This document shows positions 1 to 59,087 of a DNA stretch of 59,087 bases, in pieces. The notes below the pieces were generated by a model that was not told the DNA's origin, did no database searches, and was given only the letters and a program-made list of their open reading frames with translations. The translations under genes were made by a program, and so were the position numbers. The stretch's first letter is position 1, and the number at the start of each line of letters is the position of its first letter. Source of the stretch: an uncultured Nitrosomonadales bacterium (lineage in GTDB: Bacteria; Pseudomonadota; Gammaproteobacteria; Burkholderiales; Methylophilaceae); assembly GCA_913048465.1 (NCBI GenBank), contig CAJWVO010000009.1:1-59087 (forward strand), in the 5' to 3' direction.

Positions 1-61
1 AAAAAGACCGAATTTGTTATTATGTCGGGTCGTTCTGTTAATTAATTTAAGGCATTCATGC

Positions 62-2038
62 ATGGGAAGACCAAGAAAAAATCCTGAAGAAAAAGTTACT
101 CCTAAAAGAACAAGAAAACCTCGTGTCAAAAAACTAAAAGATTTATATTTGGATGAGGCTTCCAGTCCAAAAGAAGCTGAAAATAGAAGAAACCAGCTTA
201 AGTCATTAATTATTCTTGGTAAAGAGCGCGGTTACCTTACTCATGCTGAAATTAATGATCACCTCCCTGATGAGATATCTGAAACAGATCAAGTGGATGA
301 AATTATTTCTATTATTCACGACATGGGTATCCGAACCTATGACGAAGCTCCGGATGCTGAGAATTTATTAATGGATGATGCCCCAGCTCCTGTTACTGAC
401 GAAGAAGCTGCGGAAGAAGCGGAACAAGCCCTGGCTACTGTGGATTCAGAGTTTGGTAGAACAACTGACCCTGTGCGAATGTATATGCGTGAAATGGGTA
501 AAGTTGGCTTGCTTGATAAAAAAGAAGAAATTGAGATTGCTAAAAGAATCGAAGAAGGCTTAAAGCATATGGTTCAAGCCATTTCAGCTTGTCCAGGAAT
601 CATTGACGACCTCATGCAAATGGGTGATAAGGTTAAAGCTGGAGAATTGTCTGTTGATGAATTCGTTGATGGTTTGATTGATATAGAGGCCGAGAAGGAG
701 CTGAATGAAGCCCTTGGCATGAATGAAGAAGAATCTTCCACTGATGATGAAGCAAGAGACGACGATGATGATTCATCTTCATCTGATAATGGCAAAGGTA
801 TGTCTTCTGAAGACTTGAAAGTGTTAACAGAAGAAGTCTTGAAACGATTTAAAAAAATTAAATCAGCTCATAAAAAACTAGCATTATTACGTGAGAAAAA
901 TAAATGGATTGATGATCCAGAATATAAGAAACATCAGGATATTATTCAAAAAGAATTACTCAATTTTAGATTTTCAGCAAAGCTTGTTGAAGTCTTGTGT
1001 GACAAAGTCAGACAATTTATTGTACAGATACGTGGACACGAGCGTACTATCATGGATTTTTGTGTAAACCAGGCAAAGATGCCACGAATTCACTTCATTA
1101 AATCATTCCCTGGAAATGAAACCAGTAATAAATGGTTAAAAGATGAAATGAAGGGTGACAAACCATACATTGATAATTTAGAAAAACTAAAACATTCAAT
1201 TTTAGATCAACAGGCGCAATTAAAAGAGTTAGAAGATTTTTCTGGTATCCCTATCAAAAATTTCAAAGAGATTAATCGCCAAATGACGAGAGGCGAATCA
1301 CGTGCAAGACGTGCTAAAAGAGAAATGATTGAAGCTAACTTACGTCTGGTGATTTCCATAGCTAAGAAATATACTAACCGTGGCTTGCAGTTCTTGGATC
1401 TTATACAAGAGGGAAACATTGGGTTGATGAAGGCAGTTGATAAATTTGAATATCGAAGGGGTTATAAGTTTTCAACGTACGCTACATGGTGGATTCGTCA
1501 GGCCATTACGCGTTCTATTGCTGATCAAGCAAGAACCATTCGTATTCCAGTTCACATGATTGAGACGATCAATAAGATGAATCGAATTTCTAGACAGATT
1601 TTACAAGCAACAGGACAAGAACCGGAACCGGCAGTATTAGCTGAGAAAATGGAAATGCCTGAAGATAAAATTAGAAAAATTTTAAAAATATCTAAGGAGC
1701 CAATTTCAATGGAAACTCCAATCGGTGATGATGAAGATTCTCATTTAGGTGATTTTATTGAAGATCTTGGTACATTGACTCCAGATGATGCTGCAGTATA
1801 TTCAAGTCTTAGCAGTGTGACCAACGAAATTCTTGAAGGGCTAACACCAAGGGAAGCTAAAGTATTGAGGATGAGGTTTGGTATTGAAATGAATACAGAC
1901 CATACTTTAGAAGAGGTTGGAAAGCAGTTTGATGTTACACGAGAAAGAATCCGTCAGATTGAAGCTAAAGCTTTAAGAAAGTTAAGACACCCAACAAGAT
2001 CTGATCGATTGAAAAGTTTCCTTGAAGGAAAAGATTAA
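62..2038 (+). CDS. rpoD: RNA polymerase primary sigma factor (sigma-70)
   Basis: Housekeeping sigma factor that directs RNA polymerase to most promoters. The 658-residue protein has the full primary-sigma layout: an N-terminal region 1.1, an acidic Asp/Ser/Glu-rich low-complexity stretch near residues 225-250, a non-conserved region, then region 2 ([37 protein letters not shown]), region 3 and region 4 with the helix-turn-helix ([20 protein letters not shown]). An in-frame ATG at 14 would add 16 residues that look non-coding. I chose 62 because [11 protein letters not shown] is a natural basic N-terminus and an AAGG lies about 10 bases upstream. In many betaproteobacteria dnaG precedes rpoD; here the window begins inside the upstream gap. 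Confidence 0.97.
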
Positions 2039-2047
2039 TTTTAAATA

Positions 2048-2124
2048 GGGCCTATAGCTCAGTTGGTTAGAGCAGAGGACTCATAATCCTTTGGTCCCTG
2101 GTTCGAGTCCAGGTGGGCCCACCA
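2048..2124 (+). tRNA. tRNA with CAU anticodon, probably tRNA-Ile2 (lysidine type)
   Basis: A complete 77-nt cloverleaf with encoded CCA. The acceptor stem GGGCCTA pairs with TGGGCCC, the D-stem is GCTC/GAGC, the anticodon loop CTCATAA places CAT at 2082-2084, and the T-arm is CCTGG-TTCGAGT-CCAGG. CAU tRNAs are initiator Met, elongator Met or Ile2. The C4-G69 and C5-G68 pairs are the features TilS is known to recognise in Ile2 and are absent from E. coli elongator Met, so Ile2 is favoured. The position nine bases after rpoD suggests read-through co-transcription. Confidence 0.93.
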
Positions 2125-2160
2125 TATAATAAAGATGTTTTGATTAAAATCTAATTTATT

Positions 2161-2517
2161 TCATTCGAATTTATTTAATAAATCCTCTTTCTGAAATTCA
2201 ACCCTTTTAATAAATGAAGAATCATTTTTGAAAATTACTTCAGATGCTTTTGTGATATTTATAAACTTATCCTCTAAAGCGCTAAGATAAATCTGACATT
2301 CATTTCCATTAAGACTTTTTGCATTATTCAGACTTTCTTGAATTGCCTCCTTAGTAAATAAAGGAGAAAAGTTTTTGATATCAACTAAAGTTTTATTAAA
2401 TAAATCATCGTGGGTAATTTTTTTAACAGATCTAGAAATGTTTTCAATCTCTTTTGGTAAAAGACAAATTAGCGAGTAGGTATTAATTAAAAAACTTTTA
2501 ATAATTAATTCATTCAT
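2161..2517 (-). CDS. Hypothetical protein, 118 aa
   Basis: Unrecognised protein of 118 residues with no signal peptide or clear membrane segment. It is rich in Lys, Asn, Ile and Ser, with amphipathic stretches that suggest an all-helical soluble protein. The start at 2517 has only a weak ribosome-binding site in an AT-rich leader. It is convergent with rpoD and the tRNA. The uninterrupted frame and ordinary composition favour a real gene, but there is no motif to name it by. Confidence 0.55.
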   Translation of the reverse strand: MNELIIKSFLINTYSLICLLPKEIENISRSVKKITHDDLFNKTLVDIKNFSPLFTKEAIQESLNNAKSLNGNECQIYLSALEDKFINITKASEVIFKNDSSFIKRVEFQKEDLLNKFE

Positions 2518-2541
2518 TAATATTTTTTTATTTTTTTCTAT

Positions 2542-2619
2542 CTAATACATAGCATACCCATAACCAATTAAAAAGCAAAAGAAAACACAACAAATCAAAA
2601 AAATATTTTTTAAATCCAT
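2542..2619 (-). CDS. Possible 25-aa single-span membrane peptide
   Basis: A tiny ORF that reads MDLKNIFLICCVFFCFLIGY and ends GYAMY. It is essentially one hydrophobic helix after a short charged N-terminus. The ATG is preceded on the minus strand by an AAGGGG Shine-Dalgarno-like sequence at about seven bases spacing, unusually good for this AT-rich region. It lies directly upstream of the 118-aa hypothetical gene on the same strand and could be its first cistron. No family is recognised; a chance ORF is possible. Confidence 0.4.
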   Translation of the reverse strand: MDLKNIFLICCVFFCFLIGYGYAMY

Positions 2620-2640
2620 CAAAAGCCCCTTTATATTAAG

Positions 2641-2815
2641 TGACTAGCCTATTTGATACGCCGGCTAGTCATGGCGTTGCTTCAAGGGAAGTAAGCGGTT
2701 ATCAACTTTTATGCCAGATAACCATGGCAATGGAGGTTCAGTAGAGAGATTAAAGTTCGCCTCCTTATATGATTGATGGTATAAATTAAAAAGGTCAGGA
2801 ATAAATTTTCCTGAC
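2641..2815. promoter_or_regulatory. Structured region with three perfect inverted repeats plus a 5-bp stem
   Basis: The gap between the small minus-strand ORF and the sigma-factor gene holds inverted repeats in tandem. They are TGACTAGCC/GGCTAGTCA (2641-2649 and 2663-2671), GGTTATC/GATAACC (2697-2703 and 2717-2723), GGAGG/CCTCC (2732-2736 and 2760-2764) and GTCAGGAA/TTCCTGAC (2794-2801 and 2808-2815). The first two have 13-nt loops. A competing pairing, ACGCC with GGCGT (2658-2662 and 2673-2677), would disrupt the first hairpin. This looks like an RNA leader, a small RNA or a set of operators. I do not recognise a known riboswitch or RNA family in it. Confidence 0.45.
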
Positions 2816-2867
2816 AATTACGTAATTTGTGCATCAATAAAATAAAAAGAAAAAGCAGGGGATAACA

Positions 2868-3443
2868 ATGCTTGCTGGGGAAGTATTAAAACAATTACAA
2901 GATAAGGCTAATTTAGATATTGCCTATAAGTCTTTAAATAGCTTTTTCTATAGAAACGCCATTCGTTTTTTGATGGCAAATAAATTAAATGCAGCCGATG
3001 CAGATGATGTAATACAAGAAACATTCATAAAAGTATTTGAAAAAATAGACACCTTAAAAGATGACAGCAAGTTTGAATCGTGGTTATGGACGGTTCTTAG
3101 AAATAATATGAATGAGTTTTATCGTAAATCTAATAAAAAAAATAATGTCATGTTTGGCTTAGAAGCAGAAGAATTAGAAAACCTGACAGGTGATGATGAT
3201 GTGAAAGTGAGTCATGGCCAAAAGTATGCCGATCAGCATAATTGTGTTGAAGAAAAAATGAAACTATTCCAAGTAGATATGCCTGATCAGCATTATGCGA
3301 TTAAATTGCAAATGGAAGATGTGTCTATTAAAGACATCTCAATCAGGATTGGTCGTTCCTATGCTGCAACAAAAGAATTTTTATCACAATCAAAAAAGAA
3401 ATTGAAGTCTTACTTTGAGGAATGTAAAGAGATGGAATCATAA
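2868..3443 (+). CDS. RNA polymerase sigma factor, ECF-like sigma-70 family
   Basis: Alternative sigma factor of 191 residues. Region 2 is clear (NAADADDVIQETFIKVFEKI, then FESWLWTVLRNNMNEFYRK), and the C-terminal region 4 helix-turn-helix is near residues 140-180 (IKDISIRIGRSYAATKEFL). The region 1.1 and 3 modules of primary sigmas are absent, as in ECF factors. A GGGG-containing ribosome-binding site lies upstream of the ATG. The stop codon overlaps the start of the next gene (TAATG), so the two are translationally coupled, the usual arrangement for a sigma factor with its regulator. The inducing signal is unknown. Confidence 0.85.
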   Translation: MLAGEVLKQLQDKANLDIAYKSLNSFFYRNAIRFLMANKLNAADADDVIQETFIKVFEKIDTLKDDSKFESWLWTVLRNNMNEFYRKSNKKNNVMFGLEAEELENLTGDDDVKVSHGQKYADQHNCVEEKMKLFQVDMPDQHYAIKLQMEDVSIKDISIRIGRSYAATKEFLSQSKKKLKSYFEECKEMES

Positions 3444-4123
3444 TGACTGAGCATCAAATACAAGATAACTTTATAAGTATATTGCAGGGCAAGAAAGTGT
3501 CAGGTATGGATGCTAAGTGGCGAGTTGTTGCGCGCATGGTTAGAAACGTTTTGCTTAGAGAAAATAATATTGAAGAACAGATGATTGCAACACGCCAACA
3601 AGCTTTTGAAAAGAGAATCGGTAAAGTGTTAGAAGATCGATATCTAATTCCTAAACAAAGAAGAACATTTGCATATAAGAGCTGGATACTGGCACTATTC
3701 ATTGGCGCCTCTGGAGTCTATGCTACAAAAGAATACGTTCATTTCACGACACCACTGCCACTAGAGCTTACTCATACGCAAGAGGAATTAGAAGGCCAAG
3801 ACCCAAAATTATTTTGGAAGAAATGGTTTAATAATGGCTCTTTCATCATGTTCGGACATCGTTATTTAGCTAACCCAGTACCTACCAATATTGGTGGATG
3901 TGATGCCGATCAGATTGATCTTAAAGGTTGTTTAGAGCTCCTTAATAAATACCCTGGCAATCCAAATCTTTTATTTAATATCGGTTTGATTTACCAGATG
4001 GGTTTTGATGCTGAGGTTAATATTGAAAAAGCGGCTGAATATTACAAAAAAGCGGCAGCATTGGGTAATGATTATGCTCGTGTAAATTTTGAGTATTTAG
4101 TTAATCAGGATTTAATTAAATAA
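3443..4123 (+). CDS. Membrane protein with C-terminal SEL1 repeat, possible sigma regulator
   Basis: A 226-residue protein with a basic cytoplasmic N-terminal part of about 75 residues, one hydrophobic segment near residues 78-95 (SWILALFIGASGVYA), and a periplasmic tail ending in a SEL1/TPR-like repeat (IGLIYQMGFDAEVNIEKAAEYYKKAAALGN). It overlaps the upstream sigma gene by one base. Topology and coupling match an anti-sigma factor with a periplasmic sensor, but I see no zinc-binding ZAS or RseA motif. That role is inferred from context only. An exported SEL1 protein follows 61 bases downstream. Confidence 0.6.
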   Translation: MTEHQIQDNFISILQGKKVSGMDAKWRVVARMVRNVLLRENNIEEQMIATRQQAFEKRIGKVLEDRYLIPKQRRTFAYKSWILALFIGASGVYATKEYVHFTTPLPLELTHTQEELEGQDPKLFWKKWFNNGSFIMFGHRYLANPVPTNIGGCDADQIDLKGCLELLNKYPGNPNLLFNIGLIYQMGFDAEVNIEKAAEYYKKAAALGNDYARVNFEYLVNQDLIK

Positions 4124-4184
4124 TCCCTGACCTTTGATGATTACTCCATCTATTAGATGTAGTTAATCAATTTAGGGTTAGAAA

Positions 4185-5459
4185 ATGAAAATCAAAACAA
4201 TCATGGCAGTGATTGCCAATGTGTTCCTCATCTCAAATGCTGTTACAGCGAATGAGATTCAAGCACCTGAAGTTAAAGTCCAGGAAAAGAATCCCTGTAA
4301 GGAAAAAACTTTCTGGCAAACTAATTTTACCAATAGTCAATTCAATGGCTTTTATTCACAAATGACAAATAGTGACATTAGCAATGCTCAACATTTATTT
4401 GCTAATCATTATTTTGAAGGTTCGCTATTCAATAAAGATTTAGCTAGAGCATTAGATCTGTATCAGCGAGCACACAATCGTGGCAACCAAGAATCAACAG
4501 CAAAATTAGGCTTGGTTTATCGTTATGGTTTATCAACTAACAAAGATTATAAAAAAGCAATTGAGTATTATGAGTCTATTGAAGCTAATAATCCAGAAGC
4601 TCAATTCAACCTTGGTTTGATGCACCGTTATGGTATTGGGACTGCATCCAATCAACAGCAAGCATTTGATTATTTCAAACAAGCAGCATCCAATCAGGTC
4701 GTTGCAAAAAAAAATTGTGAAGTAGAGGTCAAAGGATTGGCAGAGGCTCAGTTTCAATTGGGGCAGATGTTTCGTTACGGTTTAGGCGTTGAGAAAAATT
4801 TAGATCAAGCATTATTGTGGTTTAAAGAAGCAGCTAATCAAGATTTAAAAGAAGCACAATTTAATGCAGCACAATTGATGATGACAGGAGTCGGAGAACA
4901 TTATGACTATGATGGAGCTATACAATATTATCAGCGAGCCGCCCAACAGGGACTGGCTGAAGCACAACTTAATTTGGCGCGCGAGTATCACTATAATAAT
5001 CGCCAAAAAGATTACCTTAAAGCGCATCACTGGTATACGAAAGCGGCAAAAGGAGGACAAGTTGAAGCAGATTTTAATTTAGGTTTGATGGAACATTATG
5101 GTCATGGTGTTTATCCGAATTATCAAAAAGCTTTACTGCATTATCAAAGAGCAGCAAAGATTAATCAACCTGAAGCATTTTTAAATATCGCCCACATTCA
5201 CTTTTACGGTATGGGAAAAGCTAAAGATTATTTAGAGGCTTATCAATATTACCAAATGGCTTCAAATTATAATTTATCTCAAGCTGATTATCATTTAGGA
5301 CTCATGAACGAAAAAGGATTGGGGACATCTGTTGATTTAGAAACAGCTAAAGATTACTATCAACGATCTGCAGATCAGGGCAATGAGGATGCAAAAATTG
5401 CATTAGAGTCATTACCAATGAAGGAGCCTGAAGATTTTGACTATTTAGCTATGCATTGA
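4185..5459 (+). CDS. Exported SEL1-repeat (TPR-like) protein
   Basis: A 424-residue protein with a Sec signal peptide (MKIKTIMAVIANVFLISNAVTA) followed by about eight SEL1 repeats. Repeats such as AQFNLGLMHRYGIGTASNQQ and ADFNLGLMEHYGHGVYPNYQ form helical solenoids used for protein-protein contacts. Residues 172-187 carry a short insertion between repeats (NQVVAKKNCEVEVKG). It follows the sigma factor and SEL1-tailed membrane protein in the same direction, so the three probably act together. The partner is unknown. Confidence 0.8.
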   Translation: MKIKTIMAVIANVFLISNAVTANEIQAPEVKVQEKNPCKEKTFWQTNFTNSQFNGFYSQMTNSDISNAQHLFANHYFEGSLFNKDLARALDLYQRAHNRGNQESTAKLGLVYRYGLSTNKDYKKAIEYYESIEANNPEAQFNLGLMHRYGIGTASNQQQAFDYFKQAASNQVVAKKNCEVEVKGLAEAQFQLGQMFRYGLGVEKNLDQALLWFKEAANQDLKEAQFNAAQLMMTGVGEHYDYDGAIQYYQRAAQQGLAEAQLNLAREYHYNNRQKDYLKAHHWYTKAAKGGQVEADFNLGLMEHYGHGVYPNYQKALLHYQRAAKINQPEAFLNIAHIHFYGMGKAKDYLEAYQYYQMASNYNLSQADYHLGLMNEKGLGTSVDLETAKDYYQRSADQGNEDAKIALESLPMKEPEDFDYLAMH

Positions 5460-5566
5460 TGGAATTAATGATTTTAGTCTTGGCCAAATATTCAATTGAT
5501 AATAAATTACATGCTGTGAACAAATTTATGTAATATTTATTAAGTTTGAACAATTTTGGATTGAAT

Positions 5567-5683
5567 ATGGCGAATTTTTTTGAAAGTGGATTTACAGTGT
5601 TGCAAGAACTTGCAAAACTGAAAGAAAAAGAGCAAAAATTAACTGAGCAGAAGCCACAAGAAAAAAATAAAGAAAAAAAATAA
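5567..5683 (+). CDS. Possible 38-aa charged small protein
   Basis: A small ORF starting MANFFESGFTVLQELAKLKE and ending in a Lys/Glu/Gln-rich tail. The N-terminal half could form an amphipathic helix; the tail is likely disordered. The ribosome-binding site is weak (GGA about nine bases upstream). It sits alone between the SEL1 gene and another small ORF in the same direction. Amino-acid use is protein-like, but no family is recognised. Confidence 0.35.
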   Translation: MANFFESGFTVLQELAKLKEKEQKLTEQKPQEKNKEKK

Positions 5684-5758
5684 ATGTAACTTTTCATTAG
5701 ATTTCTTATCATAACCTGGTAACTGATGGTTCTCTATAAAATTATATACGGAGGAATT

Positions 5759-5881
5759 ATGAAAAAAGTTACTTACATTATTATCATTCTGCTTTTAATT
5801 GTTGGTTATTTTTATATTTACCCAGAACGTTGCGAAAAACTGCTTGGTGATGAAAATTTAATTTGTGAATTAGGTTGGTAA
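5759..5881 (+). CDS. Possible 40-aa single-pass membrane microprotein
   Basis: A small ORF with an excellent ribosome-binding site (GGAGGA five bases before ATG). The product begins MKKVTYIIIILLLIVGYFYI, a signal-anchor helix, followed by a short tail with two cysteines (Cys25 and Cys36) that could form a disulfide outside the membrane. It lies in a run of small exported or membrane proteins. The strong Shine-Dalgarno and membrane-protein character support translation. Function unknown. Confidence 0.55.
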   Translation: MKKVTYIIIILLLIVGYFYIYPERCEKLLGDENLICELGW

Positions 5882-5918
5882 TCACCTTTTTCTAATAAAA
5901 CAACTTAAGGATCTTTTT

Positions 5919-6317
5919 ATGACTGCCCTAAAGTCATGTGCTCTATTTTTGCTAATTTTTTGTTTCTCTTTTAGTTACTCAAAAACAATTAATATTGAAT
6001 GTGATTTGAAACTCACCACCAGCAGTGAATGGGCAGAGCAGGCATCTGATAATCAAAAAGAATTATGGGTGTATGACGACCAAGCGGGATTAAAAACAAA
6101 TCATGTCAACTACAGTCTTGCAGAATGCAAGTTAGGCGAAGAAGAACTGGTATGTGAAAAATACACACAAAATGTGGATTCTAAGACTGTTGCGCACTAT
6201 CAGAAAACTTATCTGAATCGATACAACTTGTTGTTAAAAGATTATTCCGAATTCGAACACCAAGATAAACAATTTTCTTCTCGAATGCGAGAAGGTACTT
6301 GTATGTTAATAAATTAA
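5919..6317 (+). CDS. Hypothetical exported protein, 132 aa
   Basis: A 132-residue protein with an N-terminal signal peptide (hydrophobic LFLLIFCFSFSYS, cleavage near residue 21). The mature part has four cysteines, Cys27, Cys70, Cys78 and Cys128, which could form two disulfides in the periplasm. No known domain is recognised. An AAGG ribosome-binding site lies about seven bases before the ATG. It is one of several small exported or membrane proteins in a row. Confidence 0.6.
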   Translation: MTALKSCALFLLIFCFSFSYSKTINIECDLKLTTSSEWAEQASDNQKELWVYDDQAGLKTNHVNYSLAECKLGEEELVCEKYTQNVDSKTVAHYQKTYLNRYNLLLKDYSEFEHQDKQFSSRMREGTCMLIN

Positions 6318-6417
6318 TTTTATCTTGCCCTTCCTGAACTAATTTTGATATCCTTAATCGTATAGTTTTAGCCACAAGCTAATTTTATAATAATTTGATC
6401 TCACAAGGAGAAAGATG

Positions 6418-6579
6418 ATGCCTAGTTATCACACTAGCGGATTTGAGGCGATGAAAACCTTATCCAAAGATAAAAAATTACCCAAAGAAAAATTAATGCC
6501 TGAAGATATTGACAAGTGCTTAAGCGAAGATAAAGAATGCCAGACAAGATATCTTGAAGCTTTTGGTGATTGTGCGTAA
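6418..6579 (+). CDS. Possible 53-aa small protein
   Basis: A small ORF with a strong AAGGAG ribosome-binding site at 6405-6410. Two consecutive ATGs (6415 and 6418) are in frame; 6418 gives the better seven-base spacing. The product (MPSYHTSGFEAMKTLSKDKK and onward) is charged and soluble with three cysteines near the C-terminus. Its stop is nine bases before msrA, suggesting a shared transcript and possibly coupled translation, since msrA has no clear Shine-Dalgarno of its own. No family is recognised. Confidence 0.55.
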   Translation: MPSYHTSGFEAMKTLSKDKKLPKEKLMPEDIDKCLSEDKECQTRYLEAFGDCA

Positions 6580-6588
6580 TTAATTTTT

Positions 6589-7149
6589 ATGAAATTTTTA
6601 TTGGCAGGAGTCCTGCTAATTACTCAATCTGTCATGGTTTTTTCAATGCAAAAAAAAGAAATTTATTTAGCCGGCGGTTGCTACTGGGGGTTGGAGTATT
6701 TATTGCAAGACCTTCCTGGCGTGCTTGATACTGAGGTAGGATTTTCAGGGGGTTCATTTGAGAATGCGACTTATGATGATGTTAAGACTGGATTATCTGG
6801 CCATGCTGAAACAATTTATATCTCTTACGACGAGAAAGTTATATCGTTAGAACAGTTACTGTTTGAATTCTTCCGGATGCATAATCCAACAACTAAAAAT
6901 CAGCAAGGTAACGACATTGGTACTCAGTATCGTTCTGCTATATTTTATTTAAATGATGAACAAAAACAGATAGCAAATGAAGTGATTATCAAAGTGAATC
7001 AAAGTGGTCATTGGCCAGACCCAGTGGTCACGGAAGTGCTCCCTTTTCAGACATTCTATGCCGCACAACTGGATCATCAGGACTACATAAAAAAGAACCC
7101 CAATGGTTATTCTTGTCATTTTGTTAGAGATTTTTCATTTACTAATTAA
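6589..7149 (+). CDS. msrA: Peptide-methionine (S)-S-oxide reductase, possibly exported
   Basis: Reduces methionine-S-sulfoxide in proteins and peptides. The family signature is clear: catalytic Cys31 in GGCYWG, the GFSGGS motif, GNDIGTQYRSAIFY, and a resolving Cys176 in NPNGYSCHF. Total length is 186 residues. Residues 1-19 (MKFLLAGVLLITQSVMVFS) look like a Sec signal peptide, so the enzyme may act in the periplasm. A shorter cytosolic form could start at Met20 (6646), but neither start has a good ribosome-binding site. It lies among small exported proteins, which fits a periplasmic repair role. Confidence 0.93.
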   Translation: MKFLLAGVLLITQSVMVFSMQKKEIYLAGGCYWGLEYLLQDLPGVLDTEVGFSGGSFENATYDDVKTGLSGHAETIYISYDEKVISLEQLLFEFFRMHNPTTKNQQGNDIGTQYRSAIFYLNDEQKQIANEVIIKVNQSGHWPDPVVTEVLPFQTFYAAQLDHQDYIKKNPNGYSCHFVRDFSFTN

Positions 7150-7164
7150 TAAGGAGTTGTAAAC

Positions 7165-7491
7165 ATGCGTTGTGCATTTGTTCGTGTATTTTTTTGGATA
7201 TTTTTACTCTTACCCTTAACTTATGTTCCTGCAGTGACTTCATTAGTCCAGGATGGCGCTACTTTGTATGAAAATACAAGAGTATTTTTTATGTGTCTTG
7301 GAGCAAATTCAATGAGCCAACCTGTCACGGATCTTGTTTCAATTAATTGGGGCAGCTACATTGTTCAGGTGCTAGCATATGTAGTAATTTTTCAACTCAT
7401 TATTGATCTTTTAACAGTCATGTGTGCTTATAAAAGAGGCAGTTCCTGTCACACTCAGTCTGATTCGGTAAAGAAAAAAACTAAGAAATAA
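7165..7491 (+). CDS. Hypothetical inner-membrane protein, 108 aa
   Basis: A 108-residue protein with two hydrophobic segments, residues 8-28 (VFFWIFLLLPLTYVPAVTSL) and about 66-88 (YIVQVLAYVVIFQLIIDLLT), and a Lys-rich C-terminal tail. AAGGAG lies about seven bases upstream of the ATG. It starts 15 bases after msrA and is probably co-transcribed. No family is recognised. It converges on the glycosylase gene with only three bases between stop codons. Confidence 0.6.
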   Translation: MRCAFVRVFFWIFLLLPLTYVPAVTSLVQDGATLYENTRVFFMCLGANSMSQPVTDLVSINWGSYIVQVLAYVVIFQLIIDLLTVMCAYKRGSSCHTQSDSVKKKTKK

Positions 7492-7494
7492 AAT

Positions 7495-8094
7495 TTATTT
7501 CAATTGCCATAAATACCAGGCTGCAATAGTTCGATAAGGACTCAGATATTCGGTTTCTTTCATCAATTCATTTGGAGTGATTAGACATTCTCTTTGTGTA
7601 AATAGAGAATATTTTTTACGAATTGCTAAATCTGAAGTTGGCATAATATCTTGACGACCCTGATTAAAAATAAGCATCATTTGTACAGTCCATACACCGA
7701 CTCCTTTAATTTCGGTGTATTGCTTAATGATCTCTTGATCATTAAGCAGCTTTATTTTTTTTTTACTAGGAATGAATTGTTTTAAATAGCCATCAGCAAT
7801 AGATAAAATCGTTTGAGTTTTTTGATTTGACAGTCCTGTTGAGCTCAGTAAATCTTTATTTTTAATTATGTCATGCTCTGTGGGAAATACATCGTTAAAT
7901 AAATCTAAAAAGCGTTGATAAATTGTTGAAGCTGCTTTTGGATGAAGCTGTTGATAAAAAATACTTTTAATAATACTTTGATGTGGCAAGAGCTCATCGC
8001 TAACTTTTAAACGACAAGGACCAATTTCTTGAATAAGCGTTGACCACTCTTTGTTTTGATTGCTTAAAAATTTTTCAGCTTCTTCAAAGGGCAT
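7495..8094 (-). CDS. DNA-3-methyladenine glycosylase II family (HhH-GPD)
   Basis: Base-excision repair glycosylase that removes alkylated bases. The helix-hairpin-helix and catalytic Asp are plain in the C-terminal half: IKGVGVWTVQMMLIF, then PTSDLAIRK, where the Asp is the AlkA-type catalytic residue. At about 199 residues it matches short bacterial AlkA-like enzymes that lack the Ada or N-terminal AlkA domain. A TTG at 8100 would add two residues. I prefer the ATG at 8094, which overlaps the stop of the upstream SDR gene (TAATG) and implies coupling. Confidence 0.88.
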   Translation of the reverse strand: MPFEEAEKFLSNQNKEWSTLIQEIGPCRLKVSDELLPHQSIIKSIFYQQLHPKAASTIYQRFLDLFNDVFPTEHDIIKNKDLLSSTGLSNQKTQTILSIADGYLKQFIPSKKKIKLLNDQEIIKQYTEIKGVGVWTVQMMLIFNQGRQDIMPTSDLAIRKKYSLFTQRECLITPNELMKETEYLSPYRTIAAWYLWQLK

Positions 8095-8777
8095 TACCAA
8101 GGGATAATTTTTCCTACGTAATCAATGTACTCTCCAGAATTATCAATTGATAGCTGATCAATGACTTTGATCATGCCAGAAACACTTTCTACCACATCAA
8201 TCCAGCCTCCAGGACCACCCATATCTGTTCGAACCCACCCTGGATGCAGAGTACAGGTGGCAATGTCATAATTTTTTAGATCATGATGCATGCTTTGCAT
8301 GGCTGAATTTAAGGCAGTTTTTGAAGAGCGATAAATATACGACCCACCACTGGTATTATCATCAATACTTCCCATTTTGCTTGTAATGGAAATCACTTTT
8401 TTGTCTTGCCCTAACTTAATATTTGGGAGAAAGGATTCAATAGTTTTAATAGGCGCGATACTATTAATTCGAAAACTTTCCATCCATTCGTCAATAGAAA
8501 TATTTCCTAATTGACTACTTCGCCAAATGCCGGCATTGTTGATAAATATATCTATGGGCTGATCAGCAAGGAGTTGTTGTAATTTTTGCACGGCATTATG
8601 ATCGCCGACATCAAGAGAAAAAATTTCTAAGTTTGGATTACCTTGAAGCTGATTTAACTCTGTTGCATTCTCTGAGTTGCGGCAGGTTGCGATGACTTCA
8701 TCACCCCTTTTTAAAAATTGTTTGACAAATTCCAAACCTAAGCCACGATTGGTTCCGGTAATAAAAATTTTACTCAT
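8094..8777 (-). CDS. SDR family NAD(P)-dependent oxidoreductase
   Basis: A 227-residue short-chain dehydrogenase/reductase. It has the dinucleotide motif TGTNRGLG, the NNAG motif (FINNAGIWR), a catalytic Ser in ISITSKMGS and the YxxxK pair in YRSSKTALN. The likely cofactor is NADP(H), but the substrate cannot be read from sequence. Related proteins are annotated as C-factor-like or sniffer-like SDRs. It forms a two-gene unit with the downstream glycosylase and is divergent from the efflux operon, sharing a 54-base promoter gap. Confidence 0.9.
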   Translation of the reverse strand: MSKIFITGTNRGLGLEFVKQFLKRGDEVIATCRNSENATELNQLQGNPNLEIFSLDVGDHNAVQKLQQLLADQPIDIFINNAGIWRSSQLGNISIDEWMESFRINSIAPIKTIESFLPNIKLGQDKKVISITSKMGSIDDNTSGGSYIYRSSKTALNSAMQSMHHDLKNYDIATCTLHPGWVRTDMGGPGGWIDVVESVSGMIKVIDQLSIDNSGEYIDYVGKIIPW

Positions 8778-8831
8778 TTTTTTCCTTATAAATTCTGTTT
8801 TTATAATATGAATACCTTATAATATATTGCA

Positions 8832-10061
8832 ATGATTTCAAAACAGTCAAAATACCTTATTTTTATTTTTTTTGTTTCATTTGAATTGTTTTCAAATCCA
8901 ATCTACACCCTCGACGATCTTATCGATATGGCGAATCAAGCCAATCCTGTGATTGATGTAATCCAAGCCAAACAAGATGCCGCCAAGGCTGGTATCACTG
9001 TTGCAGAACAATATTTAAACCCGTCGGTAGGTCTTGCAGTAGGCCCTACAAAAACCAGAACTCCACCCACTGAAAATGATAAAAACTGGGCATTGGGTAT
9101 TTCACAACCATTAGAGTTTTCAGATGTTCGAAGATCACGAAAAGATATAGCCGAATCTAATCTAGAATTTGTTGATGAATTAAACCGTGGAACAAAAATT
9201 AATCTAATGTTGAATATTAAATCAGCATTTTATGACGTGATTCATAATCAGGAAATTTTAAAAATTGCTGATGCTGACCAAAAAGTCATACAAGATATTC
9301 GAGATCGTGTTGAACTGAGAGTCAATGTGGGTGAATCTCCGAGATATGAGTTAATCAAAGCAGATACAGAGTTGTTGGCTGCTAAACGTGATGCTCAGGC
9401 GGCGAAATTAAGGATTCAGGAAAGCAAGTTTTTTCTAAAAGGGTTGATTGGACAAAATATGCCTGATGATTTTGATCTCGAAGGCAAGTTTCCTCAGTCC
9501 AATATCAATATTAGCAAATCAGATGTGATCAACTTAATTTCTAACAGCCCTAGATTAAAGCAACTGAAAGCCGCTTCATCAGTTTTTGAAAATAAAATTA
9601 AGTTAGAAAAAAATCTTGTTAATCCAGGGTTAACCTTGAGTGCAGGCGTTAATCAAGACCCAGGCATTAGAAATTATACGATTGGTGTAAGTATCCCCCT
9701 CCCCATTTGGAATCAAAGGGAAGGTCAGATTGGTCAAGCAGAGGCTAATTTAAGAGAGGTAGAAGCGACTTATAACCAGCAATCGATGTTATTAAAAAGA
9801 GATATCGATGCCGCTTATCAACGTTATTTAATTGCGAAAGAACAGGTATTAACATTTGAAGAAAATTTGTTGGCTCAAGCTGAGTCAGTATTAAAGGTGG
9901 TTGAGGCCGCATATCGATTTGGAGAAAGAGGAATTTTAGAATACCTTGATGCACAAAGAACACAGCGAATTGTTCGAAAAGATTATCTATCAGCACGGCT
10001 TGATTACATTGTTTCAATTATGGAGATGGAGCAGTTGTTAGGGTCAAAAATAATGGAGTGA
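8832..10061 (+). CDS. TolC family outer-membrane efflux protein
   Basis: Outer-membrane channel of a tripartite efflux pump, 409 residues, with a signal peptide (MISKQSKYLIFIFFVSFELF) and two outer-membrane-efflux repeats rich in long helices. The C-terminal part ends YRFGERGILEYLDAQRT, typical of CzcC/CusC-like proteins. It starts the efflux operon; the adaptor follows after one base. TATAAT boxes lie at 8802-8807 and 8818-8823. The latter would put the transcript start within a few bases of the ATG, and no Shine-Dalgarno is visible, so the mRNA may be leaderless. Confidence 0.9.
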   Translation: MISKQSKYLIFIFFVSFELFSNPIYTLDDLIDMANQANPVIDVIQAKQDAAKAGITVAEQYLNPSVGLAVGPTKTRTPPTENDKNWALGISQPLEFSDVRRSRKDIAESNLEFVDELNRGTKINLMLNIKSAFYDVIHNQEILKIADADQKVIQDIRDRVELRVNVGESPRYELIKADTELLAAKRDAQAAKLRIQESKFFLKGLIGQNMPDDFDLEGKFPQSNINISKSDVINLISNSPRLKQLKAASSVFENKIKLEKNLVNPGLTLSAGVNQDPGIRNYTIGVSIPLPIWNQREGQIGQAEANLREVEATYNQQSMLLKRDIDAAYQRYLIAKEQVLTFEENLLAQAESVLKVVEAAYRFGERGILEYLDAQRTQRIVRKDYLSARLDYIVSIMEMEQLLGSKIME

Positions 10062-10062
10062 T

Positions 10063-11190
10063 ATGAAAACACAATACTTATTATTATTTATTTTTTTAAT
10101 TTTAGGATCTTGTAGCAATGATAGCGAGATTGCCGATATAAAGAAAAAAAATCCAAATGAAGTCACCGCTAGCTCGGAGATATTAGATCAAATTAAATTT
10201 GAGCCTGCAAAAATTACTCCTATTAAGAAAACATTAGATATTCCTGGCAGCATCGAAGTGAAGCAAAATTTGTTGGCAAGGATTGGCTCACCGGTGCAAG
10301 GAAGAATAATTGAGATTAAAGGGGAGTTAGGAAAAACCGTTAAGCAAGGGGATGTGCTCGCAGTAATAAACAGTACAGAACTTGCAAAGCAACAGCTTGC
10401 CTATATTAAGTCTGTTCAAATGGTGGAATTAAAAACGAAAGCATATGAAAGAGCTGTCTTATTGTTTGATGCAGATGTTGTGAGTGAGGCTCAAAAATTA
10501 CAACGAAAAACTGAATTATCTGCAGCAAAGGCAGACATGGAGGCCAGTAAAGATCAGCTAACGGTCATGGGTATGACAGTTAAAGAAATTGAAGCTATTC
10601 AATCTGAAACGCAAATTGATGCAACAACGAATATTGTGGCTAAGATTGACGGAAAAATTATTAAGAAAAATGTGAATGTCGGACAGGTGGTTAATCCCAC
10701 AGAAGATATCTTTACCATTGCTATGTTGAATGAAGTGTGGGGTGTGGCTCAGGTACCTGAGAGACAAATTGGTTTTTTAAAAGAAGGTGACGAGCTTCTC
10801 ATTGATGTCCCAGCATATGAAAGTAAATTTGTTGAAGGAAAAATTACTTACCTTGGGGATATTGTGGACCCTGTAACCAGAACAGTAACTATTCGTACTG
10901 AAATCGATAATGCTCATGGCTTATTAAAACCAGACATGCTGATTACTATGAAAGTGTCAGGGAAAAAAATTGAGAAAGTTGGTGTTCCAACCAATGCGAT
11001 AGTCTCTATTGATGACATCCCTAATATTTTTGTTAAGACGGGTGAAAATAAATTCTTAATGCGCCCTGTGACATTAGGAATAAAAAATAAAGATGCCGTT
11101 CATATTGATGACGGTCTTCTTGAGGGTGAAGAAGTGGTGATAGATGGTGCTTTTCATCTGAATAATGAACGACTTTATGCCAAAGAATAA
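10063..11190 (+). CDS. RND efflux periplasmic adaptor (membrane fusion lipoprotein)
   Basis: A 375-residue HlyD/CzcB-type adaptor linking the inner-membrane pump to the TolC-like channel. It has a lipoprotein signal with lipobox LGSC near residue 16, a biotinyl-lipoyl-like hairpin (RIGSPVQGRIIEIKGELGK), a helical hairpin, and a beta-barrel domain (AQVPERQIGFLKEGDELLI). It lies between the channel gene (one base upstream) and the pump gene (six bases downstream) in one operon. I see no His- or Met-rich metal-binding tail, so the cargo is unresolved. Confidence 0.92.
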   Translation: MKTQYLLLFIFLILGSCSNDSEIADIKKKNPNEVTASSEILDQIKFEPAKITPIKKTLDIPGSIEVKQNLLARIGSPVQGRIIEIKGELGKTVKQGDVLAVINSTELAKQQLAYIKSVQMVELKTKAYERAVLLFDADVVSEAQKLQRKTELSAAKADMEASKDQLTVMGMTVKEIEAIQSETQIDATTNIVAKIDGKIIKKNVNVGQVVNPTEDIFTIAMLNEVWGVAQVPERQIGFLKEGDELLIDVPAYESKFVEGKITYLGDIVDPVTRTVTIRTEIDNAHGLLKPDMLITMKVSGKKIEKVGVPTNAIVSIDDIPNIFVKTGENKFLMRPVTLGIKNKDAVHIDDGLLEGEEVVIDGAFHLNNERLYAKE

Positions 11191-11196
11191 TTTCAT

Positions 11197-14100
11197 ATGA
11201 TTGAAGCTTTTATAAGAGGGTCATTAAACCAGAGATTAATTGTCATGGTGATTTCTGCCATGTTAATTATTAGTGGTTTTTTTGCTGCACAAAAATTATC
11301 TTTAGATGCATTTCCTGATGTAACCAATATTCAGGTTCAGGTAGCAACGGTTGCAACCGGAAAATCTCCGGAAGAGGTGGAGAGGTTCATTACCGTACCA
11401 ATTGAAATTGCTATGACTGGACTCCCAGGATTGGTGGAAATGAGATCTCTCAACAAAGATGCTCTTTCATTAATCACGTTAGTTTTTAATGATGCCACAG
11501 ATGTTTACTTTGCTCGACAGCTGGTGATGGAGCGCCTAATGCAAGTGCAAGATGTCATGCCAAAAGGCATATCGCCTATTTTAGGACCTGTATCTACTGG
11601 CTTAGGTGAAATTTTTCAGTACACTCTCGAACTTCCTGGTGAAGAGGGGCGACAACTCACAATTCCTGAATTGACTAATCGTCGAACAATCAATGATTGG
11701 GTCGTAAGACCTTTGCTAAGAAACATTACAGGTGTGGCCGAGATCAACTCACAAGGAGGATACGTAAAGCAGTATCAGGTGTTGGTGAATCCCGATAGGC
11801 TAGCACACTATAAAATAAAGATGTCTCGAGTATTTGAGGCATTAGAAAAAAATAACATCAATAGCGGAGCTGGAGTTTTGCCGAAAGGTGCTCAGCAATA
11901 TCTGATTAGAGGCGAAGGCCTAATTCAAACCGTGAATGATATAGAGAATATTGTATTGAAAGAGACAGACGGTATTCCAATTTACATGCGAGATATCGGA
12001 GAGGTCAAAATTGGTTATGAAGTTCGAGTTGGTGCGGTAATCAAGAATGGAGTAAGTGAAGCGGTTGGTGGTGTGGTGATGATGTTGAGAGGTGGAAATG
12101 CTAAAGAGGTAGTTAAAAATATTAAAGAGCGAGTTCAGGAAATTAATGACAATGAAATGCTTCCAGGAGGCTTAAAAATTGTTCCTTATTACGATCGAAG
12201 TGAATTAGTCAGCGCAGCAATCTCGACGGTAGTTAAAGTCTTGATTGAGGGTATTATTTTGGTGATTGCAATCTTATTTATTTTCTTGGGTGACTTTAGA
12301 TCAAGCATGATCGTCGTGATGACCCTTGTACTAACCCCATTAATTACTTTTATGGTGATGAATTACATAGGAATTTCTGCCAATTTGATGTCACTAGGTG
12401 GTTTAGCAATTGCCATTGGGTTAATGGTTGATGGTTCGGTGGTGATTGTTGAAAACACCTTCCATCGTTTAGGGCACAAAAAAAGAAATGAGAATAAAAA
12501 TAATGTTATCTTTGCTGCATGTAAAGAAGTGGCCACCCCAGTCCTGTTTGGTGTCGGTATCATTATTTTAGTATTCTTACCACTGATGACAATGCAAGGC
12601 ATGGAAGGAAAAATGTTTTCTCCTCTTGCATTAACTATCGCGATTGCATTAACTATTTCATTAATACTATCATTCTCATTATCCCCAGCACTCTGCAGTT
12701 TCTTTCTCACGGGCGGCTCAGGTGAGGATACAAAGTTAATTCAGAAAATTAAGACCCCATATATCAATGTCTTACAGAAAGTTTTAGTAAATCAGAAGAA
12801 AGTGGTTACCATCGCTGTTGGTTTTTTTGTGGCATCAATCATTACCATTCCTTTTTTAGGAACCTCATTTATTCCAGAAATGAAAGAGGGGTCCATCGTC
12901 CCTGGTATTGATCGAGTACCGAACATCTCCATTGAAGAATCGATCAATATGGAATTTAAAGCCATGAAAGCAATCATGGAAGTCCCTGGTGTGAAGTCAG
13001 TGGTCAGTGCATTAGGTCGAGGGGAAAGTCCAGCTGACCCACAAGCACAGAATGAATCGACCCCTTTAGTAAGCTTAAAGCCAAAAGAAGAGTGGCCTGA
13101 AGGATGGACGCAGGATGATATTGCCAATGCCATTAAAGAAAAACTCAATTTTTTACCTGGCGTGGTATTGATGATGATGCAACCAATTTCCGATCGGGTT
13201 GACGAGTTGGTGACGGGTGTTAGAGCTGATGTTGCTGTTAAAATTTTTGGTGATGATATTAAAATTTTAAGAAAAAAAGCTGATGAAGTGGCGGAGTTAG
13301 CAAGAGGAATTGATGGAGCAACAGGAATAAAAGTAGAAAAAATCACGGGCCAGCAATATTTGAATATCGTCTTAGATCGTCCAGCTATTGCGCGACATGG
13401 ATTTAATGTTTCTGAGATTAACGATTTGATTGAGATGGCCATTGGAGGAAAAGAAGCAACTCGTATTTATGAGGGCCAAAGAAATTTTGGAGCGGCCGTC
13501 AGATTTCCTGCACAGTATCGTGATGATGAGGATGTGATTCGTAACATTATGCTGACTTCACCAAATGGTTCTCGTGTCTCCTTGGGAGATTTAGCAACCA
13601 TTGAGACGCGTGATGGCCCTGCACGTATTAGTCGAGAGTTTGCCAAACGACGTGTCTACACCGGTATTAACGTTGAAGGCCGTGACTTAGGTGGTTTGGT
13701 TGCAGATCTGCAGCAAGTGATTAATCAAAAGTTAGATTTACCCGATGGATATTATATTGAGTATGGCGGACAGTTTGAAAATATGACCCGCGCCCTAGGA
13801 CACTTATCCATTATTATTCCTTTAACCATTGCTGGTATTTTCTTCCTTTTATTCCTCTTATTTAACTCTGTCCGCTTCGCTACGTTAATTATTACTGTAT
13901 TACCATTCGCTAGTATTGGAGGAATTTTTGGTTTAGCTTTAACTGGTGAATATTTATCTGTTCCTGCATCGGTTGGCTTCATTACTCTTGCTGGGATTGC
14001 TGTTTTGAATGGTGTGGTTTTGATTTCTTGTATTCAAGGATTACAAAAAGATGGAATGAAAATAGACCTGGCTATTATTGAGGGGTGTAAACAAAGATTA

Positions 14101-14292
14101 AGACCGGTATTGATGACTGCATCTGTGGCGATGTTAGCATTGATTCCATTTTTATTTGCTACAGGCCCTGGATCAGAGGTGCAAAAACCTCTGGCGATTG
14201 TCGTTATTGGTGGGTTGATCACTTCAACATCGTTAACTTTATTGGTTCTGCCAGCGCTATATAAAATGTTTGCTAAAAATGCTACGAAGTAG
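11197..14292 (+). CDS. CusA/CzcA family heavy-metal-type RND transporter
   Basis: A 1031-residue proton-driven inner-membrane pump with the standard 12-helix RND layout and two large periplasmic loops. The N-terminus (SLDAFPDVTNIQVQVAT) is diagnostic of the heavy-metal efflux branch. TM4 carries AIAIGLMVDGSVVIVEN, including the Asp of the proton relay. The motif is like CzcA (DGxVVxVEN) but lacks its DFG start, and it is unlike the copper/silver type, so the substrate cannot be assigned. It is the last gene of the operon and is followed by a terminator shared with hupB. Confidence 0.93.
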   Translation: MIEAFIRGSLNQRLIVMVISAMLIISGFFAAQKLSLDAFPDVTNIQVQVATVATGKSPEEVERFITVPIEIAMTGLPGLVEMRSLNKDALSLITLVFNDATDVYFARQLVMERLMQVQDVMPKGISPILGPVSTGLGEIFQYTLELPGEEGRQLTIPELTNRRTINDWVVRPLLRNITGVAEINSQGGYVKQYQVLVNPDRLAHYKIKMSRVFEALEKNNINSGAGVLPKGAQQYLIRGEGLIQTVNDIENIVLKETDGIPIYMRDIGEVKIGYEVRVGAVIKNGVSEAVGGVVMMLRGGNAKEVVKNIKERVQEINDNEMLPGGLKIVPYYDRSELVSAAISTVVKVLIEGIILVIAILFIFLGDFRSSMIVVMTLVLTPLITFMVMNYIGISANLMSLGGLAIAIGLMVDGSVVIVENTFHRLGHKKRNENKNNVIFAACKEVATPVLFGVGIIILVFLPLMTMQGMEGKMFSPLALTIAIALTISLILSFSLSPALCSFFLTGGSGEDTKLIQKIKTPYINVLQKVLVNQKKVVTIAVGFFVASIITIPFLGTSFIPEMKEGSIVPGIDRVPNISIEESINMEFKAMKAIMEVPGVKSVVSALGRGESPADPQAQNESTPLVSLKPKEEWPEGWTQDDIANAIKEKLNFLPGVVLMMMQPISDRVDELVTGVRADVAVKIFGDDIKILRKKADEVAELARGIDGATGIKVEKITGQQYLNIVLDRPAIARHGFNVSEINDLIEMAIGGKEATRIYEGQRNFGAAVRFPAQYRDDEDVIRNIMLTSPNGSRVSLGDLATIETRDGPARISREFAKRRVYTGINVEGRDLGGLVADLQQVINQKLDLPDGYYIEYGGQFENMTRALGHLSIIIPLTIAGIFFLLFLLFNSVRFATLIITVLPFASIGGIFGLALTGEYLSVPASVGFITLAGIAVLNGVVLISCIQGLQKDGMKIDLAIIEGCKQRLRPVLMTASVAMLALIPFLFATGPGSEVQKPLAIVVIGGLITSTSLTLLVLPALYKMFAKNATK

Positions 14293-14308
14293 AGGCCTAA
14301 AGAGATAT

Positions 14309-14338
14309 AAAAAAACCCAGAAAATTCTGGGTTTTTTT
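14309..14338. terminator. Bidirectional rho-independent terminator
   Basis: A stem CCCAGAA/TTCTGGG (14316-14322 and 14325-14331) is flanked by seven A residues on the left and seven T residues on the right. It can terminate both the efflux operon (plus strand) and hupB (minus strand), which converge here. Confidence 0.92.
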
Positions 14339-14364
14339 ATATTCTAAAATAAATAATTTTTGAA

Positions 14365-14637
14365 TTAGTTTACCGCATCCTTTAAGCCAGCACCTGCTTT
14401 GAATGATGGAACTTTTCTTGCTGGAATTTTTAATTCAGCACCTGTTTGTGGATTACGGCCTGTTCGAGCAGCACGTTTTGATACTTTAAAAGTACCAAAT
14501 CCAATTAATGTTACTGTGTCACCTTTTTTAAGAGCTTTAGTGATGTTTTCGATAGTTGCATCAAGAGCACGTCCGGCATCAGCCTTTGTGGATCCTGTTG
14601 CGCTAGCGATTGCTTCGATTAATTCGCCTTTATTCAT
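14365..14637 (-). CDS. hupB: DNA-binding protein HU
   Basis: A 90-residue histone-like nucleoid protein that binds and bends DNA as a dimer. The sequence is a textbook [13 protein letters not shown] at the N-terminus, the GFGTF turn, and the arm region [21 protein letters not shown] strong GGAGGAA ribosome-binding site lies seven to eight bases upstream of the ATG. It is a single-gene unit facing the efflux operon across a shared terminator. An IHF subunit is less likely because the arm and C-terminus match HU-beta. Confidence 0.96.
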
Positions 14638-14820
14638 TTATTATTCCTCCATATTTTAAATTGAATAAGTTTTTGCTAAATCATAAAACTGATATTAGCT
14701 CAAACTACCCACAAACTGGTGTTCTTGAGAGCTTGTACTTCACTTTGCCGTTTTTAAATTTACTTGTCAACACCATTTTTATAAATTTTTTACAATTATT
14801 TAACGTTAATGAATAGAAAT

Positions 14821-14853
14821 ATATTTTGAATAATGTTACATTATTCAAAATAT
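14821..14853. promoter_or_regulatory. Large perfect palindrome overlapping the umuD start codon
   Basis: Two perfect 15-bp arms, ATATTTTGAATAATG (14821-14835) and its reverse complement (14839-14853), are separated by TTA. The right arm runs into the umuD start codon at 14852. The core resembles, from memory, the TTGAAAATGT-type palindrome reported for the UmuDAb/DdrR repressors at Acinetobacter umuDC promoters. It does not have the CTGT-N8-ACAG form of a gamma/betaproteobacterial LexA box. An operator role is inferred. Confidence 0.75.
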
Positions 14854-15436
14854 GAACAATAAAAAAAATCAAAGAGGCGGTGCAAGAAAAGGGGCTGGTC
14901 GCAAAAAAGGCAGCGGTCTATATGCAGAATCAACGAAGGTGGTACGTATCCCAACAAGCCGCATTGGTGATGTTAAATCATTCTTGCTCAGCACTAAAAA
15001 AACTAATTCGAATGTCGTTAATTTTATACAGCCATCTGTTCAAAAGCCTTTCCCTATAACGTTATTTAGCCATAAGGTGCCTGCAGGATTTCCCTCTCCC
15101 GCAGACGATCATGCAGAAAGTCAACTAGATTTAAATGAGTATTTGATCAACCAGACCGAATCAACTTTTTTTGTGAGAATCAAAGGAGACTCCATGATCG
15201 ATGCAGGAATTTTGGATAACGATATTGTCATTGTTGATCGTTCGAAATCAGCTGCAATTAATGACATCGTACTGGCATCGATTGATGGTGAATTTACCGT
15301 CAAGGTGTTGGTTAAAAACAACAAAGGACCTTATCTGATGGCAGCCAATAAAGAATTCAAGCCAATTCATATTGAAGAGGGAAGTCAATTTGAAATATGG
15401 GGAGTGGTAACAGGATCAGTGCGTAAGTTTAAATAA
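14852..15436 (+). CDS. umuD: UmuD-like self-cleaving protein with extended basic N-terminus
   Basis: Pol V accessory protein of the LexA/UmuD S24 peptidase family, 194 residues. The predicted autocleavage site is Ala78-Gly79 (KVPAGFPSP), with catalytic Ser114 (GDSM) and Lys151 (FTVKVL). The spacings (36 and 37 residues) equal those in E. coli UmuD. Relative to E. coli UmuD it has 54 extra N-terminal residues, with the basic Gly/Arg motif [13 protein letters not shown] (8-20) followed by [11 protein letters not shown], which may bind DNA. There is no Shine-Dalgarno before the ATG, and a palindrome covers the start. The stop overlaps the umuC start by one base. Confidence 0.93.
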
Positions 15437-16680
15437 TGATTGCATTGGTTGATGTTAATAATTTTTATGTTAGCTGTGAGCGTTTATTTAATAGAAGCTT
15501 AGAGCATGTCCCTGTTGTCGTGCTCAGTAATAATGATGGCTGTATTATTTCCAGGAGTAATGAAGCAAAAGCCCTTGGTATTAAAATGGGAATGCCATTT
15601 TTTCAGGCGCAAGATTTGATTAAAAAAAATCATGTTCATGTTTATTCCTCCAATTACCCTCTCTATGCTGATATGAGTAATCGAGTGATGCAGTTATTAG
15701 CATACTTGTCTCAGGATCAAGAAATTTATTCGATTGACGAATCTTTTTTAAAAATAAATCAAAAAAATTATTTGTTACATGGCCAACATATTCGGACAAC
15801 TGTATTAAAAAATGTCGGATTACCTGTCTGTGTCGGTATCGCAAAAACAAAAACATTGGCAAAATTAGCCAATTACATGGCAAAAAAATATCCCATGTTT
15901 AATGGAGTAGTCTGTTTTTCAGAGTCCAACTCTAAAACTTTAACTAAATTAATGTGCGAGATATCTGTGGGTGAGTTATGGGGTGTTGGCGTACGCTTAA
16001 AAAAAAGATTAAACGAATTAGGCATATTGACAGTACATGATTTAAAGACTGCTAATGCAAAATGGATGAAACAAATGTTCAGTATCAATATAGAAAGAAT
16101 GATATACGAGCTGAATGACATTCAATGTTACCCGATTGAATCAATAAAGCCTGATCAAAAACAAATTGTATGTTCAAGAAGCTTTGGGCAAAAGATTAAT
16201 CGTTACGAAGACATGGCTGATGCGGTAGCGACTTTTGTGCAAAGGGCATCGATTAAATTAAGAAAGCAGCGATTGACAGCCAAGCAGATGACGCTATTTA
16301 TGCGCAATAATCTATTTAGCAGCAAGCATAGGATACAACATGTTATTCGATTACAACATTACGATTACACGGATAATCACCAACAGTTATTACGATTAGC
16401 AATGCACGGGTTAGAAAAAATATACCATCAGGGCATCGACTACCATAAAGCTGGGATTGTTTTAGGTGACTTAAGAAGGTCGGTAAACTTAAATCAAGAT
16501 TATTCAGCGGGACCGCAATGGCATCATTTGTCGAATATCATTGATGCGATTCGGGATAAATACCATGCAAATATTATCATGAGTGGCTGGCAATCCAAAG
16601 ATGGTAAATGGCACATGAAACAATCAAATAAAAGCTTCAGGTTTACAACTTCTTGGCAGGAGTTACTCGAAGCTTCCTAA
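15436..16680 (+). CDS. umuC: DNA polymerase V catalytic subunit
   Basis: Y-family translesion DNA polymerase of 414 residues. Palm motifs are visible: [15 protein letters not shown] at the N-terminus with the first metal-binding Asp, and YSIDESFL with the second Asp-Glu pair. Helix-hairpin-helix ([15 protein letters not shown]) and little-finger regions follow, then the UmuC-type C-terminal tail. Its ATG overlaps the umuD stop, so the two are coupled. Expression probably follows the umuD palindrome. It overlaps rodZ tail-to-tail by 18 bases. Confidence 0.95.
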
Positions 16681-17589
16681 GTTTGGGTCTTTATAAGAGT
16701 TAAGCATAATCACCTGATAGTTTGGATCTAATGGCACTTGCCAGCCTTGAAAAAAAACCTGCACACCTTCTGAGTTAGATATATAAAGGGTAAATGGAGC
16801 CTGACCTCTGAAGGTAAGCGGATCGTTGTTAGTCACAGTGAAAGATTTAGCATCCCCATTATTAGAGTGAATACACAAAGGGAGCTCTTGATTAGATTTT
16901 ATATGCACATAATTATTGGGCTTATCAGGCACGTTCGGCGTACGATAATTTTGAATATCAGATGATTGGAAAATACTATTGCAAGATTCCTCATCAAGTT
17001 GCTCAAAGGAAGAATTATTAGCAATAATCCCACCCTGATCTTGGTTTGTTATATCGGTTGAGCCATTATCAACAGACTCAAATAAAGAAATTTGATTAGC
17101 TACATCATCAGAACTTGGATCATTATCAATTTCAATTTCTGTGTCAGATTCATTAAGATTCATCTCTGATTCATCATGCTGATTAAAAAAATAAAAAATG
17201 AATAAAACAGCTGCTAAAACAAGAAGGGTAATTAACACTTTTAAATTTTGAGAATGCTTCAGGCGAGCAAATAAGAATTGATATTGAAATATTTCTGAGC
17301 CCTTGTTTTCATGGATATTATCAGTATTGTTAACTTTATTTAAAGCCGGGTCATTGCTTTGAGTTGAGATAACATCTTCAGAATTAATTTTTAAAAAATT
17401 AATATATTTTTTTGCGCAGATGATTTTAAAATTGTCATTAAAGAAACCTAGATCAGAACCTGTTTCTAATGACAAAATTTGTTGTGAGGATAAACTGCAA
17501 GCAGAGGCTGCATCATTAACAGATAACTTGACTTTTTCTCTTGCAGACGAGAGAACGTTGCCATCAATCTGTACTGTTGAGTTTTTCAG
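16663..17589 (-). CDS. rodZ: RodZ-like cell-shape protein with a non-AUG start
   Basis: Single-pass membrane protein that links MreB to the envelope, about 308 residues. An N-terminal RodZ helix-turn-helix runs from about residue 10 ([20 protein letters not shown] through [10 protein letters not shown]), a transmembrane helix is near residues 130-150 ([18 protein letters not shown]), and a C-terminal DUF4115-like beta domain follows. The frame is open upstream to a TAA, but no ATG or GTG occurs before the HTH. I place the start at CTG 17589, with AGGG nine bases upstream. A TTG start at 17475 would remove most of the HTH. It begins one base after the antiporter stop. Confidence 0.82.
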
Positions 17590-17590
17590 A

Positions 17591-18847
17591 TTAAATTACC
17601 CTAAATAGAATAACCGTAACAAAAGTTGGTATTAGTGCTCCTAGGAGCAAACCTAGAGGACTTACAGCTTCTTCATTAAAATATTTTTTTAATATACTAA
17701 TACCAGCTGGGTTAGGTGCATTAGCAATTACAGTTAGTCCACCACCGGTGACAGCTCCAGCGACTAATGAGATTTTAAAAGGATCACTTAAGCCGTCGAC
17801 AAGAGAGCCTAGATAAGTTAATGCAGCATTGTCAGTGAAAGCTGTCAGGATCGTGGCGCCGAAATAGACAGCGTTATCACTCATGGAAATGAGAACGGGT
17901 TGAAGCCACCATTGTTGAACACCACCAATTACCACAAGGCCAGCCAAAAAGAAGGCCACTAATAAAGCTTCTTTTAAGATCAATTCAGATTGATAATGTT
18001 TGTATGCGGTAGTAATTCCAAGGAAAAATAAGAAAAGCGACATAAATACAGCAGGGTGATGAGCAAAAATTACTACCCCCAATAGAAATAGTAAATGCAC
18101 AATTGTCAGAGCTACAGGCACCCCTTTTTTTGTCTGAGCATTAAAATTAATTTTATTTAACGCGTTCCTATAAAAATAGGTTAGTGCTGATGCATTAATG
18201 AGAACCGCAATAGCCGACCTCCATCCAAAGTTTTCCATCATAAATAAGATATCCCAATTCCAAGTCCCAGCAACCATAAGTACGGGCGGGGCAGCGTAAG
18301 GAGTTAAGGTGCCCCCAATTGAGATATTAACGAAAAGAACACCAAGCGTTAGATACTTAAATTTTTCACTTAATTTATTGTTGTAATAGAGTCTTCCTAA
18401 GAGTAAAGCAGCAAGCGTCATGGCTGCCGGTTCTGTGATAAAAGATCCTAATAAAGGAACAAAACTCAGTAAAAGAAAAAACATTCCAACTTCAGTCTTT
18501 ATGGGTATGAATTTGCTTATTAATATCACTATTTTTTCTGAAAACTCCAAAATAGGCTTTGTTGCAGCGATGACCATAATCACAAATACAAACATTGGTT
18601 CGGTAAAGTTACGAGAATCAACATAACCAACAGCTGAGGAGCTGCCCTCTAGAATAAACATAAAGACCACAAGAATCATAGCCCAAAACCCAAATACAAT
18701 CTCTACCTCACCAAGGAGATGAAGAATTCCAGAAAACTTTTTGTGAGTATGAGCCAGATGTTCAAAGTACTTTGTAGAAAAAGTATGTAAAATTGCAATA
18801 GCGAATAAGGCTGTTCCAATAAAATTTATAGTAGATATAGTTTCCAT
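17591..18847 (-). CDS. Putative Na+/H+ antiporter (Na_H_antiport_3 / DUF1504 family)
   Basis: A 418-residue inner-membrane protein with about ten to twelve hydrophobic helices. Conserved stretches include GSFITEPAAMTLAALLLGR, ISIGGTLTPYAAPPVLMVAG and the TAFTDNAALTYLGSLV loop, typical of the ion-transporter/NhaD-like superfamily. Family assignment is from remembered similarity, and the transported ion is inferred. The upstream gap to the divergent TPR-oxygenase gene is 67 bases. rodZ begins immediately downstream and is probably co-transcribed. Confidence 0.85.
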   Translation of the reverse strand: METISTINFIGTALFAIAILHTFSTKYFEHLAHTHKKFSGILHLLGEVEIVFGFWAMILVVFMFILEGSSSAVGYVDSRNFTEPMFVFVIMVIAATKPILEFSEKIVILISKFIPIKTEVGMFFLLLSFVPLLGSFITEPAAMTLAALLLGRLYYNNKLSEKFKYLTLGVLFVNISIGGTLTPYAAPPVLMVAGTWNWDILFMMENFGWRSAIAVLINASALTYFYRNALNKINFNAQTKKGVPVALTIVHLLFLLGVVIFAHHPAVFMSLFLFFLGITTAYKHYQSELILKEALLVAFFLAGLVVIGGVQQWWLQPVLISMSDNAVYFGATILTAFTDNAALTYLGSLVDGLSDPFKISLVAGAVTGGGLTVIANAPNPAGISILKKYFNEEAVSPLGLLLGALIPTFVTVILFRVI

Positions 18848-18914
18848 AGCGGCAATATTTTAGCATGTTAATTTTGATTAATTGAACGTAAATAAATAAA
18901 TTTAATCTCTGCAA

Positions 18915-20525
18915 ATGACAATGAAACAATTTACACAAACCGATATTGAAAAAATGATTGCCCTTCACAACTCGGGAGATCATTCACAGGTAATCAAGCT
19001 TGCCAAAGGTTTTTTAAAACATCACTCTAATCAAATTTTTCTCTGGAATATTATGGGCGCCAGCTATGAAAGAGAAAATGATCTAGTGAATGCTAAAAAT
19101 TGTTATGAGAATGCCGTTCGTTTGAATAATCAAATTCCTGAGATTGTTTTTAATTTAGGTGCGGTTAAATTTAACTTAAATGATCTTGATGGGGCGTTGC
19201 AAAACTACAATCAAGCACTATCAATCAAGCCGGATTTTGTAGAAGTTTTTTTTAACAAAGGAATTTTGTACCAAAAAAAAGGTGAATTTGATTTGGCATT
19301 GGAAAATTATCACAAGGCACTAGAAATTCAGCCAGGTTTTTATGAAGCCCTCAACAATATTGGATCCGTTTATCAGCAATTGGGTAAATTGGATGATGCT
19401 ATCGAAATTTATAAAAAGTCACTAGCCATTACTAAAGCATCGAGGACTCATTTTAATTTAGCTGGCGCTTTCAGAAATCAAGGAAATTTAAAGCTAGCCA
19501 TTACGGAATACAAAAATGCAATAAATATTGAAAATGATAACCCAGAATATTTTACAGACATTGGGGATGCACTTTGGCATGATGGTAATGTGGATGAAGG
19601 AAAAAAATTTCTTCTAAAAGCAATTGAAATTGATCCTCACCATCCCAAAGCAAATTATCAATTAGCTATTTTTTATTATGACCATGTTTTATTAGATCAA
19701 GCTCTTCCTCACTTTGAAAAAGCTAATTTATTTGATTCTGATTCTAGGGCATTACATTGTCTTTACAAATTAAAACATTATCCAGACTTTGAGAAAAAAC
19801 TAAAAAAAGTGATCGGAAAAAAACATACCTCGCCACTCTTAGCAACATTATCAACTCATTTTGCGGTCAATTTTAACAAACAAGATGTTTATAATTTTTG
19901 TCCTGATCCACTGAGCTTTGTGATGCATACTAAAGTGCCTGAGCTGCTAGAAAATAATCATGCATTACTAAAATCATTACTCAACGATATTGAACAAGCA
20001 GAGATATCTGATCGAAAGCAAAGTAGGCTGTTTAATGGAACTCAGTCTTCAGGTAATTTATTTCAACGCTCAGAAAGTTCTTTTAAAGCATTATCTGAGG
20101 GTTTAAAAAAACTTATTCAATTGTATTTTCAGTCAAATCAAGAAAAATCTTGTGCGTTTATCAAAATGTTTCCAAAAGAGATTATATTTAGTAGTTCGTG
20201 GTATGTTCGAATGAAAAAAGGGGGTCATCTTACCTCTCATATTCATGAGGATGGTTGGATCAGCGGCGCAGTTTACCTAAAAATCCCTCAGCATAGAGAT
20301 AATATAGATGAAGGAGCAATTGAGCTTAGCACGCATGGCGATAACTATCCTGTTGAGCAAGATAATTTTCCTAAAAAAGTGATTCTGCCTGAAGAAGGAG
20401 ATGTGATTTTTTTCCCATCCTCTGTTTTTCATCGAACCATTCCTTTTACTTCAGATGAAGAGAGAATTTGTATCGCATTTGATTTAAAACCGAATTCTGA
20501 ACTAATTAATAATAATTTTATTTAA
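18915..20525 (+). CDS. TPR protein with C-terminal putative 2OG-Fe(II) oxygenase domain
   Basis: A 536-residue protein. Residues 1 to about 275 are six to eight tetratricopeptide repeats (for example PEIVFNLGAVKFNLNDLDGA). Residues about 330-530 match the putative 2OG-Fe(II) oxygenase family: SSWYVRMKKGGHLTSHIHED, then GDVIFFPSSVFHRTIPF and ERICIAFDLKPN, giving the metal-ligand His-x-Glu/Asp...His and a distal Arg. TPR-oxygenase fusions probably hydroxylate a protein or surface substrate held by the repeats; the substrate is unknown. An alternative start is ATG 18921. The 3' end overlaps the convergent yihY-like gene by 24 bases. Confidence 0.85.
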   Translation: MTMKQFTQTDIEKMIALHNSGDHSQVIKLAKGFLKHHSNQIFLWNIMGASYERENDLVNAKNCYENAVRLNNQIPEIVFNLGAVKFNLNDLDGALQNYNQALSIKPDFVEVFFNKGILYQKKGEFDLALENYHKALEIQPGFYEALNNIGSVYQQLGKLDDAIEIYKKSLAITKASRTHFNLAGAFRNQGNLKLAITEYKNAINIENDNPEYFTDIGDALWHDGNVDEGKKFLLKAIEIDPHHPKANYQLAIFYYDHVLLDQALPHFEKANLFDSDSRALHCLYKLKHYPDFEKKLKKVIGKKHTSPLLATLSTHFAVNFNKQDVYNFCPDPLSFVMHTKVPELLENNHALLKSLLNDIEQAEISDRKQSRLFNGTQSSGNLFQRSESSFKALSEGLKKLIQLYFQSNQEKSCAFIKMFPKEIIFSSSWYVRMKKGGHLTSHIHEDGWISGAVYLKIPQHRDNIDEGAIELSTHGDNYPVEQDNFPKKVILPEEGDVIFFPSSVFHRTIPFTSDEERICIAFDLKPNSELINNNFI

Positions 20526-21692
20526 GTTTTTTAAAATATAATTTTGAAACTCAAGATCTTCACCTAATAATCTCTTAAAAGTTGAATTTGGAATTTTAAT
20601 AATTTTTGCCCAGTCAGAAACAACAACAGCCTCTCCCAACCTTTTTGTATTATTAATTACAGACAATTCCCCAAAGTATTGATTATTGTGGAATACCCTT
20701 TCATGACGATTTATTGTTGTTTTGATCTGACCATCAACAATAAAGTAAACTGATGAAGATGGCATGCCAAAGCTAAACAGAACATCATTTTTTTGTAGCC
20801 GAACGATATGGGATTGAAAAAAATTTTTTAACAATGATTTAGAGGGCTGTAGAAATAAAGATCTAAACTTATAGACCTCCAAGTTAAATATAAATGCTAT
20901 TAATTCAATCCCAATTAAAAAGCCAGCAATGTTCAGAAAAAGCCAAATCAATGAAATAAATAAATTCCTCATACTGCCATAAAAGATCCCGTAGGATTGA
21001 CTCATGCTCATAATTAGGTCAAACATCTCATGCAGAAAGATCCAAACAAAACAGGATGCGGCTGCACCAATAAGTAAAAGAGATTGAGGTAGTTTTTTTT
21101 CAGGCGTCATTATTTTGTAAAAAATAGCGACAAAGATTATTAAGGAAACACTCGAAAGTAAAATTAGTAGCACAGATTTTTCACTTACTGGGATTAGAGA
21201 ATGAAATAGTCCAGCGAGGTTAGCGAGATATTTGGAGATGAAAATGTAGCTAAAGAAAAGAAAGATCACCAATAAAAGAATAGTGATATCAATAAATTTA
21301 TTTACATAGAATTTTCTCTTAATTTTTCTATTGAAGATTATGAGGAAGTTTTTTCTTATAGAGTTTGCAAGCGGACTGGCTGCCCAAAAGAGAATTAGAA
21401 ACCAAAACCAACCCAAACCTTTTGAGCTATCGGTAAACTTCTTGACTTGAAGCATTATCTTTTCTGAGATTTCAGGCAATAAGTTAGATGTGATGTTCTG
21501 TAGTTCATTAAAAATAATATCTGAATTTGAAACCCACTTGCTAAGTATGAGAAAAATGAGAATGATGAATGGAATTAGAGTAAATAAAAAATAAAAGCTG
21601 GTCATGGCACATAAAGATAAAAAACGATGTTGATTAAGATTTTGTGAAAAGTGAGTAAAGTAAAACTTACTTTTCCAAATAAAATCTCTCAA
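20502..21692 (-). CDS. YihY/BrkB family membrane protein fused to a cyclic-nucleotide-binding domain
   Basis: A 396-residue protein. Residues 1 to about 275 form a six-helix YihY/BrkB module (LCAMTSFYFLFTLIPFIILI, FWFLILFWAASPLANSIRK, SYGIFYGSMRNLFISLIWLF). Residues about 290-390 form a cNMP-binding/Crp-like domain (VYFIVDGQIKTT, YFGELSVINNTKRLGEAVV) with the Gly-Glu and Arg of a phosphate-binding cassette. No DNA-binding HTH follows, so this is a sensor attached to a membrane protein. YihY itself has no settled biochemical role. It starts one base after the stop of the pip gene and is likely in its operon. Confidence 0.87.
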   Translation of the reverse strand: MRDFIWKSKFYFTHFSQNLNQHRFLSLCAMTSFYFLFTLIPFIILIFLILSKWVSNSDIIFNELQNITSNLLPEISEKIMLQVKKFTDSSKGLGWFWFLILFWAASPLANSIRKNFLIIFNRKIKRKFYVNKFIDITILLLVIFLFFSYIFISKYLANLAGLFHSLIPVSEKSVLLILLSSVSLIIFVAIFYKIMTPEKKLPQSLLLIGAAASCFVWIFLHEMFDLIMSMSQSYGIFYGSMRNLFISLIWLFLNIAGFLIGIELIAFIFNLEVYKFRSLFLQPSKSLLKNFFQSHIVRLQKNDVLFSFGMPSSSVYFIVDGQIKTTINRHERVFHNNQYFGELSVINNTKRLGEAVVVSDWAKIIKIPNSTFKRLLGEDLEFQNYILKNLNKIIIN

Positions 21693-22637
21693 TTAGGAAT
21701 ACCTTTTAAAAATATCAGTTGCATCAATTAAAGCGTCAGTTATACCAGGTTCTGAGGCTGAGTGACCTGCATCGGGAATTAATCTAAAATCAGCATGAGG
21801 CATTACCTTATATAAGTCATCTGCTGTTTGGGGTGGGCACACCATATCATATTGGCCCTGCACAATAACAGTAGGAACCTCTGTTAAATCTTCAATTGTT
21901 TTTAAAATCGAACTTCCATCGACAAAACACTTATTTTTGATGTAATGTAATTGCACTCTTGCCCGGGCTAGTTCTTCAGGGTAATTAATAGTTGAAGCTT
22001 CTTCTTGATCTTCATAAGTGAGTTTTAAAATACTTCCCTCAAAGCTATTCCATGCATGAGCAGCCTTCTCAGCAAGCTCTATATCTTTACCAAAAACCAA
22101 GCGGCTGAAGTCAGTAACTAGTGATTTTTTATTTATCGCATGATGAAAAGATAATAACTTTTCATATTTTTTTGGAAAGAATATCTCAACATCTTTTAAA
22201 AACCAGTCGAGCTCAAATGGTCTACTAAGAAATATTCCTCTTAATATTAAACCTTTAACCAATTTTGGGAATTTTATAAAATAAGCCAGTGCTAGAGTAC
22301 TACCCCAAGAGCCACCAAATAAAAACCACTTATCTATGTTTAAATGTTTCCGAATTGTTTCAATATCATTGATTAGATCATTGGTTGTGTTATTTACAAT
22401 TTCACCAGCAGGAGACGATTGACCACAACCTCTTTGATCGAATAAGATGATGCGATAGTGGTCGGGATCAAAAAAACGTCTTTGCTTAGGACCTGTCCCA
22501 CCACCTGGCCCCCCGTGGAGAAAGATTATGGGTTGACCAGATGCATTCCCAGATTCTTCAACATATATCGTATGTCCCGAATCTACTGGTATATGGTGTA
22601 TTTGGTAGGGTTCTATCTCTGGATAAAGAGTTTTCAT
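21693..22637 (-). CDS. pip: Proline iminopeptidase
   Basis: Alpha/beta-hydrolase of 314 residues that removes N-terminal proline from peptides. Diagnostic motifs are HGGPGGGTGPKQRRFFDP (oxyanion region), DQRGCGQSSP, the nucleophile Ser in GGSWGSTLAL, and a C-terminal His in DAGHSASEPG. Length and order match S33 prolyl aminopeptidases. It is the first gene of a minus-strand pair with the YihY-cNMP gene and lies divergent from xoxF across a 329-base gap. Confidence 0.94.
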   Translation of the reverse strand: MKTLYPEIEPYQIHHIPVDSGHTIYVEESGNASGQPIIFLHGGPGGGTGPKQRRFFDPDHYRIILFDQRGCGQSSPAGEIVNNTTNDLINDIETIRKHLNIDKWFLFGGSWGSTLALAYFIKFPKLVKGLILRGIFLSRPFELDWFLKDVEIFFPKKYEKLLSFHHAINKKSLVTDFSRLVFGKDIELAEKAAHAWNSFEGSILKLTYEDQEEASTINYPEELARARVQLHYIKNKCFVDGSSILKTIEDLTEVPTVIVQGQYDMVCPPQTADDLYKVMPHADFRLIPDAGHSASEPGITDALIDATDIFKRYS

Positions 22638-22966
22638 AAATAAAAAACTTTCAAAATATTTACATTTATTTTCAATTATTTAATTATATATGATGTATTA
22701 AACCATGCTTATTTTTTAAAAAAAACACTATATATAGATTAAATTTAATAGATCTATACAACATTTATTTATAAAAAATTTAAATCAAATAAATGTAAAT
22801 AAATTGTAACAAAAGTGTTGCAATTTAATTTAGATAGGTATAAAGTGTTTTTCAAGCACATGAAGTTAGTGCTACAGTAAATAAAATCCACTGTATAAAT
22901 TATGTTATAGAGAGGACTTTATTTGCTTCTTTTTTAACCCTTAGTTTTAACTATGGAGTTTTTATA
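22638..22966. promoter_or_regulatory. Intergenic region upstream of xoxF
   Basis: A 329-base, very AT-rich gap between the divergent pip and xoxF genes. It holds a 29-base element shared with the xoxJ-xoxG gap (22791-22819) and a possible promoter with TTGCAA (22818-22823) and TATAAA (22839-22844), though the 15-base spacer is short. A strong GGAG ribosome-binding site lies about nine bases before the xoxF ATG. I see no ORF or stable long hairpin in it. The long leader suggests that regulation of methanol oxidation acts here. Confidence 0.5.
22791..22819 (+). repeat. Shared upstream element, copy 1 (xoxF)
   Basis: The 19-base string AAATGTAAATAAATTGTAA followed by an A-rich run and GTGT occurs here, 148 bases from its end to the xoxF ATG. 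It recurs at 25842-25870 upstream of xoxG. The first 19 bases are identical; the continuation differs by one substitution and a one-base length difference. It may be a binding site or a trace of duplication. Confidence 0.55.
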
Positions 22967-24844
22967 ATGAAATTAAATAAAATTAAATTAGCTCTTGGTT
23001 TAGTAGCTGGTTTTGCTGCTGCAGCACCTATGGTTGCTTCAGCTGCTGCTGATCAAGAAAAAGCTATCAGTGATCCAAATAACTGGGCTCACCCACGTGG
23101 TAACCACTCAAATAACGGTCACTCAGCTTTAACACAAATCAACAAAGGTAACGTTAAGAACCTTAAAGCTGCATGGACATTCGCGACTGGTGTTAACCGT
23201 GGTCACGAAGGTGCACCACTAGTTATTGGTAGCACAATGTACGTTCACACAGCGTTCCCAAACAACGTTTACGCTTTAGACCTTAACAACGATCAAAAAA
23301 TCGTTTGGTCATACTTCCCAAAACAAGATCCAAGCGTTCAAGCAGTATTATGCTGTGACAACGTTAACCGTGGTCTAGGTTTTGGTGACGGCAAAATCCT
23401 TCTTCAACAGAACGACGGTATCATGGTTGCTTTAGATGCTAAAACTGGTAAAGAAGTATGGACTGCTAGAATTACAGATCCTAAAGTTGGTGCTACAAAC
23501 ACATCAGCTCCACACGTAATCAAAGACAAAGTTCTTCAAGGTTGCTCAGGTGCTGAATTTGGTGTTCGTTGCTTCTTCACAGCTCTTAACCTTAAAGATG
23601 GTTCAGTAGCTTGGAAAGCATACTCAACAGGTCCAGATAAAGAAGTTCTTATCGGCGCTGACTTTAACAAAGACACACCTTTATACTCAGCTCTATCAGT
23701 TTACGAAGATGTAAACGGTGGTAACAAACAAGGTGGTTCTTTCAAAAAAATCCCAACTGACCAACTTAAAGGTGGTGAAGCTGACCTTGGTGTTAAAACA
23801 TGGTTAAAACCACAAGCTGTTAAAGATGGTTGGCAACATGGTGGTGGCTCTGTATGGGGCTGGTGGCCATATGATGCAAAAACAAACTTAGTGTACTACG
23901 GTACAGGTAACCCATCAGTTTGGAACCCAGACGTACGTCCAGGTGACAACAAATGGTCTATGACAGTTTTTGCTCGTGACTTAGACACAGGTATGGCACG
24001 TTGGGGTATGCAAATGACACCACACGATGAGTGGGATTACGACGGTATTAACGAAGTTATCTTATTCGACAAAGGTGGTAAAACATACGCTTGGCACCAC
24101 GATAGAAACGGTTTTGCTTACACATGGCAAGCTGACAACGGTGTTTTAGTTGCTGCTGAAAAAGTTCACCCATTCGTGAACTGGGCAACAGACGTTGATA
24201 TGAAATCTGGTGTTCCAAACAAAGTTGCAGAACACGCAACTCACCAAGACTACAACACTAAAGGTACATGTCCAGCTGCTTTAGGTACTAAAGACCAACA
24301 GCCTGCTGCATACTCACCTAAAACAGGTTTAGTCTACTCACCAATGAACCACGTATGTATGACATACGAGCCAGTTGAATCTAAATACGTTGCTGGTCAG
24401 CCATGGGTTGGTGCGACATTAACAATGTTCGCTGGTCCTGACGGTGTTATGGGCGGTTTCGCTGCTTATGACCCAATGACTAACAAAAAAGTATGGTACA
24501 ACAAAGAGAAATTCTCAGCTTGGGGCGGTGCTTTAACTACTGCTTCAGACTTAGTTTTCTACGGTACTTTAGATCGTTGGTTCAAAGCTCTTGACGCGAA
24601 AAGCGGTAAAGAACTTTGGAAATTCCAAGTTGGTTCAGGTGTGATTGGTAATGCATTCACATATGCACACAAAGGTAAACAACACGTTGGTGTCCTATCA
24701 GGCATCGGTGGTTGGGCTGGTGTGGCTATGAACCTTGGTCTAACAAATGACACAGACGCACTTGGTGCTGCTGGTGGTTATAAAGAACTAACAAAATACA
24801 ACGCTGCTCCTGGCGGTGGTGCATTAACAGTATTTAGCTTATAA
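22967..24844 (+). CDS. xoxF: Lanthanide-dependent PQQ methanol dehydrogenase XoxF
   Basis: Periplasmic quinoprotein that oxidises methanol using PQQ and a rare-earth ion, passing electrons to cytochrome XoxG. It is a 625-residue eight-blade propeller with a signal peptide (cleavage after VASA near residue 26) and the vicinal disulfide Cys129-Cys130. WDYDG contains catalytic Asp357 and the extra Asp359 that marks lanthanide enzymes; calcium-type MxaF has Ala there. Codon choice differs from neighbours, with strong use of AAC, GGT, GTT and CAC, which suggests very high expression. It is followed by its own terminator. XoxF4 would be the expected subtype for Methylophilaceae, but I cannot prove that here. 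Confidence 0.97.
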   Translation: MKLNKIKLALGLVAGFAAAAPMVASAAADQEKAISDPNNWAHPRGNHSNNGHSALTQINKGNVKNLKAAWTFATGVNRGHEGAPLVIGSTMYVHTAFPNNVYALDLNNDQKIVWSYFPKQDPSVQAVLCCDNVNRGLGFGDGKILLQQNDGIMVALDAKTGKEVWTARITDPKVGATNTSAPHVIKDKVLQGCSGAEFGVRCFFTALNLKDGSVAWKAYSTGPDKEVLIGADFNKDTPLYSALSVYEDVNGGNKQGGSFKKIPTDQLKGGEADLGVKTWLKPQAVKDGWQHGGGSVWGWWPYDAKTNLVYYGTGNPSVWNPDVRPGDNKWSMTVFARDLDTGMARWGMQMTPHDEWDYDGINEVILFDKGGKTYAWHHDRNGFAYTWQADNGVLVAAEKVHPFVNWATDVDMKSGVPNKVAEHATHQDYNTKGTCPAALGTKDQQPAAYSPKTGLVYSPMNHVCMTYEPVESKYVAGQPWVGATLTMFAGPDGVMGGFAAYDPMTNKKVWYNKEKFSAWGGALTTASDLVFYGTLDRWFKALDAKSGKELWKFQVGSGVIGNAFTYAHKGKQHVGVLSGIGGWAGVAMNLGLTNDTDALGAAGGYKELTKYNAAPGGGALTVFSL

Positions 24845-24886
24845 TTCTCGAATTATAAGAAACTAATTACTAGTTAGTTAGTCTTA

Positions 24887-24920
24887 CAAACACCCTACTT
24901 CGGTAGGGTGTTTTTTTTTG
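24887..24920 (+). terminator. Rho-independent terminator after xoxF
   Basis: A nine-base-pair stem ACACCCTAC/GTAGGGTGT (24890-24898 and 24903-24911) is closed by a TTCG tetraloop and followed by a run of T residues. It is a very stable hairpin that should separate the abundant xoxF mRNA from xoxJ. A perfect TATAAT follows at 24923-24928. Confidence 0.95.
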
Positions 24921-24962
24921 TGTATAATCACAAACGGTAAATAATTTAAGGAAAGTTTGATC

Positions 24963-25841
24963 ATGTTGAAAAAAGGATTATTAGGAATTTTGGCGGTATT
25001 GGCATCTCCATTTTCGATAATGGAAGTCTATGCAAATGATGTTTTAAATGATGGTAAAGTTGGCGAAGTAAGACGGGTACCAGGAGATAAAGAGTTTAAA
25101 GTGTGTGCCGATTCTAATAACATGCCATACTCGAATGACAAAGGTGAGGGTTTTGAAAATAAGATTGCTGAACTTCTTGCAGCAGACATGGGAAAAGAAC
25201 TATCTTACCAATACTGGTTTGATCGCTTTGGTTACTTAAGAAATACTTTAAATGCATGGCGCTGTGATTATCTGATTGGTACTAACACAACTTATGATGC
25301 CGTGGATACAACCAAACCTTACTACCGTGCTGGACATGTGTTCATCTATCGTAAAGATAGTGGCCTAGATATTAAAGATTTTAAATCAGAAGATTTACGT
25401 AAAGTTGAAATTGGACTTAAAGATAAAAGTCCAGCAGCTGTTGCTTTAAATGATCATGACCTTATGGCGAATGCAAGGCCATACCGTATTCAACGTGACC
25501 TCACAGAATCACCAGGTAAATTAGTGCAAGATGTGATTGATGGTGTGGTTGATGTGGCGATTGAATGGGGTCCAATTGGAGGTTACTATGCAAAACAATC
25601 GGGTGTTGATTTGGTGGTAGTACCTGTTCCAGAATATGAGCAGGTCAAACAAACTGGGAAAACGTATTGGAATATTTCAGCCGGTGTTCGAAAAAGAGAG
25701 GCTGAGCGACGTGATGAAATTGAAGCTGTAATTATGAGAAATAAAGATAAAATCTTAAAAATTCTTGATGACTATGGCATCCCACACGCAGAACCAGTTT
25801 TTGGAAGCAACTTAGACGGTTATAAGCGCCATAAGAACTAA
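24963..25841 (+). CDS. xoxJ: XoxJ, periplasmic binding-protein-like accessory of methanol dehydrogenase
   Basis: A 292-residue exported protein of the solute-binding-protein family 3 fold, the type found beside PQQ dehydrogenases and thought to help XoxF activation or maturation. It has a signal peptide (MLKKGLLGILAVLASPFSIM, cleavage near YAND). Typical stretches are FKVCADSNNMPYSNDKGEGF, WRCDYLIGTNTTYDAVDTTKPYYR and VDVAIEWGPIGGYYA. A TTG at 24957 is in frame, but I chose ATG 24963, which has AAGGAAAG about seven bases upstream. It lies between xoxF and xoxG, each unit bounded by a terminator. Confidence 0.94.
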   Translation: MLKKGLLGILAVLASPFSIMEVYANDVLNDGKVGEVRRVPGDKEFKVCADSNNMPYSNDKGEGFENKIAELLAADMGKELSYQYWFDRFGYLRNTLNAWRCDYLIGTNTTYDAVDTTKPYYRAGHVFIYRKDSGLDIKDFKSEDLRKVEIGLKDKSPAAVALNDHDLMANARPYRIQRDLTESPGKLVQDVIDGVVDVAIEWGPIGGYYAKQSGVDLVVVPVPEYEQVKQTGKTYWNISAGVRKREAERRDEIEAVIMRNKDKILKILDDYGIPHAEPVFGSNLDGYKRHKN

Positions 25842-25870
25842 AAATGTAAATAAATTGTAAAAAAAAGTGT
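25842..25870 (+). repeat. Shared upstream element, copy 2 (xoxJ-xoxG gap)
   Basis: Second copy of AAATGTAAATAAATTGTAA plus the A-rich run and GTGT, starting directly after the xoxJ stop codon and just before the xoxJ terminator. It lies 180 bases from its end to the xoxG ATG. The match to 22791-22819 is exact over the first 19 bases. Confidence 0.55.
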
Positions 25871-25900
25871 AAAAAGGGGTGTACTTTCACCCCTTTTTTT
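25871..25900 (+). terminator. Rho-independent terminator after xoxJ
   Basis: The stem GGGGTG/CACCCC (25876-25881 and 25888-25893) has a six-base loop, five A residues before and seven T residues after. A perfect TATAAT hexamer (25902-25907) follows at once, a candidate minus-10 element for xoxG. Confidence 0.92.
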
Positions 25901-26000
25901 ATATAATAATTTATAGATATTGACTACCTCAGATCAAGTTTTTAAATAACCCTGATAGTTATAAATTATTAAACTATTAAATGATTTTGATAGTCTTGAT

Positions 26001-26019
26001 AATATGGACAGTCCATATT
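26001..26019. promoter_or_regulatory. Perfect 9-bp inverted repeat upstream of xoxG
   Basis: AATATGGAC and GTCCATATT flank a single central A, forming a 19-base palindrome whose end lies 31 bases before the xoxG start. It is too short-looped for an RNA hairpin, so a protein-binding operator is the best reading. The binding regulator is unknown. A looser repeat, ATAGTT/AACTAT with further TGATAGT copies, lies about 50 bases upstream. Confidence 0.6.
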
Positions 26020-26050
26020 GTTTTGGATTACAAAATAAATAGGAGAAAAT

Positions 26051-26542
26051 ATGTTTTCAAAGAAAGTAGTAGTTTCATCACTATTAGCTGCATTAGTTGG
26101 AGTCTCAACATTAGCTTATGCTAACGTTAAGTTCGTTAAAACAACTGACAATAGTGAAATTAAATTCCCTAAAGAAGCACTAGTTGGTACAGATGCTGAA
26201 AAAGAATTCTTAGCCACTGGTAAAAACATTTACGTTGGCGATGCTGAAGCAATTAAAATGGGTAAAAAACGTTACAACCTATGGTCATGTACACAGTGCC
26301 ACGGCCCAACAGCTAAAGGCCAAGTGGGCCCAGGTCTAACTGGCCCTAAATATAACTATGCTAAAGACACAACCAACAAAGGTATGTTTGAAACTATCTG
26401 GGCTGGTACAAACGGCGGTATGGGCGGTAAAGGCTACGGCATTATGGCGGCAGATGATGGTGTAACTGTTGACGAGTTACTTAAAATCATCGCTTTCGTA
26501 AGAAGTAACAGTAAAGATTTAACTGGTAACGAAGGTCTGTAA
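26051..26542 (+). CDS. xoxG: XoxG, c-type cytochrome electron acceptor of XoxF
   Basis: A 163-residue periplasmic monohaem cytochrome c. The signal peptide is residues 1 to about 24 (VVSSLLAALVGVSTLAYA). Haem attaches at Cys80-Thr-Gln-Cys83-His84, and Met residues in the NGGMGGKGYGIM loop are candidates for the distal ligand. It accepts electrons from XoxF and passes them toward the terminal oxidase. An AGGAGA ribosome-binding site precedes the ATG, and a palindrome lies upstream. Codons 26-161 are base-for-base identical to the next gene downstream; only the signal peptide and last two residues (Gly-Leu) differ. Confidence 0.94.
   Translation: MFSKKVVVSSLLAALVGVSTLAYANVKFVKTTDNSEIKFPKEALVGTDAEKEFLATGKNIYVGDAEAIKMGKKRYNLWSCTQCHGPTAKGQVGPGLTGPKYNYAKDTTNKGMFETIWAGTNGGMGGKGYGIMAADDGVTVDELLKIIAFVRSNSKDLTGNEGL
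26126..26533 (+). repeat. 408-bp exact direct repeat, copy 1 (in xoxG)
   Basis: Bases 26126-26533 are identical to 26783-27190 at an offset of 657, checked line by line, including all synonymous positions. The repeat covers 136 codons, from the start of the mature cytochrome to the penultimate conserved Glu. Sequence on both sides diverges at once. Confidence 0.97.
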
Positions 26543-26578
26543 TTCTTCGCGACTAACTAGTTTCATCTAGTTTATAAT

Positions 26579-26610
26579 AACGGCTGATATTTTATCAGCC
26601 GTTTTTTTTT
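26579..26610 (+). terminator. Rho-independent terminator after xoxG
   Basis: An 11-bp stem AACGGCTGATA/TATCAGCCGTT (26579-26589 and 26593-26603) has a TTT loop and a long T run. It lies only 17 bases before the next gene, so the lipoprotein cytochrome must be expressed by read-through or from a start close to the TATAAT at 26573-26578. Confidence 0.94.
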
Positions 26611-26626
26611 GTGATCTGGGAGGGTT

Positions 26627-27193
26627 ATGAAGTTTATTAGTGTGTGTTTACTATCACTTTTTTTGCTGGCATGTTCAAAAAATAATAGTGATCCAGTAAT
26701 TAAAGATATTAACCTTACTTCGGAAGATCAACCTCATTCTCATGATCAAGCCTCAGATATCTTGGACAAAAAACAAGAAACTGTTAAGTTCGTTAAAACA
26801 ACTGACAATAGTGAAATTAAATTCCCTAAAGAAGCACTAGTTGGTACAGATGCTGAAAAAGAATTCTTAGCCACTGGTAAAAACATTTACGTTGGCGATG
26901 CTGAAGCAATTAAAATGGGTAAAAAACGTTACAACCTATGGTCATGTACACAGTGCCACGGCCCAACAGCTAAAGGCCAAGTGGGCCCAGGTCTAACTGG
27001 CCCTAAATATAACTATGCTAAAGACACAACCAACAAAGGTATGTTTGAAACTATCTGGGCTGGTACAAACGGCGGTATGGGCGGTAAAGGCTACGGCATT
27101 ATGGCGGCAGATGATGGTGTAACTGTTGACGAGTTACTTAAAATCATCGCTTTCGTAAGAAGTAACAGTAAAGATTTAACTGGTAACGAATAA
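26627..27193 (+). CDS. Lipoprotein-anchored duplicate of the XoxG cytochrome
   Basis: A 188-residue c-type cytochrome whose domain (residues 53-188) is an exact copy of XoxG. The N-terminus is different: a lipoprotein signal (MKFISVCLLSLFLLACS, lipidated Cys16, Ser at +2, which suggests outer-membrane sorting) and a linker of about 36 residues with a PHSHDQ stretch. Haem attaches at Cys107-x-x-Cys110-His111. It lacks the last two XoxG residues. GGGAGGG lies unusually close to the ATG. The gene lies 11 bases before ndh and may be co-transcribed with it. It probably serves as a tethered electron acceptor for XoxF; that role is inferred. Confidence 0.9.
   Translation: MKFISVCLLSLFLLACSKNNSDPVIKDINLTSEDQPHSHDQASDILDKKQETVKFVKTTDNSEIKFPKEALVGTDAEKEFLATGKNIYVGDAEAIKMGKKRYNLWSCTQCHGPTAKGQVGPGLTGPKYNYAKDTTNKGMFETIWAGTNGGMGGKGYGIMAADDGVTVDELLKIIAFVRSNSKDLTGNE
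26783..27190 (+). repeat. 408-bp exact direct repeat, copy 2 (in the lipoprotein cytochrome)
   Basis: Second copy of the repeat at 26126-26533. The stop codon follows at once (27191-27193), whereas copy 1 continues for two codons. Perfect identity implies a very recent duplication or continuing gene conversion. The gap between copies is 249 bases and contains the xoxG terminator and the new signal-linker coding region. Confidence 0.97.
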
Positions 27194-27204
27194 AGGAATA
27201 TCAT

Positions 27205-28527
27205 TTGGAAAATATACATCGGGTAGTGGTCGTTGGTGGTGGTGCAGGTGGACTGGAGCTAGTAACAAAATTAGGCAATACCCTAGGCAAGAAAAAGGTT
27301 GCTGAAATTATATTAATTGATGCCAAAAAAACTCACGTCTGGAAGCCATTACTGCATGAGATTGCAGCAGGTAGTTTAAATCCTGACAAAGATGAATTGG
27401 AATATCTGGCTCAAGCGCATTGGCATCATTTTAAATTTCGATATGGACGTGTTCATCAAGTAGATAGTAAGAATAAAACTGTATCTATTGAACCAACCTA
27501 TGATATCGATGGAACTGAAATCATACCTTTGCGTAAAATTAAATATGACACTTTAGTCTTGTCTGTTGGAAGTACAGTCAATGATTTTAATATCCCAGGT
27601 GCAAAAGAATTTGCAGTGGCCCTAGATACCCAAGATCAGGCTGAACGTTTTCATCAAAAATTACATAATTCAATTTTAAGAGCCCAAACCCAAAAAGGTT
27701 CGGTAAGGCCAGGTCAATTAGAGGTAGTGATTGTAGGAGGCGGAGCCACTGGGGTTGAGTTGGCTGCTGAGCTTCACAAGGCAACTCGTGAGATGACAGC
27801 TTATGGATTAGATCGAGTCAATCCTGATCGAGATATCAGTATTTACCTTGTTGAAGCAAGCAATCGATTACTTCCAGCTTTACCACCAAAAATTAGTGCG
27901 TCTGTGGAATCCGAATTACACAAACTCAATGTAAAACTATTTTTAGGGGAGCGTGTGACTAAGGTTACTAAAGAGGGTATTGAGACTCATTCCGGAAAAA
28001 AAATTCTTTCCTCGCTCGTGGTGTGGGCTGCAGGAATTAAGGCCCAAGAATTTTTATCTCAGATTAGAGGGATAGAGACAAATTCTATTCATCAGATCAA
28101 GGTTGAATCGACATTGCAAAGTACATCAGATACTAATATTTTTGCATTTGGCGACTGCGCAGCATGTCCAGTTAAGCCCGGTTCTGATCTATTAGTGCCT
28201 CCTCGAGCTCAGGCTGCACATCAACAAGCTTCTATGCTGAAAAAATCTATTAAATCTAAGGTATTAAAACCTTACAAGGCATTACCCAAGTATGTTTACA
28301 AAGATTATGGTTCTTTAATAAATTTAGGAAGATATTCAACTGTAGGTAATTTAATGGGCTCACTCCTTGGGGGGAGTATGTTTGTTGAGGGATTAATTGC
28401 TCGCCTAATGTATCTTATGCTATATCAGATGCATTTGTCAGCCTTGCATGGGGTGGTGAGTGTTGTCTTTAGGTTGTTAGGTAAGACTATTTCCAGAAAA
28501 ACTGAGGCGAGAGTAAAACTGCATTAA
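27205..28527 (+). CDS. ndh: Type II NADH dehydrogenase (NDH-2), FAD-dependent
   Basis: Single-subunit, non-proton-pumping NADH:quinone oxidoreductase, 440 residues. The FAD site is VVVVGGGAGGLELV at the N-terminus and the NAD(H) site is VVIVGGGATGVELAAELH near residue 175. IFAFGDCAACP is the C-terminal FAD motif, and the C-terminal amphipathic region binds the membrane. The start is TTG 27205, seven bases after AAAGGA; no ATG fits. It follows the lipoprotein cytochrome by 11 bases. It re-oxidises NADH, including that made by formate dehydrogenase. Confidence 0.93.
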   Translation: MENIHRVVVVGGGAGGLELVTKLGNTLGKKKVAEIILIDAKKTHVWKPLLHEIAAGSLNPDKDELEYLAQAHWHHFKFRYGRVHQVDSKNKTVSIEPTYDIDGTEIIPLRKIKYDTLVLSVGSTVNDFNIPGAKEFAVALDTQDQAERFHQKLHNSILRAQTQKGSVRPGQLEVVIVGGGATGVELAAELHKATREMTAYGLDRVNPDRDISIYLVEASNRLLPALPPKISASVESELHKLNVKLFLGERVTKVTKEGIETHSGKKILSSLVVWAAGIKAQEFLSQIRGIETNSIHQIKVESTLQSTSDTNIFAFGDCAACPVKPGSDLLVPPRAQAAHQQASMLKKSIKSKVLKPYKALPKYVYKDYGSLINLGRYSTVGNLMGSLLGGSMFVEGLIARLMYLMLYQMHLSALHGVVSVVFRLLGKTISRKTEARVKLH

Positions 28528-28529
28528 GG

Positions 28530-29726
28530 TTATTTGCCAGCATCTTCATAATAAATTAAGGCGATGATCATAGTCAGGGCTACAAATAAACCAAAAATAA
28601 AAACAATCCCATTGATAGGAAGCGACAATTTGACCATAAATGTATAAGCCCCACTCAGAATTAAGATTCCAAGGTTTTCACTAAAATTTTGAACAGCAAT
28701 GGAGTGTCCAGCTCCAATAATTTTATGACCTCGGTATTGTAATAAAGCATTCATCGGTACAATTAAGATTCCACTGAAAACACCAATTAAAACTAGATTA
28801 ATCGCTGCACTTTCCCAGGTGCTGAGAAAAATCATTGCGCAGACTAAGACACCCATAAAAAAACCAATAATTAAAATATTTACCGCATCTTTCATTTTGA
28901 TATATTTTGCAGCTATCACTGACCCAATAGCTACCCCCAATGCAACCATCGCAGTAAGCATGGTAGCTTTATCTAAACCGAATGATAGAGCGAATGCTGC
29001 CCATGCGATCACAACCAACCTTAAAGTTGCACCTGCACCCCAAAACAATGTGGTCACAACTAATGAAAGTTGACCGAGTGGGTCTGCCCATAATTTTTTC
29101 AAAGAGATAAAAAAGTCTTTTAGTAGGTAGATTGGATTTTTAGTATTCAACTTATGATCAATCGGTACAAATGGAATATAACGATTACAGATTGCTGCAG
29201 CTAAATATAGAAAAGAGATAATGATGATGGCAATCTGTGGTGAAAAATTAGCAAATATCCCACCGACAATAGCGCCTAAAATAATTGCAGCGACAGTTAA
29301 TCCTTCAACCCACCCATTCGCTGCGACCAATTCTTTTGGTGGTAATAATTCAGTTAATATTCCATATTTAGCTGGTGAGTATGATGCTGCACCAATACCT
29401 ACAATACCGTATGAATATAATGGAGGAACTCCAGCTAACATCGCGAGGCTACCAACCAGCTTAATGGCATTTGAAAAAAACATGACGTTACTTTTAGGGA
29501 ATGCATCTGCAATTGCTCCCACAAAAGGGGCCAAAAATATATAAGAAATGACAAAAAACTGGAGCAATAAAGGTTGATGCCATTCAGGAGCTTGCATATT
29601 TGCTAAAAGGGCAATGGCAGCGAACAAAAGAGCATTGTCAGCTAATGCTGATAAAAATTGAGCACTTAAAAAAAAGTAAAACCCTCTGCTATGAACAGAT
29701 GATTGGTTAGAGAGCATCTGCTGCAT
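28530..29726 (-). CDS. lplT: Lysophospholipid transporter LplT (MFS)
   Basis: A 398-residue major facilitator protein with about 12 helices that flips lysophospholipids into the inner leaflet for re-acylation. Typical LplT stretches are FLSALADNALLFAAIALL at the N-terminus, SYSPAKYGILTELLPP and ANGWVEGLTVAAIILGA. In many bacteria the partner acyltransferase Aas is fused or adjacent; it is not next to it here. The start codon lies inside the 3' end of phoH (20-base overlap), so the two are co-transcribed. The 3' end converges with ndh, with two bases between them. Confidence 0.93.
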   Translation of the reverse strand: MQQMLSNQSSVHSRGFYFFLSAQFLSALADNALLFAAIALLANMQAPEWHQPLLLQFFVISYIFLAPFVGAIADAFPKSNVMFFSNAIKLVGSLAMLAGVPPLYSYGIVGIGAASYSPAKYGILTELLPPKELVAANGWVEGLTVAAIILGAIVGGIFANFSPQIAIIIISFLYLAAAICNRYIPFVPIDHKLNTKNPIYLLKDFFISLKKLWADPLGQLSLVVTTLFWGAGATLRLVVIAWAAFALSFGLDKATMLTAMVALGVAIGSVIAAKYIKMKDAVNILIIGFFMGVLVCAMIFLSTWESAAINLVLIGVFSGILIVPMNALLQYRGHKIIGAGHSIAVQNFSENLGILILSGAYTFMVKLSLPINGIVFIFGLFVALTMIIALIYYEDAGK

Positions 29727-31089
29727 AATCTGCTAAACGTGAACGTTCACCCCTTTGTAAGGTGACATGCCCGTTGTGTTGCCAGCCTTTAAATCGATCC
29801 ACTACAAAAGTCAAACCTGAGCTACCTTCTGTTAAATAGGGCGTATCAATCTGCGCAATGTTACCTAAACAAACCACTTTCGTTCCAGGTCCGGCTCGAG
29901 TAATAAGAGTTTTCATCTGCTTCGGGGTGAGGTTTTGGGCTTCATCGATAATTAAGAATTTTTTAAGGAAAGTACGTCCTCGCATAAAATTTAAAGATTT
30001 CACCTTAATTCTAGACTTAATTAAATCTTGTGTCGCTGCTCTGCCCCAATCGCCAGCTGTTTCATCAGATTTATTTAGAACATCCAAATTATCCTCTAAT
30101 GCTCCCATCCAAGGATTCATTTTTTCTTCTTCAGTTCCTGGCAAAAAACCAATATCTTCACCTACAGATACCGTCACTCTAGTCATAATGATTTCAGAGT
30201 AAAGTTTTAGATCCAAGGTTTGTTGTAAAGCTGCAGCAAGAGTTAGTAGTGTTTTACCAGTTCCCGCCTGACCTAGCAGGGTAACAAAGTCAACATTAGG
30301 ATCCATCAAGAGGTTAAGTGCAAAGTTTTGTTCTTTGTTACGGGCATTGATACCCCAAACATTGAATTTTGAATTCGAGTAATCTTGAACAATCTCTAAC
30401 GTCGCTGTGTTTTTTTGCACCTTACGAACAATGGCATGAAACGGCTTATCGAACTCATAATAAATAAATTCATTTTGTACAAAATCTTTACATTGCGGGC
30501 CGGTTATTTTGTAAAACATTCTTCCTTCCTCTTGCCAGGATTCCATGTTTTTACTGTGTTTCTCCCAAAAATTTTCTGGTAATTCAGTGATTCCAGAATG
30601 AAGTAACTCGGTGTCCTCAAGTACCTTATCGTTAAAATAATCTTCGGCCGAAATAGATAAAGCACGCGCTTTAATACGAATGTTAATATCTTTAGAGACA
30701 AGAATAACTTCCCTCTTAAAGTACTCTGTTTTAAGGAAATGGACGACTCCAAGAATCTGATTATCTGCCTTACTTCCAGCTAACATAGGAAGCTCATAAT
30801 CAATCGGCTGGGTTTGTAAAAATAAACGACCAGAGTTTTTACTGAATTTATCTAAGATGCACCCCTGATCAAGGTTGGTTTCTGTATCAGCGATAATTTC
30901 TTCAATAAAACGACTGGTCTGCCTTGCATTTCTAGCGACCTCAGACCCTCCTTTTTTAATATTATCAAGCTCTTCTAGAGTCACCATTGGCAGGTAGATA
31001 TCATGTTCTTCAAAACGATATAAACAGCTAGGATCATGCAGCAATACATTCGTATCTAGCACAAAGAGCTTTGTTTTTTTATTTACCAT
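29707..31089 (-). CDS. PhoH family protein with N-terminal PIN domain (PhoH2-like)
   Basis: A 460-residue protein with an N-terminal PIN nuclease-like domain (KLFVLDTNVLLHDP, VTLEELDNIKKG) and a C-terminal PhoH P-loop ATPase domain (GQAGTGKTLLTLAAAL as Walker A, LIIDEAQNLTPKQMKTLITR as Walker B). PIN-PhoH proteins are described as ATP-dependent RNA helicase/RNases, sometimes in toxin-antitoxin pairs. No small antitoxin gene sits upstream here, so an RNA-processing role is more likely. It follows bcp by four bases and overlaps lplT. Confidence 0.92.
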   Translation of the reverse strand: MVNKKTKLFVLDTNVLLHDPSCLYRFEEHDIYLPMVTLEELDNIKKGGSEVARNARQTSRFIEEIIADTETNLDQGCILDKFSKNSGRLFLQTQPIDYELPMLAGSKADNQILGVVHFLKTEYFKREVILVSKDINIRIKARALSISAEDYFNDKVLEDTELLHSGITELPENFWEKHSKNMESWQEEGRMFYKITGPQCKDFVQNEFIYYEFDKPFHAIVRKVQKNTATLEIVQDYSNSKFNVWGINARNKEQNFALNLLMDPNVDFVTLLGQAGTGKTLLTLAAALQQTLDLKLYSEIIMTRVTVSVGEDIGFLPGTEEEKMNPWMGALEDNLDVLNKSDETAGDWGRAATQDLIKSRIKVKSLNFMRGRTFLKKFLIIDEAQNLTPKQMKTLITRAGPGTKVVCLGNIAQIDTPYLTEGSSGLTFVVDRFKGWQHNGHVTLQRGERSRLADYAADAL

Positions 31090-31093
31090 AGAT

Positions 31094-31546
31094 TTATATT
31101 TCTATTGAACTTAGAAATTCAAGGACTTCATCAACGTGACCATTTACTTTTACTCCGCGCCATTCTTTAATGATTTGGCCATCTTCATCAATAACAAACG
31201 TACTTCTCTCTATACCTCTCACTTGTTTACCATACATATTTTTCATCTTAATAACGTCAAATAAATTACAAGCAATCTCATCGGGGTCTGAAAGCAATTC
31301 AAAATCAAAGTCATATTTCTTTTTGAAATTTTCGTGAGATTTTAAGCTATCTCTCGAAATTCCAAACACTTCGCAATTTTTGGCTTTAAACTCTGGCAAC
31401 TTGGTTGAAAAATCAATTCCCTCATTGGTACAACCTGGAGTTGAATCTTTTGGATAAAAATAAATGATTAATTTTTTTCCTGAAAAGTTATTTAATTCAA
31501 AATTGAGATTATTGGTGCCTTGAAGCGAGAAGTTTTTTAATTTCAT
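31094..31546 (-). CDS. bcp: Thioredoxin-dependent peroxiredoxin, BCP/PrxQ type
   Basis: A 150-residue peroxiredoxin that reduces peroxides. The peroxidatic Cys lies in FYPKDSTPGCTNEG, near residue 39. The common BCP resolving Cys five residues later is absent (Ile-Asp there), so this looks like an atypical form that uses another thiol, possibly thioredoxin or Cys54 or Cys82. The fold is otherwise complete, with RSTFVIDEDGQI and the C-terminal helix. It is in a minus-strand run with phoH and lplT. Confidence 0.92.
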   Translation of the reverse strand: MKLKNFSLQGTNNLNFELNNFSGKKLIIYFYPKDSTPGCTNEGIDFSTKLPEFKAKNCEVFGISRDSLKSHENFKKKYDFDFELLSDPDEIACNLFDVIKMKNMYGKQVRGIERSTFVIDEDGQIIKEWRGVKVNGHVDEVLEFLSSIEI

Positions 31547-31593
31547 TTGTTTATTTTACCTAAAAATTACTACAAGTTTATGACAATCAAACT

Positions 31594-32292
31594 TTACTCA
31601 AGTTTAAAAGATATTGGCACTAATACGGTGAAATTTTTTAGTCTTAATTCTTCTGGTGGTTGAGGAAATGGCGATGCTCTTTTCACCATTTCGATCGCCT
31701 CATTATTAAGTATCTTATATTGTGACTCTTCAAGAATGTCTGCTTTTACAAGATTACCTTGAGGATCGATTTCGATATTTAATAACACCTCACCTTGCCA
31801 TTGACGCATCTGGGCAATTTTAGGATATTTTTTTTGTTTAGCAATAGCTCTGGTCAATTGGTTTGTATAGCTGTCAGTTACTTTTTTTACAACTTCCGGA
31901 GAAGGTTGTGGTGGAATATATTCTTGTACCTCTTCTATGGGAGCAGTCTCCTCTGGCTCAATGAATTCTGTTATTTCTTCGACAATAGGCTCTGGTAATT
32001 CCTCAATAATAGGCTCAGGTATTTCCTCAATGACTTCTTCTTGTATTTGGGCTATCTCTTTCACGGGCTCTGGTTTTTTTTCAGGTTTCGGTGGATCAAT
32101 TTTCTTAGGCTGCTCGATAATTTTTGGTGGTTCAGGTTGAGTTAAATCAATTTCAACATTTAAGATCTCTGGGACAACAATATCATCAAGTTGCATTTGA
32201 GGAATAATGACCAGTAAAGAGGCATGCAGTAACAGAGACAGGATTATTGTCTCTAGAAACTTCACTTCGTATTTTTGTGTTGCGGGCATCAT
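31594..32292 (-). CDS. tonB: Energy transducer TonB
   Basis: A 232-residue protein that couples the proton-motive force to outer-membrane receptors. It has a short cytoplasmic start, one membrane helix (FLETIILSLLLHASLLVII) with the conserved His of the SxxxH motif, and a long Pro/Glu/Lys-rich periplasmic spacer (residues about 50-130). The C-terminal TonB domain (YPKIAQMRQWQGEVLLNIEI, VKRASPFPQPPEEL) follows. No exbB or exbD is adjacent. In a lanthanide-using methylotroph it may energise metal-chelate import; that is inference. The start could be either of two adjacent Met codons. Confidence 0.9.
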   Translation of the reverse strand: MMPATQKYEVKFLETIILSLLLHASLLVIIPQMQLDDIVVPEILNVEIDLTQPEPPKIIEQPKKIDPPKPEKKPEPVKEIAQIQEEVIEEIPEPIIEELPEPIVEEITEFIEPEETAPIEEVQEYIPPQPSPEVVKKVTDSYTNQLTRAIAKQKKYPKIAQMRQWQGEVLLNIEIDPQGNLVKADILEESQYKILNNEAIEMVKRASPFPQPPEELRLKNFTVLVPISFKLE

Positions 32293-32327
32293 TGAACGGA
32301 CAATTATAATATTTTTTGGTAAATTCT

Positions 32328-33602
32328 CTAAATTAAACCATCAAAAAGTATGACTTTGACGCTGGTGTTTTTTTCTAAAACTTCCTCTTTTTCAGCCATG
32401 AAAATAAAACAATTTGCATCAGACATTGATTTCAGCATACCAGAGCCTTGCTGAGTCAATGGTTTTACATGATAACCTTTCACTGTTTTTTCCAAATGAG
32501 CACGAATAAATTCAGTTCGACCTTTTTTTCGAATGATTTTTTGCCCTAATTTTGCTTCAAGAGTTGGGGTTGTTTCAAACTGAGAATTACCCATCATAAG
32601 CTTAATGCTTGGTTTGACAAATTGAAGGAAGGTTACGGCAGCAGAAACTGGGTTTCCTGGCAATCCAAAATAAAAAGATTTTTTAATCTTACCAAAAGCC
32701 ATCGGCCTACCAGGTTTGATGGACATTTTCCAAAAAAGGACCTTTCCTATGTTTGATAGAACTTCTTTCATGTAATCAGCTTCACCCACCGATACTCCAC
32801 CGGTTGTGATAATTAAATCATTCTCTTCGGAGGCTTTTTTAAGTTGTTTTTCTAGCTTGGATTTATTGTCTGATAGGTTTCCGTAATCATTGAAATGAAG
32901 ATTCATTTTGTGAATGAATGATTTAATCAGATAACGATTGCTATCATAAACCTGACCAGGCTTAATTTTCTCCCCGAGTTGAACAACTTCATCTCCTGTG
33001 CTGAAGAAACCAATTTTTAAATGCTCAAATACCTTTATTTGAGAAATTCCTAAAGAGGCTAATAGGCCAATATGTAGGGGATTTATGTATGTTCCTTTTT
33101 TTAAGGCAATTTCATTTTTTGATATGTCTTCACCAGTTTTACGAATGTTCGCCCCCTTTTTTGGCTGAAAATCAAAATAGATAAAATCATTATCAATTTT
33201 GACTAGCTCTTGAGGTATGACGGTATCGAATCCTTTTGGGATCATTCCACCAGTCATAATTTTGAAACAGACGTTACTTGTCTTACTAGAGTCGACTGGA
33301 TGACCAGCTAATATTTTGCCAAACAACTTAACTTTATTATTATTTTTTTTTAGTGATTGATGTCGAAAAACATAACCATCCATTGCCGAATTATCATAAT
33401 TTGGAACATTTATGGATGACTTCACATCTGTGGCTAAAATATGCCCTTCTGCATCTTCAATAGAAATTTTTTTAGTTTTTTTGATGGGTTGAATGAGCTG
33501 CTCAAGATAAAGAATGGCTTTGTCATAGCTTAGAGAGTTGGGATCATACTCAGATAAACATCCCTTGTCTTCATACAGGTCTTTTAAGTTAATTTTTTTC
33601 AT
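32328..33602 (-). CDS. moeA: Molybdopterin molybdenumtransferase MoeA
   Basis: Inserts molybdate into adenylylated molybdopterin in the last common step of Mo-cofactor synthesis. The 424-residue protein has the MoeA layout: N-terminal SINVPNYDNSAMDGY, central TGDEVVQLGEKIKPGQVYDSN, the MPT-binding GGVSVGEADYM and PGRPMAFG, and PGNPVSAAVTFLQF. Its start overlaps mobA by 14 bases. Together with mobA and moaA it forms an operon opposite the fds genes that need the cofactor. Confidence 0.95.
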   Translation of the reverse strand: MKKINLKDLYEDKGCLSEYDPNSLSYDKAILYLEQLIQPIKKTKKISIEDAEGHILATDVKSSINVPNYDNSAMDGYVFRHQSLKKNNNKVKLFGKILAGHPVDSSKTSNVCFKIMTGGMIPKGFDTVIPQELVKIDNDFIYFDFQPKKGANIRKTGEDISKNEIALKKGTYINPLHIGLLASLGISQIKVFEHLKIGFFSTGDEVVQLGEKIKPGQVYDSNRYLIKSFIHKMNLHFNDYGNLSDNKSKLEKQLKKASEENDLIITTGGVSVGEADYMKEVLSNIGKVLFWKMSIKPGRPMAFGKIKKSFYFGLPGNPVSAAVTFLQFVKPSIKLMMGNSQFETTPTLEAKLGQKIIRKKGRTEFIRAHLEKTVKGYHVKPLTQQGSGMLKSMSDANCFIFMAEKEEVLEKNTSVKVILFDGLI

Positions 33603-34155
33603 ATTTTTTTAAATCGTCATGTGAATTAATATTGGTAAAAGAATTTTCATCAACAAATGGGGTTGATAAGTAGCCAACATGCTCAATGAATTGGATAAAA
33701 CCCCTTTGCCCCGTTTCTAAGAATTGATCCAAAATAGGTAGTATGGATTGATTCATTAATCCCAGAGTAGGATGCAATCTGTCATTGACTGATGGAACGA
33801 TAATTGGTTTGTCTGTATTAATCGCTGTGGATATCAGTTTTTCTGTCAAATCAAGAGGAATAAAAGGGGTGTCACATGGAGCAATTTGTAACCATTGGCA
33901 ATTAATTTTTCTTAAACCGGCTTGAAGGCCTGCGAGCGGACCTTGGTAATTTGATATTTCATCTTCAATCATTTTTGTTTTTAAATTAAGACTAGGTATT
34001 AGGCGATTACTGTTAATAAAAACATTGTCGACTTGAGTTTGAAGGCGCTCAAACACATGATTAATTAATGGCTGTCCTAAAAAATTAATCGAGGCTTTAA
34101 ATTGCCCCATCCTGGATGATTGCCCTCCAGCAATAATTAGACCATCAACTCTCAA
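33589..34155 (-). CDS. mobA: Molybdenum cofactor guanylyltransferase MobA
   Basis: Adds GMP to molybdopterin to make the MGD form used by formate dehydrogenases. The 188-residue nucleotidyltransferase begins with IIAGGQSSRMGQFKAS, the GTP-binding signature, followed by GPLAGLQAGL, the metal-binding PCDTPFIP and the substrate region RLHPTLGL. It directly abuts moaA and overlaps moeA by 14 bases. Its presence fits the bis-MGD cofactor of FdsA. Confidence 0.94.
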   Translation of the reverse strand: MRVDGLIIAGGQSSRMGQFKASINFLGQPLINHVFERLQTQVDNVFINSNRLIPSLNLKTKMIEDEISNYQGPLAGLQAGLRKINCQWLQIAPCDTPFIPLDLTEKLISTAINTDKPIIVPSVNDRLHPTLGLMNQSILPILDQFLETGQRGFIQFIEHVGYLSTPFVDENSFTNINSHDDLKKYEKN

Positions 34156-35127
34156 TTATCCTCCTGTGTGGGACATGAATCTAATCACATTGGTTTTATT
34201 TTCTAGATTAAATTCATGAGACTTAGGTTTGCTTGATAAAGAGTCAATAATTAATCTTTCAACGGCATGGTCTGTATCATGAGCTCTCAAAGGCTCAATC
34301 AAATTCACTTTTTCATCATGACCTAAACACAAATGCAGATATCCATCGGCACTCACTCTCACTCTGTTGCATGAATCACAAAAATTATGACTATGAGGAG
34401 AAATAAATCCTACAAAAGAATTGCTGCCTTTAATTTTCCAATACACTGCTGGACCGCCAGTACTTTTATTGTTTTCTTCAAGAATGTACCTTTTTTCTAT
34501 GATTTTTTTTGCCTCGTTGCTGTTGATAAAACTTGTGGAGCGATCATAGCCAATTTCACCCAAAGGCATCTGTTCAATAAAACTGATATTAAAATTTTGC
34601 TCTACTGCGTAAGAGACTAAATCAATAATTTCATGATCATTAATATTTTTCATCAAAACAGTATTCAATTTTATTTGTAAGTATTCCTTTGCAACTTCAA
34701 GGTTAGCAAGCACTTCATTTAAATTACCAATCCTGGTGATTTTTTTAAAATTTTCAGAACATAAACTATCCAAACTGACATTGATACGTTTAATTTTTGA
34801 TTGTTTAAGCACGTCAAGTTTTTGATCAAGCTGGGATCCGTTTGTCGTTAAGGTAAGCTCTTTAAGTTTTTTATTGTGGCTTAGTTTATCGATTAATTCG
34901 TTTACCCCTCTCCTGACAAGAGGCTCTCCACCGGTGAGTCTTATTTTCTCAACACCTAAATTAATGAAAATATTCGCGAGTCGATTCATCTCTTCAATCG
35001 TCAACATTTGATTTTTTGGCATGAACTCAATATCTTCACTCATGCAATATTGACATCGAAAGTCACAGCGATCGGTCACCGATAACCTTAAATAATTTAT
35101 TTTTCGCTTAAAAGGGTCTTGTAACAT
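34156..35127 (-). CDS. moaA: GTP 3',8-cyclase MoaA
   Basis: Radical-SAM enzyme that starts molybdopterin synthesis from GTP. The 323-residue protein has the N-terminal cluster motif CDFRCQYCMSED (CX3CX2C), the SAM-binding TGGEPLVR, and a C-terminal second Fe-S cluster around FCDSCNRVR and HLCLG. It ends in the conserved Gly-Gly tail (SHTGG). It is the first gene of the minus-strand moaA-mobA-moeA unit and is divergent from fdsG. MoaC, MoaD and MoaE are not in the window and must be encoded elsewhere. Confidence 0.96.
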   Translation of the reverse strand: MLQDPFKRKINYLRLSVTDRCDFRCQYCMSEDIEFMPKNQMLTIEEMNRLANIFINLGVEKIRLTGGEPLVRRGVNELIDKLSHNKKLKELTLTTNGSQLDQKLDVLKQSKIKRINVSLDSLCSENFKKITRIGNLNEVLANLEVAKEYLQIKLNTVLMKNINDHEIIDLVSYAVEQNFNISFIEQMPLGEIGYDRSTSFINSNEAKKIIEKRYILEENNKSTGGPAVYWKIKGSNSFVGFISPHSHNFCDSCNRVRVSADGYLHLCLGHDEKVNLIEPLRAHDTDHAVERLIIDSLSSKPKSHEFNLENKTNVIRFMSHTGG

Positions 35128-35223
35128 GCAAATAAAACGTATATATAATGAATTCTATTATTAAAAAATAGTCTACTATCCAGTATAATGGGGGTATTCT
35201 GAAGGTCAACTGATTTAAACCAA
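35128..35223. promoter_or_regulatory. Divergent promoter region between moaA and fdsG
   Basis: A 96-base gap serving both the Mo-cofactor and formate dehydrogenase operons. A perfect TATAAT at 35184-35189 reads toward fdsG; AT-rich TATATA sequences near 35140-35148 could serve moaA. No molybdate-responsive ModE site or riboswitch is recognised. Shared control of enzyme and cofactor is inferred from geometry. Confidence 0.5.
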
Positions 35224-35676
35224 ATGGAAAAAAATAAAATACAACATCATATAGAGAAATATAAATCTTTACCGGGCGGATTACTTCCCCTAATGCATGC
35301 CATTCAGGATGATTTAGGCTATATTCCCGAGGAAAGCTATCCACTGATATCACATGAGATGAGTTTATCCGTGGCAGAAATCCATGGATTTGTTAGTTTC
35401 TATCATCATTTTCGAACCAAAAAAACAGGTAAAAATATTATCCAGGTGTGTCGTGCAGAGTCCTGTCAGGCAATGAATTCGAAATTAATCGAAGCTTATT
35501 TAAAAGATAAATTAGGTATTGATTATCACGAAATGACAGAAGACGAAAAGTTTAGTTTAGAGCCAGTGTATTGTTTGGGAAACTGTGCCTGCTCTCCCTC
35601 AATTATGATAAATGAAGATGTGTACGGCAGGGTGGATAAAGAGAAAATTGATAAATTGATCAAGGATATTGAATAA
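35224..35676 (+). CDS. fdsG: NAD-dependent formate dehydrogenase gamma subunit
   Basis: A 150-residue NuoE-like [2Fe-2S] subunit of the soluble Mo-formate dehydrogenase. Cluster cysteines are in [11 protein letters not shown] and [11 protein letters not shown], the thioredoxin-like ferredoxin pattern. It relays electrons between FdsA and the FMN subunit FdsB. It is the first gene of the fds operon, with fdsB starting directly after its stop. The family context (GBA order) distinguishes it from complex I NuoE. Confidence 0.94.
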
Positions 35677-37230
35677 ATGACTATTAAAATTTTTGTTCCG
35701 ATTGATTCAACTGCACAATCTTTAGGTTCTAATGAGATTGCTCACAAAATTGAACTGGAAGCTCAAAAAAGAAGTTTAGAAATTGAGCTTGTTAGAAATG
35801 GATCAAGAGGTCTGTTCTGGTTAGAACCTTTAGTTGAAGTTGAATATAATGGCGAGCGTATAGCTTACGGCCCGATCAATGAGGAGGATATTCTTAGTTT
35901 ATTTGACGCTAAGTTTTTTGAAGGCGGTAAGCATGACAAATACCTTGGAAAAACCGATGAGATTGCTTGGTTAAAGAATCAAGAAAGACTCACATTTGCC
36001 AGAGTTGGTATTACAGACCCACTTTCATTAAAAGATTATATGGATCATGAAGGTTTTGTAGGGCTAAAAAAAGCTATCAACATGGAAGCGCAAGAGATTG
36101 TCAACGAGGTAAAGGATTCTGGTTTGCGAGGAAGAGGAGGTGCAGCCTTTCCAACCGGGATTAAATGGCAAACTGTTTTAGATACTGAATCGACACAAAA
36201 ATACATTGTGTGTAATGCAGATGAGGGGGATTCAGGTACATATTCTGATCGCATGACTATGGAAAACGATCCATTTATGCTGATTGAAGGAATGATTATT
36301 GCAGGTCTTGCTGTTAATGCAGACCATGGGTACATTTATTTAAGATCAGAATATCCGCATGCACAAGATGTTCTAAATAAGGCAATCAAAATTGCTACTG
36401 AAAATAATTTTTTGGGACAAAATATTTTAAATTCCAACAAAAACTTCACATTAGAAGTGACAAGAGCGGCTGGAGCCTATATTTGTGGTGAAGAAACGTC
36501 GTTACTTGAAAGCTTGGAAGGGAAGCGAGGGTTAGTAAGGTACAAACCGCCACTTCCTGCAATTGAGGGCTTGTTTGGAAAACCCACTGTTGTTAACAAC
36601 GTCGTGTCTTTAGCTACAATCCCAATAATTATGTCTAAAGGAGCCAAATACTATGCTGATTTTGGTGTGGGTCGATCAAAGGGAACACTTCCAATTCAAT
36701 TGGCAGGAAATCTTAAACAAACAGGCTTAATTGAAAAAGCTTTTGGTATTACTCTTAGAGAGCTTCTTTACGACTATGGTGGAGGCTCAGCAACGGGTAA
36801 GAAGATCAAAGCTGTTCAAGTTGGAGGCCCGCTTGGAGCATTTATCTCTGAGGAAAATTTTGATATCGAATTAGATTATGAAGCTTATTCAAAATTAAAT
36901 GCGGTTGTTGGTCACGGAGGTATCGTGGCATTTGATGAAGATGTCAATATGGCTGAAATGGCAAGATATTCATTTGAGTTTTGTGCAATAGAATCATGTG
37001 GTAAATGTACTCCATGTAGGATTGGATCAACCCGCGGCATGGAAGTAATCGATAAGATCGTAGCCAAAGATGAGCAGCCAAAAAATGTCGCATTGTTAGA
37101 AAATTTATGCGACACCATGGTTAATGGTTCACTTTGTGCAATGGGAGGGATGACGCCTTTTCCAGTCATGAGCGCACTGAAGTATTTCCCCAATGATTTT
37201 GGGGTTGAATCTAAGCCATCAGAGACATAA
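35677..37230 (+). CDS. fdsB: NAD-dependent formate dehydrogenase beta subunit
   Basis: A 517-residue NuoF-like diaphorase subunit where NAD+ is reduced. It has an N-terminal extension (residues 1 to about 120) of thioredoxin-like type as in FdsB. The FMN/NADH region follows (DSGLRGRGGAAFPTGIKWQ, NADEGDSGTYSDR, GAYICGEETSLLESLEGKRG) and the [4Fe-4S] motif ESCGKCTPCRIG. It sits immediately after fdsG and 30 bases before fdsA. Confidence 0.95.
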   Translation: MTIKIFVPIDSTAQSLGSNEIAHKIELEAQKRSLEIELVRNGSRGLFWLEPLVEVEYNGERIAYGPINEEDILSLFDAKFFEGGKHDKYLGKTDEIAWLKNQERLTFARVGITDPLSLKDYMDHEGFVGLKKAINMEAQEIVNEVKDSGLRGRGGAAFPTGIKWQTVLDTESTQKYIVCNADEGDSGTYSDRMTMENDPFMLIEGMIIAGLAVNADHGYIYLRSEYPHAQDVLNKAIKIATENNFLGQNILNSNKNFTLEVTRAAGAYICGEETSLLESLEGKRGLVRYKPPLPAIEGLFGKPTVVNNVVSLATIPIIMSKGAKYYADFGVGRSKGTLPIQLAGNLKQTGLIEKAFGITLRELLYDYGGGSATGKKIKAVQVGGPLGAFISEENFDIELDYEAYSKLNAVVGHGGIVAFDEDVNMAEMARYSFEFCAIESCGKCTPCRIGSTRGMEVIDKIVAKDEQPKNVALLENLCDTMVNGSLCAMGGMTPFPVMSALKYFPNDFGVESKPSET

Positions 37231-37260
37231 AATAAGATAATTGAAGAAAAAGGTTTAATT

Positions 37261-40101
37261 ATGGATGATACAAGAGATTACGGGACACCAAAAAAAGATA
37301 GCGCCACAATGGTGACACTAACTATTGATGGTCAAAAAATCTCTGTGCCTCAAGGAACCTCAATTATGCGAGCCGCATCTGAACTCGGTTCAAGCATTCC
37401 AAAACTTTGCGCTACAGACTCTTTAGAACCTTTTGGTTCTTGTCGCTTATGTTTGATTGAGATCGAGGGTCGTCGTGGATACCCGGCCTCATGTACAACC
37501 CCGGTTGACGAGGGCATGGTTGTATCGACCCAAACACCTAAGCTAGCAGATATCAGAAAAGGTGTGATGGAGCTTTATATCTCCGACCATCCGCTGGACT
37601 GTCTTACTTGTTCCACTAATGGTGATTGTGAATTACAAGATATGGCTGGTGCAGTTGGCTTAAGAGAGGTACGTTATGGGTATGAAGGTGAAAATCACCT
37701 TAACGCTGAAAAGGATGAATCCAATCCATATTTTACCTTTGACCCATCCAAGTGTATTGTTTGCTCCAGGTGCGTTAGGGCCTGTGAAGAGACTCAAGGA
37801 ACATTTGCTCTAACCATTGATAGCCGTGGTTTTGAATCAAAAGTTTCAGCCGGTAATAAAAATTTCTTTGATTCTGAATGTGTATCTTGTGGCGCCTGTG
37901 TTCAGGCATGCCCAACGGCAACATTGATGGAAAATTCAGTTATTGAGTCTGGGGTTCCAGAAAAGTCAGTCACCACAACATGTGCCTACTGTGGGGTGGG
38001 ATGCTCATTTAATGCTGAAATGAAGGGTGAAGAATTAGTTAGAATGACTCCTAATAAAAATGGGGGTGCTAACCATGGTCACTCATGTGTTAAAGGACGA
38101 TTTGCCTGGGGATACGCCACGCATAAAGATAGAATCACAACCCCAATGATCAGAAAAAGCATTCATGACTCATGGCAAGAAGTGACCTGGGATGAAGCTA
38201 TTAATTATGCAGCCAGTGAAATAAAAAGAATTCAAAAAAAATATGGTACGGACTCTGTAGGCGCTATCAACTCCTCAAGGTGTACTAATGAGGAAACATT
38301 TTTGGTGCAAAAATTGGTTCGGGCTGGTTTTGGTAATAACAATATAGATACTTGCGCCCGAGTTTGTCATTCTCCAACCGGGTATGGATTAAAGCAAACT
38401 CTTGGTGAGTCAGCTGGGACGCAGAATTTTGATTCAGTAATGAAATCAGACGTAATCATGGTTATTGGTGCCAATCCAACAGACGGACATCCAGTTTTTG
38501 GATCACAAATGAAGAGAAGACTTCGACAGGGTGCGAAATTGATTGTTGTTGACCCTAGAGAGATTGATCTTGTTAATAAGTCTCCACATATACGAGCTGA
38601 TTATCACTTAAAACTCAAGCCAGGGACAAATGTTGCCATTATTAATGCTATAGCCCATGTAGTAGTAACAGAAAATCTAGTGAAACAAGATTTTGTTGAT
38701 GCTCGATGTGAATCAGATTCATTTAAAAAATGGGCTGACTTTGTGAGTCTTGAAAAAAATTCTCCCGAAGCATTACATTTGGAAACAGGAGTTCCATCCG
38801 AGACTCTGAGGCAAGCAGCAAGACTTTTTGCAACAGAGAATAACGGCTCAATCTATTATGGTCTTGGTGTAACAGAGCATAGCCAAGGTTCAACAATGGT
38901 AATGGGTATTGCCAATTTAGCAATGGCAACAGGAAATATTGGTCGCGAAGGCGTTGGCGTAAATCCTCTTAGGGGTCAAAATAACGTTCAGGGATCATGT
39001 GACATGGGATCGTTTCCTCATGAGTTTCCTGGATACAGACATGTATCTGACTCAGAAACAAGAGAGATGCTTGAGAAAACGTGGGGAGTATCGCTACAGT
39101 CTGAACCCGGTTTAAGAATTCCAAATATGCTTGACTCAGCAATTGATGGTTCTTTTAAAGCTCTTTACTGCCAAGGTGAAGATATTGCCCAGTCTGATCC
39201 AAATACACAACACGTTACTCATGCATTGGAATCAATGGAATGTGTTATCGTTCAAGACCTTTTCTTAAATGAGACAGCAATGTATGCACATGTTTTCTTG
39301 CCGGGGTCATCATTTTTGGAGAAAAGTGGGACATTTACTAACGCTGAACGCAGAATATCACCTGTAAGAAGAGTAATGACTCCGAAAAATGGTTATGAGG
39401 ATTGGGAAGTGACGCAAATGTTATCCAATGCTCTTGGTTATTCAATGAACTATAACCATGCCTCTGAAATTCTTGATGAAATTGCAAAAATTACCCCAAC
39501 GTTTACCAATGTTTCGTTTGAAAAATTAGATCAACATGGCAGTATTCAGTGGCCATGTAATGATGATCATCCTGATGGCACCCCAACAATGCATGTTGAT
39601 GAATTCGTTCGAGGTAAAGGTAAATTCTTTATTACTGAGTACATCCCAACAACAGAAAAAGTGAATAAACGATTCCCTTTAATTCTGACCACTGGAAGAA
39701 TTCTATCTCAGTATAATGTTGGTGCTCAAACTAGAAGGACAAATAACAGCAAATGGCATTCTGAGGATTTAATAGAAGTTCATCCACATGATGCGGAAGA
39801 AAGAGGCATTAATGAAGGTGACTGGGTTGGGATTACTAGCCGAGCCGGTGAAACTGTTTTGAGATGTAAAGTGACAGAGCGAGTGCAACCTGGAGTAGTT
39901 TATACCACCTTCCATCATCCATTCTCTGGAGCTAATGTAATCACAACTGACAACTCAGATTGGGCAACAAATTGTCCAGAATTCAAAGTTACTGCTGTGC
40001 AATTAACAAAAGTCTCTCAGCTATCGTCCTGGCAAGAGAAATACAAATCCTTTAGTGAGGAACAAATTTCTTTTGTAGAATCCAAGAAGGAAAAAGTGTA
40101 A
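37261..40101 (+). CDS. fdsA: NAD-dependent formate dehydrogenase alpha (catalytic) subunit
   Basis: The 946-residue Mo/bis-MGD subunit that oxidises formate to CO2. The N-terminal NuoG-like part binds a [2Fe-2S] cluster (GSCRLCLIEIEGR) and [4Fe-4S] clusters (CIVCSRCVRACEE, CVSCGACVQACP, and the proximal CAYCGVGCSF). The catalytic domain has Cys369 followed by His370 in ARVCHSPTGYG; this is a cysteine, not a selenocysteine, enzyme. The C-terminal molybdopterin dinucleotide domain is present. It is the last step of one-carbon oxidation and a source of NADH. fdhD follows after three bases. Confidence 0.96.
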   Translation: MDDTRDYGTPKKDSATMVTLTIDGQKISVPQGTSIMRAASELGSSIPKLCATDSLEPFGSCRLCLIEIEGRRGYPASCTTPVDEGMVVSTQTPKLADIRKGVMELYISDHPLDCLTCSTNGDCELQDMAGAVGLREVRYGYEGENHLNAEKDESNPYFTFDPSKCIVCSRCVRACEETQGTFALTIDSRGFESKVSAGNKNFFDSECVSCGACVQACPTATLMENSVIESGVPEKSVTTTCAYCGVGCSFNAEMKGEELVRMTPNKNGGANHGHSCVKGRFAWGYATHKDRITTPMIRKSIHDSWQEVTWDEAINYAASEIKRIQKKYGTDSVGAINSSRCTNEETFLVQKLVRAGFGNNNIDTCARVCHSPTGYGLKQTLGESAGTQNFDSVMKSDVIMVIGANPTDGHPVFGSQMKRRLRQGAKLIVVDPREIDLVNKSPHIRADYHLKLKPGTNVAIINAIAHVVVTENLVKQDFVDARCESDSFKKWADFVSLEKNSPEALHLETGVPSETLRQAARLFATENNGSIYYGLGVTEHSQGSTMVMGIANLAMATGNIGREGVGVNPLRGQNNVQGSCDMGSFPHEFPGYRHVSDSETREMLEKTWGVSLQSEPGLRIPNMLDSAIDGSFKALYCQGEDIAQSDPNTQHVTHALESMECVIVQDLFLNETAMYAHVFLPGSSFLEKSGTFTNAERRISPVRRVMTPKNGYEDWEVTQMLSNALGYSMNYNHASEILDEIAKITPTFTNVSFEKLDQHGSIQWPCNDDHPDGTPTMHVDEFVRGKGKFFITEYIPTTEKVNKRFPLILTTGRILSQYNVGAQTRRTNNSKWHSEDLIEVHPHDAEERGINEGDWVGITSRAGETVLRCKVTERVQPGVVYTTFHHPFSGANVITTDNSDWATNCPEFKVTAVQLTKVSQLSSWQEKYKSFSEEQISFVESKKEKV

Positions 40102-40104
40102 CTT

Positions 40105-40908
40105 TTGAATCAGCAGAACCTATATTCTGAATATAAAGTTTCTGACTCAGATAATCTTGAACAAAATAGAACCGATTTTTTATCAAATGAATTTCCAGTA
40201 GCAATAAGCTTTAATGGCATTAGTCATGTTGTTATGATGGCTTCACCAATGGATTTGGAAGATTTTGTTATTGGTTTTTCATTTACTGAGGGAATAATTT
40301 CATCAATTAGTGATGTATTTGATATTGAAATTTCAAATAACGATCATGGTATAGAGGTTGCAGTAGAGATTGCGCAAGAGCCATTTCAAAAATTAAAACA
40401 TCTAAAAAGAAACTTATCTGGTAAAACAGGATGTGGTATCTGTGGTATAGAGAGTCTTGAGTATTTTAGCAATAGACTAAAATTAAATTATCCTGAAAAG
40501 ATAGATCACCAAATTACAAGTGAGCAAATTACAGCAAGTTTAGATGCTTTTAAATCAAACCAAAAAGGTCAAGTGAAAACTGGTTCCATTCATGCTGCCG
40601 CATTATTTCATGCAGATGGAAATCTTTTAAGTATTAAGGAAGATGTTGGCCGTCATAACGCATTGGATAAATTGATTGGAAGAAAATTAATTGATAATTT
40701 AGACGGCTCTTTTATTGTATGCTCAAGCCGAGCAAGTTACGAAATGGTTCAAAAAGTGCTGGTTACAGACATTCCAATTTTGATTGCAATTTCAGCACCT
40801 ACATCGATGGCTGTAAATTTAGCTTCACAACATAATCTCTCAGTGATTGGCTTTGCAAGAGATAAAAGATTCGTTGTATATAGCCACAAAAACAGAATAA
40901 TCGAGTAG
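40105..40908 (+). CDS. fdhD: Formate dehydrogenase accessory sulfurtransferase FdhD
   Basis: Transfers sulfur to the molybdenum centre, which formate dehydrogenases need for activity. The 267-residue protein has the CGIC motif in GKTGCGICGIES, the GSIHAAALFHADG region and EDVGRHNALDKLIG. The start is TTG 40105, three bases after fdsA; no ATG fits. Its position between fdsA and fdsD is the usual fds arrangement. Confidence 0.94.
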   Translation: MNQQNLYSEYKVSDSDNLEQNRTDFLSNEFPVAISFNGISHVVMMASPMDLEDFVIGFSFTEGIISSISDVFDIEISNNDHGIEVAVEIAQEPFQKLKHLKRNLSGKTGCGICGIESLEYFSNRLKLNYPEKIDHQITSEQITASLDAFKSNQKGQVKTGSIHAAALFHADGNLLSIKEDVGRHNALDKLIGRKLIDNLDGSFIVCSSRASYEMVQKVLVTDIPILIAISAPTSMAVNLASQHNLSVIGFARDKRFVVYSHKNRIIE

Positions 40909-40918
40909 AATAACGCCC

Positions 40919-41128
40919 ATGGAAGATCAACACATAGTCAATATGGCAAACCAAATTGCTAGTTTTTTTGAAGCCTATCCGGACCAAACGGAGGCAATTG
41001 ATGGGGTGTCTGGACATCTCAAGAAATTTTGGTCTCCTAAAATGAGAGTTAAATTAAAAGAAATTGCTGACCAGGGAGATATAGATAATATCCATCACCT
41101 AGTTCAAGATGCGATAAAACTGATTTAG
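40919..41128 (+). CDS. fdsD: NAD-dependent formate dehydrogenase delta subunit
   Basis: A 69-residue FdsD protein (NMANQIASFFEAYPDQTEA, then HLKKFWSPKMRVKL), a small subunit or assembly factor of the fds complex. It starts ten bases after fdhD and closes the operon. Its stop overlaps the convergent GT39-like gene by four bases, and no terminator hairpin is visible between them. Confidence 0.93.
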   Translation: MEDQHIVNMANQIASFFEAYPDQTEAIDGVSGHLKKFWSPKMRVKLKEIADQGDIDNIHHLVQDAIKLI

Positions 41129-42747
41129 TTTTTTATAATATAAAATGTCTTCTTATCGTTCGGCATTTTACCTTCCCATAAAATGCTGCTTTTAAATTCT
41201 GGATCATTTGATAGTGATCTAATGTCTTTGTGAGTTATTGTATATTTACAATTTTTATCATTTTTTCTCATTTCTATTTGAGTAAAGTAGAAAATTAAAT
41301 CAATATAGCTATCATTCAAATCATTTGCTGACATACAATGATTTTTTGAGATATTATTAGCAGTGATTTTTTTGAAGATTTGACCATAGTCTTTCCGATT
41401 TTCAATCATAGGAAACCATAGCAGAGTCGTAGTTACCCATGCAAGAGTAATGCCTAGAGCCCAATTAGTGACAGAGGATCGATTAGTGAGATTATTTTTC
41501 CAAAGTAAAATGACCCATCCTATAAGGAAACTTAAAGCCAGAAAAATTTGAAAAAAGTTTAGTTCCGGTGAAAAGTTTCCTGAAAGATAAACCATTCTTT
41601 CATGAATTTTATATGGAATACCAAAATTTAGTGCAAACCAACCAATCCAGAGTATTAATGTTATTGCAGAAAAAATAAGAATCCCAAACCAATTTAAAGC
41701 TCCAGATGCTCCTCTTTGAAGAGTATCAATAGATGTGCTTGCCATGATCGCTATAGCAGGCAATAAAATCATCAACTTAACTTGACTAATTTGACTTTCG
41801 CATATTAAGAGCAAGAAAAACCAAGCAATAAAAATTAATGGCAAGTTTGTTCTTTTATATTTAAGAAAAGTCGATAGTTCATTAAATAATGTGACAACAA
41901 ATAATGGTACTGCTGGCCATGCAAACCAAAGTGAATTTATAAAATAGTATTTAATATTTTCAGTTGAGAAATGTATTGTTGGAGATAAAAATTTTACTAA
42001 ACTTTCAGGATGATATTTTGATAAAAGCAATAACCAGAAACCTATAAAAAAGAGACTGGATAACAAACCCAAGCCAGCAAAGATTATAGTTCGCTTATAA
42101 TTCCAATTAGGAAGTATTGCTAGAGTGGCAGTGATGCCAATTATTGGAATTAAATATATTAAGCCTTTAGAAAGCAAGCCAACGATTAAAGATATACCCA
42201 ATAAAATTGCAGCCCGAAAAGGCCTTCTGTGTGAAAGAGAAAATGAGTATAGGGTTATACTTGCCGCAGCTAAAATCGCTATTTCGTGAGTGAAAGTGTG
42301 AATTGTAAAAAAAAGGCCAACAGATGATAGAAAGATGATATTACTTTGTCTTCCATATCCAAAACCTCTTAACTCTCGATTAGTCAGCCCAATGCTTATC
42401 ATAGTTAAAGCAATCCACAGAAGATTGCTTAAGCGAGCAGCATTATGTGGCTCAAGAAAAAAAATAATTTTTGCGAAGATCGCTCCAAGCATTTCATAAA
42501 TATGACCATGGTCAAAACTGTTAATGCTAGTAAGATGAGGAGCTAAAATGTCACCATTAAAAAAAATGTTAGCAAATATACTTAAGGAGTTTGTTTCTAA
42601 TGGCCTCCATGGGCTATGATTCAATAGTCCGAAGACTAAGTATATTGCAGCAAATATGATTAGAAAATTGATTTTGGCTTTTTCCCCAACTTTTTTCTTT
42701 GGGGTTTGCATATTTCCTTGCCAATCATGATCTAAAAAGTATTTCAT
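41125..42747 (-). CDS. Glycosyltransferase family 39-like membrane protein
   Basis: A polytopic protein of about 540 residues with ten or more helices, resembling ArnT/PMT-type glycosyltransferases that move sugars from lipid carriers. The first periplasmic loop has the family-like HSPWRPLETNSLSIFANIFFNG, with the acidic residue used for catalysis in GT39 enzymes, and FDHGHIYEMLGAIFAKI. A TTG at 42762 is in frame; I chose ATG 42747 (MKYFLDHDW). The acceptor (lipid A, protein or other) cannot be told. It is a single-gene unit converging with fdsD. Confidence 0.8.
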   Translation of the reverse strand: MKYFLDHDWQGNMQTPKKKVGEKAKINFLIIFAAIYLVFGLLNHSPWRPLETNSLSIFANIFFNGDILAPHLTSINSFDHGHIYEMLGAIFAKIIFFLEPHNAARLSNLLWIALTMISIGLTNRELRGFGYGRQSNIIFLSSVGLFFTIHTFTHEIAILAAASITLYSFSLSHRRPFRAAILLGISLIVGLLSKGLIYLIPIIGITATLAILPNWNYKRTIIFAGLGLLSSLFFIGFWLLLLSKYHPESLVKFLSPTIHFSTENIKYYFINSLWFAWPAVPLFVVTLFNELSTFLKYKRTNLPLIFIAWFFLLLICESQISQVKLMILLPAIAIMASTSIDTLQRGASGALNWFGILIFSAITLILWIGWFALNFGIPYKIHERMVYLSGNFSPELNFFQIFLALSFLIGWVILLWKNNLTNRSSVTNWALGITLAWVTTTLLWFPMIENRKDYGQIFKKITANNISKNHCMSANDLNDSYIDLIFYFTQIEMRKNDKNCKYTITHKDIRSLSNDPEFKSSILWEGKMPNDKKTFYIIKN

Positions 42748-42760
42748 AAAAGTAATATAC

Positions 42761-42785
42761 AAAAAAAAAGGCAGCTTTGCTGCCT
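42761..42785 (-). terminator. Rho-independent terminator after rpmE
   Basis: The stem GGCAGC/GCTGCC (42770-42775 and 42779-42784) has an A run on its left that becomes a U tail on the minus strand. It ends the rpmE transcript just before the GT39-like gene. Confidence 0.9.
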
Positions 42786-42805
42786 AATTTTTATATAAAA
42801 TCGAA

Positions 42806-43006
42806 TTACATTCCATATTTTTGTTTAAACTTCTCAACTCGACCTGCTGTATCAACAATTTTTTGTTTACCCGTGTAAAAAGGATGACATTGAGAGCAGA
42901 CTTCAATATTTAAATCTTTACCTGCTGTTGACTTCGTCGTGAAGGTATTGCCACAACTGCAAGTAACATTTATTTCAGGATATTTTGGATGTGTATCTTT
43001 TTTCAT
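42806..43006 (-). CDS. rpmE: 50S ribosomal protein L31
   Basis: A 66-residue L31 ([40 protein letters not shown]). The CxC and CxxC cysteines (16, 18, 37, 40) show the zinc-binding form rather than the zinc-free paralogue. It lies downstream of rho on the same strand, as in many proteobacteria. Its own terminator follows. Confidence 0.97.
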
Positions 43007-43069
43007 AATAATTAGTTTAAAAATAAATTAAGTTGCGTATTATCGTATTAATTTGCTAAAAAAGCAAGA

Positions 43070-44329
43070 TTATCCACGCCTCATGCTGTCAAAAAAGTTA
43101 TCATTAGTCTTGGTTGATTTAATTTTATCCATGAGGAATTCCATAGCTTCAATATCATCCATTGGATAGAGCAGTTTTCTTAAAACCCAGATTTTCTGTA
43201 GCACTTCTTGGCTTATTAATAATTCTTCACGTCTAGTACCCGACTTATTAACATTAATAGCTGGATATAAACGTTTTTCTGCCATTCTTCTATCCAGATG
43301 GATTTCCATATTACCAGTACCTTTGAACTCTTCATAAATGACGTCATCCATTTTTGAACCTGTATCAATTAAAGCTGTAGCAAGGATAGTTAATGAGCCA
43401 CTTTCTTCAGTATTTCTGGCAGCACCAAAGAATCTTTTAGGTTTATGTAATGCGTTCGCATCTACACCACCTGTTAAAACTTTTCCTGATGATGGAATAA
43501 CAGTGTTATAAGCTCTGGCCAATCTAGTAATAGAGTCAAGCAAAATCACAACATCTTTTTTATGCTCAACCATTCTTTTTGCTTTTTCAATTACCATTTC
43601 AGCAACTTGAACATGACGTGTGGCTGGTTCATCAAATGTTGAGGCAACCACCTCACCTTTAACTGATCGAGTCATTTCGGTGACTTCTTCTGGTCTTTCA
43701 TCAATGAGCAAGACTATAAGCTCTGTTTCAGGATGATTTGCAGTAATCGCATGAGCAATATTTTGCATCATGACTGTTTTACCACTTTTTGGACTAGCAA
43801 CTATCAAACCTCTTTGCCCTTTTCCAATAGGGGCAATCATATCAATTATTCTGCCTGTAATATTTTCTTCGCTGGATATATCTCTTTCGAGATTGAGTCT
43901 CTCCGTTGGAAATAGAGGTGTAAGATTTTCAAAAAGAATTTTATTCTTTGTATTTTCAGGCGGCTCTTCATTAACTTTTTCAACTTTGACTAATGCAAAA
44001 TATCTTTCACTATCTTTCGGAGTTCTTATTTCTCCAGCCACTGTATCTCCAGTGTGAAGATTAAATCTTCGTATCTGGGATGGTGATACATAAATATCAT
44101 CAGGACCGGCAAGATATGATGTGTCAGCTGATCTAAGAAAACCAAAACCGTCAGGCAAAACTTCTAGAGTGCCTTGGCCATATAAAGTCTCACCATTCTT
44201 AGCTTTGGTTTTTAAAATTGCGAAGATTAGATCTTGCTTTCGCATTCGACCTGCATTATCAACTTTACTTTCATTTGCTAGGTCAATGAGGTTTGTTACT
44301 GGTAAATGTTTGAGATCAGAGATTTGCAT
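43070..44329 (-). CDS. rho: Transcription termination factor Rho
   Basis: A 419-residue hexameric RNA-dependent ATPase that ends transcription. An N-terminal Rho domain ([20 protein letters not shown]) and the RNA-binding cold-shock-like fold ([15 protein letters not shown]) precede the ATPase core, with Walker A in [20 protein letters not shown], then [12 protein letters not shown] and the Q- and R-loop region. Length matches E. coli Rho (419). trxA is two bases upstream, so trxA-rho form one unit. Confidence 0.98.
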
Positions 44330-44331
44330 AA

Positions 44332-44658
44332 TTAAATTGTCGAATCAATAAATGCAGATAGTTGAGATTTTGACATAGCTCCTACCTTAGTTGCTTCAAT
44401 GGATCCGGATTTAAAAATCATTAACGTCGGTATTCCTCGAACTCCAAATTTAGCTGGAGTGCCAGGGTTTTCGTCAATATTTATTTTGGCAACTTTAATT
44501 TTGCCTGAATATTCATCAGCAATATCGTTCAAAATAGGTGCTATCATTTTGCAAGGCCCGCACCATTCGGCCCAATAGTCTAGTAAAACCGGAATTTCAG
44601 AACTTAGAACTTCTTGCTCAAAGCTTGAATCTGTTACGTTTATTATATTATCACTCAT
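44332..44658 (-). CDS. trxA: Thioredoxin 1
   Basis: A 108-residue thioredoxin with the redox motif WCGPC in [19 protein letters not shown] and the conserved cis-Pro in RGIPTLMIF. It is a cytosolic disulfide reductant and can serve peroxiredoxin and MsrA. It directly precedes rho, a common proteobacterial arrangement. Confidence 0.97.
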
Positions 44659-44744
44659 GATTGTTTTTATTTGGATGTTAATTTAATGATGAAGTACTGT
44701 AACGCTGAATTGTGAATTACATTATAAAACTTTTATTAAATAAA

Positions 44745-45332
44745 TCAATTCTTTTTGTACTGATTATCAATCTCAAAATAGGTTTTAACCTTTACAACAC
44801 CTTTACTTGTTTTTGCAATTTTTTCAGCCTCTTCTGCTTCTTTGTCTGAAACAATCCCCATAAGATGAACAATTTGTCTTTCGGTGACAACCTTAATATG
44901 AATTGGTGATAGATTTGATTTTGTTTCTTCTTTAAAAATCCTCGCCTTAACATTGGTTGTGATTCCGTAGTCTTTCGTTTTTGATTTGACTTTCTCTTTA
45001 AGCGCAAGGGGTTTGGTAACAAGGATTTCATTGTATATTGCCTTAACGCCTTCTATTTTTGCAACTGAAGATTCCACTTTGTCTTTTAATTCCTGGGATT
45101 CAGATTCACCTGTCAGTAACACAATTTGATTATAGCTTGTTGCGCTTGCGCTAAAGTTGCCCTCAATCTGTTGAAATTCATACGTTGCTTTGAATTCAAT
45201 AGTTTGATCTTCTACTTGAATACCAGTTGTTCTTCTATCTGCGATAGAAGCAGGAACAGTTATGACTGCAGTTGGGGCACAGGCTGATAAAGTAAAGAAT
45301 AAGAGTATTATTGATAAAAATTTTATAGGCAT
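44745..45332 (-). CDS. BON domain lipoprotein (OsmY/DolP-like)
   Basis: A 195-residue lipoprotein with lipobox LSAC (Cys18) and two BON domains (VLLTGESESQELKDKVESSV; VHLMGIVSDKEAEEAEKIAK). It resembles DolP (YraP), an outer-membrane lipoprotein that supports envelope integrity. dolP often lies near rsmI (yraL), and here rsmI is the divergent neighbour across 63 bases, which supports this identity. Confidence 0.87.
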   Translation of the reverse strand: MPIKFLSIILLFFTLSACAPTAVITVPASIADRRTTGIQVEDQTIEFKATYEFQQIEGNFSASATSYNQIVLLTGESESQELKDKVESSVAKIEGVKAIYNEILVTKPLALKEKVKSKTKDYGITTNVKARIFKEETKSNLSPIHIKVVTERQIVHLMGIVSDKEAEEAEKIAKTSKGVVKVKTYFEIDNQYKKN

Positions 45333-45395
45333 ATGTAAATAAAATTATTAATATTTTTAGATTGTATACTAGAGTTATCTTAACAAGGTAAAAAA

Positions 45396-46238
45396 ATGTC
45401 AACTAAACTATATATTGTAGCTACTCCAATTGGAAACTTAAAAGACATCACTTTAAGAGCTATAGAAACTCTTCAATTGTGTTCAATTATAGTCTGTGAG
45501 GACACAAGAGTAACAAAAAAATTATTGAACCATTTGGGTATTCAAGATAAAAAAATTTACACAATCCATCAACATAATGAAAAGTCGGCTGCAGTAAAAA
45601 TTTTTGAGGAAGCAAATTTAGAGGGTGAAGCAATTGCTTATCTAACAGATGCAGGTACACCATGTATTAGTGATCCAGGTATGTTTTTAGTGTCTCAAGC
45701 ACGTTCTCTTAATATTAAAATAGAACCAATACCTGGTCCTTCTGCTATTACTGCTGCATTTTCAGTATCTGGAATCGATGAGGGAAGATTTAACTTTGTA
45801 GGATTTTTACCAACCAAATTAATTTCCATACAAGAAGCGTTGAGTCTAATCAATCAACAAAAAAAGCCAACCATATTTTATGAATCACCAAAAAGAGTTT
45901 TAAGTTTTTTGGAGAATGTTGTTAATTTTATATCTCCATCAACCAAAATATTCATAGCGAGGGAGATGACAAAACTATTTGAGACCTTTTATTCTGATTC
46001 GGCTGAAAATCTATTTCGTTATTTTAAGGATACCCCACAAGAATTAAAGGGTGAGTTTGTTATTATAGTAATTCCGAACAAGATTAAAGAGAAATTAATA
46101 TCTAATGAGGAAATTAATCTTTTAAAAATATTGATGAATGAATTACCTTTAAAGAAAGCTGCCGCGATTGTCTCAGAGTTTTATAATAGCAATAAGAAGG
46201 ATATTTATAATATAGGTATTGAACTTAAAAATGAGTGA
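45396..46238 (+). CDS. rsmI: 16S rRNA 2'-O-ribose C1402 methyltransferase
   Basis: A 280-residue SAM-dependent enzyme that methylates the ribose of C1402 in the decoding centre. Diagnostic stretches are VATPIGNLKDITLRA, CEDTRVTKKLLNHLGI, YLTDAGTPCISDPGMFLV, PIPGPSAITAAFSVSGI and FYESPKRVLSFL. RsmH, encoded downstream at 48.1 kb, modifies the base of the same nucleotide. The 3' end overlaps pyrC by eight bases. Confidence 0.96.
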   Translation: MSTKLYIVATPIGNLKDITLRAIETLQLCSIIVCEDTRVTKKLLNHLGIQDKKIYTIHQHNEKSAAVKIFEEANLEGEAIAYLTDAGTPCISDPGMFLVSQARSLNIKIEPIPGPSAITAAFSVSGIDEGRFNFVGFLPTKLISIQEALSLINQQKKPTIFYESPKRVLSFLENVVNFISPSTKIFIAREMTKLFETFYSDSAENLFRYFKDTPQELKGEFVIIVIPNKIKEKLISNEEINLLKILMNELPLKKAAAIVSEFYNSNKKDIYNIGIELKNE

Positions 46239-47271
46239 ATTAATTACAATCAAACTTCCTAATGATATGCATATCCATTTCAGAGAAGGAAATTTATTAG
46301 ATTTTGCAGTTAATGCAACTGCAGAACATTTTCATCATGGTGTAGCTATGCCTAATCTTGAAGATCCAGTTACAAACTATAAAAAAGCTTTAAAGTATTT
46401 TGACCAAATTGATTTGGTTTCAAAATATTCACATTTTAAGCCTCTTGTGACTATGTATTTAACCGGAGATATTAAAGAAATTGATATAAGTGAGGGCGCA
46501 TCAGACCCAAGGCTTATTGGTGTGAAGCTTTATCCAGCAGGAGTAACAACAAACTCTTCCAATGGCGTCAGTAATATTAGAAACTGTTATAAGATCTTTG
46601 ATTGGATGGAGAAGTATGATTTACCCCTATTGGTTCATGGAGAAGTGAATAATCCTGAAACAGATATATTCGATCGAGAAAAATTATTCATCGATGATGA
46701 ATTGATATCAATCACTCAGAATTTTCCAAAGTTAAGAGTAATCTTTGAACATATTTCAACAAAAGATGCTGTTGACTTTGTTAAAGAATCTTCTGATCTA
46801 GTTGCAGCAACTATCACCCCTCAGCATATGGTTCTGAATAGAAATGATTTATTATCTGGAGGATTAAAACCTCATCATTATTGTTTACCGGTAGTTAAAA
46901 GAGAAATCCATAGAAAAGCAGTAGCGGAAGCCGCGTTTTCGGGTAATAAAAAATTTTTTCTCGGGACGGATAGTGCGCCACATTATAAAAATCAAAAACA
47001 AAGCTCATGTGGCTGCGCAGGTATTTTTTCTGCATCTACAGCATTGGTTATTTATCTAGAAGCCTTTGACAAGGCTGGGGCGTTAGATAAATTTGAAGAT
47101 TTTTCTGTGAATAACAGTTCTGATTTTTATAACTTAGTAAAAACAGATAAAAAAATAACATTTAAAAAAGAGCAATTTGAAGTTCAATCATCATACGTTG
47201 TTGGTGATCAAGAAATCATCCCATTTATGGCCAATCAAAAGATAACATGGTCTATAGCAAAGGAGTTATAA
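46231..47271 (+). CDS. pyrC: Dihydroorotase
   Basis: A 346-residue zinc amidohydrolase of pyrimidine synthesis that closes carbamoyl-aspartate to dihydroorotate. The metal ligands are visible: HIHFREG, the carbamylated Lys in GVKLYPAG, HGEV, FEHIST and GTDSAPH. Class II (PyrC) features and length fit. A TTG at 46219 would add four residues; I chose ATG 46231, which overlaps the rsmI stop and implies coupling. Confidence 0.95.
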   Translation: MSELITIKLPNDMHIHFREGNLLDFAVNATAEHFHHGVAMPNLEDPVTNYKKALKYFDQIDLVSKYSHFKPLVTMYLTGDIKEIDISEGASDPRLIGVKLYPAGVTTNSSNGVSNIRNCYKIFDWMEKYDLPLLVHGEVNNPETDIFDREKLFIDDELISITQNFPKLRVIFEHISTKDAVDFVKESSDLVAATITPQHMVLNRNDLLSGGLKPHHYCLPVVKREIHRKAVAEAAFSGNKKFFLGTDSAPHYKNQKQSSCGCAGIFSASTALVIYLEAFDKAGALDKFEDFSVNNSSDFYNLVKTDKKITFKKEQFEVQSSYVVGDQEIIPFMANQKITWSIAKEL

Positions 47272-47278
47272 TAACCCC

Positions 47279-47556
47279 TAAGTTAGCCGGGCAGTCGCTA
47301 TTTATAGAGGAAAGTCCGGGCTCCGAAGAGCATGGTGTTGGCTAACAGCCAACCATTGTGAAATGAGGAATAGGGCCACAGAGACGAGCGTATTTAGTTA
47401 CGGTGAAACGCGGTAACCTCCACCAGGAGCAAGGCCAAATAGGATGACGATAGTATGGCTCGTACTGTCATCGGGTAGGCCGCTAGAGATGATGAGTAAT
47501 CATTATTCAAGATGAATGACTGCACAAATACAGAACCCGGCTTATAGGCTAACTTA
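47279..47556 (+). ncRNA. rnpB: RNase P RNA (class A)
   Basis: The catalytic RNA that trims tRNA 5' leaders. Conserved landmarks are GAGGAAAGTCCGGGCTCC after the 5' stem, GGTGAAACGCGGTAACCTCC, GGGTAGGCCGCTAGAG, and ACAGAACCCGGCTTA near the 3' end. The terminal helix TAAGTTAGCC pairs perfectly with GGCTAACTTA, setting the ends given; the mature termini may differ by a few bases. It lies between pyrC and mraZ, a common betaproteobacterial location. Confidence 0.96.
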
Positions 47557-47567
47557 TTGACTTCATT

Positions 47568-47598
47568 AAAAAAAGCGCTTGCAAAGCGCTTTTTTTTT
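47568..47598 (+). terminator. Rho-independent terminator after rnpB
   Basis: The stem AAAAGCGCTT/AAGCGCTTTT (47571-47580 and 47584-47593) has a GCA loop and a T run to 47598. It ends rnpB and separates it from the dcw cluster. Confidence 0.93.
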
Positions 47599-47615
47599 GC
47601 CTATAGTGTAAATGA

Positions 47616-47640
47616 GGGGAAAAAGTGGTAATAAATGGGA
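47616..47640 (+). promoter_or_regulatory. Candidate MraZ operator (10-bp-spaced TGGGA-like repeats)
   Basis: Three direct repeats GGGGA, TGGTA and TGGGA begin at 47616, 47626 and 47636, exactly 10 bases apart with five-base spacers. MraZ is known to bind TGGGN-N5 repeats upstream of its own gene in E. coli. The site lies 66 bases before the mraZ ATG, so autorepression of the dcw cluster is likely. Confidence 0.75.
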
Positions 47641-47679
47641 AATAATTAACATTACTAAGGGTTGTTAGCTATTTCACAT

Positions 47680-47699
47680 TCCCCTCAAACAATAGGGGA
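47680..47699 (+). promoter_or_regulatory. Hairpin sequestering the mraZ ribosome-binding site
   Basis: TCCCCT (47680-47685) can pair with AGGGGA (47694-47699) across an eight-base loop. The right arm is itself the Shine-Dalgarno, seven bases before the mraZ ATG. A six-base-pair hairpin like this could limit translation at the head of the dcw cluster. Its stability in the cell is unproven. Confidence 0.5.
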
Positions 47700-47705
47700 T
47701 TTCAG

Positions 47706-48149
47706 ATGTTCAGAGGTTCAAGCATTGTTGCTTTGGATGATAAATTTAGATTGGCTGTACCGAAAAAATTTCGGGACAAACTTTTTGAGCAAAATTCTTC
47801 CCTTATCGTTACCGCTCATCCAGATAAATGTTTAATCTTATATAACCTTCTCAGCTGGGCACCAATAGAAAAAAAATTAATGTCCCTCTCAAGCTTTGAT
47901 CCAAAAATAAGTACCCTTCAAAGACTTTTGGTTGGATATGCGGATGAGGTTGATCCAGATAAAGCAGGCAGAATTTTGTTATCAGCCTCGCTAAGAGAAT
48001 TTGCAGGAATCCAGCAAGAAATAATCATGTTAGGCCAAGGATCACATTTTGAAATATGGGACAAAAGTACTTGGTCCAAAAAAATTAACAGCACGGTAAA
48101 AAATTTAAATCTTGAAAACTTTCATGAACTTGAAGGATTTTCTTTATGA
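47706..48149 (+). CDS. mraZ: Transcriptional regulator MraZ
   Basis: A 147-residue AbrB-fold DNA-binding protein that represses the division/cell-wall cluster. Two MraZ half-domains are visible: SIVALDDKFRLAVPKKFRD and VDPDKAGRILLSASLREFAG, each with the conserved DxKGR/DxAGR-like turn. In the first the usual Gly-Arg is Phe-Arg. It is the first dcw gene and overlaps rsmH by four bases (ATGA). Confidence 0.95.
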   Translation: MFRGSSIVALDDKFRLAVPKKFRDKLFEQNSSLIVTAHPDKCLILYNLLSWAPIEKKLMSLSSFDPKISTLQRLLVGYADEVDPDKAGRILLSASLREFAGIQQEIIMLGQGSHFEIWDKSTWSKKINSTVKNLNLENFHELEGFSL

Positions 48150-49065
48150 ATAATTTTAGACATCTTCCAATAATGTCACATGAAGTAAAAGAACATTTAA
48201 TTATTAATAAAAATGGTAAATATTTGGATTGTACTTTCGGGCGTGGTGGCCATTCCAAAATCATATTAGACAACTTGGAACAAAAGGGCGAATTAATAGC
48301 CATTGATAAAGATCATGAGGCAATTAATTCAGCCAAATTAATACAGGATGAGCGTTTTGAAATTCATCATTCATCAATATTAAATTTTGCGAAATCTTTA
48401 AAAAAAAAAGTCTTGATGGGGTATTCATGGATTTAGGTGTTTCATCACCTCAATTAGATGATGCATCAAGAGGTTTTAGTTTTATGCATAACGGACCCCT
48501 TGATATGAGAATGGATCAATCACAAAGAATAGATGCAAGTGAGGTTGTAAATAAATATGATGAATCAGATTTAATAAAAATTTTTAGGGACTATGGTGAG
48601 GAAAAGTTTGCTAGAAGAATAGCTTCTAATATTTGCAAGATTAGAGATGAAAAAAATATTACGACAACTTTAGAGCTTGCAGATATAGTAAAAAAATCTG
48701 TACCGTATACTAATTCCAGAAAACATCCAGCTACAAAAGTTTTTCAGGCCTTACGAATTGAAGTAAATCAAGAATTAAATGAATTAATAGAGGCACTTCC
48801 GGTGTTATTTGATGCATTAAAACCACAAGGAAGGGTTTTGGCTCTGACGTTTCATTCCCTAGAGGATCGCATTGTTAAAAATTTTATCAAAGAAATAACA
48901 AAACTACCTCCTGACACAATTCCAAAATTTATACCAATCCGCAATACAGATCATCACGAGGAGACCAAAGCAAATGTTATTTGTAATTTGGTTGCCTCAG
49001 CTGAAGAGGTAGAGGCCAATCCCCGCTCAAGAAGTGCAAGGTTAAGAGGGGTGGAAAAAAAATGA
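48146..49065 (+). CDS. rsmH: 16S rRNA (cytosine1402-N4) methyltransferase, frameshifted at an A10 tract
   Basis: Methylates N4 of C1402 in 16S rRNA. The N-terminal part (HLPIMSHEVKEHLI, LDCTFGRGGHSKIIL, the SAM motif) is in one frame. The rest (MDLGVSSPQLDDASRGFSF to the NPRSRSARLRG tail) is in another. The frames join at ten A residues, 48400-48409. In the first frame the tract leads to a stop at about 48434; a minus-one shift or one extra A restores SLKKKSLDGVFMDLGVSS and a normal protein of about 306 residues. The cause may be a sequencing error, slippage-rescued expression or a true lesion. All catalytic regions are intact on both sides. It overlaps mraZ and ftsL. Confidence 0.88.
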
Positions 49066-49325
49066 TCAAATTAAATTTATTGTTATTTGTAATTCTTATT
49101 ATCTTTGCATTGCTCAAAGTTAATTCGGAACACTTGTACCGAAAAAATTTTTCACAATTAGACTCGGAACAAAAGAGAGAAATTGAATTAAAAGAAAATC
49201 AAACCAAGCTTGAACTGGAAAATACTGATCAATCAGGAAGTAATCGTATTGAGGAGTTTGCGAAAAATAAATTAAATATGATTGAAGCAAATCCTGAAAA
49301 TATTATTGAGCTAGAAAATAAATGA
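49062..49325 (+). CDS. ftsL: Cell division protein FtsL
   Basis: An 87-residue bitopic division protein with a short cytoplasmic tail, one membrane helix (LNLLLFVILIIFALLKV), and a periplasmic coiled coil rich in Glu/Lys/Leu (LDSEQKREIELKENQTKLE). FtsL is poorly conserved in sequence, so the call rests on size, topology and place between rsmH and ftsI. It overlaps both by four bases. Confidence 0.88.
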   Translation: MIKLNLLLFVILIIFALLKVNSEHLYRKNFSQLDSEQKREIELKENQTKLELENTDQSGSNRIEEFAKNKLNMIEANPENIIELENK

Positions 49326-51091
49326 AAAAATTTAGCCATCAGAGTGATATTTTTGAATTATCAAAAAATAGAAGACGAGTTGCTTTATCCTTAATATTAA
49401 TTTTCTTCCTAATTTTATTTTCAAGAGCTTTGTATCTTCAACAGATTAAAAAAGATTTTTTACAAAATAAAGGCGATGGGTTCATTGTCAAGAATGAAGT
49501 CTTGCAATCTTATCGTGGAAAAATATATGATCGAAATAATAAGTTGTTGGCAGTAAGTACCCCTACATTTGATATTGGACTTTCAATTTCACATAAATTG
49601 CCAAAAAAATATAATGATCAAATTGCAGATAACTTATCAAAAGAAAATGTCAGTGAAATTTCAAAAATATTAAAAACTGATGAAAAATTACTTTTAAATA
49701 AAATTAAAAATAAGAAAAAGGGATATATTTATATCCAGAAAAGAGCATCCCCAGAAACAGCAAAAAAATTAACAGCAATGCGGATTCCAGTTCTAAATTT
49801 TGAAAAAAAATATACAAGGTATTATCCAAACCGAGAAGCATCAGCACATGTTGTTGGAAAAACAGATTTGAATGGGTTAAAAGGAACTGAAGGATTAGAA
49901 AGACAGTGGGATTCTATTCTTAAAGGAGAAAAGGGTCATAAAAAGGTAGTTGTAGATGGGGTAAAAAGAGTAATTGATGATTTGAATGATTTTAAATTAC
50001 CTAAAAATGGATCTGATATCTTAACTACCATTGATAATAGACTTCAACATATTGCATATGAAGCATTAAAAAAATATATCGATAGATATGAGGCTAATTC
50101 TGGATCAGCCATTTTAATTGATGCGAAAAATGGCGATATTTTAGTAATGACAAACTATCCCTCTTACAACCCAAATGGTGTAGTTAAAAGTTATGACTCA
50201 ATGCGAAATAGAGCAATAACAGATGTTTTTGAGCCTGGCTCAACTTTAAAACCAATTTCAGTGGCATACGCAATGGAAAAGAAAAAAGTAAAGCATAATG
50301 AAATAATAGATACAAAAGATGGCTTCATAAAAGTTGGTGGCCGAGTTATAAAAGATGATCATCCGCAAGATCAGATGTCAGTTAAAGAAATAATTCAGAA
50401 GTCCTCGAATGTTGGGGCAACAAAGATTGGTCGAAGGTTAGAATCTAAAGAGTTGTGGGATTTGTATAATAAATTAGGTTTTGGAGCGAAGATTAATGTT
50501 GGTATGCCAGGAGAGTCAAATGGACGCTTATCTGACTATTCAAACTGGAAAGAGATTGATCATGCCACCTTGACTTATGGGTATGGTGTAAATATGAACT
50601 TATTACAGCTAGTTAAAGCATATACAGTTTTTGCAAATAATGGCTTGATGATAAAACCAAAACTTTATAAAAATGATAACTTTGTTGAGACAGAGAGATT
50701 ATTAGGTGCATCAACAAGCAAAATAATGAAAGATTTTATGAAGTCAGTTGTTGAAGAAGAAGAAGGAACTGGAACTAAAGCAAGAATTCCTGGTTATACA
50801 GTAGCTGGAAAAACTGGAACAGCAAGAAAATACGATAATGGCGAATATTCAAAAGATTATTTCGCCTCATTCATTGGAATGTCGCCAAGCAGTGACCCTA
50901 GATTCATTGCTGCAGTGATTGTGGATACCTCTACAAAAAAAAGTTTTTATGGAGGTACTGTTGCAGGACCAATATTTAAAGACGTGATGAAAAATGCTCT
51001 TAAACTTTATGATGTGCCGTATGATAAAGAGATCAATGAAAACTTAATGAACAAGGTTGTAAAACCAAAAGTTGATGATGTTCAACTCTAA
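49322..51091 (+). CDS. ftsI: Peptidoglycan D,D-transpeptidase FtsI (PBP3)
   Basis: The 589-residue septal transpeptidase. An N-terminal membrane anchor (VALSLILIFFLILFSRALYL) is followed by the non-catalytic domain (SYRGKIYDRNNKLLAVSTP). The penicillin-binding domain has the active-site Ser in EPGSTLKP, SSN in IQKSSNVGATKIG, and KTGT in VAGKTGTARKY. Length and order match FtsI. It overlaps murE by 17 bases. Confidence 0.97.
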   Translation: MKKFSHQSDIFELSKNRRRVALSLILIFFLILFSRALYLQQIKKDFLQNKGDGFIVKNEVLQSYRGKIYDRNNKLLAVSTPTFDIGLSISHKLPKKYNDQIADNLSKENVSEISKILKTDEKLLLNKIKNKKKGYIYIQKRASPETAKKLTAMRIPVLNFEKKYTRYYPNREASAHVVGKTDLNGLKGTEGLERQWDSILKGEKGHKKVVVDGVKRVIDDLNDFKLPKNGSDILTTIDNRLQHIAYEALKKYIDRYEANSGSAILIDAKNGDILVMTNYPSYNPNGVVKSYDSMRNRAITDVFEPGSTLKPISVAYAMEKKKVKHNEIIDTKDGFIKVGGRVIKDDHPQDQMSVKEIIQKSSNVGATKIGRRLESKELWDLYNKLGFGAKINVGMPGESNGRLSDYSNWKEIDHATLTYGYGVNMNLLQLVKAYTVFANNGLMIKPKLYKNDNFVETERLLGASTSKIMKDFMKSVVEEEEGTGTKARIPGYTVAGKTGTARKYDNGEYSKDYFASFIGMSPSSDPRFIAAVIVDTSTKKSFYGGTVAGPIFKDVMKNALKLYDVPYDKEINENLMNKVVKPKVDDVQL

Positions 51092-52502
51092 ACTTATCTC
51101 AAGCCAAAAAAAAATTACTAACAACAGTATAAATGTAAAAAGAGGATATATCTTTTGTGCTTATCCAGGAAGAGATAGTGATGGTCGGAATTATATAGAT
51201 AATGCAATTAGCAATGGAGCCTCATTAATTATGTATGAGGAAGCTAATTTCGATGCCACTCTTTTTTTAAAAAAATACCCAAAAATAGAATTTTTAGGGG
51301 TCCGTGATCTTGCACGTAAACAAAAAAATATCTTGGATAAGGTCTATGGTAATTTAAATCAAGACATAAAACTATACGGTGTAACCGGAACAAATGGCAA
51401 AACATCGACCGCTTTTTGGTTAAATCATCTACTAGATAAGCTTGAAAAACCATCAAAATTGATCGGCACTATTTCTAAAGAAAAAGTCATAGTCAATACC
51501 ACTCCTGACCTTTTTGTCTTATATAGTCTTTTTAACAAAGGAATACAAAAAAATATTAAAAATTTTGTACTAGAGGTTTCTTCGCATGGAATTGATCAAG
51601 GAAGAATTAATGGTTTAAATTTTGATTATGGAATTTTTACCAATCTAAGTAGGGACCATTTGGACTATCACAAGACAATGAAAAATTATTTTTTATCTAA
51701 AGAAAGGTTTTTCATAGAAAACGTAAAAAAAGAATCAGTAATAAATATTGATAGTTCTTATGGCATGAAATTGGCAAAGAATTTAATAAAACTTAATAAA
51801 AAAATTATTACATTTGGATTTAGCAAAGAAGCAAATGTAAGAATCATTAATATTAATCAACCATCTTTAACTAATAACTATTCTGAATTTAGTTTACAAA
51901 TAACCAATAAAATTCATACTTTTAAAACTAATATAATCGGAGAGTTTAATTTATATAATTTAATAAGTGCCATTTGTATTTGTTATTTAAAAAAAATAGA
52001 TATACATAAAGTTACGGAAGTTATTAAAAGACTCCCCCTACCTGATGGACGCATGAACGTAATTAATAAAATAATTAATAACATACCAAAAAAAGTAATT
52101 ATTGATTATGCACACACTCCTGATGGACTAAAAAATCTTCTTCAAACAATAAGAAAAATATATCAAGGAAAAATTCTGCTTGTGTTTGGCTGTGGCGGAG
52201 ATCGAGATAAGGGTAAAAGAAAATTAATGGGAAATATAGCAAATCATTACGCTGATTTTGTTTGCATCACAAATGATAATCCAAGAAATGAGAATCCAAA
52301 AATAATTGCAGATCAAATATGCGAAGGTATTTCATGTTTAAAAAAAATTATCTTAGATCGAAAAAAAGCAATTGAATATGCCATCAAAAAAACCAACTAC
52401 CCAATCGTAGTCATCGCTGGAAAGGGTCATGAAAAATACCAAATTATTAAAAACAAAAAAATTGATTTTTCTGATAAAAAAGTAGTAATGGATATAAATT
52501 AA
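51075..52502 (+). CDS. murE: UDP-MurNAc-tripeptide synthetase (meso-DAP adding)
   Basis: ATP-dependent ligase that adds meso-diaminopimelate to UDP-MurNAc-L-Ala-D-Glu. The P-loop is VTGTNGKTSTAFWL, the carbamylated-Lys region is near NLSRDHLDYHKTMKNYF, and the DNPR motif specifying DAP is present (CITNDNPRNENPKI). The start is one of two adjacent ATGs (51075 or 51078) inside the ftsI end, giving about 475 residues. murF follows after seven bases. Confidence 0.96.
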   Translation: MMFNSKLISSQKKITNNSINVKRGYIFCAYPGRDSDGRNYIDNAISNGASLIMYEEANFDATLFLKKYPKIEFLGVRDLARKQKNILDKVYGNLNQDIKLYGVTGTNGKTSTAFWLNHLLDKLEKPSKLIGTISKEKVIVNTTPDLFVLYSLFNKGIQKNIKNFVLEVSSHGIDQGRINGLNFDYGIFTNLSRDHLDYHKTMKNYFLSKERFFIENVKKESVINIDSSYGMKLAKNLIKLNKKIITFGFSKEANVRIININQPSLTNNYSEFSLQITNKIHTFKTNIIGEFNLYNLISAICICYLKKIDIHKVTEVIKRLPLPDGRMNVINKIINNIPKKVIIDYAHTPDGLKNLLQTIRKIYQGKILLVFGCGGDRDKGKRKLMGNIANHYADFVCITNDNPRNENPKIIADQICEGISCLKKIILDRKKAIEYAIKKTNYPIVVIAGKGHEKYQIIKNKKIDFSDKKVVMDIN

Positions 52503-52509
52503 AATAATC

Positions 52510-53865
52510 ATGAAACTCCACATAAGAGACATTAAGCACCTGTTTATTAAATCCAGTGATCTTCCTGATGATTTGTTGTTTGATTCATCAAATATCAACA
52601 CAGACTCGAGGACTTTTAAAGGTAATGAAATTTTTCTAGCGCTAGAAGGAGATAAATTTGATGGAAATAATTTTATTGTTGATATATTAAAACAAAAGCC
52701 ATTATTTTTTATTACTAACAAAGAACAAGTTTGTACTGCAAGACATGCAGTTGTTGAATCAGGTAAAAAATTTCTAATTGAATTATCAAAACTAGTTCTG
52801 AAAAAATTATCTATAACAAAAGTGGCTATCACAGGTAGCAATGGTAAAACAACCACTAAAGATTTAATTGTCCACTTTTTAAAAAATAAATTCAACGACG
52901 ATACTGTTTTGTTTACTAAGGGTAATTACAATAACGAAATTGGATTGCCATTATCTATTTTACAGTCTCAGGGTACTGAAAAATTTGCTGTATTTGAAAT
53001 AGGAACTAACCACCCTGGTGAGATTATTCATTTAGCTGATATTATTCGTCCAAATATTTCAATCATTACTAATATTGGTGATGCACACATAGGCAATTTT
53101 GGCTCAAAAGAAAAAATTGCAGAAGAAAAAAGACAAATCTTTCATTTCTTAAAGACGAATGAATTAAAAATTATAAATAAAGATGATGAGTATTTTCAAA
53201 TCTTAAATCAATCTCCTGGAAAAACATTCTGTATTTCAAATAACAATGATGATCCAGATACATTGAGATTTAGATGCAGTGGACCTAATGAGATTGAATT
53301 AGCTTATCAGTCTAAATCAATCAGGATTAAATTCCAATTAACTGGACAACATAATCTTCAAAACCTCGCAATTGCATGTGCTGCTTTGATAAACATGGGA
53401 ATAGATTTTCAAGAATTAGAAAAATATTTTGGTAACTTTGAGTCTACCAACGGTAGATTTAAAAAATATATTTTCAAAGAAAACATTGAATTAATCGATG
53501 ATAGTTATAATTCAAATCCATCCTCATTAATATCTGCAATTGATCATATAAATCAATCTGAAAAGAACAAGATATTGATCATCGGTGATATGGGAGAATT
53601 AGGTGAATTAGCAGATCAATATCATCGTCAAATAATTGAAAAAATATCAAAAACTAAAATTAATGTTGCTTTAACTATGGGTGAGGCGTTTAAGGCTGCT
53701 ATCAATAAAAATGATGGAAATGTAATTTTAAATTTGGCGACATATGAGGATTTGCTAGATAAAGCCCTTCCTGCAATAAAAAAAGATACAATAATCCTGG
53801 TAAAAGCATCAAGATTTATGGGATTTGAAAATATTGTTTCTCAACTTAAAAGGCGGCTTCAATGA
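52510..53865 (+). CDS. murF: UDP-MurNAc-tripeptide-D-alanyl-D-alanine ligase
   Basis: A 451-residue Mur ligase that adds D-Ala-D-Ala to complete the pentapeptide. It has the N-terminal MurF domain (NINTDSRTFKGNEIFLALEG), the P-loop VAITGSNGKTTTKDLI, NYNNEIGLPLSIL and the C-terminal DSYNSNPSSLISAIDH. It overlaps mraY by four bases. Confidence 0.96.
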   Translation: MKLHIRDIKHLFIKSSDLPDDLLFDSSNINTDSRTFKGNEIFLALEGDKFDGNNFIVDILKQKPLFFITNKEQVCTARHAVVESGKKFLIELSKLVLKKLSITKVAITGSNGKTTTKDLIVHFLKNKFNDDTVLFTKGNYNNEIGLPLSILQSQGTEKFAVFEIGTNHPGEIIHLADIIRPNISIITNIGDAHIGNFGSKEKIAEEKRQIFHFLKTNELKIINKDDEYFQILNQSPGKTFCISNNNDDPDTLRFRCSGPNEIELAYQSKSIRIKFQLTGQHNLQNLAIACAALINMGIDFQELEKYFGNFESTNGRFKKYIFKENIELIDDSYNSNPSSLISAIDHINQSEKNKILIIGDMGELGELADQYHRQIIEKISKTKINVALTMGEAFKAAINKNDGNVILNLATYEDLLDKALPAIKKDTIILVKASRFMGFENIVSQLKRRLQ

Positions 53866-54962
53866 TATTAGAATTACTCAGATATCTGCAATTAGATCTT
53901 AATTTTTTAAATGTTTTTAATTACATTACATTTAGAGCTGTATTAGCCATTATTACCGCACTTGGATTTTCTCTATTTTTTGGATCTTTATTTATAAAAA
54001 TCATGGGCGAATACAGTCTTTCTCAGTATGTAAGACAATACGGTCCAGATCATCAAAAAAAGATGGGCACTCCAACAATGGGAGGTTTATTAATCATAAT
54101 ATCGATTGTTGCTTCAGTTCTTTTGTGGGGAGACTTAAAAAATTCGTATTTATGGCAATTGCTCTTCATCTTGTTAGGATTTGGTTTAATTGGCTTCTTA
54201 GATGATTTAAAAAAAATAAAAGAAAAAAACTCCGAAGGCTTGTCGGCAGGAGTTAAATATATATCTCAATCAGCTATTGCGCTTGTTGCTATTTATTTTC
54301 TATTAAAAAATAACAGTAATTCGGGTGACATGAATTTACTGATACCTTACATCAAGTCTACCTATTTATATCTTGGCACTATCGGATTTGTTATCTTGTC
54401 TTATTTAGTTATTGTAGGAAGCAGTAACGCAGTAAATTTAACAGATGGTTTAGATGGCTTAGCAATTATGCCTACAGTCATGATTGCATCAGCGTTAGGG
54501 GTTTTTGCCTACGTTACTGGAAATCAAATTTTTGCAAACTACCTCCAATTACCCTTTCTTATTGGAGTTGGAGAAATCACTATATTTTGTGCAGCAATTG
54601 CAGGTGCAGGTTTGGGTTTTCTTTGGTTTAATGCATATCCTGCAGAAGTTTTTATGGGTGATATCGGCTCATTATCACTAGGTGCTGTTCTTGGAGCAAT
54701 TGCAATTATGGTAAAACAAGAATTAGTATTATTTATTATGGGTGGTGTTTTTGTTATGGAAACACTCTCAGTAGCAAGCCAGGTTCTATATTTTAGATAT
54801 ACAAAGAATAAATATGGCACAGGCAAAAGAATATTTTTAATGGCACCGGTGCATCATCATTATGAAAAAAAAGGATGGAATGAGAATCAGGTGGTAATAA
54901 GATTTTGGATTATTACTATGGTGCTCGTTTTAATTGGATTAGCTAGTTTAAAAATTCGCTAA
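53862..54962 (+). CDS. mraY: Phospho-N-acetylmuramoyl-pentapeptide-transferase
   Basis: A 366-residue integral membrane enzyme with ten helices that makes lipid I on undecaprenyl phosphate. Signatures are GPDHQKKMGTPTMGGLLI, the catalytic FLDDLKKIKEKNSEGLS, NAVNLTDGLDGLAIMP, and MAPVHHHYEKKGWNENQVV with the HHH motif. It overlaps murD by one base (TAATG). Confidence 0.97.
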   Translation: MILELLRYLQLDLNFLNVFNYITFRAVLAIITALGFSLFFGSLFIKIMGEYSLSQYVRQYGPDHQKKMGTPTMGGLLIIISIVASVLLWGDLKNSYLWQLLFILLGFGLIGFLDDLKKIKEKNSEGLSAGVKYISQSAIALVAIYFLLKNNSNSGDMNLLIPYIKSTYLYLGTIGFVILSYLVIVGSSNAVNLTDGLDGLAIMPTVMIASALGVFAYVTGNQIFANYLQLPFLIGVGEITIFCAAIAGAGLGFLWFNAYPAEVFMGDIGSLSLGAVLGAIAIMVKQELVLFIMGGVFVMETLSVASQVLYFRYTKNKYGTGKRIFLMAPVHHHYEKKGWNENQVVIRFWIITMVLVLIGLASLKIR

Positions 54963-56287
54963 TGAATTTTCAAAAAAAAACGATTGTTTATGGTTTCGGC
55001 ATTACTGGCCAATCAATCGTTTCTTATTTATTAAAAAAAAATCATAAGCTGATAGTAATAGATAATAAAAAATTATCGGAAGACCAGAAAATTTTCTTTA
55101 AAAATAATAATATTGAATACAGTGAAAATGAAAATGAGATTAATGACCTATCAATTATTGAACAGTGCTTTGTAAGTCCCGGAGTGGATTTAAGAAAATC
55201 ATTTTTTCAAGAATGTATAAAAAATAAGATCCCTATTCGTAATGATACTTTTTTCTTAAATCAAATTGACAGGAAGAAAACTAAATTAATTGGAATCACT
55301 GGCACAAATGGAAAAACTACATTCTGTTCATTGCTTGCATCGATCTTATCACTCAATGATTTAAAATCTATAGCAGTTGGCAATATTGGTGTACCAATTT
55401 TAAATATATTAACGACTCCAAATGAGTTTGATTATATTGTTGTAGAGCTATCTAGTTATCAGGTTGAAGTATTAGATAAGGCGACAGTTTTTGATTACGG
55501 TGTCATTCTTAATATAGAGCCTGATCATCTGGACAGATATGATTCCTTTATAGATTATAAAAATGCTAAGTTAAAGTTAGCCAATTATTCCAAAACCATT
55601 CTCTATGACAAAGAATCTGCAGTCGTTAATGAACATACTAATGCTTTTCCCATAGACTTAAAAGATTTTCACATCAAAGAAATAAATACTGATTATTTTA
55701 CATTTAAAAACCAAAATAAAATTTTCAGGCTTGACACCCCATATTTGAAAGGTATTCATAATGTGAAAAATATTATGTATTTGTTGAAACTGCTAGAAAT
55801 TATGAATTGCAACATTTCATATGAAAAGGTAAGGAAGTTTTTCAGAAATCAAAAAGGAATCCCACATCGTTTTGAATATCTTTCAATTAATAAAAATTAT
55901 ATTTTTATTAATGATTCAAAAGCAACCAATCTGGCTTCATCTATATCAGCATTAAATTCATTAAATGGAAAAATTCATTTGCTATTTGGAGGTGAATTAA
56001 AGAATCAGCCGTTGGATGGAATAGAAAATTTTTTTAATGAAAAATTGATTTCTTTAAATTTATATGGAAAAGATGCCGTGATTATCAAAGACTACCTTAT
56101 GAATAAAAAAATTAAATTTAATATGAAGTGTTTCGTTTCGTTAGAAGCTATTTTAGAGTCAATCAAGAAGATAGTTAAAAAAGATGAAATAATCCTCTTA
56201 TCACCAGGTTGTGCAAGTCAAGATATGTTTATGAATTATCAAGACAGGGGCAATCAATTTGTTGAACTATGTAAAAAAATTTTTTAA
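54962..56287 (+). CDS. murD: UDP-MurNAc-L-alanine-D-glutamate ligase
   Basis: A 441-residue Mur ligase that adds D-Glu. It has an N-terminal Rossmann-like domain (VYGFGITGQSIVSYLLKK), the P-loop LIGITGTNGKTTFCSLL, the ELSSYQVE substrate motif, NIEPDHLDRYDSFIDYK and a C-terminal SPGCASQDMF. It is coupled by one-base overlaps to mraY and ftsW. Confidence 0.96.
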   Translation: MNFQKKTIVYGFGITGQSIVSYLLKKNHKLIVIDNKKLSEDQKIFFKNNNIEYSENENEINDLSIIEQCFVSPGVDLRKSFFQECIKNKIPIRNDTFFLNQIDRKKTKLIGITGTNGKTTFCSLLASILSLNDLKSIAVGNIGVPILNILTTPNEFDYIVVELSSYQVEVLDKATVFDYGVILNIEPDHLDRYDSFIDYKNAKLKLANYSKTILYDKESAVVNEHTNAFPIDLKDFHIKEINTDYFTFKNQNKIFRLDTPYLKGIHNVKNIMYLLKLLEIMNCNISYEKVRKFFRNQKGIPHRFEYLSINKNYIFINDSKATNLASSISALNSLNGKIHLLFGGELKNQPLDGIENFFNEKLISLNLYGKDAVIIKDYLMNKKIKFNMKCFVSLEAILESIKKIVKKDEIILLSPGCASQDMFMNYQDRGNQFVELCKKIF

Positions 56288-57432
56288 TGCAGTTAAGAAA
56301 TAATTTTAATCAGCCTAATTATGACCCACTGTTACTGTGGATAATTTTGATTTTATCTGGAGTTGGTTTAGTTATGGTTTATTCTGCTTCAGTTGATGTA
56401 GCCGCCTTAAAACAGATATCTAATTATCAAAATTACTATTATTTGCTAAGGCATTTTATATATCTCATCATATCTATGTTTTGTGGATTTATTGTATTTC
56501 TAATTCCAATCAGTTTCTGGCAAAAATTTGCCCCTTCCTTTTTTATCCTAGGATTAATATTGTTGATAGCTGTTCTCTTACCAGGAATTGGAAAAATAGT
56601 TAACGGCAGTCAAAGATGGATACCATTAGGCTTTATGAATTTTCAACCATCTGAAATAGTAAAATTATTTACCATAATTTATGCTGCAGATTATGTCTTA
56701 AGAAAATCTCGTCAAATTGGAACATTTACAAAAGGTTTTCTACCTATCTCTTTAGCGATTGCAATCATTGGTACATTATTAATCAATCAACCAGACTTTG
56801 GTGCATTAGTTGTGATTGTATGTATATCTTTAGGAATTTTATTTCTGGGTGGAATATCATTAAAAATAATACTTGGTCTTACACTTTCAGTCCCAATAGG
56901 CGTGTATGCATTATTAAAGATTGCACCCTATCGAATGGATCGAATAACTGGATTTTTAGCACCTTTTGAAGACCTCTATGGAAAAGGATGGCAGTTATCA
57001 CATTCACTAATCGCCATTGGGCGCGGTGATTTTTTTGGGGTTGGTTTAGGTGAGAGTATTCAAAAACAACAATATCTACCCGAGGCCCATACAGACTTCG
57101 TTTTAGCAATACTTTCTGAAGAGTTAGGATTGTTTGGCTTTACCCTAATTATTTGCCTGTATATTTTGATGATAATTAGAATATTTGGAATAAGTAAAAT
57201 ATCAACTCAATTAAGAAATAACTTTTCTGCTCTTTTGGCGCAGGGAATTGCTATATGGTTCAGTATTCAAGCAATTATTAATATTGGTGTTAATGTTGGA
57301 TTTTTTCCAACCAAGGGACTTACTTTACCCTTTGTATCATACGGAGGTAGCGCATTGTTAGTAACATTTATTGCGAGTGGTATTTTGATGAGAATTGATT
57401 ATGAAAATAAAATCAAAGCCAAAAGAAACTAA
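56287..57432 (+). CDS. ftsW: Septal peptidoglycan glycosyltransferase FtsW
   Basis: A 381-residue SEDS protein with about ten helices that polymerises lipid II at the septum with FtsI. Typical stretches are LVMVYSASVDVA in TM1, GSQRWIPLGFMNFQPSEIVK, the catalytic-loop PEAHTDFVLAILSEELG, and the C-terminal LPFVSYGGSALLV. The murG start lies 32 bases inside its 3' end. Confidence 0.96.
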   Translation: MQLRNNFNQPNYDPLLLWIILILSGVGLVMVYSASVDVAALKQISNYQNYYYLLRHFIYLIISMFCGFIVFLIPISFWQKFAPSFFILGLILLIAVLLPGIGKIVNGSQRWIPLGFMNFQPSEIVKLFTIIYAADYVLRKSRQIGTFTKGFLPISLAIAIIGTLLINQPDFGALVVIVCISLGILFLGGISLKIILGLTLSVPIGVYALLKIAPYRMDRITGFLAPFEDLYGKGWQLSHSLIAIGRGDFFGVGLGESIQKQQYLPEAHTDFVLAILSEELGLFGFTLIICLYILMIIRIFGISKISTQLRNNFSALLAQGIAIWFSIQAIINIGVNVGFFPTKGLTLPFVSYGGSALLVTFIASGILMRIDYENKIKAKRN

Positions 57433-58453
57433 TACTAGATCGATCCTGATTGCTGCCGCAGGAACCGGTGGGCATATCATGCCTGCAATGGCAGTTGCTG
57501 ATAAATTAATCAATAAAAAATTTAATTTATTTTGGGCTGGAACGCCAAATGGCATGGAAAATAGAATTGTTGATAAAAAAAAGATATTTTTTATTTCCCT
57601 TGCTATCGGTGGATTTCGTGGAAAGAAGATTATTTCATTAATTAGCTACCCATTTAAATTTTTATTATGTCTTATGAAGGTAATGTGGTTGATTCAGAAA
57701 TATAAAATATCTCGAGTGCTTGTCTTCGGTGGATATATTTCACTCCCAGTGGGTTTTGCAGCAAAACTGATGAGAAAAAAATTATTCATTCATGAACAGA
57801 ATACGATCATGGGGACAAGTAATAAATTACTAGCTCCGTTTGCAGAAAAAATTTTTTCTGCTTTTCCATTAAAAATTAATCAATCCGTTAATGTGTGTGG
57901 AAATCCTATTAGAGGAAAAATAGCTAATATAAACAAAACAATTAATCAGGGTAAAAATAAAATTAATATTTTGATCTTAGGTGGAAGTTTGGGCGCTCAA
58001 GTTATTAATGAAAAAATACCAATTATTTTAAATAAGTTAAAAAAATACGATGTTGTACATCAATGCGGCAAAGGAAAAAAATCAACTCTAGAAAAACTCT
58101 ATGATAAAAAAAATAATGTCATAGAATTTATTGATAACATTGAAAAATACTATAAATGGGCTGATTTAGTTATTGCTAGATCTGGTGCAATGACAGTTGC
58201 TGAATTAGAACAAGTTGGTTTACCTGCTATTTTTATCCCATTCCCATTTGCAATTGATAACCATCAGCAAAAGAATGCAGAGTACTGTGTTGATAAAGGG
58301 GGAGCCCTAATATGTAAACAAGACGAGATTGATTCACAGTTAGAGAGTATGCTCAATAAAATTTCATTAAATGAATGTCTGAAAATGTCAAAAGCTATGA
58401 AGTCTTTAAGACATAAAAATGCTGTGAAAGAAATTTACAATAAAATAAAATAA
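57401..58453 (+). CDS. murG: Lipid II synthase MurG
   Basis: A 350-residue GT28 glycosyltransferase that adds GlcNAc to lipid I. It has the N-terminal G-loop [16 protein letters not shown], the second G-loop [12 protein letters not shown], the HEQN motif and a C-terminal donor site ([34 protein letters not shown]). A TTG at 57395 would add two residues; ATG 57401 is preferred. It overlaps ftsW and is followed by murC after one base. Confidence 0.96.
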
Positions 58454-58454
58454 T

Positions 58455-59087
58455 ATGGAAAATAAAATCAAATATATTCATTTTGTTGGTATCGGCGGTT
58501 CAGGTATGTCAGGTATCGCTGAAATTATGCACAATATGAATTTTGTTGTTTCTGGATCAGATCCTAATCAATCCTCTGTAATTGAACATTTAAGAAAAAG
58601 AGGGATCCCAATTTTTTCAAAACATGAAGAAAAAAATATTCAAAAAGCGGATGTGGTTGTTACATCGACAGCAATACCAAAAAATAATCCTGAAATAGTT
58701 GCTGCTAAAAAACAAAATATTCCCATAATTCCGAGGGCAGAAATGCTTTCAGAGTTGATGCGTTTTAAAGAGGGTATTGCCATCGCTGGTACTCATGGAA
58801 AAACATCGACCACAAGTATTCTTGCGACAATTATGAATGATGCTGGTTTAGATCCAACCTACGTGATTGGCGGCAGAATTAATTCGCTTAGACAAAGCGC
58901 AAGACTCGGTAAAAGTAAGTATATGATTGTAGAAGCAGATGAGTCGGACGCATCATTTTTGCATTTAAATCCAAGCAATGTGTTGGTGACAAATATTGAT
59001 AATGATCATATGGAAACATATGGCCATGATGAAGAAAGATTGAAGCAAACCTTTGTTGATTTTATCCACCAAATACCTTTTTATAAT
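58455..59087 (+). CDS. murC: UDP-MurNAc-L-alanine ligase, 3'-truncated by the window edge
   Basis: The first 211 codons of the ligase that adds L-Ala to UDP-MurNAc. The N-terminal motif [17 protein letters not shown] and the P-loop [15 protein letters not shown] identify Mur[14 protein letters not shown] and [12 protein letters not shown] follow. The frame is open to the last base. The start ATG lies one base after the murG stop. About 250 residues are missing beyond the window. Confidence 0.95.

Follow-up and report, generated by a model that had tools for sequence, protein, structure and literature searches.

The XoxG haem domain is encoded twice, base for base, at the xox locus of the window analysed here (the whole 59,087-nucleotide stretch of DNA), once behind an ordinary signal peptide and once behind a predicted lipoprotein signal. 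We consider it highly probable that one XoxG haem domain is carried in this way on a diffusible and on a predicted tethered carrier, and that the two genes are an old pair equalised by gene conversion limited to the domain.

Five genes are consecutive in the window, and all features described below lie on its forward strand. An open reading frame at positions 22967–24844 encodes a xoxF-type PQQ methanol dehydrogenase of 625 residues (TIGR03075, 602 bits, above the cut-off) and is followed by the gene for a xoxJ-like periplasmic binding protein of 294 residues at 24957–25841 (TIGR03871, 265 bits, above the cut-off). The xoxG frame at 26051–26542 encodes a secreted, cytochrome cL-like protein of 163 residues with an ordinary signal peptide. 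The frame after it, at 26627–27193, encodes a cytochrome of 188 residues, here called lipo-XoxG, that consists of a lipobox signal, a linker and the xoxG domain. The gene for an NDH-2-like FAD/NAD oxidoreductase of 440 residues (27205–28527, with a TTG start as listed; PF07992, 171 bits) begins 11 bp past the lipo-XoxG stop codon.

Reading of both copies and a scripted comparison bear out the exact duplication that had been noted: positions 26126–26533, within xoxG, are identical to positions 26783–27190, within lipo-XoxG, over a run of 408 bp at a spacing of 657 bp. A repeat-finder run reports the same 26126/26783 pair with a length of 300 nt, and no other direct repeats of at least 60 bp were found in the window (seed 20). 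The exact run begins at the first codon common to both genes after their leaders, and at its end xoxG continues with Gly-Leu-stop and the second frame stops. The limits of the repeat are thus the limits of homology, and the repeat comprises the entire shared domain. A match of this length is beyond chance. The organism's own genome assembly (46 contigs, 88% complete) contains exactly two copies of the domain at E ≤ 0.001, with no third copy.

Both copies contain a CTQCH haem site, the CxxCH pattern of a mono-haem c-type cytochrome, and the PF00034 match scores 31 bits against a cut-off of 21.3. Scores against the MoxG equivalog model TIGR03872 are 89.5 and 89.0 bits, below its cut-off of 147.8, as are those of seven other cytochromes of the family tested against it (68–106 bits). 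The proteins are therefore not filed as MoxG, and the name XoxG follows from resemblance and from the locus, where the pair is linked to xoxF and xoxJ. The domain matches structures 2d0w, 2c8s, 7c90 and 2gc4 (E values 2e-20 to 2e-16); cytochrome cL (MxaG) and c551i are among the matched molecules, but none of the nine is named a lipoprotein.

The second cytochrome begins with MKFISVCLLSLFLLAC (residues 1–16, positions 26627–26674) followed by SKN, and so has a charged start and a hydrophobic stretch that leads into the lipobox LLAC and its terminal Cys. A polar linker of 36 residues, two of them His, connects this Cys to the domain (26675–26782). The lipoprotein signal with Ser at +2 and the His-containing linker of about 36 residues had both been predicted and were confirmed from the reading frame. 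Among family loci, a lipobox pattern is present in 67 of 72 last-in-locus (L) copies, locus L101 being left out, as against 3 of 70 soluble (S) copies. Three of the five L copies that lack the pattern (L012, L071 and L077) are lipoprotein-like by eye, and the other two (L099 and L100) have truncated or unusual starts; the three S copies that match it (L043, L063 and L096) resemble ordinary cleavage sites. The pattern also matches the lone xoxG of G016, G026 and HTCC2181 (L022, L025, L027 and L067) and the S copy of L059, all of which read by eye as ordinary signals, that of HTCC2181 not being clear-cut. The lipobox Cys is invariant in all 16 aligned proteins, and it lies 15–40 residues from the domain, Cys counted, in 67 relatives and the window's own copy. 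The residue that follows it is Ser in the window copy, as throughout the 13 genus copies; among the 67 L copies it is Gly in 30, Ser in 22, Asn in 12 and Asp in 3. From these features we infer that the second cytochrome is lipidated. The xoxG product would be secreted and diffusible, and the second product would be a periplasm-facing lipoprotein on a flexible linker. The proposal that one haem domain exists in two forms, one of them behind a predicted lipoprotein signal, is supported.

A search for the domain among genomes of the same genus found matches in all 31. The cytochrome pair is present in 13 of them, including KB13, LSUCC0717, LSUCC0665 and LSUCC0401; 14 have no lipoprotein gene, their single xoxG lying immediately upstream of the NDH-like gene, and in the remaining four (G004, G011, G015 and G020) a contig end falls at the locus, so that they are counted as neither. 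HTCC2181 has one copy. KB13 and LSUCC0717 belong to the marine OM43 lineage (PMC10872708), which makes the window OM43-like.

Across the Methylophilaceae, 178 of 187 genomes match some form of the domain. Distinct loci with a match number 95, after omission of 11 (L033–L042 and L067) that duplicate genus genomes, and 69 of the 95 contain at least two cytochrome genes. Sixty-four of these 69 pair loci have xoxJ upstream and an NDH-like gene downstream (65 have xoxJ upstream, and in 67 the NDH-like gene follows). Four of the other five are truncated at a locus end or interrupted by a run of N; the fifth, L101, is a different place. Records of Methylophilus, Methylotenera, Methylovorus, Methylobacillus and Novimethylophilus are represented among the pair loci. 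Within a sample of 399 genomes of the order, 16 match at E ≤ 1e-15, and the three of these that lie outside the family are weak (38–42% identity). The lipoprotein cytochrome that the original prediction proposed to look for beside xoxG in other Methylophilaceae was thus found, in conserved synteny across the family. Its signal had been called new, a description that does not hold for a leader type that recurs through the Methylophilaceae. Judged from this conservation of sequence and order, the two cytochrome genes are old neighbours and not a fresh duplication.

Old neighbours with identical domains were compared in a subclade of eight genomes (G000, G014, G001, which is KB13, G003, G005, G008, G024 and G013). 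Within a genome, the S and L domains (396 nt) are 100% identical in G000, G014, G005, G008, G024 and G013, 98.7% identical in G003 and 94.2% identical in KB13; between the eight genomes, S–S identities are 80–95% and L–L identities 80–96%. The six identical pairs contain no synonymous codon differences, as compared with 12–56 between any two of the eight genomes, and their exact S–L runs extend for 401–413 bp. At 103 of the 131 sites that vary among the eight genomes, S equals L in every genome. The true S–L pairing is the best of all 40,320, with 28 mismatches where the mean is 383, and pairings that match no genome with itself have at least 303. S and L domain identities covary across the 28 genome pairs, which are non-independent, with r 0.99. 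The lipoprotein leader and linker, 61–98% identical among the eight genomes, correlate with the downstream gene at r 0.95 and with their own domain at r 0.83 over the same 28 non-independent pairs. Greater likeness within than between genomes, extending to synonymous sites in conserved synteny, is therefore found throughout the subclade, KB13 being an exception in degree: its 23 S–L differences are scattered, and its copies are 94.2% identical to each other and 93–96% identical to those of its nearest relatives, which makes it a weak case. In the KB13 locus (L119, 919–1863), xoxJ reads mostly as N, and xoxJ comparisons fail there. In G003 the exact run ends 28 nt short, and five differences cluster near the 3′ end in what looks like the edge of a conversion tract.

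Trees of the domain agree with this pattern. An AU test in which six sets of identical rows were unconstrained rejects a single clade of L domains for the 13 genus pairs (p 0.0007) and for the eight subclade pairs (p 0.013), p values of this kind being strict only for groups named before tree inspection. Sameness is not the rule throughout the genus: the pairs of G025 (78%), G009 (67%), G023 (67%), G007 (65.9%) and G006 (62%) have diverged, so identity of the two domains is not obligatory.

A recent tandem duplication confined to this genome, in which the domain of copy 1 was fused to a lipoprotein leader, would account for perfect identity that includes synonymous sites. We regard it as exceedingly improbable, because relatives share the leader type, spacer, terminator and neighbouring genes, because the five diverged pairs exist, and because the variation of leader and linker among the eight genomes parallels that of the downstream gene. 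Were the duplications independent, each would need to have produced the leader, spacer and terminator afresh; conversion restricted to the domain accounts for all of these observations. Of the two origins originally offered for the identity, recent duplication or gene conversion, the subclade comparison thus favours conversion and the family-wide synteny speaks against recent duplication. The accompanying expectation that the domain is always more similar within a genome than between genomes was upheld in the eight-genome subclade, but 'always' fails for the genus, given the five diverged pairs and the single xoxG of 14 of the 31 genomes.

That a short-read assembler produced the repeat, or levelled its two copies, is likewise very improbable. 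The window's genome is indeed a draft in 46 contigs, and nine OM43 isolates, LSUCC0717 among them, were assembled with SPAdes from Illumina PE150 reads (PMC10872708), so the last one or two isolated S–L differences could be hidden in such assemblies. Pairs are nevertheless present in 13 genus assemblies, and the near-identical pairs of KB13 and G003 retain 23 and five differences. Levelling hides rare single differences; it cannot give both copies of a genome the same genome-specific divergence of 5–20%, and we continue to trust the pattern.

Under domain-limited conversion, one domain in the subclade would be overwritten with the other, so that each genome carries its own version in both genes, and the leader, linker and spacer would escape conversion and evolve with the rest of the locus. 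The process could be purely mechanical: near-identical direct repeats at a spacing of 657 bp would recombine often, their identity would sustain itself until divergence put an end to the exchange, and selection would be blind to sameness. We give this an even chance. The diverged pairs that survive in sister lineages favour it, and they indicate that sameness may be mechanical and not needed; the patchy distribution of S- and L-type residues over 11 diagnostic columns is also in its favour. On the other side, the pair persists despite the risk of deletion between repeats, which suggests that presence of the lipoprotein may be selected in the subclade. Phase variation by way of the repeat was considered and rejected by reasoning only, since deletion of the intervening part is irreversible.

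The family tree points to older layers of exchange. Among 164 protein rows, 25 soluble copies form a distinct type (SH-aLRT 100), and a second type (SH-aLRT 100) contains 72 lipoprotein-labelled domains, 46 soluble copies and 21 lone copies, its soluble and lipoprotein rows interleaving by lineage. These family trees come from quick searches of few columns with SH-aLRT support only and an unsettled root, and their S and L labels were set by locus order, those of four lone lipoprotein copies by hand. For 45 family pairs of the second type, an AU test rejects a single soluble clade (45 S versus 45 L; p 0.001, four sets of identical rows being unconstrained). Signal peptides are alike between the two soluble types (mean score 44, versus 20 when shuffled and 20–21 against lipoprotein signals), so one soluble gene frame, with a shared signal type, has carried two distinct domains. 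Most simply read, this means that in some lineages the neighbour's domain replaced the soluble one, although with the root unsettled the opposite polarity would fit too. At the 11 diagnostic columns the subclade domain combines S- and L-type residues in a patchwork common to both copies; the soluble copy of G025 has much of this patchwork and its lipoprotein copy does not. The patchwork is a hint that conversion may have run in both directions. Four lone xoxG genes of Methylopumilus type (L044, L045, L108 and L109) have leaders that score 44–55 against 10 soluble leaders and 20–26 against 13 lipoprotein leaders, and their domains are placed among lipoprotein domains (support 91). This combination would fit a loss of the tethered gene that followed domain sharing.

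A wider reading, which we put forward tentatively as a possibility short of evenly balanced, is that the xox locus harbours a domain-swap system of two chassis, a secreting and a lipid-tethering gene that bear one evolving haem domain, with conversion both ways and repeated replacement of the soluble domain in the history of the family; the repeat might then be a reason, too, why Methylopumilus and some OM43 bacteria have lost the tethered form. If this were true, a single adaptation of the redox partner of XoxF would reach both locations.

The spacer between the two cytochrome genes contains a hairpin followed by a T run that resembles an intrinsic terminator (26579–26603), and this is adjoined by a TATAAT motif at 26573–26578, a candidate −10 box of the lipoprotein gene; a scan against the promoter consensus returned none with a −35 element at this motif. 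By a lenient script, 68 of 71 family spacers between xoxG and the lipoprotein gene have a hairpin and T run, a count in which the matches of L101, L065 and L075 are doubtful and L012 is scored as lacking a hairpin although one is present. TATAAT lies just before or inside the hairpin in all 13 genus spacers, as against a mean of 1.2 of 13 after letter shuffling, the 13 spacers being related and so not representing independent events. The motif occurs in 31 of the 71 family spacers, and it lies beside or inside the hairpin loop in L043, L060, L063, L066, L077, L078, L102–L104 and L106 as well. The arrangement suggests a terminator that may double as promoter of the next gene, and xoxG and the lipoprotein gene would be transcribed largely apart. 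Transcripts of xoxG in the OM43 isolate NB0046 were reported at 10–11 per cell, a figure that does not distinguish the two forms (PMC5120137).

The two forms share haem and docking surface, and both should accordingly be able to accept electrons from XoxF. The tethered form may be a minor, separately expressed and fixed acceptor or relay that would pass electrons to other c-type cytochromes and a COX1-type oxidase. It is also conceivable, if unlikely, that the lipoprotein has a separate job, as acceptor for another dehydrogenase or as partner of the NDH-like protein, and shares its domain through conversion only. The terminator-like hairpins, which suggest separate expression, and the NDH-like gene that follows 67 of 69 pair loci would suit such a role. 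But 19 of the 22 loci with a lone secreted xoxG also have an NDH-like gene after it (four loci with a lone lipoprotein copy being left out), and the adjacency of the NDH-like gene is thus independent of the lipoprotein; in addition, pelagic Methylophilaceae are reported to have XoxF4-1 as their only XoxF (PMC6794327).

Further cytochrome c matches in the window's own genome are small frames, a 207-residue frame with two matches and a 386-residue frame beside COX1. COX1 matches were found in 28 of the 31 genus genomes, with one in the window's own genome; a difference in terminal oxidase between pair and single-copy genomes was therefore dropped as a candidate explanation, the three misses (G006, G016 and G018) being only 61–84% complete. 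By the Lol sorting rule of Escherichia coli, lipoproteins without Asp at +2 go to the outer membrane. The window protein has Ser there, which makes anchoring in the outer membrane somewhat more likely, and only somewhat, than an inner-membrane site by the oxidase. An outer-membrane anchor could hold the haem near XoxF, from which electrons would move on to mobile cytochromes or return to diffusible XoxG. The LolB model PF03550 matches 17 of the 31 genus genomes, and in the eight-genome subclade it matches only G013, below the cut-off. That G013 frame, itself only LolB-like, has relatives in all eight subclade genomes (33–36% identity in the other seven), and the idea that absence of LolB signals inner-membrane anchoring was dropped for this reason. 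One such LolB-like protein is encoded at G000:C3:97147–97692; PF03550 finds nothing in those seven genomes.

A pair of diffusible and tethered carriers is known in cytochromes c2 and cy; cy is tethered by a protein anchor rather than by lipid, and the two are not known to be kept identical. The likeness to the present case lies in parallel diffusible and tethered electron carriers in one chain (PMC7876108). The second XoxG has a lipobox at its N-terminus, unlike cy, and may work like the c2/cy pair without being a member of it. Long-lasting concerted evolution of duplicated prokaryotic genes has been described for tuf, mtrA, cycA/cycB and others, among them tandem copies of mtrA with fusion and domain shuffling and the cycA/cycB cytochromes of Nitrosomonadales (PMC6053082); xoxG does not figure among the consulted rows of its table. 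As in the paralogues of that study, the copies examined here are closer within a genome than to their orthologues, at synonymous sites as well, and stand in synteny; in contrast to them, conversion appears to be confined to one domain of a secreted and a lipoprotein gene, and leaders and linker escape it. XoxG1 and XoxG2 lineages have been described in Methylophilaceae, beside xoxF and co-expressed with it (PMC5723320), and likely include the genes studied here; the main text of that paper sets out two lineages and does not use the word 'lipoprotein'. We found no description of a lipoprotein XoxG or of its conversion in the open-access literature searched, a scope outside which most subscription journals lie.

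The pair offers a natural example in which conversion is restricted to a single domain, and a genus that includes identical pairs, diverged pairs and single copies makes both the cause and the use of sameness testable. The exit of electrons from the lanthanide methanol dehydrogenase is poorly known in these methylotrophs. A lipoprotein cytochrome that stands beside xoxF family-wide would be a specific membrane-bound candidate in this chain, its tethering being predicted, and one that can be knocked out. This lipoprotein, kept beside xoxF in most of the family loci examined, is the part most worth experiment.
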